The notes under the pieces were generated by a model that was not told the DNA's origin, made no database searches, and saw nothing but the letters and a program-made list of their open reading frames with translations. The position numbers and the translations under genes were made by a program. Source: Solibacteraceae bacterium (GTDB lineage Bacteria; Acidobacteriota; Terriglobia; Bryobacterales; Bryobacteraceae). From it: a stretch of 64,000 nucleotides of DNA. Numbering within the stretch: position 1 is the stretch's first letter; each line of letters opens with the position of its first letter. Positions 1 through 64,000 of the stretch are shown piece after piece. The stretch is from NCBI GenBank assembly GCA_021324015.1, contig JAJPJX010000105.1, positions 1 through 64,000 on the forward strand, written 5' to 3'.

Positions 1-1
1 C

Positions 2-706
2 GAACAGGCGCACGCCCTGACCTTCTACATGCTCTCGCTGACCAACGAGCAGATGGGCGCCTACTACTCCAGCGTCCGGCTGATCCCCAGCCCCGGCTAT
101 GGCCGGCAATTGTTTGTCGAAAAGAATTGTATCGCCTGCCATACCATCGGAGGCGTGGGGGGCAAAGGCGGCCCGGAGCTCGCCGGCGTCACGCAGAAGC
201 ATTCCATCGGCTGGCTGGATGAGCAGTTGCTGAACCCCGACCTGGTCTACCCGGGGAGCACCATGCCGATTTATGATCTGGAACCGAACGCTCGCAAGGC
301 CATCATCGGGTTTCTGGCATCGGCCACCGCCGAAGATGCCAAGGCGATCCTCTCCGGGAGGCCAAAAGGGTTGAGCGCTGACGCCGAGGCTATCGAAGCC
401 GGCAAGCAGAGTTTCGCCCGCTTCGGATGCGTGGGCTGCCACGGCATGCAGCTTCAAGGCGGCGTGCCCAACCCCAACAGCCAGGGCGGCGAAGTGCCTT
501 CGCTGATGCACGTGCCGGACGACTACACCAAAGATGAAGTGGCCGGCATCATCCGCAACGGCAAGATGCCGCCCGTGCAGAACCCGGCCAAACCCGCGCC
601 GCCGCTGTATATGCCCGCCTGGAAAAGCGTACTGACGGACGAGGACATCAACCGGATCGTCACCTATTTGTGGTCCTTACAGCCGAAGACCAAGGAGAGC
701 TGGTGA
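2..706 (+). CDS. Multihaem cytochrome c, C-terminal part (5' end outside window)
   Basis: The frame is open from the first bases of the window, so this is the 3' part of a longer gene. It carries two c-type haem sites, CIACH (about 34 residues after the first Met at position 29) and CVGCH (about residue 134). Each is followed by a possible Met axial ligand (STMP; GKMPP). The stretch just before (HALTFYMLSLT) resembles the end of another cytochrome c domain, so the full protein probably has three or more haem domains. A periplasmic electron carrier, perhaps the cytochrome c part of a quinol-oxidising complex, is inferred; the upstream genes that would prove this are not visible. Confidence 0.85.
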   Translation, partial: EQAHALTFYMLSLTNEQMGAYYSSVRLIPSPGYGRQLFVEKNCIACHTIGGVGGKGGPELAGVTQKHSIGWLDEQLLNPDLVYPGSTMPIYDLEPNARKAIIGFLASATAEDAKAILSGRPKGLSADAEAIEAGKQSFARFGCVGCHGMQLQGGVPNPNSQGGEVPSLMHVPDDYTKDEVAGIIRNGKMPPVQNPAKPAPPLYMPAWKSVLTDEDINRIVTYLWSLQPKTKESW

Positions 707-717
707 CCGGGCCGTCC

Positions 718-742
718 GGGAGCCGGGCGTGCCCCGGCTCCC
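718..742. terminator. Hairpin between convergent cytochrome genes
   Basis: Perfect 10-bp stem GGGAGCCGGG / CCCGGCTCCC with a 5-nt loop, in the 50-bp gap between two convergent stops. It has no T-tract, so a bidirectional terminator or mRNA 3'-end stabiliser is an inference from position. Confidence 0.4.
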
Positions 743-756
743 GCACGGTGCGGGCG

Positions 757-2802
757 CTAGAAGATTCGCTGGTGGACCCGGTCCACCGAGAATTCCGCGT
801 CAGCGCTGTGGCAGGTGGCGCAGCTCTCGCCGAGGGACGTGGTGTTTGCCAGGGTGTGGGATGCCGTGGCCTTGTCGTCGTGGCAGCCCTGGCAGGCAGC
901 CGAAATCGGCGGCGTCGTCGGCGTGAAGCCGCCCGGGCTGGCCACCAGCGCCGCGGCGCCGACGTTCTCCACCCGGTAGGTGCCGCTCAGGTGGCACTTG
1001 GTGCAGTCACGCAGGTCGCCCGGGAACCGGACTTCCTGGTAGTTGGTGGTCCCCAGCACGTAGGGGTTCGCCAGGTTCTCCCCACGATGGATGCTGTGGA
1101 TCTGCCAGGCCATGTTGACGCTCTGCTTGGAAGTGCCGTCGGTCAGCATGGGGTTGTGGCACATGCCGCACTCCTGGCTGTCGTTGCGGGTGCCGCCATG
1201 CACGAAGCCCAGATTCTGGTGGCAGGCGGCGCACTTCTCGGTGGCTACCACTTGCCGCCGCGGAGTGACCGGGCCCTGGTCCACGCTGAAGTAGGACCGC
1301 ATAGGCTTGGCGGCGTCGGTCGCCTGAGTCGCCTTGGTGGTGCCGGGCAGCAGCGTTACGGTGTTGCGCGCTTCCACCGAGACCGTGTAGGAACCCGCCG
1401 CCGCGGCCGGGATCTTGTTCGTCATGGTGTAGGCGTACGTGCCGTTGCTGCCTGCCGTCTTGCTGGGATCCTCGGAAACCCGGATCCCGCCCGGCCCGGT
1501 CCCGTAGTCCGTGTTCGGCCCGGCCAGGATCACGCGAATGGAGGCGAGCTTGCTGATATCCATCGGGACCCCGGACTTGTCCGTCACGCTGAACGTCACC
1601 GTGGGAGTGGTGCCCGGGGCGGTGCCGTCCACTTTCAGGATCTTGGTGACCAGTCCGGGCAGCGACGTGGAGTTCGAGGGGATGACATGCGCGCCCGGGA
1701 TGGAAGCGTCGAAGTCGAGGGTTGCCTGCGAGCCGTGGCAGTTCTTGCACTGGTTGTCATTCGGCTGCGGCAGATTCACGTGGTTGGCGCCGGTGGCGAA
1801 ATTCACGTTGTCGTGGCAGGAGCCGCACGCCGCAGCGGTGGGATTCGTTTTCCAGTTATCGGCTTGCGTGGCTCCCTGGGCATGGCAGGTGGTGCAATTC
1901 CGGACGTCCTGCGGGAACACCACGGTGGAGAAGTCCGACCACTGGCCGCGATGCCAGATGCGGTAGGGCGTGCCGGCCTTTACGCTGGGGAGGCTGGATC
2001 CCATGTGGATCTTGTGGATGAGGACCTTCATGTCCTGCGTGAGCTGCGTGTCCGGATTAATCGTCTGCGGCGTGTGGCACAGAATGCAGAGCTCCACTTT
2101 CAGGCGGGACCCGCCGTGGCCGATCAACGGATTATGGCACTGGTTGCAGGCATCCGTGGTGACCACCGAGCGCGTCACGGTGACAGGCGAGCCGTTCGGC
2201 ACAAAATTAAATACATCGTTGGAGGTCTCGCTCCATTCGTCGAAGGTGCCGAATTCCGAAAGATCGCGTTGCGCGGAAACTCCGATGGCGTGGGTCACGG
2301 TGGCGTCGAAATTGGCGGGCGCCTTGGTCGCGAACGTGTACGTGTAATCGCCCACGGCGTTGGTGACGAAGGTCCCGCCGGCATCGTTGGCCGCCTGGGT
2401 CTGGGATGGGTTGTCGTTGATCGTGGCCTTCAAGACCGAGGTCGTGTAAGCCACGTACTGGCTCTGGCCGGCGGGAATGTAGGCCGCAATGAATCTCATC
2501 GAGACCGGACCCGCGGTGGTCACACCCAATCTGTCCAGGGGGTGCCCATCGGAATCCACGATGGTGGCACGAACGGTGATGGTGCCGTCGCTGGCTATCG
2601 CGGCGCCTTTGATTTTCACCACCACACCGGTTTTGCCCAGGGCGTTTGTTGGCCCGTTGAGTTGCGGGCTGAATCGAGTAGCGGTGAAATCCACAGATTT
2701 TTTGACCGGACGGTCAGCGGCCAGCGCAGTGTTGACAAATACCACAGCAGGTATTAGCGACACCATCGCGGCGAGTGCGAGGCGTTTCCTCATCAAAAAC
2801 AT
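757..2802 (-). CDS. OmcA/MtrC-family decahaem c-type cytochrome
   Basis: 681 residues with exactly ten CXXCH sites at about residues 219, 239, 303, 326, 352, 524, 545, 600, 637 and 661, i.e. two groups of five separated by a beta-rich stretch (about 365-515). This is the layout of the OmcA/MtrC family of outer-surface decahaem cytochromes that pass electrons to minerals or other extracellular acceptors. The N-terminus is a cleavable Sec signal (residues 1-29, ending NTALAA). There is no lipobox Cys, unlike Shewanella MtrC and OmcA. Two ATGs, at 2802 and 2793, lie 3 and 12 nt after an AGGAGG, so the exact start is uncertain. No MtrA/MtrB partners are nearby. The gene is convergent with the multihaem cytochrome at the window start. 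Confidence 0.9.
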   Translation of the reverse strand: MFLMRKRLALAAMVSLIPAVVFVNTALAADRPVKKSVDFTATRFSPQLNGPTNALGKTGVVVKIKGAAIASDGTITVRATIVDSDGHPLDRLGVTTAGPVSMRFIAAYIPAGQSQYVAYTTSVLKATINDNPSQTQAANDAGGTFVTNAVGDYTYTFATKAPANFDATVTHAIGVSAQRDLSEFGTFDEWSETSNDVFNFVPNGSPVTVTRSVVTTDACNQCHNPLIGHGGSRLKVELCILCHTPQTINPDTQLTQDMKVLIHKIHMGSSLPSVKAGTPYRIWHRGQWSDFSTVVFPQDVRNCTTCHAQGATQADNWKTNPTAAACGSCHDNVNFATGANHVNLPQPNDNQCKNCHGSQATLDFDASIPGAHVIPSNSTSLPGLVTKILKVDGTAPGTTPTVTFSVTDKSGVPMDISKLASIRVILAGPNTDYGTGPGGIRVSEDPSKTAGSNGTYAYTMTNKIPAAAAGSYTVSVEARNTVTLLPGTTKATQATDAAKPMRSYFSVDQGPVTPRRQVVATEKCAACHQNLGFVHGGTRNDSQECGMCHNPMLTDGTSKQSVNMAWQIHSIHRGENLANPYVLGTTNYQEVRFPGDLRDCTKCHLSGTYRVENVGAAALVASPGGFTPTTPPISAACQGCHDDKATASHTLANTTSLGESCATCHSADAEFSVDRVHQRIF

Positions 2803-2909
2803 GAACCTCCTACAGGATAAGGAGAGCTGCTTATCTCATTCAGGCTAGCACGTTGCGCCGTGTCGGGGAATCCCCCATATGGCGCAACACAACGCTTTGA
2901 GGAAATTTC

Positions 2910-3869
2910 TTAGCGGCTTGCGGGGGCGCCGTATGCGTCCACCACGGCGATCCAGTGCCCCGGACCCGTCTGGTGCGCATCCACGTGGTGCATCCCGTCG
3001 GAGTTCCATCCCTGGCCGGAGGCTTCCACCACGGGCGTTTCCACCATTTTTTCGGCGTACGTTGTGGGGCTGAGCTCCGTGATCCGGAAGGCGTGTACCG
3101 CTCGCCCGTAGGTGGGATAGCAGTCCTGCCCCAACCGGTACAGCGCTCCATCCAGGACAAACGGCCTGCCGGCGGGCCGGGCGGTCCGCAAATCTTTTTT
3201 CACGATGGGACTGAGGGGGTGCTCTTTCCAGGGTCCATGGAGGTCGGAAGCGTAGAACAGGCGCAGCGTTTCGTTCCCGCTGGGCGAGGTGAACAGCCAC
3301 CACAAGCCCTTATAGTGGGCCAGCGTGGGGCTGATAAAATGGTCCCCCTCCAGAAGGTTTCCCACGTACTTCCACTGGTCCGGAAAGGCCGTCGCCTGGT
3401 ACAGGCGCACCGATGTCTCCGTGTGGGCCTCCGGAATCAGATAGTACTGGTTCCGCCACTCGAAGACGTAGGGGTGCGACTGTACGAACGGTTCGCGGAT
3501 GACTGTGCGCCGGAATTTCCACTTCACGCCGTCGCCGCTTTCCGCCAGCGCGATGCCGCCCTTGTCGGATTTCAGGTCTTTGGCCGTGAAGAACACGTAA
3601 TAATGCTTGTCCCGGATGACCATGAAGGGGTGGGCGAGAGCATCCACCTGCATGTCCGTGACATCCGCCGCCGTCAGAACGGGGTTGGAGGCGCCCGGCG
3701 CGGGCCGCAGCTCCAGCGGGGACGGTCCGGCGTAAATGCCGAGCGTCCAGACGCTCTTCCTGGCCGCCGGGCGCGGATGGCTTTGCGCCCCCGCGCGGCG
3801 TACGGCCGTCAAGGCGCACACGGCCGCGGCGAGAATCGACAATGTCGCCAGAGCACCAGCTCGTCTCAT
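2910..3869 (-). CDS. Exported five-bladed beta-propeller protein (GH43-like / GIPC-glucosaminyltransferase N-terminal-like)
   Basis: 319 residues with a signal peptide (about 1-28, ending RRAGAQ). The rest has spaced propeller-blade motifs: ADVTDMQVDALAHPFMV, YYVFFTAKD, SHPYVFEWRNQYYLIPE, LWWLFTSP and RPAGRPFVLDGALYRLGQD. This pattern is that of the propeller found at the N-terminus of plant GINT1 (glucosamine inositolphosphorylceramide transferase) and in bacterial homologues, related to GH43-type propellers. No transferase domain is attached, so a carbohydrate-binding or hydrolytic role outside the cytoplasm is inferred. It is divergent from the DUF362 gene, with 91 bp between. Confidence 0.6.
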   Translation of the reverse strand: MRRAGALATLSILAAAVCALTAVRRAGAQSHPRPAARKSVWTLGIYAGPSPLELRPAPGASNPVLTAADVTDMQVDALAHPFMVIRDKHYYVFFTAKDLKSDKGGIALAESGDGVKWKFRRTVIREPFVQSHPYVFEWRNQYYLIPEAHTETSVRLYQATAFPDQWKYVGNLLEGDHFISPTLAHYKGLWWLFTSPSGNETLRLFYASDLHGPWKEHPLSPIVKKDLRTARPAGRPFVLDGALYRLGQDCYPTYGRAVHAFRITELSPTTYAEKMVETPVVEASGQGWNSDGMHHVDAHQTGPGHWIAVVDAYGAPASR

Positions 3870-3960
3870 ATCGGTTTTCCATCATACAGCGCCGGGCCCG
3901 GTGGCGCCTCTCCGTGAAACAGAAGATAATCAGGTTTTGAACTACTTCAAGGGGGTCACC

Positions 3961-5337
3961 ATGCAGGCTGATGAAAGAACCGACCGCAGATGCACGCGCC
4001 GAAGGGTATTGCACGCCGGAGCGGGCGCCCTGGCGGCGGCGGGAGCCTCCCCGCTGCTGACCCGCGCCGCCCTTTGGGCCGCGGCGCCGGACCGCGAGAC
4101 TACCGACGATCCACCCTTCCGCACGCCGTCGGAACCCGCCAACTCACCCATCGGCGTCGGACAGGGGATCCATCCGGGGCGGGTCGCCTGGGTGCATGAG
4201 CCAAAGGCGGCCACCTGGGACGGCAAGACGGGCAACTGGTGGGACGACGGCAACACGGACCCCCGCCTGGTGGATGGTATGGTATCCGCGGGCCTGCGGT
4301 CGCTCGCCGGTGAGCGGAACGACGAAGCGGCCTGGAAGGCCCTGTTCCAGTTCTTTCATCACAGCCGCGAGCTGCCCGGCGCCGGATACCGGCCCGGAGA
4401 GAAGATCGCCATCAAGCTGAATGCCAACCAGGACCGGCCCGGCGCGTGGCGCTTCGGCGCCGGCATGCCCAGCCCGCAAGTGGTCTATTCCCTGGTGCAC
4501 CAGCTCATCACCGCCGGCGGCGTGCGCGGCCAGGACATCACGCTGTATGACGCCTCGCGCTACATTGGCGACCCCATCTACAACCGCATCCGGGCCAACC
4601 CCGACCCCAACTTCCAGGCGGTGCGCTTCGTGGTGAGCCAGCGTATGGCGGGCGGTGGGCGCGTGGCGGCGGCGCCGGACAAGGCCGCTCCTGTGCGCTT
4701 CTCCCGGTCCGGCGTGCCCACGGCCCTTCTGCCGGACTGCGTGACGGAGGCGAGCTACGTGATCAACGTGGCCCTGTCGCGCGCGCACGGCCTCATGGGA
4801 GTCACCCAGACGGCGAAGAACCAGTTCGGCTCCGTGTACTTCGAAGGCGTCGGCTTCACCCCCCGGCCTCTGCATGACTTCGCTTCCAGAGACCTGCCCA
4901 TGGGTTCCTACAACTGCCTGGTGGACCTGATCGCGCACAAGCACCTGGGTGGCAAGACGATGCTCTACCTGATCGACTTCCTGTACGTGGCCGAGAGCCA
5001 GAATGAGCGCGTCATCAAGTACGCATCCTTTCAGGACCACTGGTGCTCCAGCCTGTTTGTTTCGCAGGATCCGGTGGCCATCGATTCGGTGGGGCTGGAC
5101 TTTATCCGCAGCGAGCCGCGGGCGCTGGAGTGCCGCGGGAATCCGGAGAACTATCTGCACGAAGCCGCGCTGGCCGGCAAGGCTCCGTCGGGCACGGTGT
5201 ACGATCCCGACCGGGACGGCGCGCCGGCAGAGAGCCTGGGCGTGCACGAGCACTGGAACAACGCGACGGACCGGAAGTACTCGCGGAACCTCGGCAAGCG
5301 CGAAGGAATCGAACTGGTGGGCGGGCTCCAGGCGTGA
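3961..5337 (+). CDS. Tat-exported DUF362 domain protein
   Basis: 458 residues from the ATG at 3961, chosen because AAGGGGG lies 5 nt upstream and because the Tat signal (twin arginines around residues 13-15, then an Ala-rich hydrophobic stretch) starts right after it; the frame is also open upstream. The body (PGEKIAIKLNANQ, SPQVVYSLVHQL, VINVALSRAHGLMGVTQTAKN, SQDPVAIDSVGLDFI) matches the DUF362 family, whose biochemical function is not established. The stop overlaps the GTG of the next gene (GTGA), so the two are translationally coupled. Confidence 0.75.
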   Translation: MQADERTDRRCTRRRVLHAGAGALAAAGASPLLTRAALWAAAPDRETTDDPPFRTPSEPANSPIGVGQGIHPGRVAWVHEPKAATWDGKTGNWWDDGNTDPRLVDGMVSAGLRSLAGERNDEAAWKALFQFFHHSRELPGAGYRPGEKIAIKLNANQDRPGAWRFGAGMPSPQVVYSLVHQLITAGGVRGQDITLYDASRYIGDPIYNRIRANPDPNFQAVRFVVSQRMAGGGRVAAAPDKAAPVRFSRSGVPTALLPDCVTEASYVINVALSRAHGLMGVTQTAKNQFGSVYFEGVGFTPRPLHDFASRDLPMGSYNCLVDLIAHKHLGGKTMLYLIDFLYVAESQNERVIKYASFQDHWCSSLFVSQDPVAIDSVGLDFIRSEPRALECRGNPENYLHEAALAGKAPSGTVYDPDRDGAPAESLGVHEHWNNATDRKYSRNLGKREGIELVGGLQA

Positions 5338-6863
5338 AGGCCGGGCTGCTCGCGGGGCTTTGCTGCGCGGCCGCCTGGGGCGCGGGCGGACCCGAGGCAT
5401 GGGTCCCGGTGCGCTGGGATGGGGGGCCGCTCGCAGCCGCGCTCCGTGCCGGGGGACGCACATCGCCCAGCCGCGAGGCGCTGGAGGCCATCGCGCGATG
5501 GTACGAGCCTGCCACGCTGGCGCTGGTCCAGGGCACACCCATCAATTGCCTGCTGCTCACGCTCAGTGGCGGAAGCGACCGGGAACTGGAAAAGCGCCAG
5601 CTTGCGCTCGTCCAGGCCTATGCGCGGAAGGCCCGGGAGCGCGGGCTGGCGGTGCTGGGCCTGGTTTCGGCCGGATCGGACCCGGCTGTCACGGCGGCGG
5701 CGGCCGTGCAGGCGCAATTGGACGGCGTGGCGCTCGAGGGAGAGTTTCCCGCCGCGTCCTACTTTGCCGAGCAGGTGCGCAAGAGCCTGCGAGCGAGGAA
5801 CCACGGCGCACTCGTAATACCGGTCGTCTCGCCGGAGGAGGCCCTCCGCGAGGAGGACCAGCCGGTAGTAGCTGTCGCGGGCGTATCGCCGGGGGTGGGC
5901 AAGATGGCAGAGAGCGCCACGGCCTCGGCCACCGCGGGAATCTGGGTGGATTCCAACCTGTGGCTGGCGCGGTCGTTGCGGGCGGCGGCCCCCGGGCCCG
6001 TGTGGCTCAGCCATGCGCCCGGCGCCGGGACGGCCAGGGACTATGCCAGGAGCATCGCAGACGCAGCCGCCGAGGGCGCCCAATGGATCGTCACCTTGCA
6101 CGACGATCTGCGGCCAGCGCTGCGGAACGGGGACGCCGCGGCCCTGGAACTGTGGCGGACGATTGCCCGGGCGCCGGCCTTCTTCGGGGAGCACACGGAA
6201 TGGCGCGGCTTCGCACCGTACGGGCGCGTGGGTATCGTGCTGGATCCGGCGGGCGCCAACCCGGCCATGACGCAGGAATACCTGAACCTGGTGGCGCGCC
6301 GGCAGATTCCCTACCGCGTGATCCGCCGTGCGCAACTGAGCGCTCCACTGCCGGCGGACCTGCGGGCCCTCCTGGCTTTTGACCTGGCGCCGCCCACGGA
6401 GGCCGAGCGGCGTCTGCTCAGCGGCTTTGCCGCGCAGGGCGGCCTGGTCCTGGGCGGGCCAGCCTGGGGCACCCCGCCCCGGGACCAGCCCTACGCGGTG
6501 GCCTCCACGGGGGAAGGCGAAGTCGCGATCTACAAAGAAGACTTCCCGGACCCGCAGTCCGTGGCCCGGGACCTGAACGATCTGCTGAACACACCGGATT
6601 TCGGCGTCAGTCTGTTCAACGCGCCGTCGGTGCTTCCCGCGGTGAGCACGAGCCCTTCTGGCGCCGCCATGCTGATCCAAATGGTCAACTACAGCGATAC
6701 CCCGGCATCCGCGCTCTCCATCTGGGTCGCGCGGCAGTGCCGGAGCGCCCGGCTGTACACTCCGGAAGGGCCGCCCGCGGACCTTCCGCTGAAGCGCGGG
6801 TCCCGCCGCACGGAGATCGCCATCCCCCGGCTGGGGGTCTACGGGGCACTGCTGCTCGAATAG
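5334..6863 (+). CDS. Exported protein of unknown function, barrel plus GATase-like layout
   Basis: 509 residues from a GTG that shares its last bases with the stop of the DUF362 gene. Signal peptide MKAGLLAGLCCAAAWGAGG. I do not recognise a family with certainty. The first two thirds alternate short helices and beta strands as in a TIM barrel (VLGLVSAGSDP, GVALEG, IWVDSNLWLARSL, WIVTLHDDL). The last third (RRLLSGFAAQGGLVLGG, then a beta-rich end) resembles the trimerisation and C-terminal domains of GH42-type enzymes. A carbohydrate-active role is only a guess. Coupling to the DUF362 gene suggests a common task. Confidence 0.6.
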   Translation: MKAGLLAGLCCAAAWGAGGPEAWVPVRWDGGPLAAALRAGGRTSPSREALEAIARWYEPATLALVQGTPINCLLLTLSGGSDRELEKRQLALVQAYARKARERGLAVLGLVSAGSDPAVTAAAAVQAQLDGVALEGEFPAASYFAEQVRKSLRARNHGALVIPVVSPEEALREEDQPVVAVAGVSPGVGKMAESATASATAGIWVDSNLWLARSLRAAAPGPVWLSHAPGAGTARDYARSIADAAAEGAQWIVTLHDDLRPALRNGDAAALELWRTIARAPAFFGEHTEWRGFAPYGRVGIVLDPAGANPAMTQEYLNLVARRQIPYRVIRRAQLSAPLPADLRALLAFDLAPPTEAERRLLSGFAAQGGLVLGGPAWGTPPRDQPYAVASTGEGEVAIYKEDFPDPQSVARDLNDLLNTPDFGVSLFNAPSVLPAVSTSPSGAAMLIQMVNYSDTPASALSIWVARQCRSARLYTPEGPPADLPLKRGSRRTEIAIPRLGVYGALLLE

Positions 6864-6883
6864 CCCGCGGCGTTCGCGGGCGC

Positions 6884-7246
6884 CTACTTCATCCGTTTCG
6901 CTGTGATGTCGAAATTGTTGTCGTTGAACTGCACCGCAAACTTGATCTCGTCGCCGCTGATCTTGCCCTTGTAGGTGAACGTGCCAAACGGCCGGTCCGC
7001 GGTAAACGAGATCGTGTCTCCGCTCAATTTACCGTCCTTGATGGGCGTATCATCCTGGGAGCCGGCGACCGTGCCCGTCACCTTATCGCCATTCACTTGG
7101 AACGTGAAGGTGTTGACCCGCGGCGTGCCGTCCGGAGTCGTAAATTCCGCCCGCCACTTGCCGCTGACGTCGGCCGCCACGGCTATGAGCACGAGCGCAC
7201 ACCCGAGGACTACTGCCGAGACACATACCCGCATCCGGTGTAACAT
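6884..7246 (-). CDS. Small exported beta-rich protein
   Basis: 120 residues from the ATG at 7246, which has AGGAGG 8 nt upstream; a GTG at 7255 touches the same AGGAGG and is unlikely. A signal peptide runs to about AVAA. The mature part (SGKWRAEFTTPDG, FTFQVNGDKVTGTV, DGKLSGDTISFT, YKGKISGDEIKFAVQF) is a series of short beta strands typical of small exported lipocalin-like barrel proteins that are common in Acidobacteriota. No function can be assigned. It is divergent from the MmgE/PrpD gene and convergent with 5334-6863. Confidence 0.65.
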   Translation of the reverse strand: MLHRMRVCVSAVVLGCALVLIAVAADVSGKWRAEFTTPDGTPRVNTFTFQVNGDKVTGTVAGSQDDTPIKDGKLSGDTISFTADRPFGTFTYKGKISGDEIKFAVQFNDNNFDITAKRMK

Positions 7247-7299
7247 GACCCGCACCTCCTCCGGTTCAAGATACTACGATGATAGGTCCAGGTGCGGAT

Positions 7300-8784
7300 A
7301 TGCGATTCACACGAAGAACGCTGGCCCGGACGGCACTGCATAGCGCCGCCGCTCTGTTCGCCTCGGAGGGCTTCACGCAGGCGCCGCCGGGGCGCGTCGA
7401 GGGACTTACGCGCTACGTCGCGGACTGGGTGGCCGGCGCGCGGTATTCCGACATCCCTCCGGAAGTGGTGGAACTGGGCAAGAAATCCATCCTCGACGGA
7501 CTGGGGCTGGCGCTTTCCGGGTCTGTCGCCGAGACCGGCAGCCTGGTTCGGCGGTACCTGAAGTCGCTGGGCTCATTGTCCGGCGCAGCGACCGTCATCG
7601 GTTCGGGCCTCAAGTGCCCGGCGCGCTTCGCGGCGTTTGCCAATGCCGTCGGGATGCACGCCGACGACTATGACGACACGCAGCTTGCGGTGGCCAAGGA
7701 CCGCGTCTACGGCCTGCTCACGCATCCGACGACGCCCTGTTTGCCGGCGGCACTGGCGGTGGCGGAGGGCGAAAGGGTCTCGGGACGAGAGCTGATGCTC
7801 GCTTATCACCTGGGAGTGGAGGTGGAGTGCAAGATCGCCGAGGCCATCGCGCCGCGGCATTACGAGGCGGGCTTTCACTCCACGGGGACGTGCGGTCCGT
7901 TCGGCGCCGCGGCGGCCACGGCCAAGTTGAGAGGATTGCCGGTTGAGAGGATCGCCCAGGTGCTGGGCATCGCGGCCAGCCAGTCTTCAGGCCTGCGCGA
8001 AAACTTCGGCACCATGACCAAGCCGTTCCAGGCCGGGCACGCGGCCGAATGCGGCGTGGTATCGACCGACTTCGGCGCGATGGGATGGACGGCCGCGGAC
8101 AACATTCTGGAAGCGCCGCGCGGTTTCTTTCAGGCAGCCGGCGGGGGATACAATCCCGAGGCCATTCTGCGCAAGCTCGGCAATCCCTGGACGTTCGCGT
8201 TTCCCGGCATCTCCATCAAGCCGTTTCCCTCCGGCTCGCTCACGCATCCGGGCATGACGCTGATGCGCCGACTGATCCGGGAAAACCACCTGCGCGCCGG
8301 CCAGGTGGAAAGCGTGGAGGTGGGAACGAACCGCAATATGCCCAACGCGCTCATCCACCACCAGCCCAAAAACGCCTTGCAGGCGAAGTTCAGCATGGAA
8401 TTTTGCATGGCCGCGCTGCTGCTGTACAGGAAGGCCGGATTGGCCGAGTTCACCGACGACGTGGTCAACCGGCCCGAGGTACAAGCCATGATCCGGCGGG
8501 TGCATTTTGGAGTCAACGCGGAGGCGGAACAGGCCGGCTACAACAAGATGACCACGATCCTCGAGATCCATCTCAAGGATGGGCGCACGATCTCCGGACG
8601 GGCCGATTTTGGGAAGGGCAGCCCCGCGGACCCGATGACCTATGAAGAAGTCGCCGAGAAATTTCTGGACGCGGCGGGCTACGCCCGCTGGCCGAACCGC
8701 AAGGCGACGGCGATCGTGGGCCAGGTGCGGAAGCTGGAGGATCTGCCCGACATCCACACGCTCACGGCGCTGTGCGCGAGCTGA
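7300..8784 (+). CDS. MmgE/PrpD family protein (2-methylcitrate dehydratase-like) with Tat-type leader
   Basis: 494 residues. The body (GLTRYVADWVAG, LGLALSGS, NAVGMHADDYDDTQ, HPTTPCLPAALA, SFAFP-type KPFPSGSLTHPGM) matches MmgE/PrpD, a family of 2-methylcitrate dehydratases and decarboxylase-like enzymes acting on branched dicarboxylates. The N-terminus MRFTRRTLARTALHSAAALF looks like a twin-arginine leader, unusual because most family members are cytoplasmic. An in-frame ATG at 7279 would place seven residues before it. No prpB, prpC or acnD is nearby, so a methylcitrate-cycle role is not supported. Confidence 0.8.
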   Translation: MRFTRRTLARTALHSAAALFASEGFTQAPPGRVEGLTRYVADWVAGARYSDIPPEVVELGKKSILDGLGLALSGSVAETGSLVRRYLKSLGSLSGAATVIGSGLKCPARFAAFANAVGMHADDYDDTQLAVAKDRVYGLLTHPTTPCLPAALAVAEGERVSGRELMLAYHLGVEVECKIAEAIAPRHYEAGFHSTGTCGPFGAAAATAKLRGLPVERIAQVLGIAASQSSGLRENFGTMTKPFQAGHAAECGVVSTDFGAMGWTAADNILEAPRGFFQAAGGGYNPEAILRKLGNPWTFAFPGISIKPFPSGSLTHPGMTLMRRLIRENHLRAGQVESVEVGTNRNMPNALIHHQPKNALQAKFSMEFCMAALLLYRKAGLAEFTDDVVNRPEVQAMIRRVHFGVNAEAEQAGYNKMTTILEIHLKDGRTISGRADFGKGSPADPMTYEEVAEKFLDAAGYARWPNRKATAIVGQVRKLEDLPDIHTLTALCAS

Positions 8785-8799
8785 AGGGCCAGGCCGTCC

Positions 8800-9845
8800 T
8801 TATCGCCGCGCCGCCACCAGGATATCGCCGGCCGGCTCCACGCGGGAGAAGTGCTGGAATCCCGCGCCGGAGAGCCAGGATTGGTATTCGGCTTCCGTGT
8901 GGTGGAGCCGCTTTTGGTGCTGACCAGCATGTTGATGGCGAACAGCGCGACCCACTTGGGCGCGGTCTTGCCGGGCTCCAGGATGAAATCGCGGATGACG
9001 ATGCGCCCGCCCGGAGCCAGCGCCCGGTAGCAGCGCCGGAACAGATCGCGGTTCTGTTCGGGATCCAGCATGTGGCAGATCGCGGAAAGCAAAATCAGGT
9101 CGTGGTCCCGCCCGAAGTCATCCACCGTCAGGTCGCCGACCCGGGTGCTGATGCGGTCTGCCAGACCGGCCTCCAGGATATGTTTGCGCGCAATCGGGAC
9201 CACCGAGGCCAGGTCCAGGACTTCGGCGTGCAATGCGGGACTGGCCTTGGCGAACGCGATGGAATAGGCGCCCGAGCCTCCGCCGATATCCAGAAGGCGG
9301 CGCACGCCCGCCACGCCTACCACCTGAACCAGATGCTGCGCGGTGCGCTGCGCTCCGCTGTGCATGGCGGCGATGAAGCTTTCCGTCCATTGCTGGTCTT
9401 GCTGATCTACACCGGGGCGCAGCACCGCCGTACCGGCGCGGACACAGTCCGTCAGGGTGGCCCACGCCCTGAACATGTGCACGGTGTGCATCAGCGCGGG
9501 CCGCCGGTAGTCGGGAGATCCGGCCACCAGATAGCGGGCCGTGTCCGGAGTGTTGCGAAACGTCTGGCCGCTTTTGCTCAACGCGCCCAGGGCGGCAAGG
9601 GCGTTCAGCAGCGTTTCAGTGGCGCGGGGATTGGCGCTCACCCTGGCCGCCACCTGTGCCGCCGTGGCGCCGGAGGCCACGGCGGTGAAAATATCGAGTT
9701 CCACCGCGGTCAGAAGCACCCGGCTTTCCTCGAAACTGCCCATGGTATCCATGAGTTCCGAGAAAGAGCGGGCGGACGTGGGCGGCGGCGAGCCTGCCAG
9801 CCAGCAAGGCAGAAAACCAAGGACAACCACAATTCGAGAGAGCAT
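8800..9845 (-). pseudogene. O-methyltransferase (Methyltransf_2 type) with apparent frameshift and an N-terminal export signal
   Basis: Start ATG at 9845, 6 nt after AGGAGG. Residues 1-24 look like a Sec signal (MLSRIVVVLGFLPCWLAG). Then come a dimerisation domain (about 28-110) and a Rossmann SAM-binding motif LLDIGGGSGAYS (184-195), with APGGRIVIRDFIL (277-289). This is the fold of hydroxyneurosporene/caffeate-type O-methyltransferases. After KSGS (residue 314, 8904-8906) the frame turns to nonsense and would run on to 8679 inside the neighbouring gene. One nucleotide shifted, the true end is readable: TEAEYQSWLSGAGFQHFSRV and on to ILVAARR and a stop at 8800. A one-base loss near 8898-8904 is the simplest reading; sequencing error cannot be excluded. 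Confidence 0.75.
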
Positions 9846-9882
9846 GACCCACCTCCTTCGGCCGTGCGAACGGGCGGCCGGA

Positions 9883-10830
9883 TTACGTGTGAAATTCCAG
9901 AATGTCCCCGTCCTCCACCAGGTGCATGCGCTCCACGAGCATGCCGTCCTGCTCGTGCGACTTGCGGTAGAGGCGCGCGTAGCGCAAGTGCTCGGCAAAA
10001 TCGCGATGTACCTGGGCGGCCGCATCCTGCACGGTGGCGCCGCGGTGCAGCACGTAGGGAGCGGCGAGATCCGGCTTCTTTCCGGGAGGCTTGGAGTAGA
10101 ACCGGACGATGCCCAGGGCGTCGAAGGCGGCGCGCGCGAAGGCGCCCAGACCGAGCCCGGCGGCCGCCGAAACGCCCAGGCAGTGGAAGCGCTCGCCGTA
10201 CAGTTCCAGGACGATGCGGAAGTTTTCCCCGGCGCCGGGGAGGTCCAGCTTGTTGGCCACCAGCAGACGAGGAGGCGGCACGCGCCAGCCGTCCAACGTG
10301 GTGAGAATGAACTCGACCTGACCGAGCACCTCGGGATTGTTCGGATCGATCACCAGGGCGCACGATTGCGCCGGCCGGACCACCTGGGGGAGCCAGGGTT
10401 CCATGAACTCGCCGGAAATGGCCGGCAGATCGACCAGTTGGATCTGCACGTCCTCGAAGGGCATCATGCCGGCCACCGGCATTCTGGTGGTGAACGGATA
10501 GTCGGCGACCTCCGGATGCGCGTGGGTCAGGAGGCTCACGAGGCGAGACTTGCCCGCATTCGGAGGGCCCAGCAGCGCGACCTGCCCGGCGCCTTCGCGG
10601 CGGACCAGATATGCGGGCGCGGCGTGCGCGCCGGCCTTGTGGGTTTTCTGCGACTCGCGGCGGGCCTCCGCGAGGCGCCGCTTGATGTCCGCCTGCATCT
10701 TCTCGGTGCCCTTGTGCTTGGGAAGAGCGGCGTACATGTCCTCCAGAGCGGCGATCTTTTCCTGGGGGGTCTCCGCGTGTTTGTAGGCCTGCTCGGCGGC
10801 AAGGTAATCGGGGGTGAGGTTGGCGGGCAC
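9883..10830 (-). CDS. DRG/Obg-related GTPase with C-terminal TGS domain
   Basis: 315 residues from GTG at 10830 (GGAG 8 nt upstream); the frame is open further upstream without protein-like sequence. An N-terminal helical region (1-70) is followed by the G domain: P-loop GPPNAGKS (88-95), switch Thr at 114-115, G3 DLPA (134-137) and NKLD (193-196). A TGS domain (about 240-315) ends FHT. The order matches DRG-type GTPases that associate with ribosomes or RNA. G3 is DLPA instead of the usual DxxG, so the switch Gly is missing. It is divergent from 11057-12022. Confidence 0.8.
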   Translation of the reverse strand: MPANLTPDYLAAEQAYKHAETPQEKIAALEDMYAALPKHKGTEKMQADIKRRLAEARRESQKTHKAGAHAAPAYLVRREGAGQVALLGPPNAGKSRLVSLLTHAHPEVADYPFTTRMPVAGMMPFEDVQIQLVDLPAISGEFMEPWLPQVVRPAQSCALVIDPNNPEVLGQVEFILTTLDGWRVPPPRLLVANKLDLPGAGENFRIVLELYGERFHCLGVSAAAGLGLGAFARAAFDALGIVRFYSKPPGKKPDLAAPYVLHRGATVQDAAAQVHRDFAEHLRYARLYRKSHEQDGMLVERMHLVEDGDILEFHT

Positions 10831-10892
10831 GGCAGCGGCTCCGCTCAAGCAGCATCTTACCGCGCTGCCCGGGCGGCTGCCAGGACCGTGCG

Positions 10893-10946
10893 GCGAAGCC
10901 GCGCCTTTCGCGGCAAGCGCCCGAAAAAGCGGGCGAATAAATTTTT
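10893..10946. other. Hairpin cluster in divergent intergenic region
   Basis: Two short GC hairpins: GCCGCG/CGCGGC, then CGCCCG/CGGGCG with an A-rich loop at 10918-10935. AATAAATTTTT follows on the plus strand. It looks like a terminator, but no plus-strand gene precedes it. The rest of the 226-bp gap 10831-11056 holds nothing else I recognise. Confidence 0.25.
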
Positions 10947-11056
10947 CGTCCGGACGTGATCCAGGCGGAGCGGGTCGCGCGCACTTCAACGCCCGGGCTT
11001 GATTTTCGTGGTTTCGGATCTCAACATAGGATTGGGTTGTTTCAAAGGGGGTTCTT

Positions 11057-12022
11057 ATGCCGTCCGAACTCGGCCCGCGGACCCGACGGGAAATTCTGGC
11101 GGGACTGGCCTGTGCCGCGCTCGCGCCGATCGAAGCGCGGACCAACGCCTATAACCCGAAGCTGGTGGCGCAAACCTACGTCTGGCTTCTGGAGATGCAA
11201 TTTCGGAATCGCGCCCTGGAGGAGGGGCTGGAAGACATTTTCACCGGAACCCGCCGGGCGGGCTACCGGCGCCTGGAACTGATGCCCGCCCTGGTGGAGT
11301 CCAAGCTGCGGGAGAAAACGATCGCCCTGCTGGCGGCGAACCGCCTGGAACCCACGATCGTGTATGCGAGCGGGCCGGTGCACGAGCGGGACGCGGGCGA
11401 GAAGACCAGGGCCCAGGTGCTGGAAACCGCGGCAGCCATGAAGGCAGCGGGCACGGGATTTGTCAACTTCAGTCCGGCGGCGAAACCGGGCGAGCAGCGC
11501 AAGGCGGACGAGGAGCTGGAGACCCAGGCCTACCAGCTCAACCGCATGGGTGACGAGTTGCAGAAGGGCGGGATCCAACTGCTCCTGCACCATCATCTGC
11601 CGGAGATGCGGGACAACGCCCGGGAGTGGCGCTACTGCCTGCGGCGCACGGAGACCGGGCTGGTGCGGTTCTGCCTGGACGTGGACTGGGCGAGCCGCGC
11701 GGGCATGGATCCGCTGGCGCTCATGGACGAGGCCGGCGGCAGGCTCGCCAGCCTGCACCTGCGCAACACGCGGAACGGCGTTTCGCAGGAGGTGCTCGGG
11801 GACGGCGATATCAACATGGCCAAGATCGCCACCTTCCTCCAACAGACGTTTTACGGGGGGTTCCTGGTGGTGGAACTGATCCATGAAAAAGACACCCGGC
11901 GGGCTCACAGCCTGCCGACCGACCTGAGCCTGAGCCGGCTGTATATGCAGAAGGTGTTCAGCGAGCAGCCGGGCAGCACACCGGTGGATTTCGGCCCGCA
12001 CGTGCGGACGAAGGAACTGTAG
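11057..12022 (+). CDS. Sugar phosphate isomerase/epimerase-like TIM-barrel protein, Tat-exported
   Basis: 321 residues; ATG preceded by AAAGGGGG. A twin-arginine leader ([15 protein letters not shown]) is followed by a xylose-isomerase-like barrel: [47 protein letters not shown]. The pattern of acidic and His residues at strand ends fits metal-dependent isomerases/epimerases of the AP_endonuc_2 family. Many exported homologues occur in Acidobacteriota and Planctomycetes, with unknown substrates. Confidence 0.75.
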
Positions 12023-12055
12023 CCGGCCAGCCGGGAGTCCGGCGCCGCGGTTTCA

Positions 12056-12072
12056 CCCTGATACAATCAGGG
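12056..12072 (+). promoter_or_regulatory. Inverted repeat and -10-like hexamer just upstream of the cyclophilin start
   Basis: CCCTGAT / ATCAGGG with a 3-nt loop ends 2 nt before the ATG at 12075. Within it TACAAT (12062-12067) lies 7 nt from the ATG, the spacing expected of a -10 box of a leaderless transcript. If instead the mRNA has a leader, the hairpin would mask the CAGGG that could serve as ribosome site. Confidence 0.35.
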
Positions 12073-12074
12073 CA

Positions 12075-12563
12075 ATGCCTAACGAATTGTTTGCGTTGTT
12101 CGACACCAGCGAGGGAAATTTCAAGATCAAGCTGTACGCCGATAAAGCCCCGCGCACGGTGGAGAATTTTGTCGGCCTGGCGGAGGGAACCAAGACCGGC
12201 CAGCCGTTCTACGACGGCACGATTTTTCACCGCGTGATCCCCGGCTTCATGATCCAGGGCGGCGATCCCACGGGCACGGGGCGTGGGGGCCCGGGGTACC
12301 GGTTCGACGACGAGTTCCATGCCAGCCTGAAGCACTCCACCAAGGGCCTGCTTTCGATGGCCAACGCCGGGCCCAACACCAACGGCAGCCAGTTCTTCAT
12401 CACGGTGGCCGCCACGCCGTGGCTGGACAACCGCCACAGCATCTTCGGGGAGGTGGTGGAGGGTTACGAGGTGGTGGAGAAGATCGCCAATGTTCCCCGC
12501 AACAGCCAGGACCGGCCACTCCAGGAGGTCCGGATCCAATCCGTGAAGATCGAAAGGGTTTGA
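12075..12563 (+). CDS. Peptidyl-prolyl cis-trans isomerase, cyclophilin type
   Basis: 162 residues, a single cyclophilin domain without signal peptide, hence cytoplasmic. Diagnostic segments: [33 protein letters not shown] (the active-site Arg and the FMIQGGD core), [18 protein letters not shown] and [10 protein letters not shown]. It catalyses proline isomerisation in folding proteins. It heads a tight group with DUF1080 (5-bp gap) and nadD (3-bp gap), so the three are probably co-transcribed. Confidence 0.95.
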
Positions 12564-12568
12564 CTGCC

Positions 12569-13162
12569 ATGAAACGATTCCTGCTGCTGCTGGCCGCGTG
12601 CGCGGCCGCCTTCGGCGCCGGGGGCTTCCATCCCCTGTTCAACGGCAAGAACCTGGACGGATGGGACGGCGACCCGCGCCTCTGGTCGGTCCACGACGGC
12701 ATGATCGTGGGCTCGACCGAGGGCGTGAAGCTGACGCACAATTCCTTCCTGATTACGAAACAGACGTATCGGAACTTTATCCTGCGGGCGCAGATGAAGC
12801 TGCGGAATCACAACAGCGGCATCCAGTTCCGGAGCGAGGCGCTGCCCGAATGGGTGTGCCGCGGCTACCAGGCGGACGCCGCCGAGAACAACTACTGGGG
12901 CTGCCTGTACGAGGAGAAAGGCACGCGCGGCATCCTGGTGAACAGTTGGAAGGACAAGGGCGAGAAGGTGGTGCATCTCAAAGACTGGAACGACTACGAG
13001 ATCCTGTGTGACGGAGATCACATCCGCCTGACGCTGAACGGAACGGTGACGGCGGATCTGCACGATTCCAAGTGGCCCGAGGGGGTGATCGCGCTGCAAC
13101 TGCACGCCGGGCCGCCGATGCAGGTGTACTTCCGCAACATCGAGATCAAAGTACTGAAGTAG
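12569..13162 (+). CDS. Exported DUF1080 (3-keto-disaccharide hydrolase) protein
   Basis: 197 residues from ATG 12569. Signal peptide MKRFLLLLAACAAAFGAGG. The mature part is a concanavalin-like DUF1080 domain: FHPLFNGKNLDGWDG, NFILRAQMKLRNHNSGIQFRS, WNDYEILCDGDHIRLTLNG, GVIALQLHAGPPMQVYFRNI. Members include 3-keto-glucoside/3-keto-disaccharide hydrolases and are strongly expanded in Acidobacteriota and Planctomycetes. It is the second gene of the cyclophilin-nadD group. Confidence 0.9.
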   Translation: MKRFLLLLAACAAAFGAGGFHPLFNGKNLDGWDGDPRLWSVHDGMIVGSTEGVKLTHNSFLITKQTYRNFILRAQMKLRNHNSGIQFRSEALPEWVCRGYQADAAENNYWGCLYEEKGTRGILVNSWKDKGEKVVHLKDWNDYEILCDGDHIRLTLNGTVTADLHDSKWPEGVIALQLHAGPPMQVYFRNIEIKVLK

Positions 13163-13165
13163 ACA

Positions 13166-13738
13166 TTGAGACTCGCCCTTTTCGGCGGCACCTTCGATCC
13201 GATCCACCTGGCGCACCTGGCCGTGGCCCGAGAAGCGGCCCGGCGGTTCGGACTGGAACGGGTGCTATTCGTGCCCGCGGCCAGGCCGCCGCACAAAGCG
13301 GGCGCGACCCACGCGAGTTATGAGGACCGCTATCGCATGGTGGAACTGGCCTGCACCGGGGAGTCCGGCCTGGAGGCGTCCCGGCTGGAGGCCGGCACCG
13401 AGCGCAGTTACTCGATTTACACCATTGAGAAGGTTCGCGCGGGCCTGTCCCCGGAGGACGAACTATTTTTTCTCATCGGCGCGGACGCGTTCGCCGAGAT
13501 CCGCACCTGGCGCCGCTGGGAGGACGTGATTCGGGCGGTGGAATTCATCGTGGTAAGCCGGCCGGGGCACGAATACGAGGCGCCGGCAGGCGCCCGGACG
13601 AGGCGCCTGGAGACGCTCGAATTGCCGGTCTCATCCTCTGAAATTCGCCGGAAACTGGCCCTCGGCGAGGCTCCCGCCGAGGTGCCCGAGGCGGTGCTGC
13701 GCTACATCCGGGAGCACGGGCTGTACCGCAGCGTATAA
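13166..13738 (+). CDS. nadD: Nicotinate-nucleotide adenylyltransferase
   Basis: 190 residues starting with TTG, 3 bp after the DUF1080 stop. The nucleotidyltransferase motif GGTFDPIHLAHL (residues 6-17, with the HxxH-type HLAH) and the C-terminal SSSEIR motif identify NadD, which adenylates nicotinate mononucleotide in NAD synthesis. Length is normal for the family. Downstream 13739-13965 carries the promoter region of the BACON protein and no gene. Confidence 0.93.
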   Translation: MRLALFGGTFDPIHLAHLAVAREAARRFGLERVLFVPAARPPHKAGATHASYEDRYRMVELACTGESGLEASRLEAGTERSYSIYTIEKVRAGLSPEDELFFLIGADAFAEIRTWRRWEDVIRAVEFIVVSRPGHEYEAPAGARTRRLETLELPVSSSEIRRKLALGEAPAEVPEAVLRYIREHGLYRSV

Positions 13739-13846
13739 TTCCGCACACTTCCCGCCGCTCGTGGCCACATGCTACAGGGCTGTGTCCGGGTGGCGCACCG
13801 GGCGCCGCACGGGCCCCTGGCCGGTAGCCGCCAAACCGCAGACCCC

Positions 13847-13878
13847 TTGTCAATAAAACATAATAGGTCCATTATGTT
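13847..13878 (+). promoter_or_regulatory. Candidate sigma-70 promoter overlapped by an inverted repeat
   Basis: TTGTCA (13847-13852), 17-bp spacer, CATTAT (13870-13875). Overlapping the -10 is a perfect 8-bp inverted repeat AACATAAT / ATTATGTT (13857-13864 and 13871-13878) with a 6-bp centre, suggesting an operator. The local AT-richness stands out in a GC-rich genome. Confidence 0.4.
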
Positions 13879-13965
13879 CTTTTGGAGGTGCGCGTGCTCA
13901 CCCCAGGCAGGCAGGTCCGCGTCCAGACGCATAACCGGATGTTCCGCAAAACTTTGGAGGACAGC

Positions 13966-16900
13966 TTGAATACCTTCCCGCGGTTTCGTGTGTGGCCAGT
14001 GGCAGCGCTGCTGCTGCTCGGCGGTGTCAGCGCCCTGCGGGCGCAGACTACGATTACAGTGAGCCCGACCGTGGTGAACCTGTCGGCGCAGGTAGGCGGC
14101 ACCACGGCGGTCTCCGGCACGTTTACGATTTCGAGCAACGCTTCGTCCGGGAGTCCCGTGAGCTTCATCATCTCCGGAAGCACGGCGAGCGGAGGGAACT
14201 GGCTGAATCCTCAACCCAATCCGACGAGCGGCACCGTCAGTTCCACCGGGCAGGTCACGGTGACCGTGTTCGCGAATCCCAGCGGTCTAGCGGCGGGGAC
14301 TTATACCGGGTCCATCCTGGTAGCGAACAATTCGAGCACCGGGAACGTATCGGTTCAGGTCAACTTCACAGTGGGGCAGTTGAGCGTGGCCCCCGCCAGC
14401 CTGACGTTCAGTTACCAGGGCGGCGGGTCGGTGCCGGCGGCGCAGGCTCTCACGGTTTCCGGCAGTTCGGGAGTAGGATTCACGGTTGCCGCCGTCACGT
14501 CCACTGGAGGGAACTGGCTGCAAGTGGCGCCCACCAGCGGATCGGCGCCCGCGGCTCTCAGCGCCAGCCTGAATTCGGCGGTTCTGTCCAGCCTGGCGCC
14601 CGGCACCTACAACGGCACAATTACGGTGACGCCCACGAGCGGAAATACGACGCCGACCACGGTAGCGGTAAGCCTGACGGTGACCGCTCTGCCGCAACTG
14701 ACGGTCAGCCCGACATCGCTCTCGTTCTACTACCAGATCGGCGGCACCAACAACCAGTTGCAGCAGACGGTCTCTCTGACCAGCAACGGGAGTGCCATCA
14801 ACTATTCGCTGACCTATGGAGTGAACCCGAATCCGGCGGGAGTCCCCTGGCTGACGGTGACGCCTTTAGGCGGGCTTACTCCCGGAACCCTGACTGTAGG
14901 CGTAACTCCGGCGAATCTGCCGGCCGGCTCGTACACCGGCAGCGTCACGATCTCCACGCCGGGGGCTTCGACGGCAACCACCACGATTCCCGTGAACCTT
15001 ACGGTCAGCAGCAGTCCTTTGCTGACGCTGAGTCCCGTCACGCTCAACTTCTCCTACCAGATCGGCGGCGCGGCGCCGGCGGCCCAGAATATTGCTACGG
15101 GGAGTACGGGCGCGGCTTTGAGCTACACCACTACGGTGGCGACGGCCAGCGGCGGCAACTGGCTGACCGCTACCCCCAGCGGCACCACTCCCAATCCGAT
15201 CAGCGTCACGGTGACGCCCGCCCAACTGGCGGTAGGCACGTACAGCGGGACGATCACGGTGGCAGCGACCGGAGCCGGGAATCCGTCGCAGCAGGTGACG
15301 GTGACGCTCACGGTGAGCAACGACGCGCTGATCAGCGCCACTCCGGCCAGCATGGTGTTCAACTACCAGACCGGTCAGGCGCTTCCAAGCGGGCAGGTCC
15401 TCACGATCGGCAGCACGACCGGGGTGCCCTTGAATTACACGGCCACGGCCAGCACCTCGACCGGGGGTAACTGGCTGGCGATTTCGGGGACGACGACTGT
15501 GAGCGGCTCGACGGGGGGCGGCGGGTTGGTCCCGGTCACGGTGAACACGGCCGGGCTGCCGGCGGGAGCCTACGACGGAACGATTTCGATCGCCGCCACG
15601 AATTCGGTAACCGGCCTGGCGGCGCCGAACAGCCCGCAAACGGTAGGCGTAAAGCTCTACGTGAGCAACAACGGGCTGCTGAATGTGAGCTCGTATTACC
15701 TGAACTTCACCTCGGTGAATCAAGCTCTGCCTGCGGCGCAGGTGGTGGGGCTGACCAGCACGAATCCGGTGGGTCCGCTGAACTACACGGTGACGACGGC
15801 CACCTCGAACGGCGGCTCGTGGCTGATCGTGCCGGGCTCCGGCCAGACACCCAGCAATTTGCAGGTGAATGCTACGCCGAACCTCCTCAGCGCCGGCACG
15901 TACAACGGGACGATCACGATCACCGCGAAAGACGCCGGGACGGGGAACCCGACGGACAACAGCCCGCAGACCGTCAACGTTACATTGACGGTAACCACGG
16001 CAACGATCACGGCCACCCCGGCTTCCCTCTCGTTCACGCAGGCGGCCGGCGGAGCGGCGCCGGCGAACCAGACCATCGCGGTGAGCAGTTCCGGCGGGGC
16101 GGTGACCTTCTCCGCGGCGGCAGCCACCACGGCGGGGGGCTCGTGGCTCTCCGTCAGCCCACAGGCGGGTACGACGCCACAGAACCTGGCCGTTTCGGTC
16201 AGCGCTGCCTCGCTCAGCCCTGGAACCTACAACGGGTCGATCACGATCACGGCGCCGGGCGCGGCGGGCAGCCCGATCAGCATTCCCGTGACATTGACGG
16301 TGACGGCGGCGCAGACGCTGTCCGCGTCGCCCACCAGCCTGGCGTTTACCTACCAGGTTGGGGGGGCGGCGCCGGCGGCGCAGGCTTTGCAGGTGAGCTC
16401 GAGCAGCGGCGGCCTGGCATTCACGGCGGCCGCCACCACCACCAGCGGCGGCACATGGCTCAGCGTCACTCCGACCAGCGGGACCACGACGGCCTCGGTC
16501 AGCGTCACGGTCAATCCGGCCAGCCTGGCGGCGGGAACCTACGCCGGCGCCATCACAATTACGTCGCCGGGGGCGGGGAACAGCCCGCTGACGGTGAACG
16601 TTTCCCTGACCGTACAGGCCGCGCCACTGCCTTCTTCGGTGCAGATCGTCAACGGCGCCAGCGGCTCGCCCGGTCCGCTCGCGCCCGGGGAGATCATCTA
16701 TATCGGCGGGACCAACATGGGGCCGGCGACCGGAGTCCCCGCGCAGGTGACCAACAACGCGCTGCCCACCACCCTGGGCAACGTGACGGTGACCTTCGAC
16801 GGGATCAAGGCGCCCTTGCTGTACGTTTCCAACACCCAGATCAACGCCATCGTGCCGTATGGAATCGCCGGCCGGGTGACCACCAACGTGCAGGTGACCT

Positions 16901-17346
16901 ATAACGGCGCGAGTTCCGGCAACATTCCGTACAACGTCGCCGCCAGCATGCCGGGCATTTTCACGCTGAACCAGTCCGGCTCAGGCCCGGGGGCGATCCT
17001 GAACCAGAACGGCTCGGTGAACGCCGCGGGGACTCCCGCCGCCAAGGGTTCCGTGATCGTGATTTACGCCACTGGCCAGGGGGTGAACACACCGCCGAAT
17101 ACCGATGGAGCGATCACGCCGAGCGATGGCACCGGCCTGACCAAGCCGGTCACGCAGCCGGTCGCGGTCACGGTGGGCGGCCAGCAGGCCACGGTGCTCT
17201 ACGCCGGCTCGGCGCCGGGTCTGGTGGCCGGAGCCTTCCAGGTGAACGTGCAACTCCCCGCGAACCTGCCTTCCGGCGCGCAGCCGGTGGTGGTGACGGT
17301 GGGGACGGCCAGCAGCCAGGCCAACGTGACGGTGGCAGTACAGTAA
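13966..17346 (+). CDS. Large exported protein: eight BACON-like repeats plus Solibacter-type C-terminal domain
   Basis: 1126 residues from a TTG at 13966, chosen for its GGAGG 5 nt upstream and the signal peptide that follows directly (PRFRVWPVAALLLLGGVSALRAQ). An ATG at 13939 and TTG at 13882 are in-frame alternatives. Eight repeats of about 90-110 residues each start with a variant of LxxSPxSLxFxYQxGG and contain GGxWLxVxP and LxPGTYxGxITI, typical of BACON/Ig-like carbohydrate- or mucin-binding modules. The last about 230 residues (IVNGASGSPGPLAPGEIIYI to the end) are the Solibacter uncharacterized C-terminal domain (TIGR03437 type). Very Ser/Thr/Gly-rich and almost Cys-free. Surface display or adhesion is inferred. 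Confidence 0.9.
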   Translation: MNTFPRFRVWPVAALLLLGGVSALRAQTTITVSPTVVNLSAQVGGTTAVSGTFTISSNASSGSPVSFIISGSTASGGNWLNPQPNPTSGTVSSTGQVTVTVFANPSGLAAGTYTGSILVANNSSTGNVSVQVNFTVGQLSVAPASLTFSYQGGGSVPAAQALTVSGSSGVGFTVAAVTSTGGNWLQVAPTSGSAPAALSASLNSAVLSSLAPGTYNGTITVTPTSGNTTPTTVAVSLTVTALPQLTVSPTSLSFYYQIGGTNNQLQQTVSLTSNGSAINYSLTYGVNPNPAGVPWLTVTPLGGLTPGTLTVGVTPANLPAGSYTGSVTISTPGASTATTTIPVNLTVSSSPLLTLSPVTLNFSYQIGGAAPAAQNIATGSTGAALSYTTTVATASGGNWLTATPSGTTPNPISVTVTPAQLAVGTYSGTITVAATGAGNPSQQVTVTLTVSNDALISATPASMVFNYQTGQALPSGQVLTIGSTTGVPLNYTATASTSTGGNWLAISGTTTVSGSTGGGGLVPVTVNTAGLPAGAYDGTISIAATNSVTGLAAPNSPQTVGVKLYVSNNGLLNVSSYYLNFTSVNQALPAAQVVGLTSTNPVGPLNYTVTTATSNGGSWLIVPGSGQTPSNLQVNATPNLLSAGTYNGTITITAKDAGTGNPTDNSPQTVNVTLTVTTATITATPASLSFTQAAGGAAPANQTIAVSSSGGAVTFSAAAATTAGGSWLSVSPQAGTTPQNLAVSVSAASLSPGTYNGSITITAPGAAGSPISIPVTLTVTAAQTLSASPTSLAFTYQVGGAAPAAQALQVSSSSGGLAFTAAATTTSGGTWLSVTPTSGTTTASVSVTVNPASLAAGTYAGAITITSPGAGNSPLTVNVSLTVQAAPLPSSVQIVNGASGSPGPLAPGEIIYIGGTNMGPATGVPAQVTNNALPTTLGNVTVTFDGIKAPLLYVSNTQINAIVPYGIAGRVTTNVQVTYNGASSGNIPYNVAASMPGIFTLNQSGSGPGAILNQNGSVNAAGTPAAKGSVIVIYATGQGVNTPPNTDGAITPSDGTGLTKPVTQPVAVTVGGQQATVLYAGSAPGLVAGAFQVNVQLPANLPSGAQPVVVTVGTASSQANVTVAVQ

Positions 17347-17358
17347 GGCGCGAGAAAG

Positions 17359-17392
17359 ACCGCTCCCTGACGGTCGCGGCTCGGCAGCCGAG
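17359..17392. repeat. Dispersed intergenic repeat, copy 1
   Basis: ACCGCTCCCT followed by ACGGTCGCGGCTCGG (with one G at the junction) matches, with one mismatch over 26 bp, the second arm of the inverted repeat at 58629-58712. The following bases (to about 17415) look like a decayed second arm. It lies in the gap between the convergent BACON and lysR genes. Confidence 0.55.
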
Positions 17393-17415
17393 TGTGGCGC
17401 CGGGCCGCGGCCGGG

Positions 17416-18297
17416 CTATGTGGCTCTTTCCTGGACGATCTCCAGAAAGGCCCTCGCCGCGTGGCTGAGGGCCCGGCGCATGGGGTAGACCAGGCGGATT
17501 TTGCGCTCGACGTTGAGTTCCCGCACTTTCACCTCGCGCAGGAGTTTCTGTTCAATTTCCTGCCCTACGCACATACGGGGCAGAAAGGCCACGCCCTGAT
17601 TGTTCTGCACCAGCTTGCGGATGGTTTCGATGGTGGGCATCTCCACCTCCATATTTAGCGGCACGCGGTGGCGCTGGAACTCGCGGAGCACGACATCGCG
17701 ATAAGGCGAGAGCACGTTGTGGGCGATGAAGGTCTCGCTCCCCAACTCGGTGAGGGAGACGGAACGGCGGCTCGCCAGACGGTGTCTGGGGGAGACCACG
17801 AAGGCCAGCGAGTCGGTGTAGATCACGGTCGAAACCAGGCGCTCGTCGGCGGGGTCGTAACTGATGACCCCGAGTTCCAGGTTGCCGTCGATCAACTCCG
17901 CGGGGATCTTGCTGGAAAGGCTGCGCCGCACCTGCACCTTGATCTTGGGATAGAGCGCGCGGTAGTGCTCGATGTGCTGGAGCAGGTAGAGCGTAGTGGA
18001 TTCGTTGGCCCCGATGGTGAGGCGGCCGGCGGACTTGTCGCGCAGCTCAGCCAGGGCGTTAGCCAGTTCCTGCTGGAGGTTCTCGAAGCGCCGCGCGTAC
18101 TCCAGGACGGTGCGCCCGGCGTCGGTAAGCATGAGATCCTTGCCGGAGCGGTCGATGAGCTTCTCGCCCAACTCCTGCTCCAGGCGCTGGAGGGCCAGGG
18201 AGACCGCGGGCTGCGTGCGCAAAAGGCGTTCGGCGGCGCGGGAGAAACTGCGCTCGGTGGCCACGGTGAGAAACACCTGCAAAGGGTAGAGTTCCAT
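17416..18297 (-). CDS. LysR-family transcriptional regulator, divergent from leuA
   Basis: 293 residues. Winged HTH at 1-60 (FLTVATERSFSRAAERLLRTQPAVS-type helix-turn-helix, then LEQELGEKLIDRSGKDLMLTDAGR), and a periplasmic-binding-like effector domain from about 90 (RLTIGANEST to the end). Being divergent from leuA, with a palindrome over the leuA -35 box, it is a good candidate for a leu operon regulator. The effector (for example isopropylmalate, as for LeuO-like or other LysR activators of leu genes) is not shown by the sequence. Confidence 0.9.
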   Translation of the reverse strand: MELYPLQVFLTVATERSFSRAAERLLRTQPAVSLALQRLEQELGEKLIDRSGKDLMLTDAGRTVLEYARRFENLQQELANALAELRDKSAGRLTIGANESTTLYLLQHIEHYRALYPKIKVQVRRSLSSKIPAELIDGNLELGVISYDPADERLVSTVIYTDSLAFVVSPRHRLASRRSVSLTELGSETFIAHNVLSPYRDVVLREFQRHRVPLNMEVEMPTIETIRKLVQNNQGVAFLPRMCVGQEIEQKLLREVKVRELNVERKIRLVYPMRRALSHAARAFLEIVQERAT

Positions 18298-18347
18298 GGG
18301 GCGCCCTCTAATGATAACAATACTTTATATTAACCGCTAAAATTATA

Positions 18348-18360
18348 AATTTGCCAAATT
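18348..18360. promoter_or_regulatory. LysR-type operator candidate over the leuA -35 box
   Basis: Perfect palindrome AATTTG-C-CAAATT, of the T-N11-A form bound by LysR-type regulators, in an AT-rich 102-bp divergent region. It contains the TTGCCA -35 of leuA. Confidence 0.5.
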
Positions 18361-18379
18361 GTAGGGCGCCGGGCATAAT
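18351..18379 (+). promoter_or_regulatory. leuA promoter
   Basis: TTGCCA (18351-18356), 17-bp spacer, CATAAT (18374-18379): 5 of 6 matches at each box with ideal spacing. The predicted transcript start is near 18386, leaving a leader of about 13 nt before the ATG at 18400, too short for a leucine attenuator. Confidence 0.6.
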
Positions 18380-18399
18380 GGGTGCTACTGGCGTCAACC

Positions 18400-19569
18400 A
18401 TGAGCGACCGAGTATACATTTTCGACACCACGCTGCGGGATGGCGAGCAATCGCCGGGCTGCAGCATGACCGTGCACGAGAAGCTGGGAATGGCGCGCAA
18501 GCTGGTCGAACTGGGCGTGGATATCCTGGAGGCGGGCTTTCCGATCGCCTCCGACGGGGATTTCGAGGCCGTGGACGCCGTCAGCCGGGAGTATCCGTGG
18601 GCGCAGGTAGCGGCCCTGGCGCGGTCCTGCACGGGCGACGTGGAGCGGGCGGCACAGGCGTTGCGGCACGCCAAACGGCCGCGCATTCACACGTTCATCG
18701 CCACCAGCGATATCCACCTGAAGTACAAGCTCAAAAAGTCGCGGCAGCAGGTGCTGGACGAAGCCGTAGCCGCCGTGGAACTGGCGCGGCAGCACGTGGA
18801 CGACGTGGAATTTTCCGCCGAGGACGGCGCGCGCACGGATCCGGATTATCTGGAGCAGATCTCCAAGGCGGTGGTCGCCGCCGGGGCGCGCACCGTGAAC
18901 ATTCCCGATACCGTGGGATACTCGGTGCCCGAGGAATACGGAGCGTTGATCGGGCGCATCGCACGGGCGCTGGGGGATTGCGCGATTGTCAGCGTGCACT
19001 GCCACGACGACCTGGGCCTGGCGGTAGCCAACTCGGTGGCGGCGGTGCGCGCCGGCGCGCGGCAGATTGAATGCACCATCAACGGCATCGGGGAGCGGGC
19101 GGGCAACTGTTCGCTCGAAGAAGTGGTCATGATTTTCAAGACCCGGCACGACCAGTTGCCGTATCACACCAGCATTCACACCGAACATCTATACTCGGCC
19201 AGCCAGCTATTGAGCTCCATCATCACTTTCGGACCGCAGCCCAACAAAGCCATCGTGGGGCGGAATGCGTTCGCGCACGAGGCCGGCATCCACCAGGACG
19301 GCTATCTGAAGGAGAAGAGCACCTACGAGATTATCGACCCGCGGTCGGTGGGCGTGCCCGAAGGGCGCCTGGTGCTGGGCAAGCACAGCGGCCGGCACGC
19401 GCTGAAGCAACGCTGCCAGGACTTGGGCTACGAGCTGACGCGCGAGGAACTGGACGATCTTTACCACCGCTTCACCACGCTGGCGGACCGCAAGAAGGGT
19501 CTCATGGACGAAGAGATCATTGCGCTGATTCACGAGGGACAGAAGGTCCAGCAGGTGGCCGCGGATTAG
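18400..19569 (+). CDS. leuA: 2-isopropylmalate synthase lacking the C-terminal regulatory domain
   Basis: 389 residues from ATG 18400 (a GTG at 18382 is in frame). Motifs: [13 protein letters not shown] near the start, the metal-binding HCHDDLG, the catalytic-region GIGERAGN, and [13 protein letters not shown]. It condenses 2-oxoisovalerate with acetyl-CoA as the first step of leucine synthesis. The protein ends after the linker subdomain ([14 protein letters not shown]). The usual LeuA dimer/regulatory domain of about 120-130 residues that senses leucine is absent, and leuB starts 22 bp later, so this is the natural end and not a visible frameshift. Homocitrate-synthase-like activity is the main alternative, but the leu context argues against it. 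Confidence 0.92.
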
Positions 19570-19591
19570 CCGCCAGGGACCCCGATAGTCG

Positions 19592-20677
19592 ATGAACCTG
19601 AATATTCTGGTATTGCCCGGAGACGGGATTGGGACCGAGGTTACGCGCGAGGCGGTGCGCGTTTTGCGCCACGTGGCGCGGAAGTGGAATCACACCCTGC
19701 ATCTGAGCGAGGGCTTGCTGGGGGGGATCGCGATTCACCGCACGGGGACCCCGTTTCCGGAGCAGACGGAGCGGCTGGCGCTGGCCGCCGACGCCACTCT
19801 GATGGGCGCGGTAGGGCTGCCGGAATTCGACAACGTGCCTCCGGAGAAGCGGCCCGAAAAGGGCCTGCTGGGAATCCGGAAGGCCCTGGGAGTGTACGCG
19901 AACCTGCGCCCCGTGCGAACTTACTCGGCGCTGCTGGACGCCTCGCCGCTGAAGAACCACCTGGTGGACGGCACGGACATGATCATCGTGCGCGAACTGA
20001 CCGGCGGCATCTACTACGGCACGCCGCGGGGCATCCTGGAAGACGGCGGCGAGACGCGCGCGGTCAACACCATGACTTACACGCGGGCGGAGATCGAGCG
20101 GGTGTCGCGCATGGCGTTCCACCTGGCGCGCGGGCGGCGCAAGAAAGTCACCTCGGTGGACAAGTCGAACGTGCTGGAAAATTCGCAGCTCTGGCGGCGG
20201 GTGGTGACCGAGGTGGCCGCCGAGTTCCCGGACGTCGCGCTGGATCACCTGCTAGTGGACAACTGCGCCATGCAACTGGTGTTGAATCCGCGCCGCTTCG
20301 ACGTGGTGCTGACGGAGAACATGTTCGGCGACATTTTGAGCGACGAGGGTGCGGTGCTGGCCGGGTCGATCGGGATGCTGCCTTCGGCCTCCATCGGGGA
20401 CCGGAAGCCTTCGGGGGCGTGGGTCGGGCTGTACGAGCCGGTACACGGTTCGGCGCCGGACATCGCGGGTCAGAACAAAGCCAATCCGCTGGGCGCCATC
20501 GGCTCGGTGGCGGCCATGCTGGAATACAGTTTCGGTTTGAAGGAAGAGGCCGGGGCGGTGAACGCCGCCATGGAGGCTGTCCTCCAAAGCGGCAAAGTCA
20601 CCGCCGACCTCAGGCCTTCGGGCGCTCCCGCCACCACCGAACAGGTTGGTGAAGCGGTCTGCGCCGCGATCGGATAG
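19592..20677 (+). CDS. leuB: 3-isopropylmalate dehydrogenase
   Basis: 361 residues of the isocitrate/isopropylmalate dehydrogenase family: [14 protein letters not shown] at the start, [23 protein letters not shown], the substrate-binding [10 protein letters not shown], and [19 protein letters not shown] with the NAD-binding [13 protein letters not shown]. It oxidises and decarboxylates 3-isopropylmalate in the cytoplasm. Second gene of the leuABCD operon; the gap to leuC is 79 bp without recognisable terminator. Confidence 0.96.
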
Positions 20678-20756
20678 GCCCGGACGCTTACCGGCAGCCG
20701 GGCCTATCCTGGTTTCCCGGCAGGCTTCCCGGCCTGCCGGACATCTGGGTTACCTT

Positions 20757-22163
20757 ATGAGCACACCTCGCACGATTATCGAAAAAGTTTGGGATGCGCA
20801 CGTGGTCCACGAACAGGCGGGCGCGCCCACGCTGTTGTACATCGACCTGCACCTGGTGCATGAAGTGACTTCGCCGCAAGCTTTCCAGGGCCTGCGCGAC
20901 CGCGGCCTGCGGGTGCGGCGGCCGGACCTGACGGTGGCGACCGCGGACCACAGCATTCCGACCACCGACCGCTCGCTGCCCATCCTGGACCAGGTGGCCG
21001 CCCACCAACTCGAGCAGTTGGAAGCCAACTGCCGGGAATTCGGCATTCCGTGTTTCGGCATCCACAGCCAGCGCCAGGGGATCGTGCACGTCATCGGCCC
21101 GGAACTGGGCCTGACGCAGCCCGGCATGACGGTGGTGTGCGGAGACAGCCACACGGCCACGCACGGCGCATTTGGCGCGCTGGCCTTCGGCATCGGCACC
21201 AGCGAGGTGGAGCACGTGCTGGCCACGCAGTGCCTGTTGCAGCGCCCGTCGAAGACCTTCCAGGTGCGGGTGGACGGCGCGCTGAAACCGGGCGTCACGG
21301 CCAAAGACATCATCCTGGGGCTGATTTCGCGCATCGGCGTGGGGGGCGGCACGGGCTGCGTATTCGAGTATTGCGGCCCGGCGATCCGGGCGCTTTCCAT
21401 GGAAGAGCGCATGACGGTGTGCAATATGTCCATCGAAGGCGGGGCACGGGCGGGCATGGTGGCGCCGGACGACACCACGTTCCAATACCTGGCCGGAAGG
21501 CCCCACGCGCCAAAGGGCGCCGCGTGGGAAGCCGCCGTGGAGCGGTGGAGGCAACTGCCGACGGACGAAGGCGGCGCGTACGACCGCTCGATCGTGATCG
21601 ACGCGGACCAACTGGAGCCCATGATCACGTACGGCACCAACCCCGGCATGGGCGTGCCGATCACGGCGCCGCTGCCGGACCCCTCGCGGGTGGCCGATGT
21701 CCGCGAGCGCGACTCCATCAGCAAGGCGCTGCGCTACATGGGACTGGAAGGCGGCAAGCCGCTGCTGGGGCATCCGGTGGACGTGGTGTTCATCGGAAGC
21801 TGTACGAATTCGCGCATCTCGGATCTGCGCGCCGCGGCGTCGCTGCTGAAGGGCCGCAAGGTGAGCCCCAAGGTGCGGGTGATGGTGGTGCCGGGCTCGC
21901 AGGAGGTGAAGCGCGCGGCGGAAGCCGAAGGGCTGCCGCAGATCTTCCGCGAAGCCGGGTGCGAGTGGCGCGAGCCGGGCTGCTCGATGTGCATTGCCAT
22001 GAACGGCGACCAGTTGCAGCCAGGCCAGTACAGCGTTTCCACGAGCAACCGGAATTTCGAGGGGCGGCAGGGCAAGGGCGGGCGCACGTTCCTGGCCAGC
22101 CCGCTGACCGCCGCGGCTACGGCCGTCAACGGCCAGATCACCGACGTGAGGACCATGCTATGA
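20757..22163 (+). CDS. leuC: 3-isopropylmalate dehydratase large subunit
   Basis: 468 residues from ATG 20757 ([17 protein letters not shown]); the frame is open further upstream but not protein-like. Aconitase-family signatures: [32 protein letters not shown] and [10 protein letters not shown], which supply the three Cys ligands of the 4Fe-4S cluster. It pairs with LeuD to isomerise 2- to 3-isopropylmalate. The stop overlaps the leuD start (ATGA). Confidence 0.96.
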
Positions 22164-22768
22164 AGCCCTTTACCAATTTCGAGAGCCGCGTCGCCCCGCT
22201 CGCGATCAACAATATCGATACGGACCAGATCATTCCGGCCCGCTTTCTGAAGACCACCTCCAAGCAGGGGCTCGACAAGCAGCTATTCAACGATTGGCGC
22301 TACGACGAGCAGGGCAACCCGCGGCCGGATTTCATTCTGAATCAGCCGAGGGCGCAGGGCGCTCAAGTGCTGCTGGCGGGCGACAATTTCGGCTGTGGCA
22401 GCTCGCGCGAACACGCCCCGTGGGCGCTCACGCAGTTCGGCTTCCGGGCGGTGATCAGCACCTCGTTCGCGGACATCTTCAAGCAAAACTCGCTGAAGAA
22501 TTCCCTGCTGCCGATCGTCGTGCCGGCGGACGTGCACGCGGAACTGTTCACCCTGGTGGAACAGGATCCCGAGGCCAAGGTGGCGATCGACCTGGCGGCG
22601 CAGAAACTGACGCTGCCGAACGGCCGGGCAGTGGAATTTCCGGTGGACGGCTTCGCCAAGCACTGCCTGCTCGAGGGGGTGGACGAACTGGGTTACATCC
22701 AGAAGCAGGAAGGCGCGATCGCGGCGTTCGAAGCGCGACGGGTGGGATCGATCAACACGCTGGGATAA
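22160..22768 (+). CDS. leuD: 3-isopropylmalate dehydratase small subunit
   Basis: 202 residues from ATG 22160, overlapping the leuC stop by 4 bp, so translationally coupled. The swivelling aconitase domain shows [32 protein letters not shown] and [13 protein letters not shown]. Last gene of the leu operon; the next gene is convergent. Confidence 0.96.
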
Positions 22769-22772
22769 GTCC

Positions 22773-22798
22773 ACTCCCTTTGGTCGCGGGTCGGTTAC
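22773..22798. repeat. Degenerate copy of the dispersed intergenic repeat
   Basis: CTCCCTTTGGTCGCGGGTCG resembles the repeat arm seen at 17359 and 58629 (CTCCCTCACGGTCGCGGCTC), with one gap and three to four mismatches. It lies between the convergent leuD and aminotransferase genes. Weak on its own. Confidence 0.3.
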
Positions 22799-24087
22799 AC
22801 GGTGCAGGCGGCGAGGCTGGCGTCCAGGAGGCGGGCGAACGCGTCTACGTCCGGCTTTTGGATGTTCAGCGGCGGCGAGATGCGGATCACGTTTCCGTAC
22901 ATGCCGCCCTTGCCGATGAGGAGACCGCGCTGGCGGGCCTCTTCCATCAGCCGCGCCGTGGCGGCGGCAGCCGGCGTTTTGGCGCGGCGGTCCTCCACCA
23001 GTTCCAGCGCCTGCATCAGGCCCATGCCACGCACATCACCGATGATGGGGTGGCGCTCGCGGAGTTCCTCCAGCCGGGCGCGCAGATGGGCTCCTGTCTC
23101 CGCGGCGTTGGCCAGCAGGTTCTGCTCCTCCACCAGGTCGAGCACGGCTTTGGCCGCCGTGGCGGCGACGGGGTTGCCGCCGAAGGTCGAGATGGTCAGG
23201 CCGCGGACCGAATCCGCCACTTCCGGCGTGGCCACGGTCAGGCCGATGGGCAGACCGTTTCCCAGGCCCTTGGCGCTGGTGATCACGTCCGGCGTGACGC
23301 CATAGTGCTCGATGCCAAACCACTTGTTGCCAGTGCGGCCCCAGGCGGTCTGCACCTCGTCGCTGATGAAGATGCCGCCGTGGTCGCGAATGATCTTGGC
23401 CACGATGGCGAAGTATTCCGGGGGTGGCGTGATGAAGCCGCCCACACCCTGGAGGGGTTCGGCGATGAAGCCGGCGATCCGCCCGGAAGTGCTGCTGCGG
23501 ATCAACTCTTGGAGGTCGCCGGCGCAGCGCACGTCGCAGGAGGGGTAGCTGAGGCCGAACGGGCAGCGATAGCAGTAGGCGTTGTGCGCGTGCACGATCC
23601 CGGCATCCAGCGCGCCTCCCAAGCGCCACGAGGCGTGGCCGGTCAAGGCCATGCCCAGCGCCGACCGGCCGTGATAGGAATGCCGCAAGGCGATGATTTC
23701 GCTCGAGCCGGTGTAACAGCGCGCGGCCAGGATGGCGGTCTCATTGGCTTCCGTGCCGCTGTTGGTGAAAAATGATTTCGTCAGGCGGCGCCCGGGGGTC
23801 AGAGCAGCGATCTTTTGGGCCAGCGCCGCCTGCGGCCCGGTGGCAAACACGGTGGAGACGTGCTGCAAAGTATCCACCTGCTGGTGCACCCGGCGGTTGA
23901 CCTCCTCGTTGCAGTGGCCCACGCTGATGGTCAGGATGCCGCCGAAGAAGTCCAGGTACTGGTTGCCGTCGGCATCGTACACGTACTGATTCTTCGCGCG
24001 CGTGACCACCAGCGGCTGCTGGTAGTAGTGAAAGACGGCAGGGAACAGGAATTCCTGGTTGGCCAGGAGGATTTCTTCTTTGGTCAT
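22795..24087 (-). CDS. Class III aminotransferase (alanine-glyoxylate / aspartate aminotransferase family)
   Basis: 430 residues, fold type I PLP enzyme: FFTNSGTEANE (107-117), SDEVQTAWGRTG (242-253) and the PLP lysine in TSAKGLGNG (K273). Overall it is closest in form to AGXT2-like alanine-glyoxylate or pyrimidine-pathway aminotransferases. Four Cys in YCYRCPFGLSYPSCDVRC (172, 175, 184, 188) form a possible metal site in the large domain. It abuts the leu operon tail to tail; a role in branched-chain amino acids is not implied by sequence. Nine bp separate it from the upstream GH42 stop, so both may be one transcript. Confidence 0.9.
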   Translation of the reverse strand: MTKEEILLANQEFLFPAVFHYYQQPLVVTRAKNQYVYDADGNQYLDFFGGILTISVGHCNEEVNRRVHQQVDTLQHVSTVFATGPQAALAQKIAALTPGRRLTKSFFTNSGTEANETAILAARCYTGSSEIIALRHSYHGRSALGMALTGHASWRLGGALDAGIVHAHNAYCYRCPFGLSYPSCDVRCAGDLQELIRSSTSGRIAGFIAEPLQGVGGFITPPPEYFAIVAKIIRDHGGIFISDEVQTAWGRTGNKWFGIEHYGVTPDVITSAKGLGNGLPIGLTVATPEVADSVRGLTISTFGGNPVAATAAKAVLDLVEEQNLLANAAETGAHLRARLEELRERHPIIGDVRGMGLMQALELVEDRRAKTPAAAATARLMEEARQRGLLIGKGGMYGNVIRISPPLNIQKPDVDAFARLLDASLAACTV

Positions 24088-24096
24088 GGTTGCAGC

Positions 24097-26241
24097 CTAT
24101 TTCAATTGCACCACGGCGACATCGCGGTCGTTGAGGGTAATCGTCACGCGGCGGCCGCTGACGCTGACCTTTTGTTGGTCCCAGAGATCTTCGGCGCTGG
24201 AGAAAGGGCCGTAGTTCGCGGCGAGCGCCACGGTAACCGTCCGGGTGGCGCGGAGCGGGTTGACCACCCAAAGGTAGGTGCCGCCGGCTCCCGTGTGCAG
24301 GCGTGCCTGGACCTGCGGGTCCGAGGAGGTCAACTGCTGCGCGCCCACCAGCGTGCGGAAAAACGCCTTCTGGGAAGGCAGGTGGTGCAGGTAGTAGCCG
24401 CCGCCCGGAAACGTGCCGATGAGCAGCGTGCGGCCTTGGCCGTATTTGTTCGCGACGGCAGCCAGGCGCCCGTTGCGGTAGGTGCCCGCGGCTGTGCCGC
24501 CGGCAAGCGCATATTCCTGCCGGAAGTAGCGACCATTGATTTCATAGCCGCGCACATTCAGAGTTAAGTCGTCGTTCAGGTCGGGGGTGAACTCCACGTA
24601 GCTCTCGCGGGCGCCGAACAGCCGGTCGAGGCCGTAATTCGGCTGCACGGTTCCCACTTTTCCGCGGTCGCCGAAATATGCCGGCAGACCTTCACTGATC
24701 AGGTAACCGCCCCGCTCCACGAACTCGACCAGCTTGCGCGCGCTGGCTTCCTTCAGCATCACCGGGTAAGGCAGGTAGATGGCTTTGTAGCCCCCGAGGT
24801 CGTCGATGTGTACAAAGTCCGGCTGGATGTTGGAGTCGAAGAAAGCCTGGTAGGCGCCGCGGACGTCCTGTGCGTAGAAAGTAGTGGCACCCTGCTGCAC
24901 GTAGTTGAACAGCTCGGATTCCGGCACAAAAACGATGCCCACATCCCCGTGGACGGGGCGGGACTTCCAGAGTTCCGGGTGCGTATTGGCCCAGCGCGCC
25001 ACGCGGCCGGCCATCTCCGCTCTGGGGGTGACCGACCCGTCCATGCCGAAGGGTCCGAAGGCGCCGAACAGGGGGCCGTCCAGCAGCGGCCGCCAGCGAG
25101 GATATAGGATGCCGGTGGCGCCACCCGCGCAAGAGACCAGGTTCCACAGCCGGACGTCTTTCTCGTCGGCGATGCGCCCGTCCTCCCGCGGGCGGTGGAT
25201 GACCTGCGGCTGCATCCACAGCGGTCCAGCCTGGGCTTCGGCGTGCCAGAAGGGCTTGCCGCGGGAGCCGGCCCGCACCAGGTCCAGGGCGTGGAACTGC
25301 TTCCAGAGTTCGCTACCTTTGCGCGCCGCGATCCAGGTGAGGCCCCAGACGTCTACCTCCCTGGCCGAGCGCCACTCGTTGTGGGTGTTCGAGGGCAGGG
25401 TGTCCAGCGTGCCGGCCACGCCATGGGCCACTACCTTATGCTGCGGGTCCAGGCGGCGGACCAGTTCTGTGCGCCAGCGGAACAGGCGGAAGGCATCGTC
25501 GATCCGGAACTCCAGCCAGTCCAGGCTTTCCGGATATCCCTGGAAGTTGGCCGGAGGGTGCACGTTCTCCCAGCCGGCAAAGCTGTAGCGATACCAGGCG
25601 CGGCCGAGCAGGTCGAGCGTGCCGTATTTGTGCTGGAGCCATTCGCGGAACTTGCGCTGGGTGGCCTCGCAGAAGCAGTGCATGTGCTGCGGGGCGCCGC
25701 CGTCGTAAGTATTCTCGTTCCAGATGTCATAGCCCAGCAGCGCCCGGCGGCCGCGGTAGTGCTCCACCAGCGCGGCCAGAAATCTCCCGTCCAGTTCCCG
25801 CACGTCCTCGTTATCCAGGCACAGGCCGGGGAAGCCCCCGGTGGCACTGGAGGCGGAGATGCCGCTGCCGGAGACGGCGCCGTCGGAGGCTCGGTAGCGG
25901 GCATGCGGGTAGCGGTCAAAGGCCCATTCGGGCGCCGTGTTATCGAGGGGTGCGATCACGGTCCGGATGCCGTTTTGCTCCTCCAGGTCGAGCATGCGGT
26001 CGTAGTCGCGCCAGTCGTATTTGCCGGGCGCCACTTCGATGGCGGACCACATGAACCAGTGCCGGAAGGTGTTCATGCCCAGACGCGCCGCGGTTTGATG
26101 GTCGCGCTCCCAATCCTGTTCGGGCGGGTTGGACTTGCGAAAATAGACGGCGCCATACGGAAACACCGGATCGGCGGCAAAGGCTGCGAATGCCGCGGCC
26201 GCGATAGCCACTGCAACCTGGAAAACACGGGTCGAAACCAA
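24097..26241 (-). CDS. Exported GH42-type beta-galactosidase
   Basis: 714 residues from a TTG at 26241 (GGGAGG 9 nt upstream), followed by signal peptide VSTRVFQVAVAIAAAAFAAFAA. The TIM barrel has the family acid/base Glu in YDIWNEN (E176) and the nucleophile Glu in FWHAEAQAG (E335). The middle part (GDVGIVFVPESELFNYV, DLGGYKAIYLPYPVML, GGYLISEG) is the trimerisation, class I glutamine-amidotransferase-like domain. A small beta domain ends the protein. It probably hydrolyses terminal galactosides in the periplasm or outside. The aminotransferase is 9 bp downstream. Confidence 0.85.
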   Translation of the reverse strand: MVSTRVFQVAVAIAAAAFAAFAADPVFPYGAVYFRKSNPPEQDWERDHQTAARLGMNTFRHWFMWSAIEVAPGKYDWRDYDRMLDLEEQNGIRTVIAPLDNTAPEWAFDRYPHARYRASDGAVSGSGISASSATGGFPGLCLDNEDVRELDGRFLAALVEHYRGRRALLGYDIWNENTYDGGAPQHMHCFCEATQRKFREWLQHKYGTLDLLGRAWYRYSFAGWENVHPPANFQGYPESLDWLEFRIDDAFRLFRWRTELVRRLDPQHKVVAHGVAGTLDTLPSNTHNEWRSAREVDVWGLTWIAARKGSELWKQFHALDLVRAGSRGKPFWHAEAQAGPLWMQPQVIHRPREDGRIADEKDVRLWNLVSCAGGATGILYPRWRPLLDGPLFGAFGPFGMDGSVTPRAEMAGRVARWANTHPELWKSRPVHGDVGIVFVPESELFNYVQQGATTFYAQDVRGAYQAFFDSNIQPDFVHIDDLGGYKAIYLPYPVMLKEASARKLVEFVERGGYLISEGLPAYFGDRGKVGTVQPNYGLDRLFGARESYVEFTPDLNDDLTLNVRGYEINGRYFRQEYALAGGTAAGTYRNGRLAAVANKYGQGRTLLIGTFPGGGYYLHHLPSQKAFFRTLVGAQQLTSSDPQVQARLHTGAGGTYLWVVNPLRATRTVTVALAANYGPFSSAEDLWDQQKVSVSGRRVTITLNDRDVAVVQLK

Positions 26242-26410
26242 CCGGCTGCACCTCCCGGAGAACAAGCTGAGTGTATCGAACTGGGAGGGCCGGCGCGGAG
26301 CCCCCTGGTACTGAGCTCCCGGGAAGCCGCATCCGGCCCACACTTCCGCTGAAACGGTAAGGGATCGCACCGCACTACCCAACGAAGTAATCTCCGAAGG
26401 AGCTTAGATC

Positions 26411-27181
26411 ATGCCAAAAGTAAGCCGTTACGGATGGGTCCCCGACCTTCCGGACCAACGTGACCACATGTATGCGGCGCCTCCAGCCGCCCTGGCCGCA
26501 CTGCCGCCCAGCGTCGACTTGCGCCCCCAGTGCCCGCCGGTCTACGACCAGGGGCAATTGGGAAGCTGCACTGCCAACGCCATCGGGGGCGCGATCCAGT
26601 TTGAGCAGATCAAGCAGGGCGGCAAGAACTTCGTGCCCTCCCGCCTGTTCATTTACTACAACGAGCGCGTCATGGAGCACACCGTGGACAGCGACAGCGG
26701 CGCGCAGATTCGCGACGGCATCAAGAGCGTGGCCAAGCAGGGCGCCTGCCGCGAGGATCCCACCTGGCCGTACGACATCAATAAGTTTCGGGACAAGCCG
26801 CCGCAGGCCGCCTACACCGAGGGATTGGAGAACCAGTTGGTGCGTTATCAACGCCTGGCCCACATCGTGAACCAGATGAAAGGGTGCCTGGCCGCGGGCT
26901 ATCCGTTCGTTTTCGGCTTCACGGTGTACGAGAGTTTCGAGAGCGAGGAAGTGGCCAAGACCGGCGTTGTACAGATGCCGGGGAGCAGCGAGCAGGTGGT
27001 GGGCGGCCACGCCGTGATGGCGGTCGGGTACGAGGATGCCTCCCAGCGCTTCATCGTGCGCAACTCCTGGGGGGACGCCTGGGGCATGAAAGGCTACTTC
27101 ACCATGCCGTACGCTTACCTGAGCACCAATAACCTGGCGGACGACTTCTGGACCATCCGCATGGTCGAGACGCCGGCGTAG
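26411..27181 (+). CDS. Papain-family (C1) cysteine peptidase without signal or propeptide
   Basis: 256 residues; SD AAGGAG 8 nt before ATG. Catalytic set: Gln47 (YDQGQLGSC), Cys53 in GSCTANA, His200 in GGHAVMAVGY, Asn218 in VRNSWG. The protein begins only about 30 residues before the mature-enzyme motif VDLRPQ. It shows neither signal peptide nor an inhibitory prodomain, so a cytoplasmic or otherwise regulated peptidase is inferred. It is divergent from the GH42 gene (169-bp gap, nothing recognised) and convergent with 27187-28023. Confidence 0.9.
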   Translation: MPKVSRYGWVPDLPDQRDHMYAAPPAALAALPPSVDLRPQCPPVYDQGQLGSCTANAIGGAIQFEQIKQGGKNFVPSRLFIYYNERVMEHTVDSDSGAQIRDGIKSVAKQGACREDPTWPYDINKFRDKPPQAAYTEGLENQLVRYQRLAHIVNQMKGCLAAGYPFVFGFTVYESFESEEVAKTGVVQMPGSSEQVVGGHAVMAVGYEDASQRFIVRNSWGDAWGMKGYFTMPYAYLSTNNLADDFWTIRMVETPA

Positions 27182-27186
27182 GCGGG

Positions 27187-28023
27187 TTACTCGATCGAGA
27201 ACGTCTGCCTGGTTTCAAAGGTCTGGCCGCCGATCGCGTCCCGGGCGCTGACCACGATGGCGTAGTCGCCCGGACGGATGGTGGGCTGGAGGCTGAGGCT
27301 GCCGAATCCCGGAACGTACCGCTTGGGGTAGAAGGAGCGGGTTTTTTCCACCACGGCCTCGGCCTCCGGCTGGCTCCAAAGCACCTTGCCACTTGGACTT
27401 AACACCGAAACCCGGTAGCTTACGTCAATCTGGTTGCCGGGTCCGAACTTGTAGCCGGTGAGATCGAAGCGGGCCCAGACGGTGTCCCCGGGCCGGTATG
27501 CCGGGCGCGCCAGGGGTTCGGTGTCGTTCTCGCTGCGGTAAAAGCGGAAATTCCGGATCACCAAGGTATCGCTGGGTTCCACCGGGTGGCCGCGCACCTC
27601 GAAGGCGACCTCTTTCTCGGCGGTAGCGGAGGCAAGTTCATCCTTGACCTGGACTTTGATCCGGTAAGTCCCCGAGCCTGCTTCGGGCGGGATGGCAATC
27701 TCGTGGCCCACCTTGGGCTTCCATCCCTTGTCCTCTGGCGCGAGATCCGTATCCACCTTGGACTCGATGGGCTCCGTCAGGGGCACGCCGTGGGGATCCA
27801 AGGCCTCCACACGGGTGGAGAGCTGCACTTTCTGCGCGGGGGAGACGCGATAATTCTCCACCTGGAAGCTGAAATAGATGACCTCGCCGGGCGCATGCGC
27901 GAAACCGGGGGGGACCGGCGAGCCGCCTTCACCTTGCTGAATGGTGGCCTGTACGATCGTCAGGTTCCCGGCGGCGCAGGCTCCGGACGCCGCAGCCAGC
28001 AGCAGGACCACAAGAGGAAGCAC
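27187..28023 (-). CDS. Exported protein of unknown function, beta-sandwich repeats
   Basis: 278 residues from GTG 28023 with GAGGAG 7 nt upstream. Signal peptide MLPLVVLLLAAASGACAAG. The mature part is two beta-rich halves with similar openings (PGEVIYFSFQVENYRV near residue 45 and PGDTVWARFDLTGYKF near 185), suggesting duplicated Ig-like domains. No catalytic motif seen and no family recognised. It is the last gene of the minus-strand envelope cluster (24 bp after the lipoprotein stop). Confidence 0.65.
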   Translation of the reverse strand: MLPLVVLLLAAASGACAAGNLTIVQATIQQGEGGSPVPPGFAHAPGEVIYFSFQVENYRVSPAQKVQLSTRVEALDPHGVPLTEPIESKVDTDLAPEDKGWKPKVGHEIAIPPEAGSGTYRIKVQVKDELASATAEKEVAFEVRGHPVEPSDTLVIRNFRFYRSENDTEPLARPAYRPGDTVWARFDLTGYKFGPGNQIDVSYRVSVLSPSGKVLWSQPEAEAVVEKTRSFYPKRYVPGFGSLSLQPTIRPGDYAIVVSARDAIGGQTFETRQTFSIE

Positions 28024-28047
28024 AGGATTGCTCCTCTTTTTATAATC

Positions 28048-28575
28048 TCACTGCTTCGGCAGGGTGGCAGGCAGATCCGGCGGGGCTTCCCGGCTGAAGG
28101 TCAGGGGCAGATCGATGAGCGCGGCACGCTGCTCGGTTTCGTCCTTGATGCGCAGTTTGTAGTGCGCCGGGGGCACGTCAAACACGATGTTGCCCTGGAC
28201 CGAGGCCGCGGGCGCTACCGGGCGAATGAAGCCGACCCATTGCGGCACCTGGTCGCCGTCGGACAACTCTTCGTACACATGACCGCTATCGTCTTCGAGG
28301 GTCATGGCCGGGACCATGGTTTCGACCGCTCCGCTGTTCAAAGTCCGGAACCGAACCAGCAGGAAGCGGCTGCTGGGGATGCGCGCGGACGGCCCGACCC
28401 CCAATTGGGTCATCCATTGGACATCGAAAATGGTGTACACGTAGTGACCGAGCGTCACGCGGTCTCCCATGGGATAGGTGCGTACCGGAAAACTACCAGC
28501 GGATTGGCATCCCGCGGCCAGGAGGCCGGCCGCAAGCAGGAAAATCAGTGTGGGGGATACCCTGACAGACCGCAT
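28048..28575 (-). CDS. Lipoprotein with DUF4352-like domain
   Basis: 175 residues from ATG 28575 (frame open a little further upstream). A signal peptide with lipobox LLAAGC (Cys about residue 23) indicates a lipid-anchored envelope protein. The Ig-like body (FLLVRFRTLNSGAVE, LEDDSGHVYEEL, ASVQGNIVFDVP) matches the DUF4352 / telomeric-repeat-like Ig fold. Function unknown. It sits between the Spy-like and the beta-sandwich genes in the sigma-factor cluster. Confidence 0.75.
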   Translation of the reverse strand: MRSVRVSPTLIFLLAAGLLAAGCQSAGSFPVRTYPMGDRVTLGHYVYTIFDVQWMTQLGVGPSARIPSSRFLLVRFRTLNSGAVETMVPAMTLEDDSGHVYEELSDGDQVPQWVGFIRPVAPAASVQGNIVFDVPPAHYKLRIKDETEQRAALIDLPLTFSREAPPDLPATLPKQ

Positions 28576-28629
28576 ACAGGCATCTTGCCTGTGCGCGGAA
28601 CAGCCTGTCAACTCAGCGGGTTCGGGGCC

Positions 28630-29004
28630 TCAGGGGTGCGCGTGGCTTTCCTGGAGCAGGCGCTCGAACTTCTGCTTCTGCTCATCATTCAGGATCTGCA
28701 TGATGCGCGTTTTACCGTCGGAGAGCACGGTGCGGTAGTACAGCGAGAAGTCGTCCAGGATGCTTTCCATCTGGGCCGCCTGAGTGGGCGTGAGGTCGAG
28801 TTCTTTTTTGACCTTCGCCAGGTAGGCGGCCTTGCCGCTGTCGGTCCAGAAAGCGGAGCGGTGCAGCCGGCTGTGCCCCAGACTCATGGCCACCGCGCCG
28901 ACCACCGCACCGCACAGGAAGACCAGTGTGAGAACCGTGATGCAGGCCGTCTGGTTCTTCCACGTCGCGTGCAAGGGCGACCGGATCAGCACATTAGGGC
29001 TCAT
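28630..29004 (-). CDS. Spy/CpxP-like small membrane-anchored protein
   Basis: 124 residues: a single N-terminal membrane helix (about 20-43), then a helical domain with LDLTPTQAAQMESILDDFS and MQILNDEQKQKFERLL, the LTPEQ-type pattern of Spy/CpxP/heavy-metal-resistance proteins acting as periplasmic chaperones or metal buffers. The start overlaps the anti-sigma gene by 11 bp, so the two are coupled and probably serve the same envelope-stress response. Confidence 0.75.
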   Translation of the reverse strand: MSPNVLIRSPLHATWKNQTACITVLTLVFLCGAVVGAVAMSLGHSRLHRSAFWTDSGKAAYLAKVKKELDLTPTQAAQMESILDDFSLYYRTVLSDGKTRIMQILNDEQKQKFERLLQESHAHP

Positions 29005-29452
29005 AGGAGGCCAGCGTCACGAGCATGTGGTCCCGATCCGGTCCGGGATTAGGCGCGGATTGATCCTGGGCCATCACGGCTTCCGGACTGGGCGGTCCAG
29101 AGGCATATTCCGTTTCCCGAGTCACCAGATAACTGCCCAGGACGGCCAAGGTCAGCAATGACGCAAACACGACGCGCCGGCCGAAGGCGAAATCCAGAGA
29201 GAACAGGCTCCAAACCGAAGGAGCGGGACGCTCGCCAACCTGCTGCATGACCCGCGCCGTAAAACCCGGAGACGGTTCCACCACTTCCGCGGGCTGCAGG
29301 GAAGTGAAGAGAGCCGAGATTTCCCGCATTCTCCCCACCTCCTGCCGGCAGTGTTCGCAGGTTTCGAGGTGAGCTTCGAGTCGCCGCTGTTCCGCCGGCG
29401 CGAGAGCGCCCGCGAGATACTCCTCGAGGCTTTCCAGAATTACCGGGTGCAT
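28994..29452 (-). CDS. Zinc-finger anti-sigma factor
   Basis: 152 residues. The N-terminal ZAS zinc motif HLETCEHC (HX3CX2C, His28, Cys32, Cys35) is followed by a linker and one membrane helix (about 93-112) with a periplasmic tail of about 40 residues. This is the layout of membrane-bound anti-sigma factors that hold an ECF sigma factor at the inner membrane. The sigma gene lies 140 bp upstream in the same direction. Confidence 0.88.
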   Translation of the reverse strand: MHPVILESLEEYLAGALAPAEQRRLEAHLETCEHCRQEVGRMREISALFTSLQPAEVVEPSPGFTARVMQQVGERPAPSVWSLFSLDFAFGRRVVFASLLTLAVLGSYLVTRETEYASGPPSPEAVMAQDQSAPNPGPDRDHMLVTLASYEP

Positions 29453-29592
29453 AGCTTTCTTCCCCTGTAAAGCGTATACAAAGCTTACCTTACCATGCCA
29501 TTCCGATTCTCTCCGCGGGTCTGAGCTACCTTTTTCCTGCCCGCTTCGAAAGAATCATCATCCACCCTACTTTTTCCTAACCCTTTCGGCGC

Positions 29593-30258
29593 TCAACCGG
29601 TCACCAAACCGGGAGCGCGCTCCAACCGCTGGGCCGCTCTCACCAGTTTTTGGCGGGCCCGAAACAGCTTCACCTTAATGGTGTTCTCGTTCATCCCCGT
29701 GGTCTGCGCCAGCTCCTCTACCGAATAGCCCTCAACCTCCTTCATCATCAACAACATACGCTCTTCCTCGGAAACCCGCGAAAGAAGCTTGAGGACGTAA
29801 TCGCGGCGGGCCAGGGTGGCATCCGCCGGCGGCTGACGATCCACGGACGGCTCCGTGTTCTCCACACGGCGCACCTCATCCTCGCTCAAATCGCTCTCGT
29901 ACACCAGCTTGCGCACTTTCTTCTTGCGCAAATAGTCGAAGCACTCGTTGACCGTGATTTTGTAGATCCAGGTGATCAGGGAGCTGCGGAAGTCGAAGCT
30001 GCGGATGGAGACATAAACCTTCGCAAATACCTGCTGCGCAATATCTTCCACATCATTGCGCTGTCTGACGATGCCGTGAATGATGGAAAACACCTTGGAT
30101 TGGTAGCGTTCCATGATTTCGCGGAAGGCAGCTTCCTCCCCCGCCTGGGCGCGACGCACCAACAAACCTTCCTGGGTGTTCTCGTAGTCCACTCGAGTCT
30201 TAGCCGCAGTTTTGGTTCCGAAGATGGGGAGTGGCAGGGCACCGGTCAGCGTTCCCAT
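29593..30258 (-). CDS. ECF-type RNA polymerase sigma factor
   Basis: About 221 residues from ATG 30258; a GTG at 30297 in frame has its GGAG overlapping the start codon, so neither start is strongly supported. Region 2: AFREIMERYQSKVFSIIHGI, DVEDIAQQVFAKVY, SSLITWIYKITVNECFDYLR. Region 4: LLMMKEVEGYSVEELAQTTGMNENTIKVKLFRARQKL. The gap 29453-29592 to the anti-sigma gene shows no clear terminator. With the anti-sigma, Spy-like and lipoprotein genes it forms a likely envelope-stress module. Confidence 0.92.
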   Translation of the reverse strand: MGTLTGALPLPIFGTKTAAKTRVDYENTQEGLLVRRAQAGEEAAFREIMERYQSKVFSIIHGIVRQRNDVEDIAQQVFAKVYVSIRSFDFRSSLITWIYKITVNECFDYLRKKKVRKLVYESDLSEDEVRRVENTEPSVDRQPPADATLARRDYVLKLLSRVSEEERMLLMMKEVEGYSVEELAQTTGMNENTIKVKLFRARQKLVRAAQRLERAPGLVTG

Positions 30259-30447
30259 ACACTGTGTCCGACGCGGCCCACTGGGTGACGGTTTCACTCC
30301 TGCCGAAATTCGTTCCCCACTGCGAAGATAGCAGATTCCTGCGACCAGGTGGATGCGCTATCATCTAACTGAAGTGGTTGGGCTCCGCACGGCTCAGGAT
30401 TCTGCAGGAGCACCACCCTGATCCTAGAGGAGTGAAGCGACAACTGT

Positions 30448-30771
30448 ATGGTCCAATTAACCGAAAAAGCTGTGGGTAAGGTCAAGGAGATTCTGGATAC
30501 GCAGGATCCCAAACCGGCCGGGTTGCGGATTGCCGTGGTGGGCGGCGGCTGTTCCGGCTTCAGCTATTCGATGGCCTTCGAAAACCAGCCGAACATGCTG
30601 GACAAGACTTACAATTACGACGGGCTCAAGGTGTTCGTCGATCAAGCCAGCCTGCTCTACTTGGACGGCGCGGAAGTGGACTATGTGGAAACCCTGGAGG
30701 GGTCCGGGTTCAAGTTCAGCAATCCGAACGTCAAGTCTACCTGCGGCTGCGGCAGTTCGTTTAACGTGTAG
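30448..30771 (+). CDS. A-type iron-sulfur cluster carrier (HesB/IscA/ErpA family)
   Basis: 107 residues with the three conserved ligand Cys: Cys35 in GGGCSGFSY and Cys99/Cys101 in the C-terminal STCGCGSSF. It carries Fe-S clusters to apo-proteins in the cytoplasm. Closest in form to ErpA/IscA; the exact subtype cannot be decided from sequence alone. It is divergent from the sigma-factor gene and convergent with smc. A cysteine desulfurase lies 33 kb away at the window end. Confidence 0.92.
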   Translation: MVQLTEKAVGKVKEILDTQDPKPAGLRIAVVGGGCSGFSYSMAFENQPNMLDKTYNYDGLKVFVDQASLLYLDGAEVDYVETLEGSGFKFSNPNVKSTCGCGSSFNV

Positions 30772-30777
30772 GTTTCG

Positions 30778-30811
30778 GCCGTCAGCCTTTTCCCATGCGG
30801 CGGCTGACGGC
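30778..30811. terminator. Terminator between convergent Fe-S carrier and smc genes
   Basis: Perfect 10-bp stem GCCGTCAGCC / GGCTGACGGC with a 14-nt loop, followed on the plus strand by a short T-rich stretch. Placed 7 nt after one stop and 18 nt before the other, it can serve both strands. Confidence 0.65.
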
Positions 30812-30829
30812 TGGCTTGTTTCTCCCTTC

Positions 30830-33800
30830 TTAGGCGGCTGAGGCGGCCAGGGGCTGGAACCTGACTGACACCAGCTTGGAGACCCCCGGCTCCTGCATCG
30901 TGACCCCATACATGGCTTGCGCTGATTCCATGGTTTTCTTGGAATGCGTGATCACGATGAACTGGGTTTCGACGGACATCTCACGCAACAGGCGAGTAAG
31001 ACGTTCGATGTTGGACTCATCGAGCGGCGCATCCACTTCGTCCAACACGCAGAACGGGCTGGGCTGATAGCGGAAGATGGCCATCAGCAAGGCGATGGCC
31101 GCCAGAGCCTTCTCTCCCCCAGACAGCAGCAGGACATTTTGCAGGCGCTTTCCGGGAGGCGACGCCACGATATCGATGCCGGAGTCGGCCAGGTTGGTCT
31201 CGTCGGTGAGGCGCATCTCGCCCGTGCCCCCGCCGAACAGGGTTTGGAAGGCCGTGCGGAAGTTGGCATTGATGGCCTCGAAGGCCTCCGCAAATTTCTG
31301 GCGGGAAACCAGGTCGATCTCCTGGATGGCCTTTTCGGTATCGCGAATGGAGTCGAGCAGATCCTGGCGCTGGGCGGACAGGAAGTCCTGGCGCTGCTGC
31401 GCCTCCTGAAATTCCTCCATGGCCTGGGGATTAACCGGCCCTAAGGCTTCGATCCGGTTGCGCACCTCCTGGTAGAGGCGCTCCGCCTCCGCGATGGCGT
31501 CCGCGTCCGGCACCGTCTCTTCGCCGGCGGCCAGACTCTCCACCGGGCAGTTCAGCTCTTTGCGGCTGGTCTCATCCAGGAATTTGAGCTCCGCCTGCCG
31601 TCTCACGAGTTCGACTTCGATCTGGGAACGGCTCTGGTGCAATTCCTCGACCTGCTGGCGCAGGACCTTGAGTTCCTCCTCGCCGAGGCGCAGGGACTCG
31701 CGCAACCCCTCTTCCTCCGCGGCCAGGCGGTTGACGGAGGCTTCCACTTCCAGGATCTGGTCGCTCAAGAGGGCGCCCTTGCGGTCGAGTTCCACGTTGT
31801 CGGCCAGCAGGCGGGCGCGCGCGGTTCCGAGCCGCTCGATTTCCGGGGCGATCTGGCCGCGCCGCTGGGTAGTTTCGCGGAACTGGGTTTCGAGCCTGCC
31901 CATGGCGGCGCGTTCTCCCCGATGCCGCTCCTCCAGGCCGGCCAGTTCCACGCGCAAGGCGGAGTACTCCTCCGCGATGGTGGCGGCCTCCACCTCCAGT
32001 TTCTCGAGGTCCTGGCGGCCGGCCTCGAGGGCCTCCTCGTGCCGGGCGCGCAGCGCCTCTTTTTCCTCAGCCGCCGCGAGGTTCTTTTCCCGCTGCTCGA
32101 GGCAGGCCTCGCTATCGCGGCGCAAGCGCTCCAGCTCCAGGCGAGCGACCGAGAGACGCGAGTTGGCACGCGCGGTGTCGTCGGTCAGCTTGCGCATCTC
32201 GTGCTCCAGGGCCACGCGGTCCTTCTCGCGAGACTGCTGCAAGCCGCGGAGCCTTTCCAGTTCGCTCTCCAGTTGGGCGGTCTCATGGTTGAGCTCGTCG
32301 AGCCGGGCCACGTGCTGCTCCAGGACCTTCTGCCGGGCGGTCAGAGCGCCGGTCAACTCCCGCGCCTCGCGCTTCAGAGCGAGCGGGCCGCTGGCCGATT
32401 TTTTGCCTCCGGCGACGGTATGGCCGTGATAGCAGGAGCCATCCGGAGCCAGGAAGTACAGGTGGGGATAGGCCACACCGAGGCGCTGGGCCGCTCCGCG
32501 ATCCTCCGCCAGAAAGCAGAGCGAGACACGCGGCAGCAGGTCCGCCACCCGCTCACTGAGTCCGTTGGTCAGATGCAGGGACTGGCTCAAGCGGCCCACG
32601 ATGCCGGTTTCCGGCCCGATGGGCGGCTCCGGCAGGGACGCCTTCCCGTTTCCGTTTTTCTCGGGATGCACCAGGAAGGTGGCGCGGCCGTCCAGTTCGG
32701 CACGGAGGAAATCCAGGCCGCGATCGGCCTGCTGCCAATCGTTCACCACCACGTATTCCAACTCGTCGTGCAGGAACTCCTCGGCGGGTTTTTCGTAGGC
32801 CGGATCCACCTCGACGAAGTCCGCCAGCACACCCAGGGGGCGCAGATCCTGGGCCTTCCCCTTTTCCAATGCGGCGAACAGGCGCTTCACCGAATCCGTG
32901 GTGTAGGAGCGGTGCGCCAAGACCCCTTCGATGGATTCTTTGCGGGCCTTGAGCTGCGAGCACTCGTTGCGCGCAGCGTCGATTTGCGCCCGCACCTCGA
33001 TGGCCGCGCGCTTGCGGGCGCCGAGCTCCTCTTCGGTGCGGCAGCGCTCGCCCACGACCGATTCCAGTTCGAGCTGGCGCTGGGACATGGTTTCGGCCAG
33101 CGCCTGGCGGGACGCCGCCAGCCGCTCCAACTCCGCCGCGGCGATTTCGGCCTCTTTCCGGGAGCGGGCCGTCTCGCGCTCCACGCTGGCCAGGTACTCG
33201 TCCATCTGGGCCAACTGGTTGCGCAGCTTGGAGGCCTCCCCGAGCAGCCGCAGGACCATCTGGCGGCCGCTCTCGATGGCGGATTCGCGCTCCCGCAGGC
33301 GGGCCTGGAGCGCCTCGCGCTGCTGGTTCTTCTGCATCATCCGCTCGCGGGCGAGGGCGATCTGACGTTCCAGCTCCGCCAGCGTCTGCCGGTGGGCCGC
33401 GATCTCGCCTTCCAGGGTTTGCAGCCGCAGATCCAGCTCCTGCGACTCGCGTTCCGCCTGGCCGATGCGCTGCTCGATGGCGCCGCTTTCCTTCACCTGG
33501 GACTCCAGGCGTCCGCGCGTGCGCTCCACCTCCACATTGAGCGAAGCCAATTGGGCGCGTGTTTCCGTGAGGCGCTGCTCGGTTTCGTAGCAGACGGTCT
33601 GCAGGCGGGCGTGCTCCTGATCCCGGGAGGCCACCTGCTCGGTGAGGGCGCGGAGGTCGCCGGATGCCACGTTCAGGTCCAGGGCGGCCTTGGCGGCCTC
33701 GCGTTCGAGCAGGCGGAAGCGGCCGGAGAGGGCCACCCGCAGCCGGCCATCCATTTCGGTTTTCAGCTCGGCGTAACGCCTGGCCTTAGCCGCCTGGCGT

Positions 33801-34531
33801 TTGAGCGAGTTCACCTGGCGGGTGACCTCCTCCAGGATGTCGTACACGCGCGCCAGGTTCTGCTTGGCACTCTCCAGCTTGGCTTCCGCTAACCGCTTGC
33901 GGCTCTTGTACTTGGTGATTCCAGCGGCTTCCTCGATGACGCTCCGGCGGTCCTGCGGCTTGGAGCTCAGGATCTGGCCGATACGCCCCTGCTCGATGAT
34001 GGCGTAGCTCTCCGGCCCCAGACCCGTGCCCATGAACAGATCCTGAATGTCGCGCAGACGGGCGGGGTGGCCGTTGATGAGGTACTCGCTTTCCCCGGAG
34101 CGGTACAGCCGCCGGGTAATGGTGATCTCGCCTGGTTTCTGCGGCTGGTTGGCGGCCGGGAGAGCATGCTTGCCGTTGGTATGAACCACGCCGTTTCCGT
34201 TGGCACCGGCAGGATGTAGCGGGCTGAGGGCCGGGGCGTGCTCGTGGCTATCGTGGTAGACCTCGGGATCCACCAACGTCATGGTGACGTAGGCCATACC
34301 CAAGGGCTTGCGGTCGCGGGTTCCGGCGAAGATAACGTCCTCCATCCGGGATCCCCGCAGACTCTTCGCGGACTGCTCACCGAGCACCCAACTGATGGCA
34401 TCGCTCAGGTTGGACTTGCCACAGCCGTTCGGGCCGACAATGGCCGCAATACCCCCGCCGTTGAATTTCAGCTCCGAGCGGTCGCAAAAGGACTTGAAGC
34501 CCTGTAGTTCGACACGTTTGAGTTTTAGCAA
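30830..34531 (-). CDS. smc: Chromosome segregation protein SMC
   Basis: 1233 residues from TTG 34531 (GAGG 6 nt upstream; MLKLKRVELQGFKSF is the family's usual start); a GTG at 34564 lacks a ribosome site. Walker A GPNGCGKS (33-40), two long coiled coils, a hinge around residues 520-680 (VLADFVEVDPAYEKPAEEFL), and the C-terminal ABC signature LSGGEKALAAIALL with Walker B FCVLDEVDAPLDE. An insertion rich in His, Pro, Asn and Gly (about residues 83-120) interrupts the N-terminal head. No scpA/scpB is in the window. Confidence 0.96.
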   Translation of the reverse strand: MLKLKRVELQGFKSFCDRSELKFNGGGIAAIVGPNGCGKSNLSDAISWVLGEQSAKSLRGSRMEDVIFAGTRDRKPLGMAYVTMTLVDPEVYHDSHEHAPALSPLHPAGANGNGVVHTNGKHALPAANQPQKPGEITITRRLYRSGESEYLINGHPARLRDIQDLFMGTGLGPESYAIIEQGRIGQILSSKPQDRRSVIEEAAGITKYKSRKRLAEAKLESAKQNLARVYDILEEVTRQVNSLKRQAAKARRYAELKTEMDGRLRVALSGRFRLLEREAAKAALDLNVASGDLRALTEQVASRDQEHARLQTVCYETEQRLTETRAQLASLNVEVERTRGRLESQVKESGAIEQRIGQAERESQELDLRLQTLEGEIAAHRQTLAELERQIALARERMMQKNQQREALQARLRERESAIESGRQMVLRLLGEASKLRNQLAQMDEYLASVERETARSRKEAEIAAAELERLAASRQALAETMSQRQLELESVVGERCRTEEELGARKRAAIEVRAQIDAARNECSQLKARKESIEGVLAHRSYTTDSVKRLFAALEKGKAQDLRPLGVLADFVEVDPAYEKPAEEFLHDELEYVVVNDWQQADRGLDFLRAELDGRATFLVHPEKNGNGKASLPEPPIGPETGIVGRLSQSLHLTNGLSERVADLLPRVSLCFLAEDRGAAQRLGVAYPHLYFLAPDGSCYHGHTVAGGKKSASGPLALKREARELTGALTARQKVLEQHVARLDELNHETAQLESELERLRGLQQSREKDRVALEHEMRKLTDDTARANSRLSVARLELERLRRDSEACLEQREKNLAAAEEKEALRARHEEALEAGRQDLEKLEVEAATIAEEYSALRVELAGLEERHRGERAAMGRLETQFRETTQRRGQIAPEIERLGTARARLLADNVELDRKGALLSDQILEVEASVNRLAAEEEGLRESLRLGEEELKVLRQQVEELHQSRSQIEVELVRRQAELKFLDETSRKELNCPVESLAAGEETVPDADAIAEAERLYQEVRNRIEALGPVNPQAMEEFQEAQQRQDFLSAQRQDLLDSIRDTEKAIQEIDLVSRQKFAEAFEAINANFRTAFQTLFGGGTGEMRLTDETNLADSGIDIVASPPGKRLQNVLLLSGGEKALAAIALLMAIFRYQPSPFCVLDEVDAPLDESNIERLTRLLREMSVETQFIVITHSKKTMESAQAMYGVTMQEPGVSKLVSVRFQPLAASAA

Positions 34532-34654
34532 ACCGTTACCTCGTCTGCTCGGGGGAGTTGTCACTATATTAAACTCGCACCCGTCAAAAGTAAAGCACTA
34601 TCACCACATCAGACAGGTCTCAATTGATCTTAACCCCAACATCTCGTGGTCGGG

Positions 34655-35425
34655 TTACGGCTCAAGGGAGGGCCACCTAGGTGGCCGCTTCTCCAGAAAG
34701 GCCCGGATCCCCTCCTGGCAATCCGGGGTTTCGAAGTTCTCGTCGCGCAGCGACCGGCAGACGCGGCCGGCTTGCTCCCAGGAAAGCCCGCGGATCAGGC
34801 GAAAGGAGGTCAACCCGCTGCGGAGCACAGCGGGGCTGGAGGCGGCGAGGGCTGCGGCGACCTGGCGCGCGTGCGCCTGCAACTCGCCGCGAGGAACCAC
34901 CTGATGCACCAAGCCGCATTCGGCGGCCTCCCGGGCGCCGCAAATGCGGCCGGTAAGGCTCCATTCGAGGGCCCTGCGCTCGCCGACAGCCTGGATGACG
35001 CCGCGCAGCACCACAAACGGCCAGAGGCCGATGCGAACCTCGGTCAGACCGAACTGGGCGTCTTCGGCTGCCACGACGACGTGACAGGCGGCCACCAGAC
35101 CCGTGCCGCCCGCCAGGGCGGCCCCTTGAACGGCGGCGACCAGCGGCTTGTTGAGACGGACTCCCACACTGAACAAGCGCTCGTGGGCGGTATTGATGGC
35201 CGCGGAGTCCACTCCGAGTACTTCCTTCAGGTCCATGCCTGAGCAGAACGATTTTCCGTTTGCTTCGAGCAGGATAGCGCCCACGCCGGGGTCCGCGTCA
35301 GCGGCGTCACAGGCATCCGCCAAGGCCTGGCACAGTTCCAGGTTCAGCGCGTTGCGCTTCTCGGGCCGGTTCAACGTCAGGCGCAGCAGGCGGCCTTCGC
35401 GTTCACTCAGCAAGCTCGTGCTCAT
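34655..35425 (-). CDS. Enoyl-CoA hydratase/isomerase family protein
   Basis: 256 residues from ATG 35425 ([20 protein letters not shown]). Crotonase fold: LNRPEKRNALN, the oxyanion-hole segments GKSFCSGMDLKEV and QGAALAGGTGLVAACHVVVA, with the catalytic Glu probably in LTEVRIGLWP. Last gene of a four-gene overlapping operon with the AtuA proteins and the carboxyltransferase. By analogy to AtuE/LiuC it would hydrate a branched glutaconyl-CoA product of the carboxylase. The 23-bp overlap with the preceding gene supports coupling. Confidence 0.9.
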   Translation of the reverse strand: MSTSLLSEREGRLLRLTLNRPEKRNALNLELCQALADACDAADADPGVGAILLEANGKSFCSGMDLKEVLGVDSAAINTAHERLFSVGVRLNKPLVAAVQGAALAGGTGLVAACHVVVAAEDAQFGLTEVRIGLWPFVVLRGVIQAVGERRALEWSLTGRICGAREAAECGLVHQVVPRGELQAHARQVAAALAASSPAVLRSGLTSFRLIRGLSWEQAGRVCRSLRDENFETPDCQEGIRAFLEKRPPRWPSLEP

Positions 35426-35735
35426 GGACCTCGATCTCCAGGGAAAGCAGGGCGGCGCCGAAGGTCTTGCCCTGCGCGTCCGTGCGCAGGGAAACCGTGC
35501 CGCCGCCGCCCAAGGCACCGTGCAGCAGGAAATTCAGCGCCGACAGATTCGGCAACTCATAGCGGACTACGTCGCCCGAGACGAGGTTGCCGAACCAGGC
35601 CTTGACGCGGGCGGGGGTCAGCTCGCGCAACAGGATGGGATAGTGGCGCTCCTGCCAGGCGATGACTCCGATGTTGGCAGTATCGCCCTTGTCCCCGGAG
35701 CGGGTGTGAGCGATGCGCGAAAGGGGTACCTTCAT
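35403..35735 (-). CDS. AtuA C-terminal-like small protein
   Basis: 110 residues from ATG 35735 ([20 protein letters not shown]). This matches the domain that forms the C-terminus of longer AtuA-type proteins (ferredoxin-like fold), here encoded separately. The start overlaps the AtuA-family stop by 4 bp and the 3' end overlaps the hydratase gene. It probably works in complex with the preceding protein; biochemical activity unknown. Confidence 0.8.
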
Positions 35736-37066
35736 TCCACCACCTCCACGCGGGTCTGGATCTCTTCGCGGGGGATCAGCGCCGACCAATAGGCCACGAT
35801 TTCGCGCACCGGGGGACGACCTTCGCCATAGCCGGTAGCTCCCGGCGGACCGCTCAGCACCAGGGGGATCAGTTCCCGCGTGAAGCGGTCCACCGCCTTA
35901 CGGTCAAAACCACGGACGCCGATACGGAGCTGCACTTCGGGGGGATCGGCCGCCGGAGGAGCGGCTGGGCCGTGGCAGGCGTTCACCCCGAAAAACTCGG
36001 TGTAGATCTCGTCGAACGAAAGACCCAGCCGGGCCAGGCGGCGGCGGACGACACGGTCGGCCGCCTGAGCCTTCTCGAGCGCCTGAGGGTGGCTGTAGAC
36101 CAGCGTGCCGATGGCCTTCCAGCCATCCGAATAGCTGATGGAGAGCTTCAAGGTAGGCGGGCGTGGACTGCCGCGGATGCCGGAGACGCGCACGCGATCG
36201 GGACCAGCATCGGCTAAGCGGATGGACGTGAAATCGGCGATGCAATCCGGGGTGATGTAGCGCTGCGGGTCCCCGAGCTCGTAGAGCAATTGTTCTTTGA
36301 CGACGTCGGTAGAGACGCGGCCTCCGGCGGCGGCGTGCTTAGTGACACAGAAGGAGCCGTCCGGCTCGGCTTCGATGATGGGGTAGCCGATTTCGTCCAA
36401 GTCAGCGATATTCTGCCAGTCCACCTGGCAATTGCCCCCGGTGGTCTGGGCGCCGCACTCGATGATGTGGCCGGCAATGGTACCCGCGGCCAGGCGGTCC
36501 CAGTCGTCCGCCGCCCAGCCGTAGTGATGGACCATGGGGGCCAGAGTAAGAGCAGTATCGGTGGAGCGCCCGGCGATCACCACATGTGCGCCCGAGGCCA
36601 GGGCTTCGGCCAGGGGGAATGCGCCGATGTACGCATTGGCGCTGAGGATACGATCGCGGATGGTGGAGAGCGGGCGGCCGGTGTCCAGGTCCGGCATTTC
36701 GTAGCCCTTGCCCAAAAACTCGTCCAGCCGCGGGAAGACATCGTCGCCCAGGACCACGGCGACTTTCAGGCCGGGGGCAAGCTGGCGCACGGCCCGGGCG
36801 CAGGCGACCGGATTCACCCCGCCAGCATTAGCGATGACCCTCACGTCGCGGTCCAACAGTTTTTTCGAGATGCGGCCGATGAGGGAGGGGAAGTCCCGGG
36901 CGTAGCCGAGGTTGGGATCGGCCTGCCGCTGCTTTTGCAGGATCGACATGGTGACTTCGGCCAGGTAATCCAGGACCAGGTAGTCGATGGGGCCCTGATC
37001 GATGAGCCGAACCGGCGCTTCCAGCCAGTCCCCCCAGAAGCCTTGGCCGTTGGCGATGCGGATCAT
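35732..37066 (-). CDS. Acyclic terpene utilization AtuA family protein (DUF1446)
   Basis: 444 residues. Conserved stretches: [12 protein letters not shown] at the start, [66 protein letters not shown]. This is the DUF1446/AtuA family, genetically required for citronellol/geraniol breakdown in Pseudomonas but of unknown reaction. The ATG overlaps the carboxyltransferase stop by 4 bp and its own stop overlaps the next start by 4 bp, so all are translated as one unit. Confidence 0.9.
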
Positions 37067-38679
37067 AGGGTTTCGAGGACGAGGTGGGGAGCGCGCGGGC
37101 GGTGCAGGACGATTTCCAGAGCCAGCGCGAGCACCTCCCGGGTTTCCTGGGGATCGATAAGGGCATCCACGTGGCCGCGCGCCGCGGCGTAGCGGGCATC
37201 CAGCCAGCGCTCGTAATCGGCCCGGGTTTTCCCGATGGACTCTTCGAGTTCGGCGGGCAGCGGCCGGCCGGCGGACTTGTACTTCTCGATTTCGGCCGAG
37301 AAGAGGGCCTGCACGGCGGAGTCGCCTTCCATCACCCCTATGCGGGCGCTGGGCCAGCTAAAGGTGAAGTTGGGGTCGAAGCCCTGCCCCGCCATGGCGT
37401 AGTAGCCCGCGCCGCTGGCGTGGTTGAGGGTGAGCACGATTTTGGGCACGCTGGCGCAGGCCATGGATTCGACCATTTCCGCGCCGGCGCGAATGATACC
37501 GTTGCGTTCGGCTTCGGGGCCCACCATGAAACCCGAAACGTCCTGTAGATAAATGAGCGGGTGTGCCAGGCGTTCGGCGGTTTCGACGAAGTAGGAAACC
37601 TTGCGGGCCGATTCCGTGTAAACGATGCCGCCGATGCGCGGGCGGCCTTCGGCTTTGAGGAAGCCGCGGCGGTTGGCGATCAGGGCTACCGGTTGTCCGG
37701 AGAGGCGCGCGTGGGCGCAGAGCATCTCGGGCGCGTACTCGGGCTGAAACTCGAGGTATTCCTCGCCGTCGAAAATGCGCAGGATCACCTCTTCGACGTC
37801 GTAGGGCAGGCGGTGGTCCGGCGGGAGGATTCCGTAAAGGTCTTGGGCAGGGGCCTGGGGCGGGACTCCCGTGCCGGTTGGAGGAGGCGGCGGCAGACCC
37901 CGGAAATGGGTCCGGATGCGCGCCAGGCAGTCTGCGTCGTTCTCCGCAAGGTAATGCGCCACACCACTGGAGGCAGTGTGCAGGCGGGCGCCCCCGAGGG
38001 GCTCCGAGTCGATCACCTGGCCGGTGGCGCCCTTGACGAGGTTCGGCCCCCCAAGGCCCATGAAGCTGGTGTTTTCGACCATGATGATGAGGTCGCTGAG
38101 CGCGGGAAGATAGGCGCCGCCGGCGATGCAGGGGCCCATGACGGCGGCAATCTGCGGCACACGGAGCTTGCGCCGCATAAGGGAATTATAGTAGAAAATG
38201 CGGGCCGCGCCGTACTGCCCGGGGAAAATGCCGTCCTGGTAGGGCAGATTCACACCCGCGGAATCCACCAGGTAGACGATGGGGATGCGGTTGCGCATGG
38301 CGATTTCCTGCGCCCGCAGGATCTTGCGGATGGTTTCCGGCCACCATGCGCCAGCCTTGACCGTGGCGTCGTTGGCGACGATGACCGCCGGACGGCCTTC
38401 GATCTTGCCCACCCCGGTGACAACGCCGGCGGCGGGCGCCTGGCCGTCATATTGATCCCAGGCCACGAGCAGGCCGATCTCCAGGAAGCGCGCGCCGGCG
38501 TCGAGCAGGGCGGCAATGCGTTCGCGCGCGGTCATCTTGCCGGCGCGGTGTTGTTTTTCGATTTTCGAGGGGCCGCCGCCGGCGCGCAGCCGCTCCTCCA
38601 GGCGTTTGACCTGATCCACCAGGTGGCGCATGTGCGCCACGCGGGCGATTTTGGAGGCAGCCTCAGGAGTGGTTGGCAC
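37063..38679 (-). CDS. Acyl-CoA carboxylase beta (carboxyltransferase) subunit
   Basis: 538 residues with the tandem crotonase-like carboxyltransferase domains: [46 protein letters not shown], then the second half with [12 protein letters not shown] and [20 protein letters not shown]. It most resembles methylcrotonyl-CoA / geranyl-CoA carboxylase beta subunits. The biotin carboxylase / biotin carrier alpha subunit is not in the window. It heads the AtuA operon. Confidence 0.92.
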
Positions 38680-38765
38680 GTCGCCCTACCATTTTGCCAC
38701 TGCGGTGCGGGGCCTGAAAGGAACGCTGGCGGCGCGGCATTTCGGCGAGTGAGGTGCCTGGAAAG

Positions 38766-39029
38766 ATGCAACGGCTACGTTCCGGTTGGATCGTGCTGGC
38801 GGCAGTCGTCGCCGGCTGGATGGGAGGGGCGGCGGCGCAGGAGAGGTTCCGGCCTCGCGCGGTGACCGCTCAGAGCTTTGTAGTGGTGGATGAGGCGGGC
38901 AGAAAGCGGGCGGAGTTCGGGTTCAGTGCAAAGGACCGGCTGGTGCTGCGGCTGTATGACGAACAGGGGCAGGTGATCTGGAGTGCGCCTCACGAGACGC
39001 GAATCCTGCCGCTCGAAACCCCGCGATAG
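38766..39029 (+). CDS. Small exported protein of unknown function
   Basis: 87 residues from ATG 38766 (a GTG at 38754 is in frame; GAGG lies 11 nt before the ATG). Signal peptide RLRSGWIVLAAVVAGWMGGAAAQ. The short mature part (AQSFVVVDEAGRKRAEFGF, RLVLRLYDEQGQVIW) is beta-hairpin-like. Its last 40 bp overlap, tail to tail, the end of the PAP2 gene on the other strand. No family recognised. Confidence 0.6.
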   Translation: MQRLRSGWIVLAAVVAGWMGGAAAQERFRPRAVTAQSFVVVDEAGRKRAEFGFSAKDRLVLRLYDEQGQVIWSAPHETRILPLETPR

Positions 39030-40252
39030 CGGAAGAGCAGCGCGAGCGCCAGCGTCGCGAGAACCAGGCCCCAGGAGAGCGCCGGCAGGTTCTGAAACTG
39101 CGGGATTGCGAATCGCAACAGAGCCAGCCAGAGGAAGACCATCGCCGCGGCCGCCGCGGCCGCGATCCACTTCCGGCAAAACGCGGCTTCGATGGCCATG
39201 GTATAGGGCACGGCAACCACCAAGTCGATCAGGTAGTGCTCCCCCAACCCCAGAGTGGCCACCGCGGTGCAGACCAGGAAGAACGCAAAGACGGCGCGAG
39301 TCCAGACGCGCAGGCCGGCCGAACGCCACCACAGCACCAAAGCCCAGGACAGGTGCAGCGAAGGGATGGCGTTGCGCGGGGCCACCGGCAGCAACACGCT
39401 TTGAAGGGCCACCGACGCAGCACTGGGCGGGTGGAACGGAAAGGTCGAGGGAAACAGGTAAATGGGCCCGGAGGCGGGATACAGATGATACAAACAGCTT
39501 CCGCCAGCACCGATGGCGATAAACAACAGAATGATGTTGGGCCAGGAATCCTGGCGCTGCCTCCGCTCGACCGCATAGAACAGGGCGGCGGCCAGCGGCA
39601 GACCGTTATAGGCCAGGAAGCTGACGTTGCGCACCAGGGTGATGGAAGAAAGCAGCCTGCCCATAGCGAAACTGGCCTGAAAACCGAGGCTGCCATCGAA
39701 AACGTACAGCCACGGATCCAGCGTCTTCGGGTGGACCCGAACGGTGAGATGCAGGAACGGAGCGGACAGGACGATGAAAGCCGGGAGGCTTGCGCCGGCA
39801 AGCAGATTGAGAAGGCGTGCGGGACGGGCGGCCGGCGGCGCAATGGGGATCCGCAGAACCTGAACCAGGGCGCTGGCGATGCCCAGGTAAGCAGCAGCCG
39901 CCAGGATGCGGGCACCGAAATACGGGGCGAACGTGCCGCCGAGTCCCACGAAACCGGCGAACATTGCCAGGCCCAGCACGACGGTTGCCAGGATCTCTTT
40001 CCGGTCCGCTCCGCCGATGAAGTGCACGAGCACCGTGCCGGCCAGTGCCATGGCCAGCAGGGGATTCGAACCGAGGCTGGCGAACAGGTGGCACAGCGCA
40101 GCCACCGGCGTCGTGTGAGCCGAGCCGAAATAGGCGACCAGAAGAGAGGCGAGCACAGCGCACAGGATGATGGCCAAAAGTAATTGGTTGCCGGTAGTGG
40201 CCCGGCGGGCCGCGCCGGGCGGGGTATCCTGGTTTTGTCTCACTAAAGACAC
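38990..40252 (-). CDS. PAP2-superfamily membrane protein (AUR1 / inositol-phosphoceramide-synthase-like)
   Basis: 420 residues, about ten hydrophobic segments. The phosphatase/phosphotransferase motifs are NAIPSLHLSWAL (His300) and GEHYLIDLVVAVPY (His339, Asp343), near the C-terminal half, as in the PAP2_3/AUR1-like branch. Such enzymes transfer or remove lipid-linked phospho-head groups at the membrane. The first PAP2 motif (KxxxxxxRP) is not present, as is usual in this branch. The substrate cannot be read from sequence. Confidence 0.8.
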   Translation of the reverse strand: MSLVRQNQDTPPGAARRATTGNQLLLAIILCAVLASLLVAYFGSAHTTPVAALCHLFASLGSNPLLAMALAGTVLVHFIGGADRKEILATVVLGLAMFAGFVGLGGTFAPYFGARILAAAAYLGIASALVQVLRIPIAPPAARPARLLNLLAGASLPAFIVLSAPFLHLTVRVHPKTLDPWLYVFDGSLGFQASFAMGRLLSSITLVRNVSFLAYNGLPLAAALFYAVERRQRQDSWPNIILLFIAIGAGGSCLYHLYPASGPIYLFPSTFPFHPPSAASVALQSVLLPVAPRNAIPSLHLSWALVLWWRSAGLRVWTRAVFAFFLVCTAVATLGLGEHYLIDLVVAVPYTMAIEAAFCRKWIAAAAAAAMVFLWLALLRFAIPQFQNLPALSWGLVLATLALALLFRYRGVSSGRIRVS

Positions 40253-40497
40253 AATTCGCGGGATTTTTCAGAAATTCCTTGGCCTTCCTATCATAACGGG
40301 TGAAGAGAGGGGTGTTCGCGGCGGGCGGTCGGAATGACACCGGAACAACCGGGTGATCCCGATCTGGTCTAAGCGGTACCACCTTCACCAAGACTTTTCC
40401 AACACGGACTACTGACTTGAGCTCGAACTTTGAACGGTTTACGGGGCTTTCTCGATGCGGTCGCGGGTCTAGCGCAGCTTATCCGGATGCAACCCAG

Positions 40498-40615
40498 ATC
40501 ACGGGGGCCCGGGGACGCTCTCGCTCTCGGCATTGGTGCGAGGTGAGCGGACTGCTTCCTCCCGACCCGCCCAATCGGGATCGTTCGTGCACCCGTATTG
40601 CGTTTCCCCCCGACA
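40498..40615 (-). ncRNA. ffs: Signal recognition particle RNA (small bacterial type, 4.5S-like)
   Basis: On the minus strand an irregular hairpin of about 111 nt spans 40612 to 40502. The basal pairing is CGGGGG with CCCCCG, then AACGC with GCGTC, GGTGC with GCACC and GGGCGG with CCGCTC. The tip reads GGGTC, tetraloop GGGA, then GGAAGCAGTCC. That tip is the conserved SRP domain IV (GGUC-GNRA-GGAAGCAG) bound by Ffh, and length and base composition of the ends match the E. coli 4.5S RNA. It lies in the 522-bp gap 40253-40774 with no plausible protein. Confidence 0.75.
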
Positions 40616-40658
40616 CGCTCAACGAACGGCGCGTCTGTAACGGAGGGGCCAAAACGAA

Positions 40659-40690
40659 AAAGCCCTCCGCTTCGCGGAGGGCTTCTTTTT
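40659..40690. terminator. Bidirectional rho-independent terminator
   Basis: Stem AAGCCCTCCGC / GCGGAGGGCTT around a TTCG tetraloop. On the plus strand CTTTTT follows; on the minus strand CTTTTTCGTTTT follows. Reading leftwards it ends the kinase transcript just before the SRP RNA. Confidence 0.85.
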
Positions 40691-40774
40691 CCTTGAACGT
40701 TAGTTCTTTTTATCTAAAGTAGTCCACCGCCATGCTATCTCAGATCGCCAGTCTTGTCAACCCCCAAAGCTCTC

Positions 40775-41800
40775 TCAAAACTCCCGCCCTGGCCGGACGC
40801 CGTAAAGTGCTGAAAAATGAGAGGAATAGGCACGGAACACGACGAGCAGGCGGTCTTGGAGTTTCTCCGCCGTGGGTCGGCTACCCGGGGTCACTTCTAC
40901 CATCTCCCTTACGATCCCAACCAGGTCGTTAACCAAAGACCCATCCATGTCTCTCAACTTCTTTGAGGGTGGGGGCTGGCAGTCGTCCTTCCATTCGTAA
41001 ACAGTATTGGGATTAAAACCGGTCAGCATTCCATACATGATCAGCCCAACCTGGAAGATGTCCGACGGCGGCCCTGGCCGGGCGGCCTTATTTGGATTTT
41101 TCCACCAGTGCCACTGTTCTGGGCTCATGTAAAAGTGTGGACCTACCTTCTCGCCTTCAGGCGTTTGGATCACGCGAAGGCCGCTTCTGTCCGCAAGGTC
41201 AGCGATGCCAAAGTCCGCTACCTTCAGGTTAGCCCCATCAAACAAGACGTTAGCTGGCTTCAAGTCACGATGAATAATATTCCTTGAGTGAAGATAAACG
41301 AGGGCCGACGTGATCTGTAAGCACAGGGGAAGCACGACGTCAGGGTGCAACCCGCGAGGATGGGCCTCAAGTTCACGGGCCAGGTTCCGTGGTTGATATT
41401 CCATCACAAAGAACGGAAACTGACGGCCGTAAGCACTATATCCCCCAGTATCCAACACCTCAATTATGTGTGGGTGATCTGCTCCCTGAAGTAACTCAAT
41501 TTCCTTTTCAAAGCGTTGGATACGATCCTCTGCTTCAAGTATCTCCAGGAATTTGACCGCCACTATCAGGCCCCTCAGATGGCCGGATGTGATGATCATT
41601 CGGTAGACGCTGCCATTTCCTCCTCGACCGAGCCATTCAAGGTTTTCCAATATCAGTTTGTGCGCTCGTACTGTTTGCCCAGGCTGAAGGCGCAACTCAC
41701 TTCTGCGGCCTTCCCTGACAATCTTGCCCGCCACAAGCGATGCTGCCTGCACGTCCGAAATAATCCACCCCTGAAGTCTTAATTTTCTGCGTTGTCTCAA
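40775..41800 (-). CDS. Soluble Ser/Thr protein kinase, low-GC island
   Basis: 341 residues from TTG 41800. Kinase motifs: Gly loop LGRGGNGSVY (57-66), Lys83 in VAVKF, Glu100, catalytic loop HRDLKPAN (177-184), DFG (196-198), MSPEQW. No membrane helix or sensor domain, unlike the usual membrane-bound PknB-type kinases. Codon use and GC (near 50 % by eye) differ sharply from the about 65 % of its neighbours, and the gap 41801-41882 holds nothing recognisable. Horizontal acquisition is likely. Partner or target genes are not adjacent. Confidence 0.88.
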   Translation of the reverse strand: MRQRRKLRLQGWIISDVQAASLVAGKIVREGRRSELRLQPGQTVRAHKLILENLEWLGRGGNGSVYRMIITSGHLRGLIVAVKFLEILEAEDRIQRFEKEIELLQGADHPHIIEVLDTGGYSAYGRQFPFFVMEYQPRNLARELEAHPRGLHPDVVLPLCLQITSALVYLHSRNIIHRDLKPANVLFDGANLKVADFGIADLADRSGLRVIQTPEGEKVGPHFYMSPEQWHWWKNPNKAARPGPPSDIFQVGLIMYGMLTGFNPNTVYEWKDDCQPPPSKKLRDMDGSLVNDLVGIVREMVEVTPGSRPTAEKLQDRLLVVFRAYSSHFSALYGVRPGREF

Positions 41801-41882
41801 TCGGCGTCAAGCCCTAAGCGAGCAGAGCACGGCAGCGCGTGCAGCCAGAGCGGGGTGACTTTGCCGGTTCAGTCTCGCTGAG

Positions 41883-42884
41883 TTATCGTCTGCCGGAGCG
41901 GTACCATTTGGCGACGATTTCCATGGCGGGCTTGCCCCAGGGGGTGTGGCCTCCGTCGTCCGGACCGCCGCCTCCATCGGTGCCGACTTTCCACCAGTAC
42001 ATGCCCGCGAACCAGGGTTGCGCATAGAACGCGCGGAAGACGGCCTCGTAGCAGCGCGCCTGGTCCTGGGGAGCGAGTTTGCGCGGCGTTTCGTCCCAGG
42101 GCGCCCGCTGAGGGGCTTCGAAAGTGGAAAAGCCTACTTCCGTGAAGAGCACCGGCCGGCGGAATCTCTGCTGCACGGCGGCCACCTTGCGGACTACCTC
42201 CGCGGGGGAGAGATCGTCCGGAAGCGGGTAGTAGTCGTTGAGGCCGATGTAATCGAGCGCATCCCAGAAACGCAGGGTTTCGAATTCGGGCCCGGGATTG
42301 GCGGCGTAAGTGAGCGGCCCGGAATAGAGTTCGCGGGCACGCTCGATCAGGGAGCGCCACTCGGTTTCGTAGCGCGTGAGTTTGCCGAATTCCACGCCCA
42401 CGCAAAACACGTCGGCCTGGCAGCGTGAGGCCAGGCGCGCATAAAACTCCAGGAAGCCGCGATACGCGGAAAACCAGCGGGCGCGCTCCGAAGGGTTGGG
42501 AAAATCGAGGTCGCCGGGGAAACCACCCCGGACCCACACCTGGGGCTTGAGCAAGACCCGGATGCCGCGCTGGTGGGCCACCCTGGCCACGGCCTCGATC
42601 AGATCCGCGCGCTCCATGCCCAGGCTGTAGCGCAGCACGGGTTCACCGCGGCGGGCAGCGCCGTACGGAACCAGCGCGATGGCATTCACACCGTAAGGCC
42701 GCAGTTTGTCGAGCATGGCCGCGGCCGCGGCGGGCGCATAGCCGGCGGGCCACTCCGCGGTGAAGTTGACGCCCTTTTGGAAGAAGACGCGCGAGAGCCG
42801 GGCCGAGGTGGGGGGCGGCGCCAGCACGCCCCAGGACGCCAGGGATAGCAGAGCCACGCAGCAGACCGACACCCTCAGCCGCAC
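41883..42884 (-). CDS. Exported glycoside hydrolase, GH113-like
   Basis: 333 residues, signal peptide about 1-28 (ending PPPTSA). TIM barrel with the GH113 (beta-mannanase family) pattern: KGVNFTAEWPAGY, LKPQVWVRGG, acid/base Glu in CVGVEFGKL (E165), LTYAANPG, IGLNDYYPL, nucleophile Glu in PVLFTEVGFST (E249), GMYWWKVGTD. Activity on mannan or a related glucomannan is inferred from family only. Fifteen bp separate it from the radical SAM gene upstream on the same strand. Confidence 0.8.
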   Translation of the reverse strand: MRLRVSVCCVALLSLASWGVLAPPPTSARLSRVFFQKGVNFTAEWPAGYAPAAAAAMLDKLRPYGVNAIALVPYGAARRGEPVLRYSLGMERADLIEAVARVAHQRGIRVLLKPQVWVRGGFPGDLDFPNPSERARWFSAYRGFLEFYARLASRCQADVFCVGVEFGKLTRYETEWRSLIERARELYSGPLTYAANPGPEFETLRFWDALDYIGLNDYYPLPDDLSPAEVVRKVAAVQQRFRRPVLFTEVGFSTFEAPQRAPWDETPRKLAPQDQARCYEAVFRAFYAQPWFAGMYWWKVGTDGGGGPDDGGHTPWGKPAMEIVAKWYRSGRR

Positions 42885-42899
42885 GCGCGCCCGCCTCCC

Positions 42900-44090
42900 T
42901 CAGTAGGGGCTCACCGCTTCCGCCGGAGCATGGCGGCCGAGTATCCGCTCTACTTCTTTCCTGAGCGGGCCAGCAGCCTTGGAAAAGATCATCTTGTACG
43001 CGGAGCAGAAATAATCCAGGTCCTGGAACTGGCGCCGCGGATCGTGCCGGTGCTTGGGACAACCTCCGTGACAGATGGCCTGGTATTCGCAGACCTGGCA
43101 TTCCGGATGAGGGATGGCCTTGTTGGCGGCGAATTGGTAGCGTCTCTGCCGCCGGGCGATCTCGGGCCAGGAATCGACGTTGATATTGCCGAGCCGCCAC
43201 TCCTGCTCGACGAAGAAATCGCAGGGATAGACGTCGCCGTTATACTCCACCACCACGTAGCTGTCGCAGGTTTCGTGCATGGTGCAGTTGCCAGGTTTCT
43301 GCCCGGCCAGGGCCTCGGCTATGTTGTCGAAATAGCGAATGCGCACCTTGCGCCGTTCGGGCCACCAAAGGTCGAAAGTCTCGCACAGGAAGCGCCCGTA
43401 TTGTTCCGGGCGGATGGTGAACGGCAAGGCCTGGCCCAGAGCGTCGAACTCGGAAAGGGGTATGTACTGGATGTGGGCGATACCCAGGGAGCGGAAAAAC
43501 CGGTAGATTTCCTTGGGCCTGTCCACGTTCGCCTGGCTCAGCACGCAGAGCACGTTGAACTCCACGCCGTGCTTTTTGAGGGTCTCGATGCCCTGCATGA
43601 CCCGCTTCCAGGTGCCGCGGCCCTCTTTGTTGAAGCGGTAGCGGTCGTGCACCTCTTCGGGCCCATCGATGGAGATGCCGATCAGCCACTGAAACTCGCG
43701 GAACAGCCGGCACCAGCGCTCGTCCAGCAGGATGCCGTTGGTCTGGAGGGCATTGGAGACGTTCTGGCCGCCGCGGCCGAAGCGCTGCTGATATTCCACC
43801 AGGGTTTCGAAGAACGCCGGGCCGGCGAGAGTGGGCTCGCCGCCCTGGAATGCGAAGACACTGTCGGGATAGGAGTAGAACAGGTACGTATCCACCAGGC
43901 GTTCGAGCGTCTCGAGCGTCATGCGGCGGCCGGGCAGCGCTTTGTAAGGATCGGCTTCGCGGTCCAGATAGAAGCAGTAGGCGCAATCCAGGTTGCACAC
44001 GGCAGAGGCCGGCTTGATGAGCAGCGAGGTGATGCGCGGGGTGGCCCCCAGACCCTCTCCCAGAATGGGCAGCGCATACCCGGTTCCCAT
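42900..44090 (-). CDS. Radical SAM / SPASM protein, anaerobic sulfatase-maturase type
   Basis: 396 residues from ATG 44090. Radical SAM cluster CNLDCAYC (Cys32, 36, 39) with FQGGEPTLAGP; the C-terminal SPASM region has CTMHETC, YPCDFF, CQVCEYQAICHGGCPKHR and a last Cys, enough for two auxiliary 4Fe-4S clusters. These are the hallmarks of anSME, which oxidises a Cys or Ser of sulfatases to formylglycine without oxygen. No sulfatase is in the window, so the client must be elsewhere or the substrate differs. The divergent gene starts 43 bp away. Confidence 0.88.
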   Translation of the reverse strand: MGTGYALPILGEGLGATPRITSLLIKPASAVCNLDCAYCFYLDREADPYKALPGRRMTLETLERLVDTYLFYSYPDSVFAFQGGEPTLAGPAFFETLVEYQQRFGRGGQNVSNALQTNGILLDERWCRLFREFQWLIGISIDGPEEVHDRYRFNKEGRGTWKRVMQGIETLKKHGVEFNVLCVLSQANVDRPKEIYRFFRSLGIAHIQYIPLSEFDALGQALPFTIRPEQYGRFLCETFDLWWPERRKVRIRYFDNIAEALAGQKPGNCTMHETCDSYVVVEYNGDVYPCDFFVEQEWRLGNINVDSWPEIARRQRRYQFAANKAIPHPECQVCEYQAICHGGCPKHRHDPRRQFQDLDYFCSAYKMIFSKAAGPLRKEVERILGRHAPAEAVSPY

Positions 44091-44133
44091 GCCAACGAGT
44101 GTAGCAGGCCTGCCCAAACGATTATGATGAAAG

Positions 44134-46644
44134 GTGATCCGTCTTTTTCCCCACGCGGAGCGTCCTCATCGAGTGGCGCGTTTGTGGATGGTTGTGTGTC
44201 TGGCGATGCTGCCCCGGGCGGCCTGGCCGGCGGCTGCCCCGCCGCGAACCTGTGCCGGCAGCCAGAACATCGGCAGCATTCGCCTGTCGGTGGAGCCGGC
44301 CGGCGGGGGCGAGAGATTGCCGGTGCGGGCGGTGAACGCGCTCAAGGCAGGGGAGAAGCTGCACTATGAGCCGGTCCGCACCCCGGAAAATCAGGAAAAG
44401 GCGCAGATCGCGGTGGTGCTGGCGCCGCAAAGCGATTCTTCCTCCAAGGACCTGATCGTGCTGGGCCCGGCGAAGGCCGATGCGCCGGCGAGTTGGGAGA
44501 TCCCCAAGCCGGTGAACCTGGTGGCGCTGGTATACGGCCCGCAGGGACTGAGCGTCAAGAAACTGAAGTCCCTGGTGGACAAGAACCAGGAGATCCTCTC
44601 GCAGTTGGCGGATTACGCCGACCAGACGGCCCAGGTGGAGGGTTTGATCCAGGCTCTGCAAACCTCCGAAGCCTCCGGTAACAGCTTGCAGGCGGCATTG
44701 AACGGTTTTTCCGCGCAGTACAACGTGGCCGTTCCCAAGCTGGATCCGCACGCGCCCACCGACCAGCAGGCCAGCCTGCTGCTGCGAACGCTGATGCCCA
44801 GCGTCTCCAACTACGACCCCTTGAGCAGCCGGACGCAGGTGATGCAGCAATCAGCAGGGCTGGCGGCGGCGGTGGCTTCTTTGTTCTTCGGCAGTCCGGT
44901 GGGGCTGGCCGCGGGTGGGGCATCGCTGTTCCAGAATTTGCACACGCTCATGTTCCCGGACACGGAGTTTCGCTCCGCGTTCGCGCAGCTTTCCACGGCG
45001 GACGGGCTGGCATTGTGCGCCAAACCGCAGCCGGCCAAGTCGCGAACGCGGTTTGCCTACCTGTGGGCCCACAGGGTTCCCGAGCTGGCAAAACCGGCCG
45101 TGGCGCTCACCGGAACCGCGCACGTGCCGCTCGGCTCCAAGTCTCTGCTGTTTGTGAGAGCAGATTCCAATACTCCGCTGAGGAACGTGACCCACCTGCG
45201 CGAATGGAGGCTGACCGCCGGCCCCGGGAGCGCTTCCTACCCGGCCGCGGTCAGCCTGGCGCCGGACGGCAAGGCGCTGGAAGTCGATCTGACGAAAACC
45301 AAGGCGCCCCCGGGGAAATACCACCTGGCGGCCAATTGGGATTGGGATCCGTTCCAGGTAGAGGGCGCCGTGTTCCTGCATCCCTACGGCAACCTCTCTG
45401 CCGCGAAGTTGACGCCGGAATCCCGGGACAAGCTGGTAGAGGGCTCCGGCCGGGTCGCGATCCAGCTCACGGGCACGGATTTTGAGTTTATCGACAAGGT
45501 GGCCATCGAGAAGGCAGGCGAGCAGCCGAAGAATCCCCAGGAGCTCACTTTCACGCTGCCCACCGGAAAACGCGCGGGCGAACAGACCTCGATCGAGATG
45601 GAGGTCGATACGAGCGCGCTGGGCCGGGGCGAGTACCGCCTGCTGCTTACTCAATCCGACGGCGTGACCCACGAAGTGCCGATCACGATTCTGCCGCCTA
45701 ACCCGAAAATCGACAACCTGCCGCTGCGGACCAACCTGGGAGACACCAAGCAATTGGTGTGGTTGAAGGGCACGGGCCTCGACCGCATCGTGGCGCTCAG
45801 CAGCCCCGCCGCCACGGTGGAACTCAAGCCCGTGGAGGCGGGCGGCACGCGCCGAGGGGCGGTTGTGAAGCTCGCGCCGGCGGCCAAGAAAGGCGATATT
45901 GCCGCGTTCGAGATGAAAGTGCAGGGCCTTCAGCATCCCATCGAGGTGGGCCAGGGGCTGGAGGTGGCCGGGCCGCGTCCGCGGATCACCAGCGTGCGGA
46001 AATCAGTGGCGCAGGAATTCATGGTGGCGATCCGCCCGGACGAGGTTCCGGTAGGCTCGACGGTGAGCTTCGCCCTGTCGGTGGACAACCTGAATGCCGA
46101 CGGCGGTTCGTGGACCAGCGGGACTGCCGCCCCGGCTTTGTCGGTGGAGGTTTCCTGCAAGCAGGAGGCCGCTCTGCGCAACAAGCTGGTGCTGGCTCCC
46201 GGGGAAACGGCGGGCGGCTCCAAGCTCAATCTGGCAGGGGAAGGGATGCTGTTCCTGTCGCTCGACCCGGGTGCGGTGGGGTACACGGGCTGCGAACTCA
46301 CGGCATCGGTAACCGTGTCATCCCTGGGCACTTCGGATGCTTTTCCGCTGGGCCGTGTGGTGCGCCTGCCGCGCATCGAGCGGTTCGCACTGAGCGACGA
46401 AAAGGTGGGCCCCAACCTGTATGCGGGCACCCTGACCGGGCAGGATCTGGACACGATTGAGCGGGCCGGCTGGGACACCCGGACCGGGGTCGCGGTGCAA
46501 TCGATTCCGGCCCCGGTGGCGGGCGAGCCGGGCAAGCAGGAGTTGAAGGTGGCGCTGCCCTGGCCGGCGCCGGCTCCCCATGCGCCGGTGTACGTGTGGC
46601 TGCGGGGTGAGGGCCAGGGCCGTGCAACGGGTGTAAAATACTGA
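44134..46644 (+). CDS. Large exported protein of unknown function
   Basis: 836 residues from GTG 44134; GTGs further in would also precede the signal-like stretch LWMVVCLAMLPRAAWPAAA. The first 250 residues contain helical segments (KLKSLVDKNQEILSQLADYA) and a short hydrophobic Gly/Ala stretch (AGLAAAVASLFFGSPVGLAAGG). The remainder is beta-rich with Ig-like signatures (VEGSGRVAIQLTGTDFEFID, RGEYRLLLTQSDGVTHEVPI). No catalytic motif or known family recognised. It is followed at 45 bp by the HlyD-type adaptor and may share its transcript. Confidence 0.7.
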   Translation: MIRLFPHAERPHRVARLWMVVCLAMLPRAAWPAAAPPRTCAGSQNIGSIRLSVEPAGGGERLPVRAVNALKAGEKLHYEPVRTPENQEKAQIAVVLAPQSDSSSKDLIVLGPAKADAPASWEIPKPVNLVALVYGPQGLSVKKLKSLVDKNQEILSQLADYADQTAQVEGLIQALQTSEASGNSLQAALNGFSAQYNVAVPKLDPHAPTDQQASLLLRTLMPSVSNYDPLSSRTQVMQQSAGLAAAVASLFFGSPVGLAAGGASLFQNLHTLMFPDTEFRSAFAQLSTADGLALCAKPQPAKSRTRFAYLWAHRVPELAKPAVALTGTAHVPLGSKSLLFVRADSNTPLRNVTHLREWRLTAGPGSASYPAAVSLAPDGKALEVDLTKTKAPPGKYHLAANWDWDPFQVEGAVFLHPYGNLSAAKLTPESRDKLVEGSGRVAIQLTGTDFEFIDKVAIEKAGEQPKNPQELTFTLPTGKRAGEQTSIEMEVDTSALGRGEYRLLLTQSDGVTHEVPITILPPNPKIDNLPLRTNLGDTKQLVWLKGTGLDRIVALSSPAATVELKPVEAGGTRRGAVVKLAPAAKKGDIAAFEMKVQGLQHPIEVGQGLEVAGPRPRITSVRKSVAQEFMVAIRPDEVPVGSTVSFALSVDNLNADGGSWTSGTAAPALSVEVSCKQEAALRNKLVLAPGETAGGSKLNLAGEGMLFLSLDPGAVGYTGCELTASVTVSSLGTSDAFPLGRVVRLPRIERFALSDEKVGPNLYAGTLTGQDLDTIERAGWDTRTGVAVQSIPAPVAGEPGKQELKVALPWPAPAPHAPVYVWLRGEGQGRATGVKY

Positions 46645-46675
46645 CGTAACAAATCGGACCCCGCTACCGCCTACC

Positions 46676-46689
46676 TAAGAAGGCTTCTT
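46676..46689 (+). promoter_or_regulatory. Ribosome site inside a perfect palindrome
   Basis: AAGAAG-G-CTTCTT (46677-46689) lies directly before the ATG at 46690 of the adaptor gene. The AAGG that must serve as ribosome site is its centre, so the same bases could also be bound or folded to limit translation. Confidence 0.3.
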
Positions 46690-48036
46690 ATGTCTGCTTT
46701 TGTGAATCCGCCGGCGGCGCCGCAGGAAGCGCCGGAGCACATCTCGCCGCAGCCGGCTCCCGCAGCTCCGCAGACGCCGTCTCATGGGAAGTGGTGGCTC
46801 GCGGTGGCCGCCGCGGTCGTGGGCCTGGTGTCGGCAGCCTACCTGCTGCGCCCGAAGCCGCAGCCGAAGACCGCGGCGAGCGCTCCTGCCGTGCGCACCT
46901 GGAAGGTCGTGGAGGGCACGCTGCGAGGCACCGTACGCATCGCCGGAACGACAGCGGCCAAAAACTTCGCCAACATCTCCGCGCCCATGATGCGCGGTCC
47001 GGATGCCGGCCGCGCCCTGGTGCTGATCAAGCTTGCCAAGGCGGGCTCCTTAGTCAAGAAGGGCGAAGTAGTGGCGGAGATCGATCCCCAGTCGATCAAG
47101 GATCACGTGGATGACATCGACGCCCTGGTGCAGCAGGCCGAGGCGGACGTGCGCAAGTCCAAGGCGGAAATGGCCATCCAACTGGAGACCCTGCGGCAAA
47201 CCGCGCGTCAGGACAAGGCGGACCTGGAGAAGGCCAGACTGGATGCCAGCGCCGCCGAGATCCGCTCCAACATCGACCAGGAAGAGCTGAAGCTCTCCGT
47301 GGAGGAGGCAGAAGCGCAGTACAAGGCTTCCCTCGAAGACCTGAAGAACACGGAAGCGTCGCAGAAGGCGCAGTTGCGCGTCTTGGAACTCACGCTGGAG
47401 CGGCACAAGCGGCATCGGGACCGCCACAAGGTGGACGTCACGCGCTTTACGATCCACGCGCCCATCCAGGGACTGGTGGTGATGACGACAGTGTGGCGCG
47501 GCGGCGATATGGGCCAGGTGCAGCTAGGCGACCAGGTTTCTCCAGGGCAGCCGTTCATGAAGATCGTGGACACCTCCAACATGCAGCTTGAAGCCACCAT
47601 TAACCAAGCCGAGAGCGAGGGCATCCGCCTGGGACGGCCCGCAGAGGTCAACTTCGACGCCTTCCCGGATTTGCACGTGCACGGCAAGGTGGAAGCCGTG
47701 GCCGCGCTCGCGGTGGGCGGTTGGCGGCAGAATTATTACATCCGTAACGTGCCGGTGAGGGTGGCGCTGCTCCAGACCGACGCACGGGTTATCCCCGATC
47801 TTTCCGCCAGCGCGGACGTGCTGCTTTCCCAGACGAAAGGGCTGATCGTGCCTCTGGAGGCCCTCCACGAGGAAGGCGGCAAGACGGTGGTCTACGTGAA
47901 GAGCGGCGACGGATTCACACGGCGGGAAGTGAAAACCGGCGTCGAGAATCACACGCAGGTGGCCGTTATCGAGGGGATCGAGGCCGGAGAAGAAGTCGCG
48001 CTGCAACGGCCTGCAGTTGCGAAAGCCGGCACGTAA
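46690..48036 (+). CDS. HlyD/MacA-type periplasmic adaptor (membrane fusion protein)
   Basis: 448 residues. Pro-rich cytoplasmic start, one membrane helix (about 35-53), a lipoyl-like half-motif (KKGEVVAEIDPQSIKD), a long alpha-hairpin coiled coil (about 135-240), the second lipoyl half (TRFTIHAPIQGLVVMTTV) and beta-barrel/membrane-proximal domains to the end (IVPLEALHEEGGKTVVYV). It links an inner-membrane pump to an outer-membrane channel. No ABC or RND pump gene follows; the next gene is an AhpD-like protein. Confidence 0.88.
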   Translation: MSAFVNPPAAPQEAPEHISPQPAPAAPQTPSHGKWWLAVAAAVVGLVSAAYLLRPKPQPKTAASAPAVRTWKVVEGTLRGTVRIAGTTAAKNFANISAPMMRGPDAGRALVLIKLAKAGSLVKKGEVVAEIDPQSIKDHVDDIDALVQQAEADVRKSKAEMAIQLETLRQTARQDKADLEKARLDASAAEIRSNIDQEELKLSVEEAEAQYKASLEDLKNTEASQKAQLRVLELTLERHKRHRDRHKVDVTRFTIHAPIQGLVVMTTVWRGGDMGQVQLGDQVSPGQPFMKIVDTSNMQLEATINQAESEGIRLGRPAEVNFDAFPDLHVHGKVEAVAALAVGGWRQNYYIRNVPVRVALLQTDARVIPDLSASADVLLSQTKGLIVPLEALHEEGGKTVVYVKSGDGFTRREVKTGVENHTQVAVIEGIEAGEEVALQRPAVAKAGT

Positions 48037-48037
48037 T

Positions 48038-48066
48038 TCGACACACCCGCGCGCCTGTCCTACACT
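48038..48066 (+). promoter_or_regulatory. Promoter of the AhpD-like gene, predicted leaderless
   Basis: TCGACA (48038-48043), 17-bp spacer, TACACT (48061-48066). The -10 box ends 7 nt before the ATG at 48074, so the transcript should begin at or next to the start codon; no Shine-Dalgarno sequence is present. Confidence 0.5.
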
Positions 48067-48073
48067 GGTCACT

Positions 48074-48580
48074 ATGTCTGCTGCGATCCGGCTGGTCGAT
48101 CCCTCGGAGAACGAATTCCTCGCGGATTTGGAGAAGAAGGCTAAGCGGCCCAATCACTTCTTTCGCGTGATGGCCAACCGGCCGGAGGTATTGAAGAACT
48201 TCGTGCCGCTCTATGGGGCGGTGATGGGACACGGGGCCGTGGACCGCCGCATCAAGGAACTGGTCTACCTGGCGGCGTCTTACACCAACCGGTGCGCCTA
48301 TTGCACGGCGTCGCACACGGCATCGGGCTCGCGGGCGGGCATCACCGCCGAGGAGATGCAGGCGCTGCGCGAGGAACGGCTGGAGGGCTTCAGCGCCGCC
48401 GAGCAGGGCGCCATCCGGTACTCCCTGGAACTGACGAAGACAGCCAATGCCGCGACCAGCCGCGACGCTTTGCGGGCCCACTTCAACGACGAGCAGATCG
48501 CCGAACTGACGCTGGTGGCCGCTATGGCCAACTTCACCAATCGCTTCAACAACGGCCTGGCGCTCCAACCTGAGCAGTAA
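48074..48580 (+). CDS. AhpD-like / carboxymuconolactone decarboxylase family protein
   Basis: 168 residues from ATG 48074. Helical CMD fold with the redox motif CAYCTASH (CxxC plus His) in the segment KELVYLAASYTNRCAYC. This is the active site of alkylhydroperoxidase AhpD-like and peroxidase-related proteins. A thiol-disulfide or peroxide-detoxifying role in the cytoplasm is likely. First gene of a long co-directional run; rlmB follows at 15 bp. Confidence 0.88.
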   Translation: MSAAIRLVDPSENEFLADLEKKAKRPNHFFRVMANRPEVLKNFVPLYGAVMGHGAVDRRIKELVYLAASYTNRCAYCTASHTASGSRAGITAEEMQALREERLEGFSAAEQGAIRYSLELTKTANAATSRDALRAHFNDEQIAELTLVAAMANFTNRFNNGLALQPEQ

Positions 48581-48595
48581 GGCGCGGTTTGCGCC

Positions 48596-49315
48596 ATGGC
48601 GGTACTTTCCGGCATTCACCCCATCACGGAGGCCCTGCGCGCGGGGCATCCGCTGGAGCGCATCCTGGTTGCGAAAGGCGCGGGCGGACCGCGCCTGCAA
48701 CAGATCATCGATCTGGCCCGGCAGGCTTCCATCCCCGTGCGATTCGAGTCCAGGCCGGCCCTGGACCGGCTGGCGGGCACAGCGGCGCATCAAGGTGTAG
48801 TGGCCCTGGGAGCCTCGAAGAAGTACGCCGACCTGGCGGACGTCGCGCCGGGCGCCAGCATGCTGGTGGTGCTGGACGGCGTGGAGGACCCGCACAACCT
48901 GGGCGCCATCATCCGCACCGCACACGCGGCGGGCGCTGACGGGGTGGTCATCCCGGAGCGGCGCTCCGCAGGGCTGACCGACGTGGTGGCCAAGGCGGCC
49001 GCCGGCGCCCTGGAATACCTGCCGGTGATCCGGGCAGGCAATCTCAATCGCGCGCTGGATGAACTCAAAGAGCGGGGATTCTGGATCTACGGCCTGGACG
49101 AGCGCGGCGATCAGGAGTATGACCGGGTGGACTACGCGACACCCGCGGCGCTGGTGTTCGGCGGCGAAGGCAGAGGGCTGCACGAGATGGTACGCCAGCG
49201 CTGCGACGTGCTGGTGCGCATCGGCATGGCGGGAAAAATCTCTTCCCTTAACGTGTCGGTGGCCACCGGCGTAGTGCTCTTCGAGTGGAAACGACGCCGG
49301 GCGCAGGCCTCATAG
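48596..49315 (+). CDS. rlmB: 23S rRNA (guanosine-2'-O)-methyltransferase, SpoU/TrmH family
   Basis: 239 residues. N-terminal RNA-binding substrate domain (GIHPITEALRAGHPLERILVAKG), then the SPOUT knot: LVVLDGVEDPHNLGAIIRTAHAAGADGVV (motif 1), LVFGGEGRGL (motif 2) and ISSLNVSVATGVVLFE (motif 3). The arrangement is that of RlmB, which methylates G2251 of 23S rRNA. TrmH paralogues are the alternative, but the extra N-terminal domain favours RlmB. Confidence 0.9.
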   Translation: MAVLSGIHPITEALRAGHPLERILVAKGAGGPRLQQIIDLARQASIPVRFESRPALDRLAGTAAHQGVVALGASKKYADLADVAPGASMLVVLDGVEDPHNLGAIIRTAHAAGADGVVIPERRSAGLTDVVAKAAAGALEYLPVIRAGNLNRALDELKERGFWIYGLDERGDQEYDRVDYATPAALVFGGEGRGLHEMVRQRCDVLVRIGMAGKISSLNVSVATGVVLFEWKRRRAQAS

Positions 49316-49321
49316 TAGAAT
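49316..49321 (+). promoter_or_regulatory. -10-like TAGAAT upstream of ggt
   Basis: TAGAAT ends 8 nt before the ATG at 49330 and overlaps the rlmB stop codon. No ribosome site is visible before the ATG, which fits a leaderless start. No convincing -35 box. Confidence 0.3.
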
Positions 49322-49329
49322 CAAATTTC

Positions 49330-50988
49330 ATGCGCCGATCCCTGTGGCTCCTCTGCCTAGCGAGCGTGCTGCCAGTGTGGGCCGCGGAGCCCGTGCATGC
49401 GCGCCACGCGATGGTGGTGACGCGGGAGACGCACGCTACCGATATCGGGGTGCGGGTGCTCGAGTCCGGCGGCAACGCCGTGGACGCCGCGGTGGCGGTG
49501 GGGTTCGCGCTGGCGGTAACGCATCCAGCGGCCGGAAATCTGGGTGGCGGCGGCTTCATGCTGATCCGCTTCGCGGATGGCCACGCCACCTTTCTGGATT
49601 TCCGCGAGCGGGCTCCCGGCAGGGCTTCGCGGGACATGTACCTGGACGCTTCGGGGAATCCCACCGGGGATAGCGTGACGGGATATCGCGCGGCGGCGGT
49701 GCCCGGTTCGGTGCGCGGCTTCGAGTACGCGCATCGCAAATACGGCCGCAAGGGCTGGGCCGAACTGGTGTCGCCCGCGGTGGAACTGGCGGCCAAGGGC
49801 TTTCCGGTGTCCTACGGCATGGCGCGGTCCCTGCGCGATTCCAAGCTGGGCCGCTTCCCGGAGTCCCGCAGGATCTTTCAGCGCGGCGGCCGCTACTATG
49901 AGGCCGGCGAGATGCTGTTGCAGCCGGAACTCGCGCGCACGCTGGAGCGCATCCGCAGGGAAGGCGCGAAGGATTTCTACGAAGGCGAGACGGCGCGTTT
50001 GCTGGCAGCGGACATGGCGGCCCACGGCGGTCTGATCACGCGCGAAGACCTGAAGAACTACACCGTAGCCGAACGGCAGCCGCTCACAGGCAGCTATCGC
50101 GGGTACGAGATCATCACCGCGCCGCCGCCCAGTTCGGGCGGGATCGGGATTCTTCAGATGCTGGGCGTTCTGGCTGGAACGGGCTACGAGAAGGCGGGAG
50201 CGGGATCCGCCGCAGAACTGCATTACCTGGCGGAAGTCATGCGGCGCTACTTCGCGGACCGGGCCGAGTATCTGGGCGATCCCGAGTTCGTGAAGGTGCC
50301 GGTGGCGGCGCTGCTGAACCCGCACTACCTGGCCGCCCTGCGCCATTCCATCGACCCCGAGCGGGCCACGCCCAGCACGCAAGTGCGCGCGGGCAACCTG
50401 ACGGCTTACGAGAGCGACGAAACCACGCACTACTCGATCGTGGACGCCGAAGGAAACGCCGTGGCAGTTACCTATACGCTCAATGGGGGATATGGGTGCG
50501 GCGTGACCGCTACCGGCCTGGGCTTTCTGCTGAACAACGAAATGGACGATTTTTCCGCCAAGCCCGGCACTCCCAACTCCTACGGCCTGGTGCAGGGAGA
50601 AGCCAACGCCATCCAGCCGCGCAAGCATCCGCTTTCCTCGATGACGCCCACCATCGTGCTGCGCGGCGGCAAGCTCTACCTGGTATTGGGCACGCCCGGC
50701 GGGCCGACCATCATCAACAGCGTGTTGCAGGTGCTGGTGAACGTGATCGACTTCGGCATGAATGTACAGGACGCGGTGAACTGGCCGCGCATCCACCACC
50801 AGTGGCTGCCGGACGAACTGCGTCTGGAACGCGGCTTTTCTCCAGACACCATCGCGCTGCTCGAATCCCGGGGCTACCGCGTGAAGGTGGCCGGCCAGAT
50901 GGGAGAGGTGGCGGCCATTTCCGCGGGCGAGGGGTGGCTGGCGGGAGCGGCGGACCCGCGCTCCGAGGGCACTGCGAGAGGATACTGA
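49330..50988 (+). CDS. ggt: Gamma-glutamyltransferase, exported
   Basis: 552 residues from ATG 49330. Signal peptide MRRSLWLLCLASVLPVWA. The precursor has the autocleavage site before the catalytic Thr in ESDETTHYSIVD (about Thr365), plus the glutamate-binding ALTHPAAGNLGGGG-type segment near residue 62-75 and SSMTPTIVLRGG with GTPGGPTIIN near the end. It cleaves gamma-glutamyl bonds (glutathione and others) in the periplasm. A barrel protein gene follows at 4 bp. Confidence 0.93.
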   Translation: MRRSLWLLCLASVLPVWAAEPVHARHAMVVTRETHATDIGVRVLESGGNAVDAAVAVGFALAVTHPAAGNLGGGGFMLIRFADGHATFLDFRERAPGRASRDMYLDASGNPTGDSVTGYRAAAVPGSVRGFEYAHRKYGRKGWAELVSPAVELAAKGFPVSYGMARSLRDSKLGRFPESRRIFQRGGRYYEAGEMLLQPELARTLERIRREGAKDFYEGETARLLAADMAAHGGLITREDLKNYTVAERQPLTGSYRGYEIITAPPPSSGGIGILQMLGVLAGTGYEKAGAGSAAELHYLAEVMRRYFADRAEYLGDPEFVKVPVAALLNPHYLAALRHSIDPERATPSTQVRAGNLTAYESDETTHYSIVDAEGNAVAVTYTLNGGYGCGVTATGLGFLLNNEMDDFSAKPGTPNSYGLVQGEANAIQPRKHPLSSMTPTIVLRGGKLYLVLGTPGGPTIINSVLQVLVNVIDFGMNVQDAVNWPRIHHQWLPDELRLERGFSPDTIALLESRGYRVKVAGQMGEVAAISAGEGWLAGAADPRSEGTARGY

Positions 50989-50992
50989 GATC

Positions 50993-51835
50993 ATGCAACG
51001 CGCCTTGTCCACGCACCTGTTCGTGAATCATCGCCTGACGGTGGCCATGCTGAATCGCATTCAGCAGGCCGGTATCCCGCTGGTGGAGATCTTCTGCGCG
51101 CGGCAACATCTGGACTATCGCAACAAGGCGCAGATCGCGGAACTGGGGCACTGGTTCCGGGACTCGGAGCTGAAGCTGCACTCCCTGCATTCGCCCATGT
51201 ATACGGACGAGATTTGGGGCCGCTCCGGGCCGCATTCGGTGATCACCATCACCGAGCCGGTGAAGGCCAAGCGCGTGCAGATGGTGGATGAAATTAAGCG
51301 GGCGCTGGAAATCGCCGAGGTGATCCCGTACCGCTACCTGATCCAGCACGTGGGCGTGTCGGGGGAAGAGTACGAGGACCGCAAGATCGAGGCGGCGTTC
51401 ACCGCCCTGGAAGAGCTGATCCTGTTCGCCCGCCAGCGAGGCGTGGAGATCCTGCTGGAGAACATCTCCAACGCACTCTCCACTCCCGAGCGGCTGATGT
51501 ACTTTCTGGAGCAGACGCACCTGCCGCTGCATTTCGTTTTCGATGCGGGCCATGCCAACCTCTCCGAAGGGGTGGCGGCGGCATTTGGAGTGATGCAGGA
51601 GCGGATCCGCTCCACGCACCTGCACGACAATGACGGCAAACAGGACAAGCACCTGTTTCCGCTGGTGGGCCAGGGCGGCACGATCGACTGGAGCCGGACC
51701 ATGGACCTGCTGCGCTCCCGCGCCGACCAGTATCCGCTGCTGCTGGAGCTGCGCGAGGTGCCCGACATGGCGCATCCGCTGGATGTGGTGAACCAGGTCT
51801 TCGACCGGCTGGAGCAGTTGCGGCCGCGGGAGTAG
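50993..51835 (+). CDS. Sugar phosphate isomerase/epimerase-like TIM-barrel protein, cytoplasmic
   Basis: 280 residues without signal peptide. Xylose-isomerase-like (AP_endonuc_2) barrel: [85 protein letters not shown]. The Glu/Asp/His/Glu set at strand ends fits a divalent-metal site. Substrate unknown. It lies between ggt (4 bp) and asnS (29 bp). Confidence 0.82.
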
Positions 51836-51864
51836 GCGAAAACACCCGCAGTCCTGGAATTTCT

Positions 51865-53172
51865 ATGCATCCCCGAACGACCATCGCGGAAGCCGGCCGG
51901 CATGCCGGTGAAACCGTTCAAATCGCCGGCTGGCTGTACAATCTGCGCAAATCCGGAAAGATCGTCTTTCCGATTCTGCGGGACGGCACCGGCCTGATGC
52001 AATGCGTGGCGGTGAAGTCGGCGCTCCCGGAAGCGCTGTTTGAAACCATCAAGGACCTGACGCAGGAGTCCTCGATCGTGGTGACCGGCAAGGTGCGCGC
52101 AGACCAGCGCGCCGCCGGCGGCTACGAACTGGACGTGGAAGACATCCAGGTGATCCAGCGCGTGCCGGAATCCGACCCTTACCCCATCACGCCCAAGGAA
52201 CACGGCATCGAGTTCCTCATGGACCACCGCCACCTGTGGCTGCGCAGCCAGCGGCAGCATGCTATCCTGCGGGTGCGGCACGAGGCGATCCGCGCGGTGC
52301 GCGACTACTTCGACTCGCACGGCTTCACGCTCGTGGATACGCCCATCTTCACTCCGGCAGCCTGCGAGGGCACCACCACGCTGTTCGAGGTGAACTACTT
52401 CGAGGATGCCAAGGCGTACCTCACGCAGTCCGGGCAACTCTACAACGAAGCCACGGCCATGGCGTTCGGCAAGGTCTACTGCTTCGGGCCGACGTTTCGG
52501 GCGGAGAAATCCAAGACCCGGCGGCATCTCACGGAGTTCTGGATGGTAGAGCCGGAAATGGCTTACGCCGACCTCGAAGAGGTCAAGCGCGTGGCGGAGG
52601 AGATGGTGGTGTTCATCGTGGGGCGGGTCCTCGAAAACCGGCGGGAGGAACTCAGGGTGCTGGAGCGGGACGTTTCGAAATTGGAAGCGGTGCAGGCGCC
52701 CTTCCCCCGCATGACCTATGACGACGCGGTGAAGATCCTGCAATCCAAGGGCAGTGAGATCGAATGGGGCGGCGACTTCGGCGGCACGGATGAGACCCTG
52801 CTCAGCGAGGATTTCGACCGGCCGCTGATGGTGGACCGGTACCCCACCGAGATCAAGGCGTTCTACATGCAGCCGGATCCCGGGCGTCCGGAGGTGGCCA
52901 TGGGCGTGGATGTGCTGGCACCGGAAGGCTATGGCGAAATCATCGGCGGCGGGCAGCGCATCCACGATCCGGAACTGCTGCTGCGGCGCCTCGAGGAGCA
53001 CCAGTTGCCCAAGGAAGCCTTCGACTGGTACCTGGACCTGCGCAAGTACGGCACCGTGCCGCACGGCGGTTTCGGCATGGGCATCGAGCGCTGCGTGGCC
53101 TGGCTATGCGGGCTGGAGCACGTGCGGGAGACCATCGCCTTTCCGCGCATGCTCTACCGGTTGCGGCCCTGA
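51865..53172 (+). CDS. asnS: Asparagine-tRNA ligase
   Basis: 435 residues. N-terminal OB-fold ([24 protein letters not shown]), then the class II core: motif 2 [27 protein letters not shown] and motif 3 [15 protein letters not shown]. The segment [21 protein letters not shown] and the overall length are typical for AsnRS rather than AspRS, which carries a large insertion. It charges tRNA-Asn in the cytoplasm. Arginase follows at 6 bp. Confidence 0.94.
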
Positions 53173-53178
53173 GCTGCG

Positions 53179-54093
53179 ATGCGACAGTCTCACATCGCCG
53201 TCATCGGCGCCCCGCTGGACCTGGGGCAGGACCGCCGCGGCGTGGACATGGGCCCCTCGGCGCTGCGGGTCGCCAACCTGAACCGGCGCATCGCGTCGCT
53301 GGGTTACGAAGTCGAGGACCTGGGGAACGCGCCCGTGGAACAAGCCGAGAGTCTGCCGGCGGGTCCGGAGCGCGCCAAGTATCTGCCACAGATCGCGGCC
53401 ACCTGCCGGCGTCTGGCGCGCATGGTGGAGCTGGCGCTGGCCACAGGGCGCGTGCCTTTGGTGCTGGGAGGCGATCACTCCGTGGCCATCGGCACCGTGG
53501 CGGGCGTTTCGCGGGCCTGGAGGCGCAAAAAGCAGGCCATCGGCCTGCTGTGGGTGGATGCACACGCCGATATGAATACCCCGGAGACATCGCCCTCCGG
53601 CAACGTGCACGGGATGCCGGCCGCCTGCTGCGTGGGCCTGGGACCGCGAGAACTCACGCACCTGGCAGGCTACGCCCCCATGGTGAATCCGCGCAAAACG
53701 GCGCTGGTGGGGTTGCGGGACGTGGATGCGCTGGAGAAGCCCCACGTGCGCGATTCCGGAGTGAAGGCCTTCACCATGCGGGACATCGATGAGCGCGGCA
53801 TGCGGGCGGTGATGCTGGACGCCATCCGCATCGCCTCGGACGGCACGGCCGGGTTTCATCTTTCGCTGGATATGGATTTCGTGGATCCGCAGCACGCCCC
53901 GGGCGTGGGCACACCGGTCCGCGGCGGCGCCACGTATCGCGAAGCGCACCTGGCAATGGAAATGATCTGCGATTCGGGGGCCATGCTTTCCATGGAGGTG
54001 GTAGAGGTCAACCCGGTGATCGATGAGGTCAACCGCACCGCCGACCTGGGGGTGGAGTTGATCATGTCGGCACTGGGAAAACGGATTCTATGA
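53179..54093 (+). CDS. rocF: Arginase
   Basis: 304 residues of the ureohydrolase fold with all manganese motifs: VLGGDHSVAIG, WVDAHADMNTPETSPSGNVHGMP, SLDMDFVDPQHAPGVGTPV and SMEVVEVNPVID. The SPSGNxHG stretch is arginase-type rather than agmatinase-type. It hydrolyses arginine to ornithine and urea. The stop overlaps the ddl start by 4 bp, an unusual coupling of arginine breakdown with cell-wall precursor synthesis. Gene symbol by family, not by experiment. Confidence 0.9.
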   Translation: MRQSHIAVIGAPLDLGQDRRGVDMGPSALRVANLNRRIASLGYEVEDLGNAPVEQAESLPAGPERAKYLPQIAATCRRLARMVELALATGRVPLVLGGDHSVAIGTVAGVSRAWRRKKQAIGLLWVDAHADMNTPETSPSGNVHGMPAACCVGLGPRELTHLAGYAPMVNPRKTALVGLRDVDALEKPHVRDSGVKAFTMRDIDERGMRAVMLDAIRIASDGTAGFHLSLDMDFVDPQHAPGVGTPVRGGATYREAHLAMEMICDSGAMLSMEVVEVNPVIDEVNRTADLGVELIMSALGKRIL

Positions 54094-55067
54094 AGTTACG
54101 CGTAGCAGTGGTGTATGGCGGCCGGAGCGGCGAGCACGAGATCTCGATTCGCTCGGCCAAGGCCATCATGGCCGGGATGGATCCGGCCAGGTACGAGGTG
54201 ATCGAATACTTTATCGGGCAGGACGGCAAATGGAGCCCGCGGCCGATCCTGCCGGAACCCGGGGCGCATCCTGGGATCGACGTGGTTTTTCCGGTCCTGC
54301 ACGGCACATTCGGCGAGGACGGCACGGTGCAGGGCCTGCTGGAACTGGCGGACCTGCCTTACGTGGGCGCGGGCGTACTCGCGTCCGCGATCTCCATGGA
54401 CAAGGAGATGATGAAGCGTGTCTGTCAGGAACGCCTGTTGCCGGTGGTGGACTACGTCGTCCTCCAGCGAGACCATCTGGACGCCGCACGTGTTTCCGGC
54501 CGGTTGCCGTTTCCGATGTTCGTCAAGCCGGCGAACCTGGGTTCCTCGGTGGGCATCTCCAAGGTGCATCACGCGGGCGAGTTGGAGAGCGCGCTGCGGC
54601 TGGCCGCGGAGTACGACAGCAAGATCATCGCCGAGCGCGGCATCGAGGGGCGCGAACTGGAGTGCGCCGTGCTCGGCAACCAGCAACCCGTGGCCGCGGT
54701 TCCCTGCGAGATCCTCCCCTCCCGCGAGTTTTACGATTACGAAGACAAATACCTGCTGGATAAGGCCGAGACCAGGGTACCTGCGGATCTCACTCCGGAG
54801 CAGACGGAAGAAGTGCGCCGGCTCGCCGTGGAGTGCTATCGGGCGGTGGAGTGCGCGGGCATGGCGCGCGTGGATTTTCTGCTCGAGAAGGCCACCGGCA
54901 AGTTGTATATCAACGAAATCAACACGATTCCGGGCTTCACGTCCATCAGCATGTACCCCAAGATGTGGGAGCACAGCGGGTTGCCCTTTGCAGGGCTGGT
55001 CGACCGGCTGATCGAGCTGGCCCTGGAGCGGCACCGCGCGCGGCAGGCGACGCGTTTCACGCGATAA
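54090..55067 (+). CDS. ddl: D-alanine-D-alanine ligase
   Basis: 325 residues, ATP-grasp: VAVVYGGRSGEHEISIRSA, VFPVLHGTFGEDGTVQGLLE, FPMFVKPANLGSSVGISKV, EFYDYEDKYLLDKAE, and YINEINTIPGFTSISMYPKMW. The Tyr of FYDYEDKY is the residue typical of true D-Ala-D-Ala ligases rather than D-Ala-D-Lac ligases, so ordinary vancomycin-type peptidoglycan termini are predicted. Start overlaps arginase by 4 bp. Confidence 0.95.
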   Translation: MKLRVAVVYGGRSGEHEISIRSAKAIMAGMDPARYEVIEYFIGQDGKWSPRPILPEPGAHPGIDVVFPVLHGTFGEDGTVQGLLELADLPYVGAGVLASAISMDKEMMKRVCQERLLPVVDYVVLQRDHLDAARVSGRLPFPMFVKPANLGSSVGISKVHHAGELESALRLAAEYDSKIIAERGIEGRELECAVLGNQQPVAAVPCEILPSREFYDYEDKYLLDKAETRVPADLTPEQTEEVRRLAVECYRAVECAGMARVDFLLEKATGKLYINEINTIPGFTSISMYPKMWEHSGLPFAGLVDRLIELALERHRARQATRFTR

Positions 55068-55094
55068 AATAGGACGTACCGCCTAGCCGGATTC

Positions 55095-56552
55095 ATGCGC
55101 TCCTACCTTCTGGTTCTGTTTCTGCTGGTTCCCTCCGCATTCGCAGAGGATGATCTCGAGCCGCTGGTCCGGCGGTTCACCGAGGCGTATGCGATCGTAG
55201 AGCAGAACGCCGCCGATCCGGTTTCGTCCGAGCAGGCCTTCTACCTGGGCGCCATTCCAGGCATGCTTCGCCGCCTGGATCCGCACTCCGTGTTCTTCGA
55301 TCCGGACCAGTTCGAGCAACTCCGGAAACTGGAGACTTCCACGCAGAAAGGTTTCGGCAGTGTCGTGTCGGTGCTGCCCGGCCGGGTGATCGTGCTGCAA
55401 ACCCTGCCCGGGACTCCGTCGGCGAAGTCCGGCATCGCGCCCGGCGATGAAATTCTAGCCATCAACGGCTATCAGCTCAGCCGCCTGGATATGGAACAAC
55501 TCGTCGCGCTGCTCGGGCAGTCGCGGCAGCAGCAGGCGCGATTGGACGTCAAGCGGCCGAGCCGCGCTGGAATTCTCCGTTTCGTGCTGACCCCGGAAGA
55601 GATGCAATCGCCCAGCGTGGAGCGAGCTTTCCTGCTGAAGCCCGGCGTGGGCTATTTGAAGGTAACCAGCTTTGACGAGAAGACCGGCGCGCAGATCCGG
55701 GAAGGCATTGAAAAGCTGGGCGGCCGCAACCTGAAAGGCCTAGTCCTGGACTTGCGCAACAACCCGGGCGGGGTGCTGACAGCCGCCATCGAAACGGCCG
55801 GCCTGTTTTTGAAGCCGGGCCAGAAAATCGTCACGGTGCGCGGCCGCTCGGTGGCGGAGAAGACCGAGGTCGTGCCGGACAAGGTCACTCCCTACGGGTT
55901 CCCGCTGGCCGTGCTGATCAACGGTAAGAGCGCCAGCGCTTCGGAAATTGTCGCCGGCGCGCTCCAGGATCACGACCGGGCCACCGTCGTGGGAGAGCCC
56001 AGTTTCGGCAAAGGCCTGGTGGAAAGCGTGTATCCGCTTTCCAACGGCACAGGCCTGGCTCTGACCACGGCGCTTTATTACACACCCAGCGGGCGCTCCA
56101 TCCAGAGGCCCCTGGATACCGCTCAGTTCGCCCTGGCCGAGAAGGCTTCGCACCTGAATTCCCAGAGCGTTTTCAAGACCGATACCGGCCGCCAGGTGAC
56201 GGGCGGCGGCGGGATCGTCCCGGACGAGGTGGTGTTCCCGGCACCTGTCACGCGCCTGCGCGCGGTGCTGGACGCCAGCGGATCGTTCACCACGTACGCC
56301 ACCAACTACCTCCGGGACCATAAGGTAACCGACGATTTCGAAGTCACCCCGGCGCTGCTGGACGATTTTCAGGTCTTCCTGGCGCAGCATGGAATCCAGC
56401 CCGGGGTGAGCGAATGGTCCGGCGAGCGCGAGTTCATCCGCAACCGGCTGAAGACCGAGATTTTCAACCAGGCATTGGGAGTGGCCAAGGGCGACGAAGT
56501 GGAAGCAGAGCGCGACCCGCAGATCCAGAAGGCCCTGGAAATACTAAAATAG
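55095..56552 (+). CDS. C-terminal processing peptidase (S41 family) with PDZ domain
   Basis: 485 residues. Signal peptide MRSYLLVLFLLVPSAFA, helical N-terminal region, PDZ domain (about 95-170, GTPSAKSGIAPGDEILAING), and the tail-specific protease core with catalytic Ser in INGKSASASEIV (about 281) and Lys in EPSFGKGLVE (about 306). An additional C-terminal segment of about 110 residues follows. It degrades or trims proteins in the periplasm, often in connection with peptidoglycan enzymes, which fits its place after ddl. Confidence 0.92.
   Translation: MRSYLLVLFLLVPSAFAEDDLEPLVRRFTEAYAIVEQNAADPVSSEQAFYLGAIPGMLRRLDPHSVFFDPDQFEQLRKLETSTQKGFGSVVSVLPGRVIVLQTLPGTPSAKSGIAPGDEILAINGYQLSRLDMEQLVALLGQSRQQQARLDVKRPSRAGILRFVLTPEEMQSPSVERAFLLKPGVGYLKVTSFDEKTGAQIREGIEKLGGRNLKGLVLDLRNNPGGVLTAAIETAGLFLKPGQKIVTVRGRSVAEKTEVVPDKVTPYGFPLAVLINGKSASASEIVAGALQDHDRATVVGEPSFGKGLVESVYPLSNGTGLALTTALYYTPSGRSIQRPLDTAQFALAEKASHLNSQSVFKTDTGRQVTGGGGIVPDEVVFPAPVTRLRAVLDASGSFTTYATNYLRDHKVTDDFEVTPALLDDFQVFLAQHGIQPGVSEWSGEREFIRNRLKTEIFNQALGVAKGDEVEAERDPQIQKALEILK
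56545..56550 (+). promoter_or_regulatory. -10-like TAAAAT upstream of the RraA-family gene
   Basis: TAAAAT ends 8 nt before the ATG at 56559 and overlaps the protease stop codon. AGGGG in between may instead serve as ribosome site, so this is ambiguous. Confidence 0.25.
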
Positions 56553-56558
56553 GGGTCC

Positions 56559-57299
56559 ATGTCCATTCCCCAACTGGCTCCAGATGTTCTGAAATTGCTG
56601 GGGCAATACGATACCCCCACCATCTGCAACGTGATCGAGTTGTTCGAAGTGCGCCCGCGCAATACCGGCTACATGGACGACCGCATCCGTGCCTGCTTTC
56701 CGGAGATGCCGCCCATCGTGGGTTACGCCTCGACGGCCACCATGCGCACGTCGGCGCGCGCACAGGGCGTGGTCTACTCCTCGCTCGACGATCAGTTGCG
56801 CGCCTTTTCCGAGATCCCAGGCCCGCCCATCGTGGTCTTTCAGGACCTGGACGATCCGCCCGTGGCCGCGACCTTTGGGGAAATCATGTGCGCCACGTAC
56901 CAGGCATTTGGCGCGGCGGGTCTGATCACCAGCGGCGCCGCCCGCGACCTGGACCAGGTCCGGCGCCTGGGCTTCCCGGCGTTCAGCAACGGCGCCATCT
57001 GCTCTCACGGCTACAGCCATATTCCCTCCACGCACGTGCCGGTGCGGGTGGGCGGGCTGGCAGTCTCGCCGGGCGACCTGCTACACGCCGACGCCAACGG
57101 GGTCACGAACATCCCGCATGACATCGCCGCCGATGTGGCCGCCGCCTGCGCCGACTACGTGGCTGCGGAAGGCATCATCCTGAATTTCCTCAAAACCGGG
57201 TCCCAGGACGTGCGGCAGTACTCGGAGGCGCGCCAGGAGGCCATGCGGCAGATCGGCGAACTAGGAAAGCGCGTGAGAGCCCGCCGCACCGCGGCGTAG
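56559..57299 (+). CDS. RraA / HMG-CHA aldolase-like family protein
   Basis: 246 residues. RraA-fold signatures: YDTPTICNVIELF near the start, GEIMCATYQAFGAAGLITSGAARDLDQVRRLGFPAF and VSPGDLLHADANGVTNIPHDI. The GAARD and DxNGV motifs are shared by RraA (RNase E inhibitor) and by 4-hydroxy-4-methyl-2-oxoglutarate/oxaloacetate aldolases. The Asp and Arg needed for the aldolase metal site are present, so either role is possible; an enzymatic role is more likely outside proteobacteria. Confidence 0.82.
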   Translation: MSIPQLAPDVLKLLGQYDTPTICNVIELFEVRPRNTGYMDDRIRACFPEMPPIVGYASTATMRTSARAQGVVYSSLDDQLRAFSEIPGPPIVVFQDLDDPPVAATFGEIMCATYQAFGAAGLITSGAARDLDQVRRLGFPAFSNGAICSHGYSHIPSTHVPVRVGGLAVSPGDLLHADANGVTNIPHDIAADVAAACADYVAAEGIILNFLKTGSQDVRQYSEARQEAMRQIGELGKRVRARRTAA

Positions 57300-57352
57300 C
57301 GGCGGGATCGCCCGTCCGGCACGCGATGGGATAATGAAACCGGAGGTTCCTG

Positions 57353-58624
57353 GTGGCTACCACGACGTTGTCGCTCGAGCAGGAAAAGAACCCCTGGCTG
57401 GCGGCGGAAGCGCGCTTTGACGAAGCCGCGGCGCTGCTGAAGCTGGATGACGGCATGCGCAAAGTGCTGAAGAGCCCGGCCAAGGAAATCACCGTGCATA
57501 TCCCCGTCCAACTGGACGACGGCAGGCTGGAGGTCTTCACCGGCTATCGCGTGCAGCACTCCATCGCCCGCGGCCCGGGGAAAGGCGGCATCCGCTTCGC
57601 CCCCAACGTGACGCTCGATGAAGTCCGCGCACTGGCCTCCTGGATGACTTGGAAATGCGCCGTGGTCAATATCCCCTTCGGCGGGGCCAAAGGGGGCGTG
57701 ATCTGCGATCCCAACCTGCTCTCCGACGTGGAACTGGAGCGTCTCACGCGGCGCTACACGGCGGAGATCATCGACTTCCTCGGGCCGGAGCGCGACGTCC
57801 CGGCGCCCGACGTCAATACGAACGAGAAAGTCATGGCCTGGGTCATGGACACTTACTCGATGCACGTGCGTCACACCGTGACGGCCGTCGTCACCGGAAA
57901 GCCCATGTCGCTGGGTGGTTCGCGCGGGCGCAAGGAGGCCACCGGCCGCGGATGCCTGATCGTCGCGCAGGAGGCTCTGCACCGCCTGGGTCTCGATCCG
58001 GCCTCCAGCCGGGTAGTGATCCAGGGTTTCGGCAACGTGGGCGGCATGGCCGCCCGCCTGATGAGCCGCCAGGGGTTCAAGATCATCTGCATCATCGAAT
58101 ACGACGGCGCCGTCCACAATCCCAATGGCCTGGACGTCGACGCGCTGTTCGAGCACCGCAAGGAGACGGGTTCAATCCTGGGATTTTCGGGCGGCGAGGA
58201 TATGGATCCCGGAAAGGCCATGTTCCTGGAATGCGAAATCCTGCTGCCGGCGGCCACCGAGAACGTCATCACCTCACAAAACGCCGCCGATCTGCGATGC
58301 CGGATCCTCTGCGAGGGCGCTAACGGCCCCACCACGTCCGTGGCGGACGAGATCCTGATGGACAAAAAGATTTTTGTCATCCCGGACATTCCGGCCAACG
58401 CCGGAGGGGTGACGGTCTCCTACTTTGAGTGGGTGCAGGACCGGCAGGGATTTTTCTGGAACGAGAGACTGGTGAACACGCGGCTGGCGGAGATCATGGT
58501 GGACAGCTTCCACGCGGTGGTCGAGTACGCCGAGAAACACAATGTGAACAACCGCACGGCCGCTTACATGCTGGCACTCGACCGTGTGGCGGAAGCGATC
58601 AAACTCAGGGGGATTTACGCGTAA
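57353..58624 (+). CDS. gdhA: Glutamate dehydrogenase (Glu/Leu/Phe/Val family)
   Basis: 423 residues from GTG 57353 with GGAGG 6 nt upstream. Family motifs: [27 protein letters not shown] with the catalytic Lys, [31 protein letters not shown], then the Rossmann domain [15 protein letters not shown]. Length and sequence fit the hexameric bacterial/archaeal NAD-type glutamate dehydrogenases, linking 2-oxoglutarate and ammonia. Leucine/phenylalanine dehydrogenases are shorter. Confidence 0.92.
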
Positions 58625-58628
58625 CAGG

Positions 58629-58712
58629 TACCGCCCCCTCACGGTCGCGGCCCGGTAACATGCGGCAACCGCGCGCACTCAGCTACCGAGCCGCGACCGT
58701 GAGGGAGCGGTT
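58629..58712. repeat. Dispersed intergenic inverted repeat, full copy
   Basis: Two 29-bp arms (58629-58657 and 58684-58712) in opposite orientation match with three mismatches; the core of each is CACGGTCGCGG or its complement. The 26-bp loop is unrelated. It fills nearly all of the gap between gdhA and mutS. Its right arm supplies AGGGAG 12 nt before the mutS ATG. Copies exist at 17359 and, degenerate, at 22773. Confidence 0.75.
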
Positions 58713-58719
58713 GCGCTAG

Positions 58720-61326
58720 ATGGCTTCGGACGCCTCTACGCCGCTGATGCGGCAGTACAACGCCGTCAAACAGCAGGTGCCCAACACCCTGCTGCTGTTC
58801 CGGCTGGGCGACTTCTACGAACTCTTCTTCGAGGACGCCGTGACCGCGGCGCGCGAACTGGAGATCACCCTCACCTCGCGCAACAAGGAGAAGGGCGCCG
58901 CCATTCCCATGTGCGGCGTGCCGTATCACGCCGCCGAAGGTTACATCGCGCGGTTGATCCAAAAAGGTTACCGGGTGGCCGTGTGCGACCAGATGGAGGA
59001 CCCGCGCTTCGCCAAGAAGCTGGTCAAGCGCGAGGTCACGCGTATCATCACTCCGGGCACCGCCACCGAGGCCAACCTGCTGCGCTCCCACGAGAACAAC
59101 TTCCTGGCGGCGGTGGCGCGAACGGGCAACCGGGCGGGCCTGGCGCACGTGGATGTCTCGACCGGCGAGTTCCGCGTGACCGAGATGGAGCCCGGCGAGA
59201 TCCCCGGCGCCATCGAGCAGCTTGGCTCGCGGGAAGTGCTGTTTCCCGCAGACCGGCCTCTGCTGGCCGCGGACGAAAAAGGCCCCCGCTTTCTGCGCAC
59301 GGAGCTGGAGGACTGGATTTTCAGTCCGGACTACGCGGAGCGGACGCTGCGCGAGCATTTCCGCCTTTTGACGCTGGATGGGTGCGGACTGGCCAACCGC
59401 CCGGCTGCCGTGTGCGCAGCCGGCGCCATCCTGCACTACGTGCGCGAGACGCAGCGCGCCGCGCTCGAGCACTTGGAGCGCCCCACGTATTACGACCGCG
59501 CGAACAGCATGGTGCTGGACGCCGTGACCGTGCGCAACCTGGAACTGGTGGAGCCGATCTTCGCCGGCGAAGGCGCCACGCTGGTGGGTGTGCTCGATCA
59601 GACCCTGACAGGAATGGGCGGCCGGCTGCTTCGCCAGCGCCTGCTGGCGCCTTCCATGAACCGCCCGGAGATCGAAGCCCGCCTGGACGCAGCCGGGGAA
59701 CTCGTGCAACAGACCATTCTGCGGGCGGAGGTGCGCAAACACCTTGGCGGCATCCTGGACCTGGAGCGGCTGCTGGCCAAACTGACCATCGGCTCGGCCG
59801 GGCCGCGGGAGGTGCTGGCGCTCGGCCGCTCGCTGGAAAAGATCGGCCCCCTGCGCGGCCTGATCGAGGCGGCGCAGGCCTGCCGCCTGCGGGATCTGCA
59901 CGCCCGGCTGGACGCAGTGCCCGAGGTGCGCGACCGCATCTTGCAGGCCATCGCCGACGAGCCGCCCGTCAACCTGGCCGATGGCGGCGCCATCCGCGCC
60001 GGCTACCACCCGGAGCTCGACGAACTGCGCGACCTCAGAGTCCACGGCCAGCAGTACATTGCCCAGATCGAAGCCCGGGAACGCGCGCGCACGGGAATCG
60101 GCTCTCTCAAGGTGCGTTTTAACAATGTTTTCGGCTATTACATCGAGATCTCGAAGGCCAACCTGCACCTGGCGCCCGCGGACTACGAGCGCAAGCAGAC
60201 GCTGGTCAACGCCGAGCGCTTCACCACCCCCGAACTGAAAGACTACGAGCGCAAGGTGCTGGACGCCGAGGAGAAAATCCTGGACCTGGAAAAAATGCTG
60301 TTCCAGGAAGTGCGGCAGTTCGCCGTTGCCCAGGCCCAGCGGATCAAGACCACGGCTGGCGCGGTGGCCGAACTGGACGTGACGGCGGCGCTGGCGCAAG
60401 TGGCGGCGGAGAACCGCTTCAACCGCCCGTCCTTCTCGGAGAACGGCGAGATGCGCATCCTGGCGGGACGTCATCCGGTCATCGAGAGGCTATCCGAGCA
60501 GGAGGCCGGGCGGTTCATTCCCAATGACCTCTACCTGAACGACCGGGAAGACCTGATCGCCATCATTACGGGCCCTAACATGGGCGGCAAGTCCACCTAC
60601 CTGCGGCAGGCGGCGCTCATCGTCATCCTGGCTCAAATGGGCAGCTTCGTCCCGGCTGAATCGGCCAGTCTGCCCCTGGTGGACCGCATCTTCACGCGCA
60701 TCGGAGCCTCCGACAACCTGGCCCGCGGCCGTTCCACGTTCATGGTGGAGATGACGGAAACGGCGGTGATTCTGAACACGGCCACGCCGCGCAGTTTCAT
60801 CGTGCTGGACGAAATCGGCCGCGGTACCGCCACCTACGACGGCCTGGCGCTGGCCTGGGCCGTCGTGGAGTACATTCACGCCCGCGCACGCGCCAAAACC
60901 CTGTTCGCCACCCACTATCACGAGCTCACTGAGCTCGCCGACCAACTCGAAGGCGTGCGCAACCTGCGGGTCTCGGTGAAGGAAGCCGGCGACCGGATCA
61001 TTTTTCTGCGCAAGGTCGAGCCGGGCCGCGCGGACCGCAGCTACGGCATCGAAGTGGCCCGCCTGGCGGGTCTGCCCCTGCCCGTGATCGAGCGCGCCCG
61101 AGAGGTATTGACGCTGCACGAGACCACCGAGCACGAGGTCACCGAGGAACTCTCCGGCGCGCAGGCCGCGCGGCCCGCGGCGCCGGTGCAGATCCAGTTG
61201 TTCGAGCCGGTGGGCCACCACATCGCCGAGCGCATCCGCGGCCTCAAAATCGATGAATTGCGGCCTATCGAAGCGCTGCAACTGCTCAGCGAGCTCCAGG
61301 AGGAGCTGAAACGATCGTGCGTGTAG
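58720..61326 (+). CDS. mutS: DNA mismatch repair protein MutS
   Basis: 868 residues, standard length. The N-terminal mismatch-recognition domain includes LLFRLGDFYELFFEDA (with the Phe-x-Glu of the mismatch wedge family), CGVPYHAAEGYIARLI and DVSTGEF. The core/lever and clamp domains follow, then the ATPase: GPNMGGKSTYLRQ (about 618-630), FTRIGASDNLARGRSTFMVEM, FIVLDEIGRGTATYDGLALAWAV, FATHYHEL. The last codons overlap anmK by 10 bp. No mutL is in the window. Confidence 0.97.
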   Translation: MASDASTPLMRQYNAVKQQVPNTLLLFRLGDFYELFFEDAVTAARELEITLTSRNKEKGAAIPMCGVPYHAAEGYIARLIQKGYRVAVCDQMEDPRFAKKLVKREVTRIITPGTATEANLLRSHENNFLAAVARTGNRAGLAHVDVSTGEFRVTEMEPGEIPGAIEQLGSREVLFPADRPLLAADEKGPRFLRTELEDWIFSPDYAERTLREHFRLLTLDGCGLANRPAAVCAAGAILHYVRETQRAALEHLERPTYYDRANSMVLDAVTVRNLELVEPIFAGEGATLVGVLDQTLTGMGGRLLRQRLLAPSMNRPEIEARLDAAGELVQQTILRAEVRKHLGGILDLERLLAKLTIGSAGPREVLALGRSLEKIGPLRGLIEAAQACRLRDLHARLDAVPEVRDRILQAIADEPPVNLADGGAIRAGYHPELDELRDLRVHGQQYIAQIEARERARTGIGSLKVRFNNVFGYYIEISKANLHLAPADYERKQTLVNAERFTTPELKDYERKVLDAEEKILDLEKMLFQEVRQFAVAQAQRIKTTAGAVAELDVTAALAQVAAENRFNRPSFSENGEMRILAGRHPVIERLSEQEAGRFIPNDLYLNDREDLIAIITGPNMGGKSTYLRQAALIVILAQMGSFVPAESASLPLVDRIFTRIGASDNLARGRSTFMVEMTETAVILNTATPRSFIVLDEIGRGTATYDGLALAWAVVEYIHARARAKTLFATHYHELTELADQLEGVRNLRVSVKEAGDRIIFLRKVEPGRADRSYGIEVARLAGLPLPVIERAREVLTLHETTEHEVTEELSGAQAARPAAPVQIQLFEPVGHHIAERIRGLKIDELRPIEALQLLSELQEELKRSCV

Positions 61327-62393
61327 CCGGGGTGATGAGCGGCACCTCGCTGGATGGCATCGACGTCGCCATTGTGGAAATTGCCGGCCGGCGGATCGCC
61401 ACCATCGGGGTGGAGTCTCGCCCCTACCCGGAGGGGGTGCGCCGCCGTCTGTTGGGCGTCTCCAACGCCGCCACCCATACGCGTGAAATCTCGCGGCTGA
61501 ACTTTCTCCGGGGCGAGCTGTACGCCCGCGCCGTCGAGCGGGCCTGCGGCCGTTTCGGACGGGTGGAACTGATCGGCTGCCACGGCCAGACCATCTACCA
61601 CGAGGGCCGCTGCCACACGCTGCAGATTGGCGAGGCGGCCGTCATCGCCGAGCGCACGGGCGTGCCCGTGGTTTCCGGCTTTCGCACGCGCGACATCGCC
61701 GCCGGCGGAGAAGGCGCGCCGCTGGTGCCTTTTCTGGACTACCTGGTGTATCGACATCCGCGGCGCAGCTGCATCAGCCTGAATCTGGGCGGCATCGGGA
61801 ACATCACCGTCATCCCCGCCGCGGCCCGCCCCGAGCAGGTGATCGCCTTCGACACAGGGCCGGGGAACATGGTGATCGACCAACTGGTGCAGGAGTACAC
61901 CGGCGGGCGGCAGAAGTTCGATCGCGGCGGCCGTATCGCCCGGCAAGGCAGGGTCAACCGCAAGCTGTTGGACGAACTGTTGTCGGATGCGTACTATCGC
62001 CGCAAGCCACCCAAGACCGCGGGCCGGGAACAATACGGCGCGGAGTTCATCGCCCGCATGAAGCGATCCGGATCGCCCTTGCCGGACCTGATTGCCACGG
62101 CCACGGTACTGACGGCCGCCACGGTGGCGATTTCAGCCCGCCCCTACCGCGCGCAGGAACTCATCGTATCCGGCGGCGGCGCGCACAATCCGCAAATCCT
62201 GGCGCACCTGGCCGCCTTCCTGCCGGAGACCGCCCTGGCCACCTCCGCCGATTACGGCGTAGACATTGACGGCAAAGAAGCCATCGCCTTCGCGGTCCTG
62301 GCCTACGAAACCTGGCGCCGCCGGGGGTCCAACCTGCCTTCGGCGACCGGGGCCCGGCATGCCGTCATCCTGGGCCACGTCACCTACGTCTGA
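61317..62393 (+). CDS. anmK: Anhydro-N-acetylmuramic acid kinase
   Basis: 358 residues from GTG 61317, overlapping the mutS end by 10 bp. ASKHA-fold kinase: VMSGTSLDGIDVAIVEI, IGCHGQTIYHEG, LNLGGIGNITVIP, AFDTGPGNMVID, ELIVSGGGAHNPQILA. It phosphorylates and opens anhydroMurNAc from recycled peptidoglycan. Its stop abuts the stop of the convergent gene without any gap. Confidence 0.95.
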   Translation: MRVAGVMSGTSLDGIDVAIVEIAGRRIATIGVESRPYPEGVRRRLLGVSNAATHTREISRLNFLRGELYARAVERACGRFGRVELIGCHGQTIYHEGRCHTLQIGEAAVIAERTGVPVVSGFRTRDIAAGGEGAPLVPFLDYLVYRHPRRSCISLNLGGIGNITVIPAAARPEQVIAFDTGPGNMVIDQLVQEYTGGRQKFDRGGRIARQGRVNRKLLDELLSDAYYRRKPPKTAGREQYGAEFIARMKRSGSPLPDLIATATVLTAATVAISARPYRAQELIVSGGGAHNPQILAHLAAFLPETALATSADYGVDIDGKEAIAFAVLAYETWRRRGSNLPSATGARHAVILGHVTYV

Positions 62394-63182
62394 TCAGTAC
62401 ACTGTCAGTTCCACCGGTGCGCCCACACCGCATCCCAGCATCTTCGCCGCCGAGGCCTGGCAGGACGAGATCTCGATATAGCCCGAACTGCCCTGGATGG
62501 CGAACAGCGTTCCCGGGCCCTGGTCCGCATAGTTGCCGGCCAGGATGGAGACCTTCTGGAAGCCGACTGCGAACTCGAACGGCCGCTGCCCCACAGCCGG
62601 AAAGTCGCTGGCTTGAAAATTAGTGATCAGGTTGCCGAAGCGGTCGATTTTCAGCACCGTTCCGGCCCACGCCCGCCGCCCGGTGCGCACCGGCTTTCCG
62701 AAGTTCAGCCGCAGGTAATCTTCGATCCGCTTGCCCATGCGCGCCGGCGGCACTCCTTTGGCGATGTGCGCCGCCGCGGGCGAGAACACGTCCCTCCCGT
62801 GAAACGTCTGACTGACCGTGGGAAGGAAATACTTCGTTGTCGTGATAACCCGCACGCGGTGCTCTTCTTGCGCGTAGATCATCGAAAGCACGCCGTTATC
62901 CGGCGCGATGAAGGATTGCCCTCTAGCTTCCGCGAGGATGGGCCGGCGCGAGGTTCCCACCCCCGGATCCACCACTACCACGTGTACGGTCTTGGGCGGG
63001 AAATATCGATACGCCTGCGCCAGCACGAAGGCCGCTTCGGTGATCTCGAAGGCTCCGATCTCGTGGCTGATATCCACGATCCGCGCCGTAGGACAGATTT
63101 TCAGGATGACCCCCTTCATCGTGCCGACGAAGTGGTCGGAAAGACCAAAGTCCGTAGTTAAGGTAACGATCCTGCCAGGCAT
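62394..63182 (-). CDS. SAM hydroxide adenosyltransferase (DUF62 / fluorinase-like fold)
   Basis: 262 residues from ATG 63182. Starts IVTLTTDFGLSDHFVG, typical of DUF62, with the Asp-Arg-His set used to activate water: Asp72 (VVDPGVG), Arg79/80 (TSRRPI) and His128 (TFHGRDVFSPAAAH). Such enzymes split S-adenosylmethionine to adenosine and methionine. The fluorinase/chlorinase-specific loop is not evident, so a halogenase is unlikely. Only 17 bp separate its start from that of the divergent cysteine desulfurase. Confidence 0.88.
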   Translation of the reverse strand: MPGRIVTLTTDFGLSDHFVGTMKGVILKICPTARIVDISHEIGAFEITEAAFVLAQAYRYFPPKTVHVVVVDPGVGTSRRPILAEARGQSFIAPDNGVLSMIYAQEEHRVRVITTTKYFLPTVSQTFHGRDVFSPAAAHIAKGVPPARMGKRIEDYLRLNFGKPVRTGRRAWAGTVLKIDRFGNLITNFQASDFPAVGQRPFEFAVGFQKVSILAGNYADQGPGTLFAIQGSSGYIEISSCQASAAKMLGCGVGAPVELTVY

Positions 63183-63185
63183 TGT

Positions 63186-63191
63186 TAAAAT
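63186..63191 (+). promoter_or_regulatory. -10-like TAAAAT upstream of the cysteine desulfurase gene
   Basis: TAAAAT ends 8 nt before the GTG at 63200. The whole divergent gap is 17 bp, so any -35 box must lie inside the opposite gene; no clear one is seen, and there is no ribosome site. Confidence 0.3.
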
Positions 63192-63199
63192 AAAGCTAA

Positions 63200-64000
63200 G
63201 TGCAGCGTTTCTACTTCGATCACAATGCCACAACGCCTGTGTCTCCGGAGGTTCGGGAGGCCCTGGTGTCGTGTCTCGATCAAGTGTATGGTAACGCTTC
63301 CAGCATCCATCATTTCGGGCAGATAGCCAAGCAGCGGCTGGAAATGGCCCGCCGGCAGGTGGCCGGATTGATCCACTGCCGCCCGCAGGAGGTGGTATTC
63401 ACCAGCGGCGGCACCGAATCGGACAACCTGGCCATCCTGGGAACCGTGCGGCACGCCTCCCGCGCCACGCGCCACGTGATCACAAGCGCCATCGAGCATC
63501 CCGCCGTGCTGAACACCTGCGCACAACTGGAGCGCGAGGGAGTCGCGGTCACTTACCTGCCCGTGGGCTCGGACGGGGTGGTGGACCCGGACGCCGTGCG
63601 GCGCGCGCTGCGTCCTGAGACCGTGCTGGTCTCCGTCATGCACGCCAACAACGAATTGGGGACGGCGCAGCCTATCGCCGACATCAGCGCTATCACCCGC
63701 GAAGCCGGCGTGTATCTGCATGCGGACGGTGTGCAGTCCGCGGGCAAGCTGCCGCTGGATGTCGAGGCGTTGGGCGTGGACCTGTACAGCCTGAGCGGCC
63801 ACAAGATTTACGCTCCCAAGGGCATTGGCGCGCTTTATGTGCGCAAGGGAACGCGGCTTTCTCCGGTGCTTTTCGGCGGGCACCACGAGCGCGACCGCCG
63901 CCCGGGTACGGAGAACGTGCCTGCCGCGGTGGCTCTGGGCCGTGCCGCGGAACTGGCGGGCCGCGATCTGGTTTCGGAGGCGGAACGGCTGGCCGTGCTC
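63200..64000 (+). CDS. Cysteine desulfurase (NifS/IscS family), 3' end outside window
   Basis: GTG start at 63200; 267 codons are open to the window edge. Class V aminotransferase fold: FYFDHNATTPVSPEV, the PLP-contact region TSGGTESDNLAILG, IEHPAVLNTC, MHANNELGTAQPI, HADGVQSAGKLPLD, and the PLP lysine in SLSGHKIYAPKG, then RRPGTENVPAAVALG. The active-site Cys loop lies beyond the edge. It supplies sulfur for Fe-S clusters or tRNA thiolation. HADG replaces the commoner HTDA; the PLP-stacking Asp is kept. Confidence 0.93.
   Translation, partial: MQRFYFDHNATTPVSPEVREALVSCLDQVYGNASSIHHFGQIAKQRLEMARRQVAGLIHCRPQEVVFTSGGTESDNLAILGTVRHASRATRHVITSAIEHPAVLNTCAQLEREGVAVTYLPVGSDGVVDPDAVRRALRPETVLVSVMHANNELGTAQPIADISAITREAGVYLHADGVQSAGKLPLDVEALGVDLYSLSGHKIYAPKGIGALYVRKGTRLSPVLFGGHHERDRRPGTENVPAAVALGRAAELAGRDLVSEAERLAVL

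Follow-up and report, generated by a model that had tools for sequence, protein, structure and literature searches.

Leucine degradation is usually considered to end with HMG-CoA lyase, and a genome without this enzyme is therefore taken to lack the pathway. Four overlapping genes in the stretch of DNA analyzed here (the window; 64,000 nucleotides from a Solibacteraceae bacterium, a soil acidobacterium) raise the question of which reactions they encode together and whether a different lyase could fill this last position.

The four-gene locus and its two-chain lyase

All four frames are open and lie on the minus strand. They encode a beta-type carboxyltransferase (CT; 37063..38679, GTG start, 538 aa; PF01039 Carboxyl_trans, 451.1 bits), the large lyase chain AtuA, which is CmlA-like (35732..37066, ATG start, 444 aa; PF07287, 491.6 bits), a small, AtuA ferredoxin-like lyase chain resembling CmlB (35403..35735, ATG start, 110 aa; PF23544, 110.8 bits) and a crotonase-family protein, presumed to be a 3-alkylglutaconyl-CoA hydratase (34655..35425, ATG start, 256 aa; PF00378 ECH_1, 180.5 bits). 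The Pfam cut-offs are 22.8 bits for PF07287 and 27 bits for PF23544, and the AtuA frame covers positions 1-436 of the 437 in its profile. NCBIfam gave no match for either AtuA chain. For the hydratase, 72 crotonase-type NCBIfam models matched, none of the best 25 over its cut-off, and because of this we deduced its substrate from gene position. The genes overlap by 4, 4 and 23 bp, as reported in an earlier sequence-only reading of this DNA. The likeness to atu/liu logic proposed there is also supported, the locus combining a carboxylase, a hydratase and AtuA, and its gene content bears out the absence of an alpha subunit. Neither HMG-CoA lyase nor the partners of the Pseudomonas atu cluster (atuB, D, F, G, H and the regulator atuR) were found at the locus, which is flanked by SMC and PAP2 genes.

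The same reading had listed the lyase as missing. Fold comparison corrects this. The AlphaFold2 model of the large chain (pLDDT 92.0) found its best PDB match in 9evf_A (Z 29.6, 410 residues, rmsd 3.7) and that of the small chain (pLDDT 91.9) in 9evf_B (Z 10.5, 100 residues, rmsd 2.7), both well above the next-ranked fold match. In addition, a profile search with the large chain retrieved 9erq_A at E 3.7e-5; for the small chain, single-query and profile searches gave no convincing PDB relative, and fold search alone provided one. Both entries are citramalate lyase, CmlAB, which shows the same folds in its two chains (about 450 and 105 aa), is named as AtuA family in the PDB, and removes a carboxymethyl group from a tertiary carbinol. 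Unlike the presumed substrate at the locus, that of CmlAB is free citramalate, and identity to the locus chains is only 16-19%. To our knowledge, CmlAB has no link to a carboxylase. The assignment of AtuA and the small chain to the lyase class is thus well supported by the modeled folds.

The separation of AtuA into two chains had also been called informative there. However, of 80 AtuA loci kept from 595 relatives found (8 kb flanks, many shortened by contig ends), 53 had a separate reading frame for the small chain beside AtuA. The RSGDKG motif was invariant in the small chain in an alignment of 33 sequences. Since fused AtuA proteins of about 600 aa also exist, the locus could in principle be a decayed or mis-assembled atu remnant in which a frameshift had split a fused AtuA. 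We regard this as highly improbable, as the separate small chain recurs, the fold search pairs the two chains with two natural subunits, and both chains retain the residues that are invariant among relatives. The models indicate instead that AtuA and the small chain are the natural subunits of a two-subunit enzyme and not a broken protein, which would explain why AtuA is so often encoded by two genes.

Carboxyltransferase lineage and acyl pocket

The PDB relatives of the locus CT are AccD1 and the beta subunits of methylcrotonyl-CoA (MCC), propionyl-CoA (PCC) and geranyl-CoA (GCC) carboxylases. In a tree of 75 CTs, it fell within a clade of 45 (support 97/95) next to MCC/GCC and branched outside the MCC + GCC group. 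Grouping with the propionyl-CoA carboxylases, which the sequence-only reading had named as speaking against its proposal, was not seen. Judged by sequence, the locus CT is a third lineage beside the methylcrotonyl- and geranyl-CoA carboxylases. We call window-type those CTs with at least 60% identity to it, the next CTs being at 49% or less. The other beta-type CT of the genome (L064) forms a long branch and falls outside the MCC/GCC group. L128, L304 and L108 are further long branches, as is L131, which was left out of the counts, its window-type label resting on a 36% match.

We then compared the acyl pocket. Ala158 of the locus CT occupies the position of the MCC-diagnostic phenylalanine (Phe191), and this position is Ala in 43 of the 45 sequences of the window-type clade and Gly in the other 2. 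According to the geranyl-CoA carboxylase paper, GCC beta, the form found in the atu route, has Gly at this site and a shorter loop; the locus CT has Ala and lacks the three-residue shortening. It does appear, by alignment only, to have the extended N-terminal helix of MCC beta, the match to 3u9r beginning at its residue 4. PMC4673880 describes this helix as absent from PCC beta.

Because Ala or Gly in place of the MCC phenylalanine is as expected for a roomier pocket, the same three steps might instead convert a 3-methyl-branched acyl-CoA with a longer chain, as happens in the atu route of Pseudomonas; candidates are geranyl-CoA and DSF-like or other isoprenoid acids. The substitution removes the block that excludes geranyl-CoA from MCC, and CTs with the GCC signature occur near unfused AtuA in Rhodococcus gordoniae, Nocardioides and three acidobacterial loci (L116, L164 and L250). 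The atu route of Pseudomonas and Thauera likewise uses a carboxylase (AtuC/AtuF), a hydratase (AtuE) and the AtuA lyase in sequence on a 3-methyl-branched acyl-CoA. However, its AtuA is one long chain (615 aa in Thauera), and its cluster also holds dehydrogenases, a CoA ligase, an alpha subunit and a regulator. These companions are absent from the locus, and the CT has neither the GCC loop nor a place within MCC + GCC. Atu degradation ends in 3-methylcrotonyl-CoA, which then enters the Liu pathway. With a longer substrate, the same enzymes would also have to carry out the C5/C6 steps, since our searches of the genome revealed neither HMG-CoA lyase nor a second CT of the MCC type. A longer substrate therefore seems to us possible but rather unlikely. 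For the terpenoid route of the sequence-only reading in particular, nothing we found was favorable, and the genome comparison fits leucine or isovalerate better.

Pathway parts in the genome and across relatives

The genome assembly has 214 contigs and a completeness of 98.8%; a gene missing from it is therefore no proof of absence. No protein exceeded the curated cut-off for HMG-CoA lyase (best match NF004283, E 4.8e-13); of five HMGL-like matches, one is leuA and one lies within the pyruvate carboxylase frame. As the sequence-only reading had advised, we looked for the alpha subunit elsewhere in the genome. Among three biotin carboxylases, only the one on contig C17 is neither AccC nor pyruvate carboxylase. 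It adjoins a carrier, and this pair is most likely the alpha partner of the CT, of whose beta type the genome has only one other. Mevalonate was dismissed as a source of HMG-CoA, there being no HMG-CoA reductase match in the genome. Eight E1-type matches to branched-chain 2-oxoacid dehydrogenase were present, not resolved to substrate. Isovaleryl-CoA dehydrogenase was rejected as a leucine marker: with a Sphingomonas sequence as query, 243 of the 297 genomes gave matches at E <=1e-70 (38-46% identity among the rows listed and one at 60%), which did not set an ortholog of this enzyme apart from other acyl-CoA dehydrogenases.

Window-type CTs occurred in 35 of the 297 genomes of the phylum. All 35 also had AtuA, versus 57 of the 262 others; these counts leave out twelve genomes with AtuA matches below 60 bits (104 reduced to 92), one of which reaches 78 with its neighbors. 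Among the matches listed, which leave out weak CT and weak lyase matches, a CT lay within 10 kb of an HMG-CoA lyase match in none of the 35 window-type genomes versus 47 of the 262 others. Five of the 35 do encode a protein that passes the cut-off for HMG-CoA lyase, at 301-348 bits, the best of the phylum exceeding 400. Window-type CT and AtuA were adjacent in only 7 of the 35, about 4-17 kb apart in 10, and on different contigs in 18, including two within the locus genome's own family. The exclusion of HMG-CoA lyase was specific to the window-type CT; AtuA of all types taken together showed none, both proteins being present in 32 of 297 genomes (Fisher p 0.28; p values overstate independence, as the genomes are related). 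G116 and G137 have a fused AtuA beside a Phe-type (MCC-signature) CT despite the presence of HMG-CoA lyase.

The order CT, AtuA, small chain, hydratase was found in 6 of 20 near-relative stretches around AtuA and in 9 of 60 from the wider phylum, and this recurrence indicates that it is not due to chance. Ten of the 20 near-relative stretches contained a window-type CT, one of them 5 kb away; among the nine, the CT was Phe-type in four, and one had an AMP-binding gene inside. Phe-type CTs adjoined unfused-type AtuA in 10 loci from 5 phyla, 8 of which have the small chain as a separate frame and 8 a hydratase. In the four acidobacterial genomes with this arrangement, no HMG-CoA lyase exceeded the cut-off. 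In the AtuA tree, the AtuA proteins of window-type and Phe-type CT operons were interleaved in one group. Two stretches from the same class contain Phe-type CT, HMG-CoA lyase and hydratase, where the locus has CT, AtuA pair and hydratase. No HMG-CoA lyase was detected in 160 stretches around AtuA with a single query that was positive in 6/6 canonical stretches.

Linkage of AtuA to unrelated enzymes in most genomes would, according to the sequence-only reading, refute its proposal. Here, a CT lay within the 8 kb flanks in only 24 of 80 AtuA loci and was absent from them in 56, many of these flanks being shortened by contig ends, and some relatives stand beside citrate transporters. Indeed, in Azospirillum, Mycetohabitans, Roseomonas and three acidobacteria, a gene for a citrate:proton symporter lies ahead of the AtuA pair. 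Together with the citramalate lyase activity of the solved relative, this could mean that the lyase acts on citramalate, citrate or another tertiary hydroxy acid, free or not, and that CT and hydratase are only loosely clustered with it. However, AtuA from these six symporter loci and one TRAP-transporter locus formed a separate branch far from the locus AtuA (support 1.0, midpoint root), and the window-type CT is accompanied by AtuA in all 35 genomes, even when the two are not adjacent. We therefore consider this reading improbable.

A proposed route through HMG-CoA

Taken together, the four genes probably form the core of a branch-removing route in which the AtuA pair cleaves HMG-CoA in place of HMG-CoA lyase. 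Judging from its lineage, the CT with its biotin carboxylase and carrier would carboxylate the gamma carbon of a 3-methyl-2-enoyl-CoA, most likely 3-methylcrotonyl-CoA from leucine or isovalerate, and the hydratase would add water to the resulting 3-alkylglutaconyl-CoA. The AtuA pair would then break the bond that joins the carboxymethyl group to the tertiary carbinol of a 3-hydroxy-3-alkylglutaryl-CoA, most likely HMG-CoA, and so release acetate and a 3-oxoacyl-CoA. We infer this last reaction because a bond of this kind is also cut by citramalate lyase, by ThnQS and in the reaction proposed for AtuA. ThnQS, from anaerobic naphthalene degradation, is listed as two genes for AtuA-like lyases that convert a tertiary-hydroxy CoA ester to a 3-oxoacyl-CoA; its substrate is cyclic, and the likeness to the AtuA pair is by description, not sequence. 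HMG-CoA would thus yield acetoacetyl-CoA and acetate (or acetyl phosphate) instead of acetoacetate and acetyl-CoA. As in the Liu leucine/isovalerate pathway, carboxylase and hydratase share an operon with a third enzyme in the same position; there, it is HMG-CoA lyase (PF00682 family), here a two-chain AtuA lyase, and the locus CT lacks the MCC signature.

In related genomes, too, the AtuA pair may stand in for HMG-CoA lyase in leucine breakdown. If so, genomes of Acidobacteriota, Bacteroidota, Balneolota, Gemmatimonadota and others may have been misread, and AtuA (DUF1446), a widely annotated but hardly characterized family, would gain a defined, testable reaction. In the open-licence literature searched, as far as its text was accessible, we found no description of an AtuA-type HMG-CoA lyase. 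In the haloarchaea Halalkalicoccus and Salinigranum, the gene for a degradative HMG-CoA reductase overlaps the AtuA gene, which in turn overlaps the small-chain gene.

More tentatively, several phyla might have another way of ending leucine catabolism, one that depends on ATP, which we consider doubtful at present. The AtuA pair would phosphorylate the free carboxyl of HMG-CoA to give acetoacetyl-CoA and acetyl phosphate, and an adjacent phosphotransacetylase would turn the latter into acetyl-CoA. A hint is the PDB title of the solved relative, which names an ADP-pyruvate complex, although this ADP could mimic part of CoA. The four-gene unit of the locus includes no phosphotransacetylase gene, which argues against this version. 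Elsewhere, a phosphotransacetylase-family gene is a direct neighbor of the AtuA pair at 10 of the 80 loci (seven Planctomycetota, two Zhongshania and one Nocardioides) and also in Rhodococcus gordoniae; all three genes tested belong to PF01515, and two of them exceed the phosphate acetyltransferase equivalog cut-off.

A two-chain AtuA in a four-gene cluster

The window, with a G+C content of 65%, is part of contig C61; its genome (8.2 Mb; 98.8% complete, 4.2% contamination) harbors one AtuA copy, and the named organisms nearest to it belong to Bryobacteraceae and other Terriglobia (Acidobacteriota). As noted in the sequence-only reading, four frames follow each other on the minus strand with overlaps of 4, 4, and 23 bp; they encode a carboxyltransferase (CT; 38679-37063), AtuA (37066-35732), a 110-aa AtuA C-terminal-like protein (small chain; 35735-35403), and a crotonase-type hydratase (35425-34655). 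The cluster is flanked by a PAP2 protein upstream and by SMC downstream, the latter on the same strand. The leucine biosynthesis genes leuA and leuB (18382-20677, plus strand; read in stretch L039) are located about 14 kb away.

AlphaFold2 models of the large (AtuA) and small chains, for which 32 and 33 sequences were aligned, reached mean pLDDT values of 92.0 and 91.9. The top Foldseek match of the large chain was chain A of 9evf ("Citramalate lyase - ADP - pyruvate complex"; E = 1.1e-24, second row 2.2e-4), and that of the small chain was chain B of the same entry (E = 5.9e-4, second row 0.09). VIA-align superposed the large chain on chain A with a Z of 29.6 and an rmsd of 3.7 over 410 residues, the next row (Z = 9.9) spanning a single ferredoxin-like domain, and the small chain on chain B with a Z of 10.5 and an rmsd of 2.7 over 100 residues (next row, 7.7). 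Sequence searches recovered the same citramalate lyase as a remote match of the large chain (E = 0.011 with a single query and 3.7e-5 with a profile); neither type of search matched the small chain to citramalate lyase. The models thus give good support to the split AtuA being a two-subunit enzyme of the lyase class, and the fold match to both 9evf chains speaks against the earlier claim that the lyase is missing. Residues invariant in the 32 large-chain sequences include Gly82-Gly83, Gly166-Arg167, Asp170, and Glu203-Cys204, and similar GG, GR..D, and EC stretches occur in 9erq in the profile alignment; our guess is that they could be catalytic. In the small chain, an RSGDKG motif is invariant throughout the 33 sequences.

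Citramalate lyase yields pyruvate and acetate, according to the passages cited from PMC4682846. In our own comparison, the bond cut by this enzyme, by ThnQS, and in the proposed AtuA reaction joins a tertiary carbinol carbon to the carbon adjoining a free carboxylate. A gamma-carboxylase followed by a hydratase converts a 3-methyl-2-enoyl-CoA into a compound with such a bond, and the gene set is therefore chemically sensible, with its lyase present.

The carboxyltransferase and its candidate partners

The passages cited from PMC4673880 assign to the beta subunit of methylcrotonyl-CoA carboxylase (MCC) a Phe in the acyl pocket and an N-terminal helix that is absent from propionyl-CoA carboxylase beta, and to that of geranyl-CoA carboxylase (GCC) a Gly in place of this Phe and a loop shortened by three residues; GCC accepts both 3-methylcrotonyl-CoA and geranyl-CoA. 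The window CT aligned to MCC from residue 4 onward, carries Ala158 at the Phe site, and has a loop that is not shortened. Among the 75 CTs of a tree (IQ-TREE, LG+C20 PMSF), 45 of the window type formed one clade (97/95), with Ala (43/45) or Gly (2/45) at the Phe site; together with one long-branch row, it was sister to MCC and GCC jointly. The window CT represents a third lineage beside MCC and GCC, whose substrate is not fixed by these marks. If its pocket is as open as that of GCC, both 3-methylcrotonyl-CoA and geranyl-CoA are possible.

The genome encodes one further beta-type CT, on contig C17, which fell outside these groups in the same tree, besides two partial accA/accD-like matches. 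Biotin carboxylases were found on C17 (500 aa, with an adjoining carrier), C209, and C110. Because the one on C209 adjoins an AccB-like carrier and the one on C110 is a pyruvate carboxylase (a 1165-aa frame with HMGL-like and carrier domains), the C17 pair is likely the alpha partner of the window CT, common to the C17 CT as well. Five HMGL-like matches are present, one being leuA in the window and one lying inside the C110 frame. The HMG-CoA lyase-specific model NF004283 gave a best E of only 4.8e-13 in this genome, and no HMG-CoA reductase was matched there.

AtuA in the position of HMG-CoA lyase

Two stretches from the window's class (L346 and L347) encode a CT with the MCC signature (Phe-type), HMG-CoA lyase, and hydratase, where the window has CT, the AtuA pair, and hydratase; in L346, an acyl-CoA dehydrogenase precedes the CT. 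A single HMG-CoA lyase query found the gene in 6/6 canonical stretches and in 0/160 stretches around AtuA. Phe-type CTs also lie beside unfused AtuA at 10 loci from four acidobacterial families, Bacteroidota (2), Balneolota, KSB1, and Neomarinimicrobiota (2). An own-frame small chain and a hydratase were each found at eight of these, and the order CT, AtuA, small chain, hydratase at seven (one with an AMP-binding gene inside). None of the four acidobacterial genomes with this combination had an HMG-CoA lyase over the cut-off. On two haloarchaeal plasmids (L102:6724-9663 and L206:6733-9696), a degradative HMG-CoA reductase gene, confirmed by Pfam in both, overlaps AtuA, which overlaps the small-chain gene, perhaps forming a mevalonate-breakdown operon. 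These overlaps and the Phe-type loci are the strongest signs that an AtuA pair is able to use HMG-CoA. AtuA pairs were seen near branched-chain 2-oxoacid dehydrogenase genes in L108 and L128 (Natrinema, genome G094).

A single set of 297 genomes drawn from the phylum was used for AtuA (counting matches of at least 60 bits), HMG-CoA lyase (above its cut-off), and window-type CT (at least 60% identity; next CTs, 49%), with 92, 90, and 35 carriers, respectively. AtuA was present in 35/35 genomes with window-type CT versus 57/262 others, and HMG-CoA lyase in 5/35 (301-348 bits) versus 85/262. Among the matches listed, at any score down to where both lists end short of the weak matches, a CT lay within 10 kb of an HMG-CoA-lyase-model match in 0/35 versus 47/262. 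The p values (7e-21, 0.03, and 0.002) are only descriptive, since the genomes are related. AtuA and HMG-CoA lyase as such did not exclude each other (both in 32/297 genomes, p = 0.28). Window-type CT and AtuA were adjacent in only 7 of the 35 genomes, about 4-17 kb apart in 10, and on different contigs in 18; any CT occurred within the flanks examined at 24/80 AtuA loci.

Substrate range and diversity of AtuA

Some observations point away from an HMG-CoA substrate. GCC-signature CTs also accompany unfused AtuA, in Rhodococcus gordoniae, Nocardioides, and three acidobacterial loci. Two genomes (G116 and G137) combine fused AtuA beside a Phe-type CT with HMG-CoA lyase, and a third (G053) has a broken-looking fused AtuA beside a Phe-type CT and no HMG-CoA lyase over the cut-off. 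In the AtuA tree (53 sequences, built with FastTree), the group that includes the window's AtuA has 35 rows and a support of 0.84, and it mixes window-type, Phe-type, and GCC-type CT neighbors. The family therefore fits 3-hydroxy-3-alkylglutaryl-CoA with an alkyl group of varying length, and for the window's pair this group may be methyl or longer. We favor, with some reserve, HMG-CoA as the substrate of the AtuA pair, which would replace HMG-CoA lyase; a longer isoprenoid instead of HMG-CoA seems rather unlikely. The cluster is ordinary as an enzyme kit but not as a pathway reading.

The ADP in 9evf and phosphotransacetylase neighbors led to the idea that the AtuA pair might use ATP and release acetyl phosphate. 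A phosphotransacetylase-family gene adjoins the pair in Planctomycetota, Zhongshania, and actinobacteria (L276, L278, L279, L281, L282, L286, L301, L305, L307, L311; L101).

AtuA proteins with citrate-transporter neighbors formed a branch of their own. Of its seven members, L104, L110, L111, L121, L140, and L158 come after a citrate:proton symporter gene, and L113 comes after TRAP transporter genes; they are perhaps citrate or citramalate lyases. In L053, L055, and L057-L061, from the window's order, AtuA is kept, and no small chain or hydratase of the kinds seen here was detected within 16-17 kb; upstream of AtuA, L053 shows a match to biotin carboxylase. In L052 (genome G009), the AtuA stretch contains two TAA stops and the four-gene order is kept. 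On a Shinella plasmid (L107:7630-9338), the two genes are swapped relative to their usual order, with the small-chain gene first and AtuA second.
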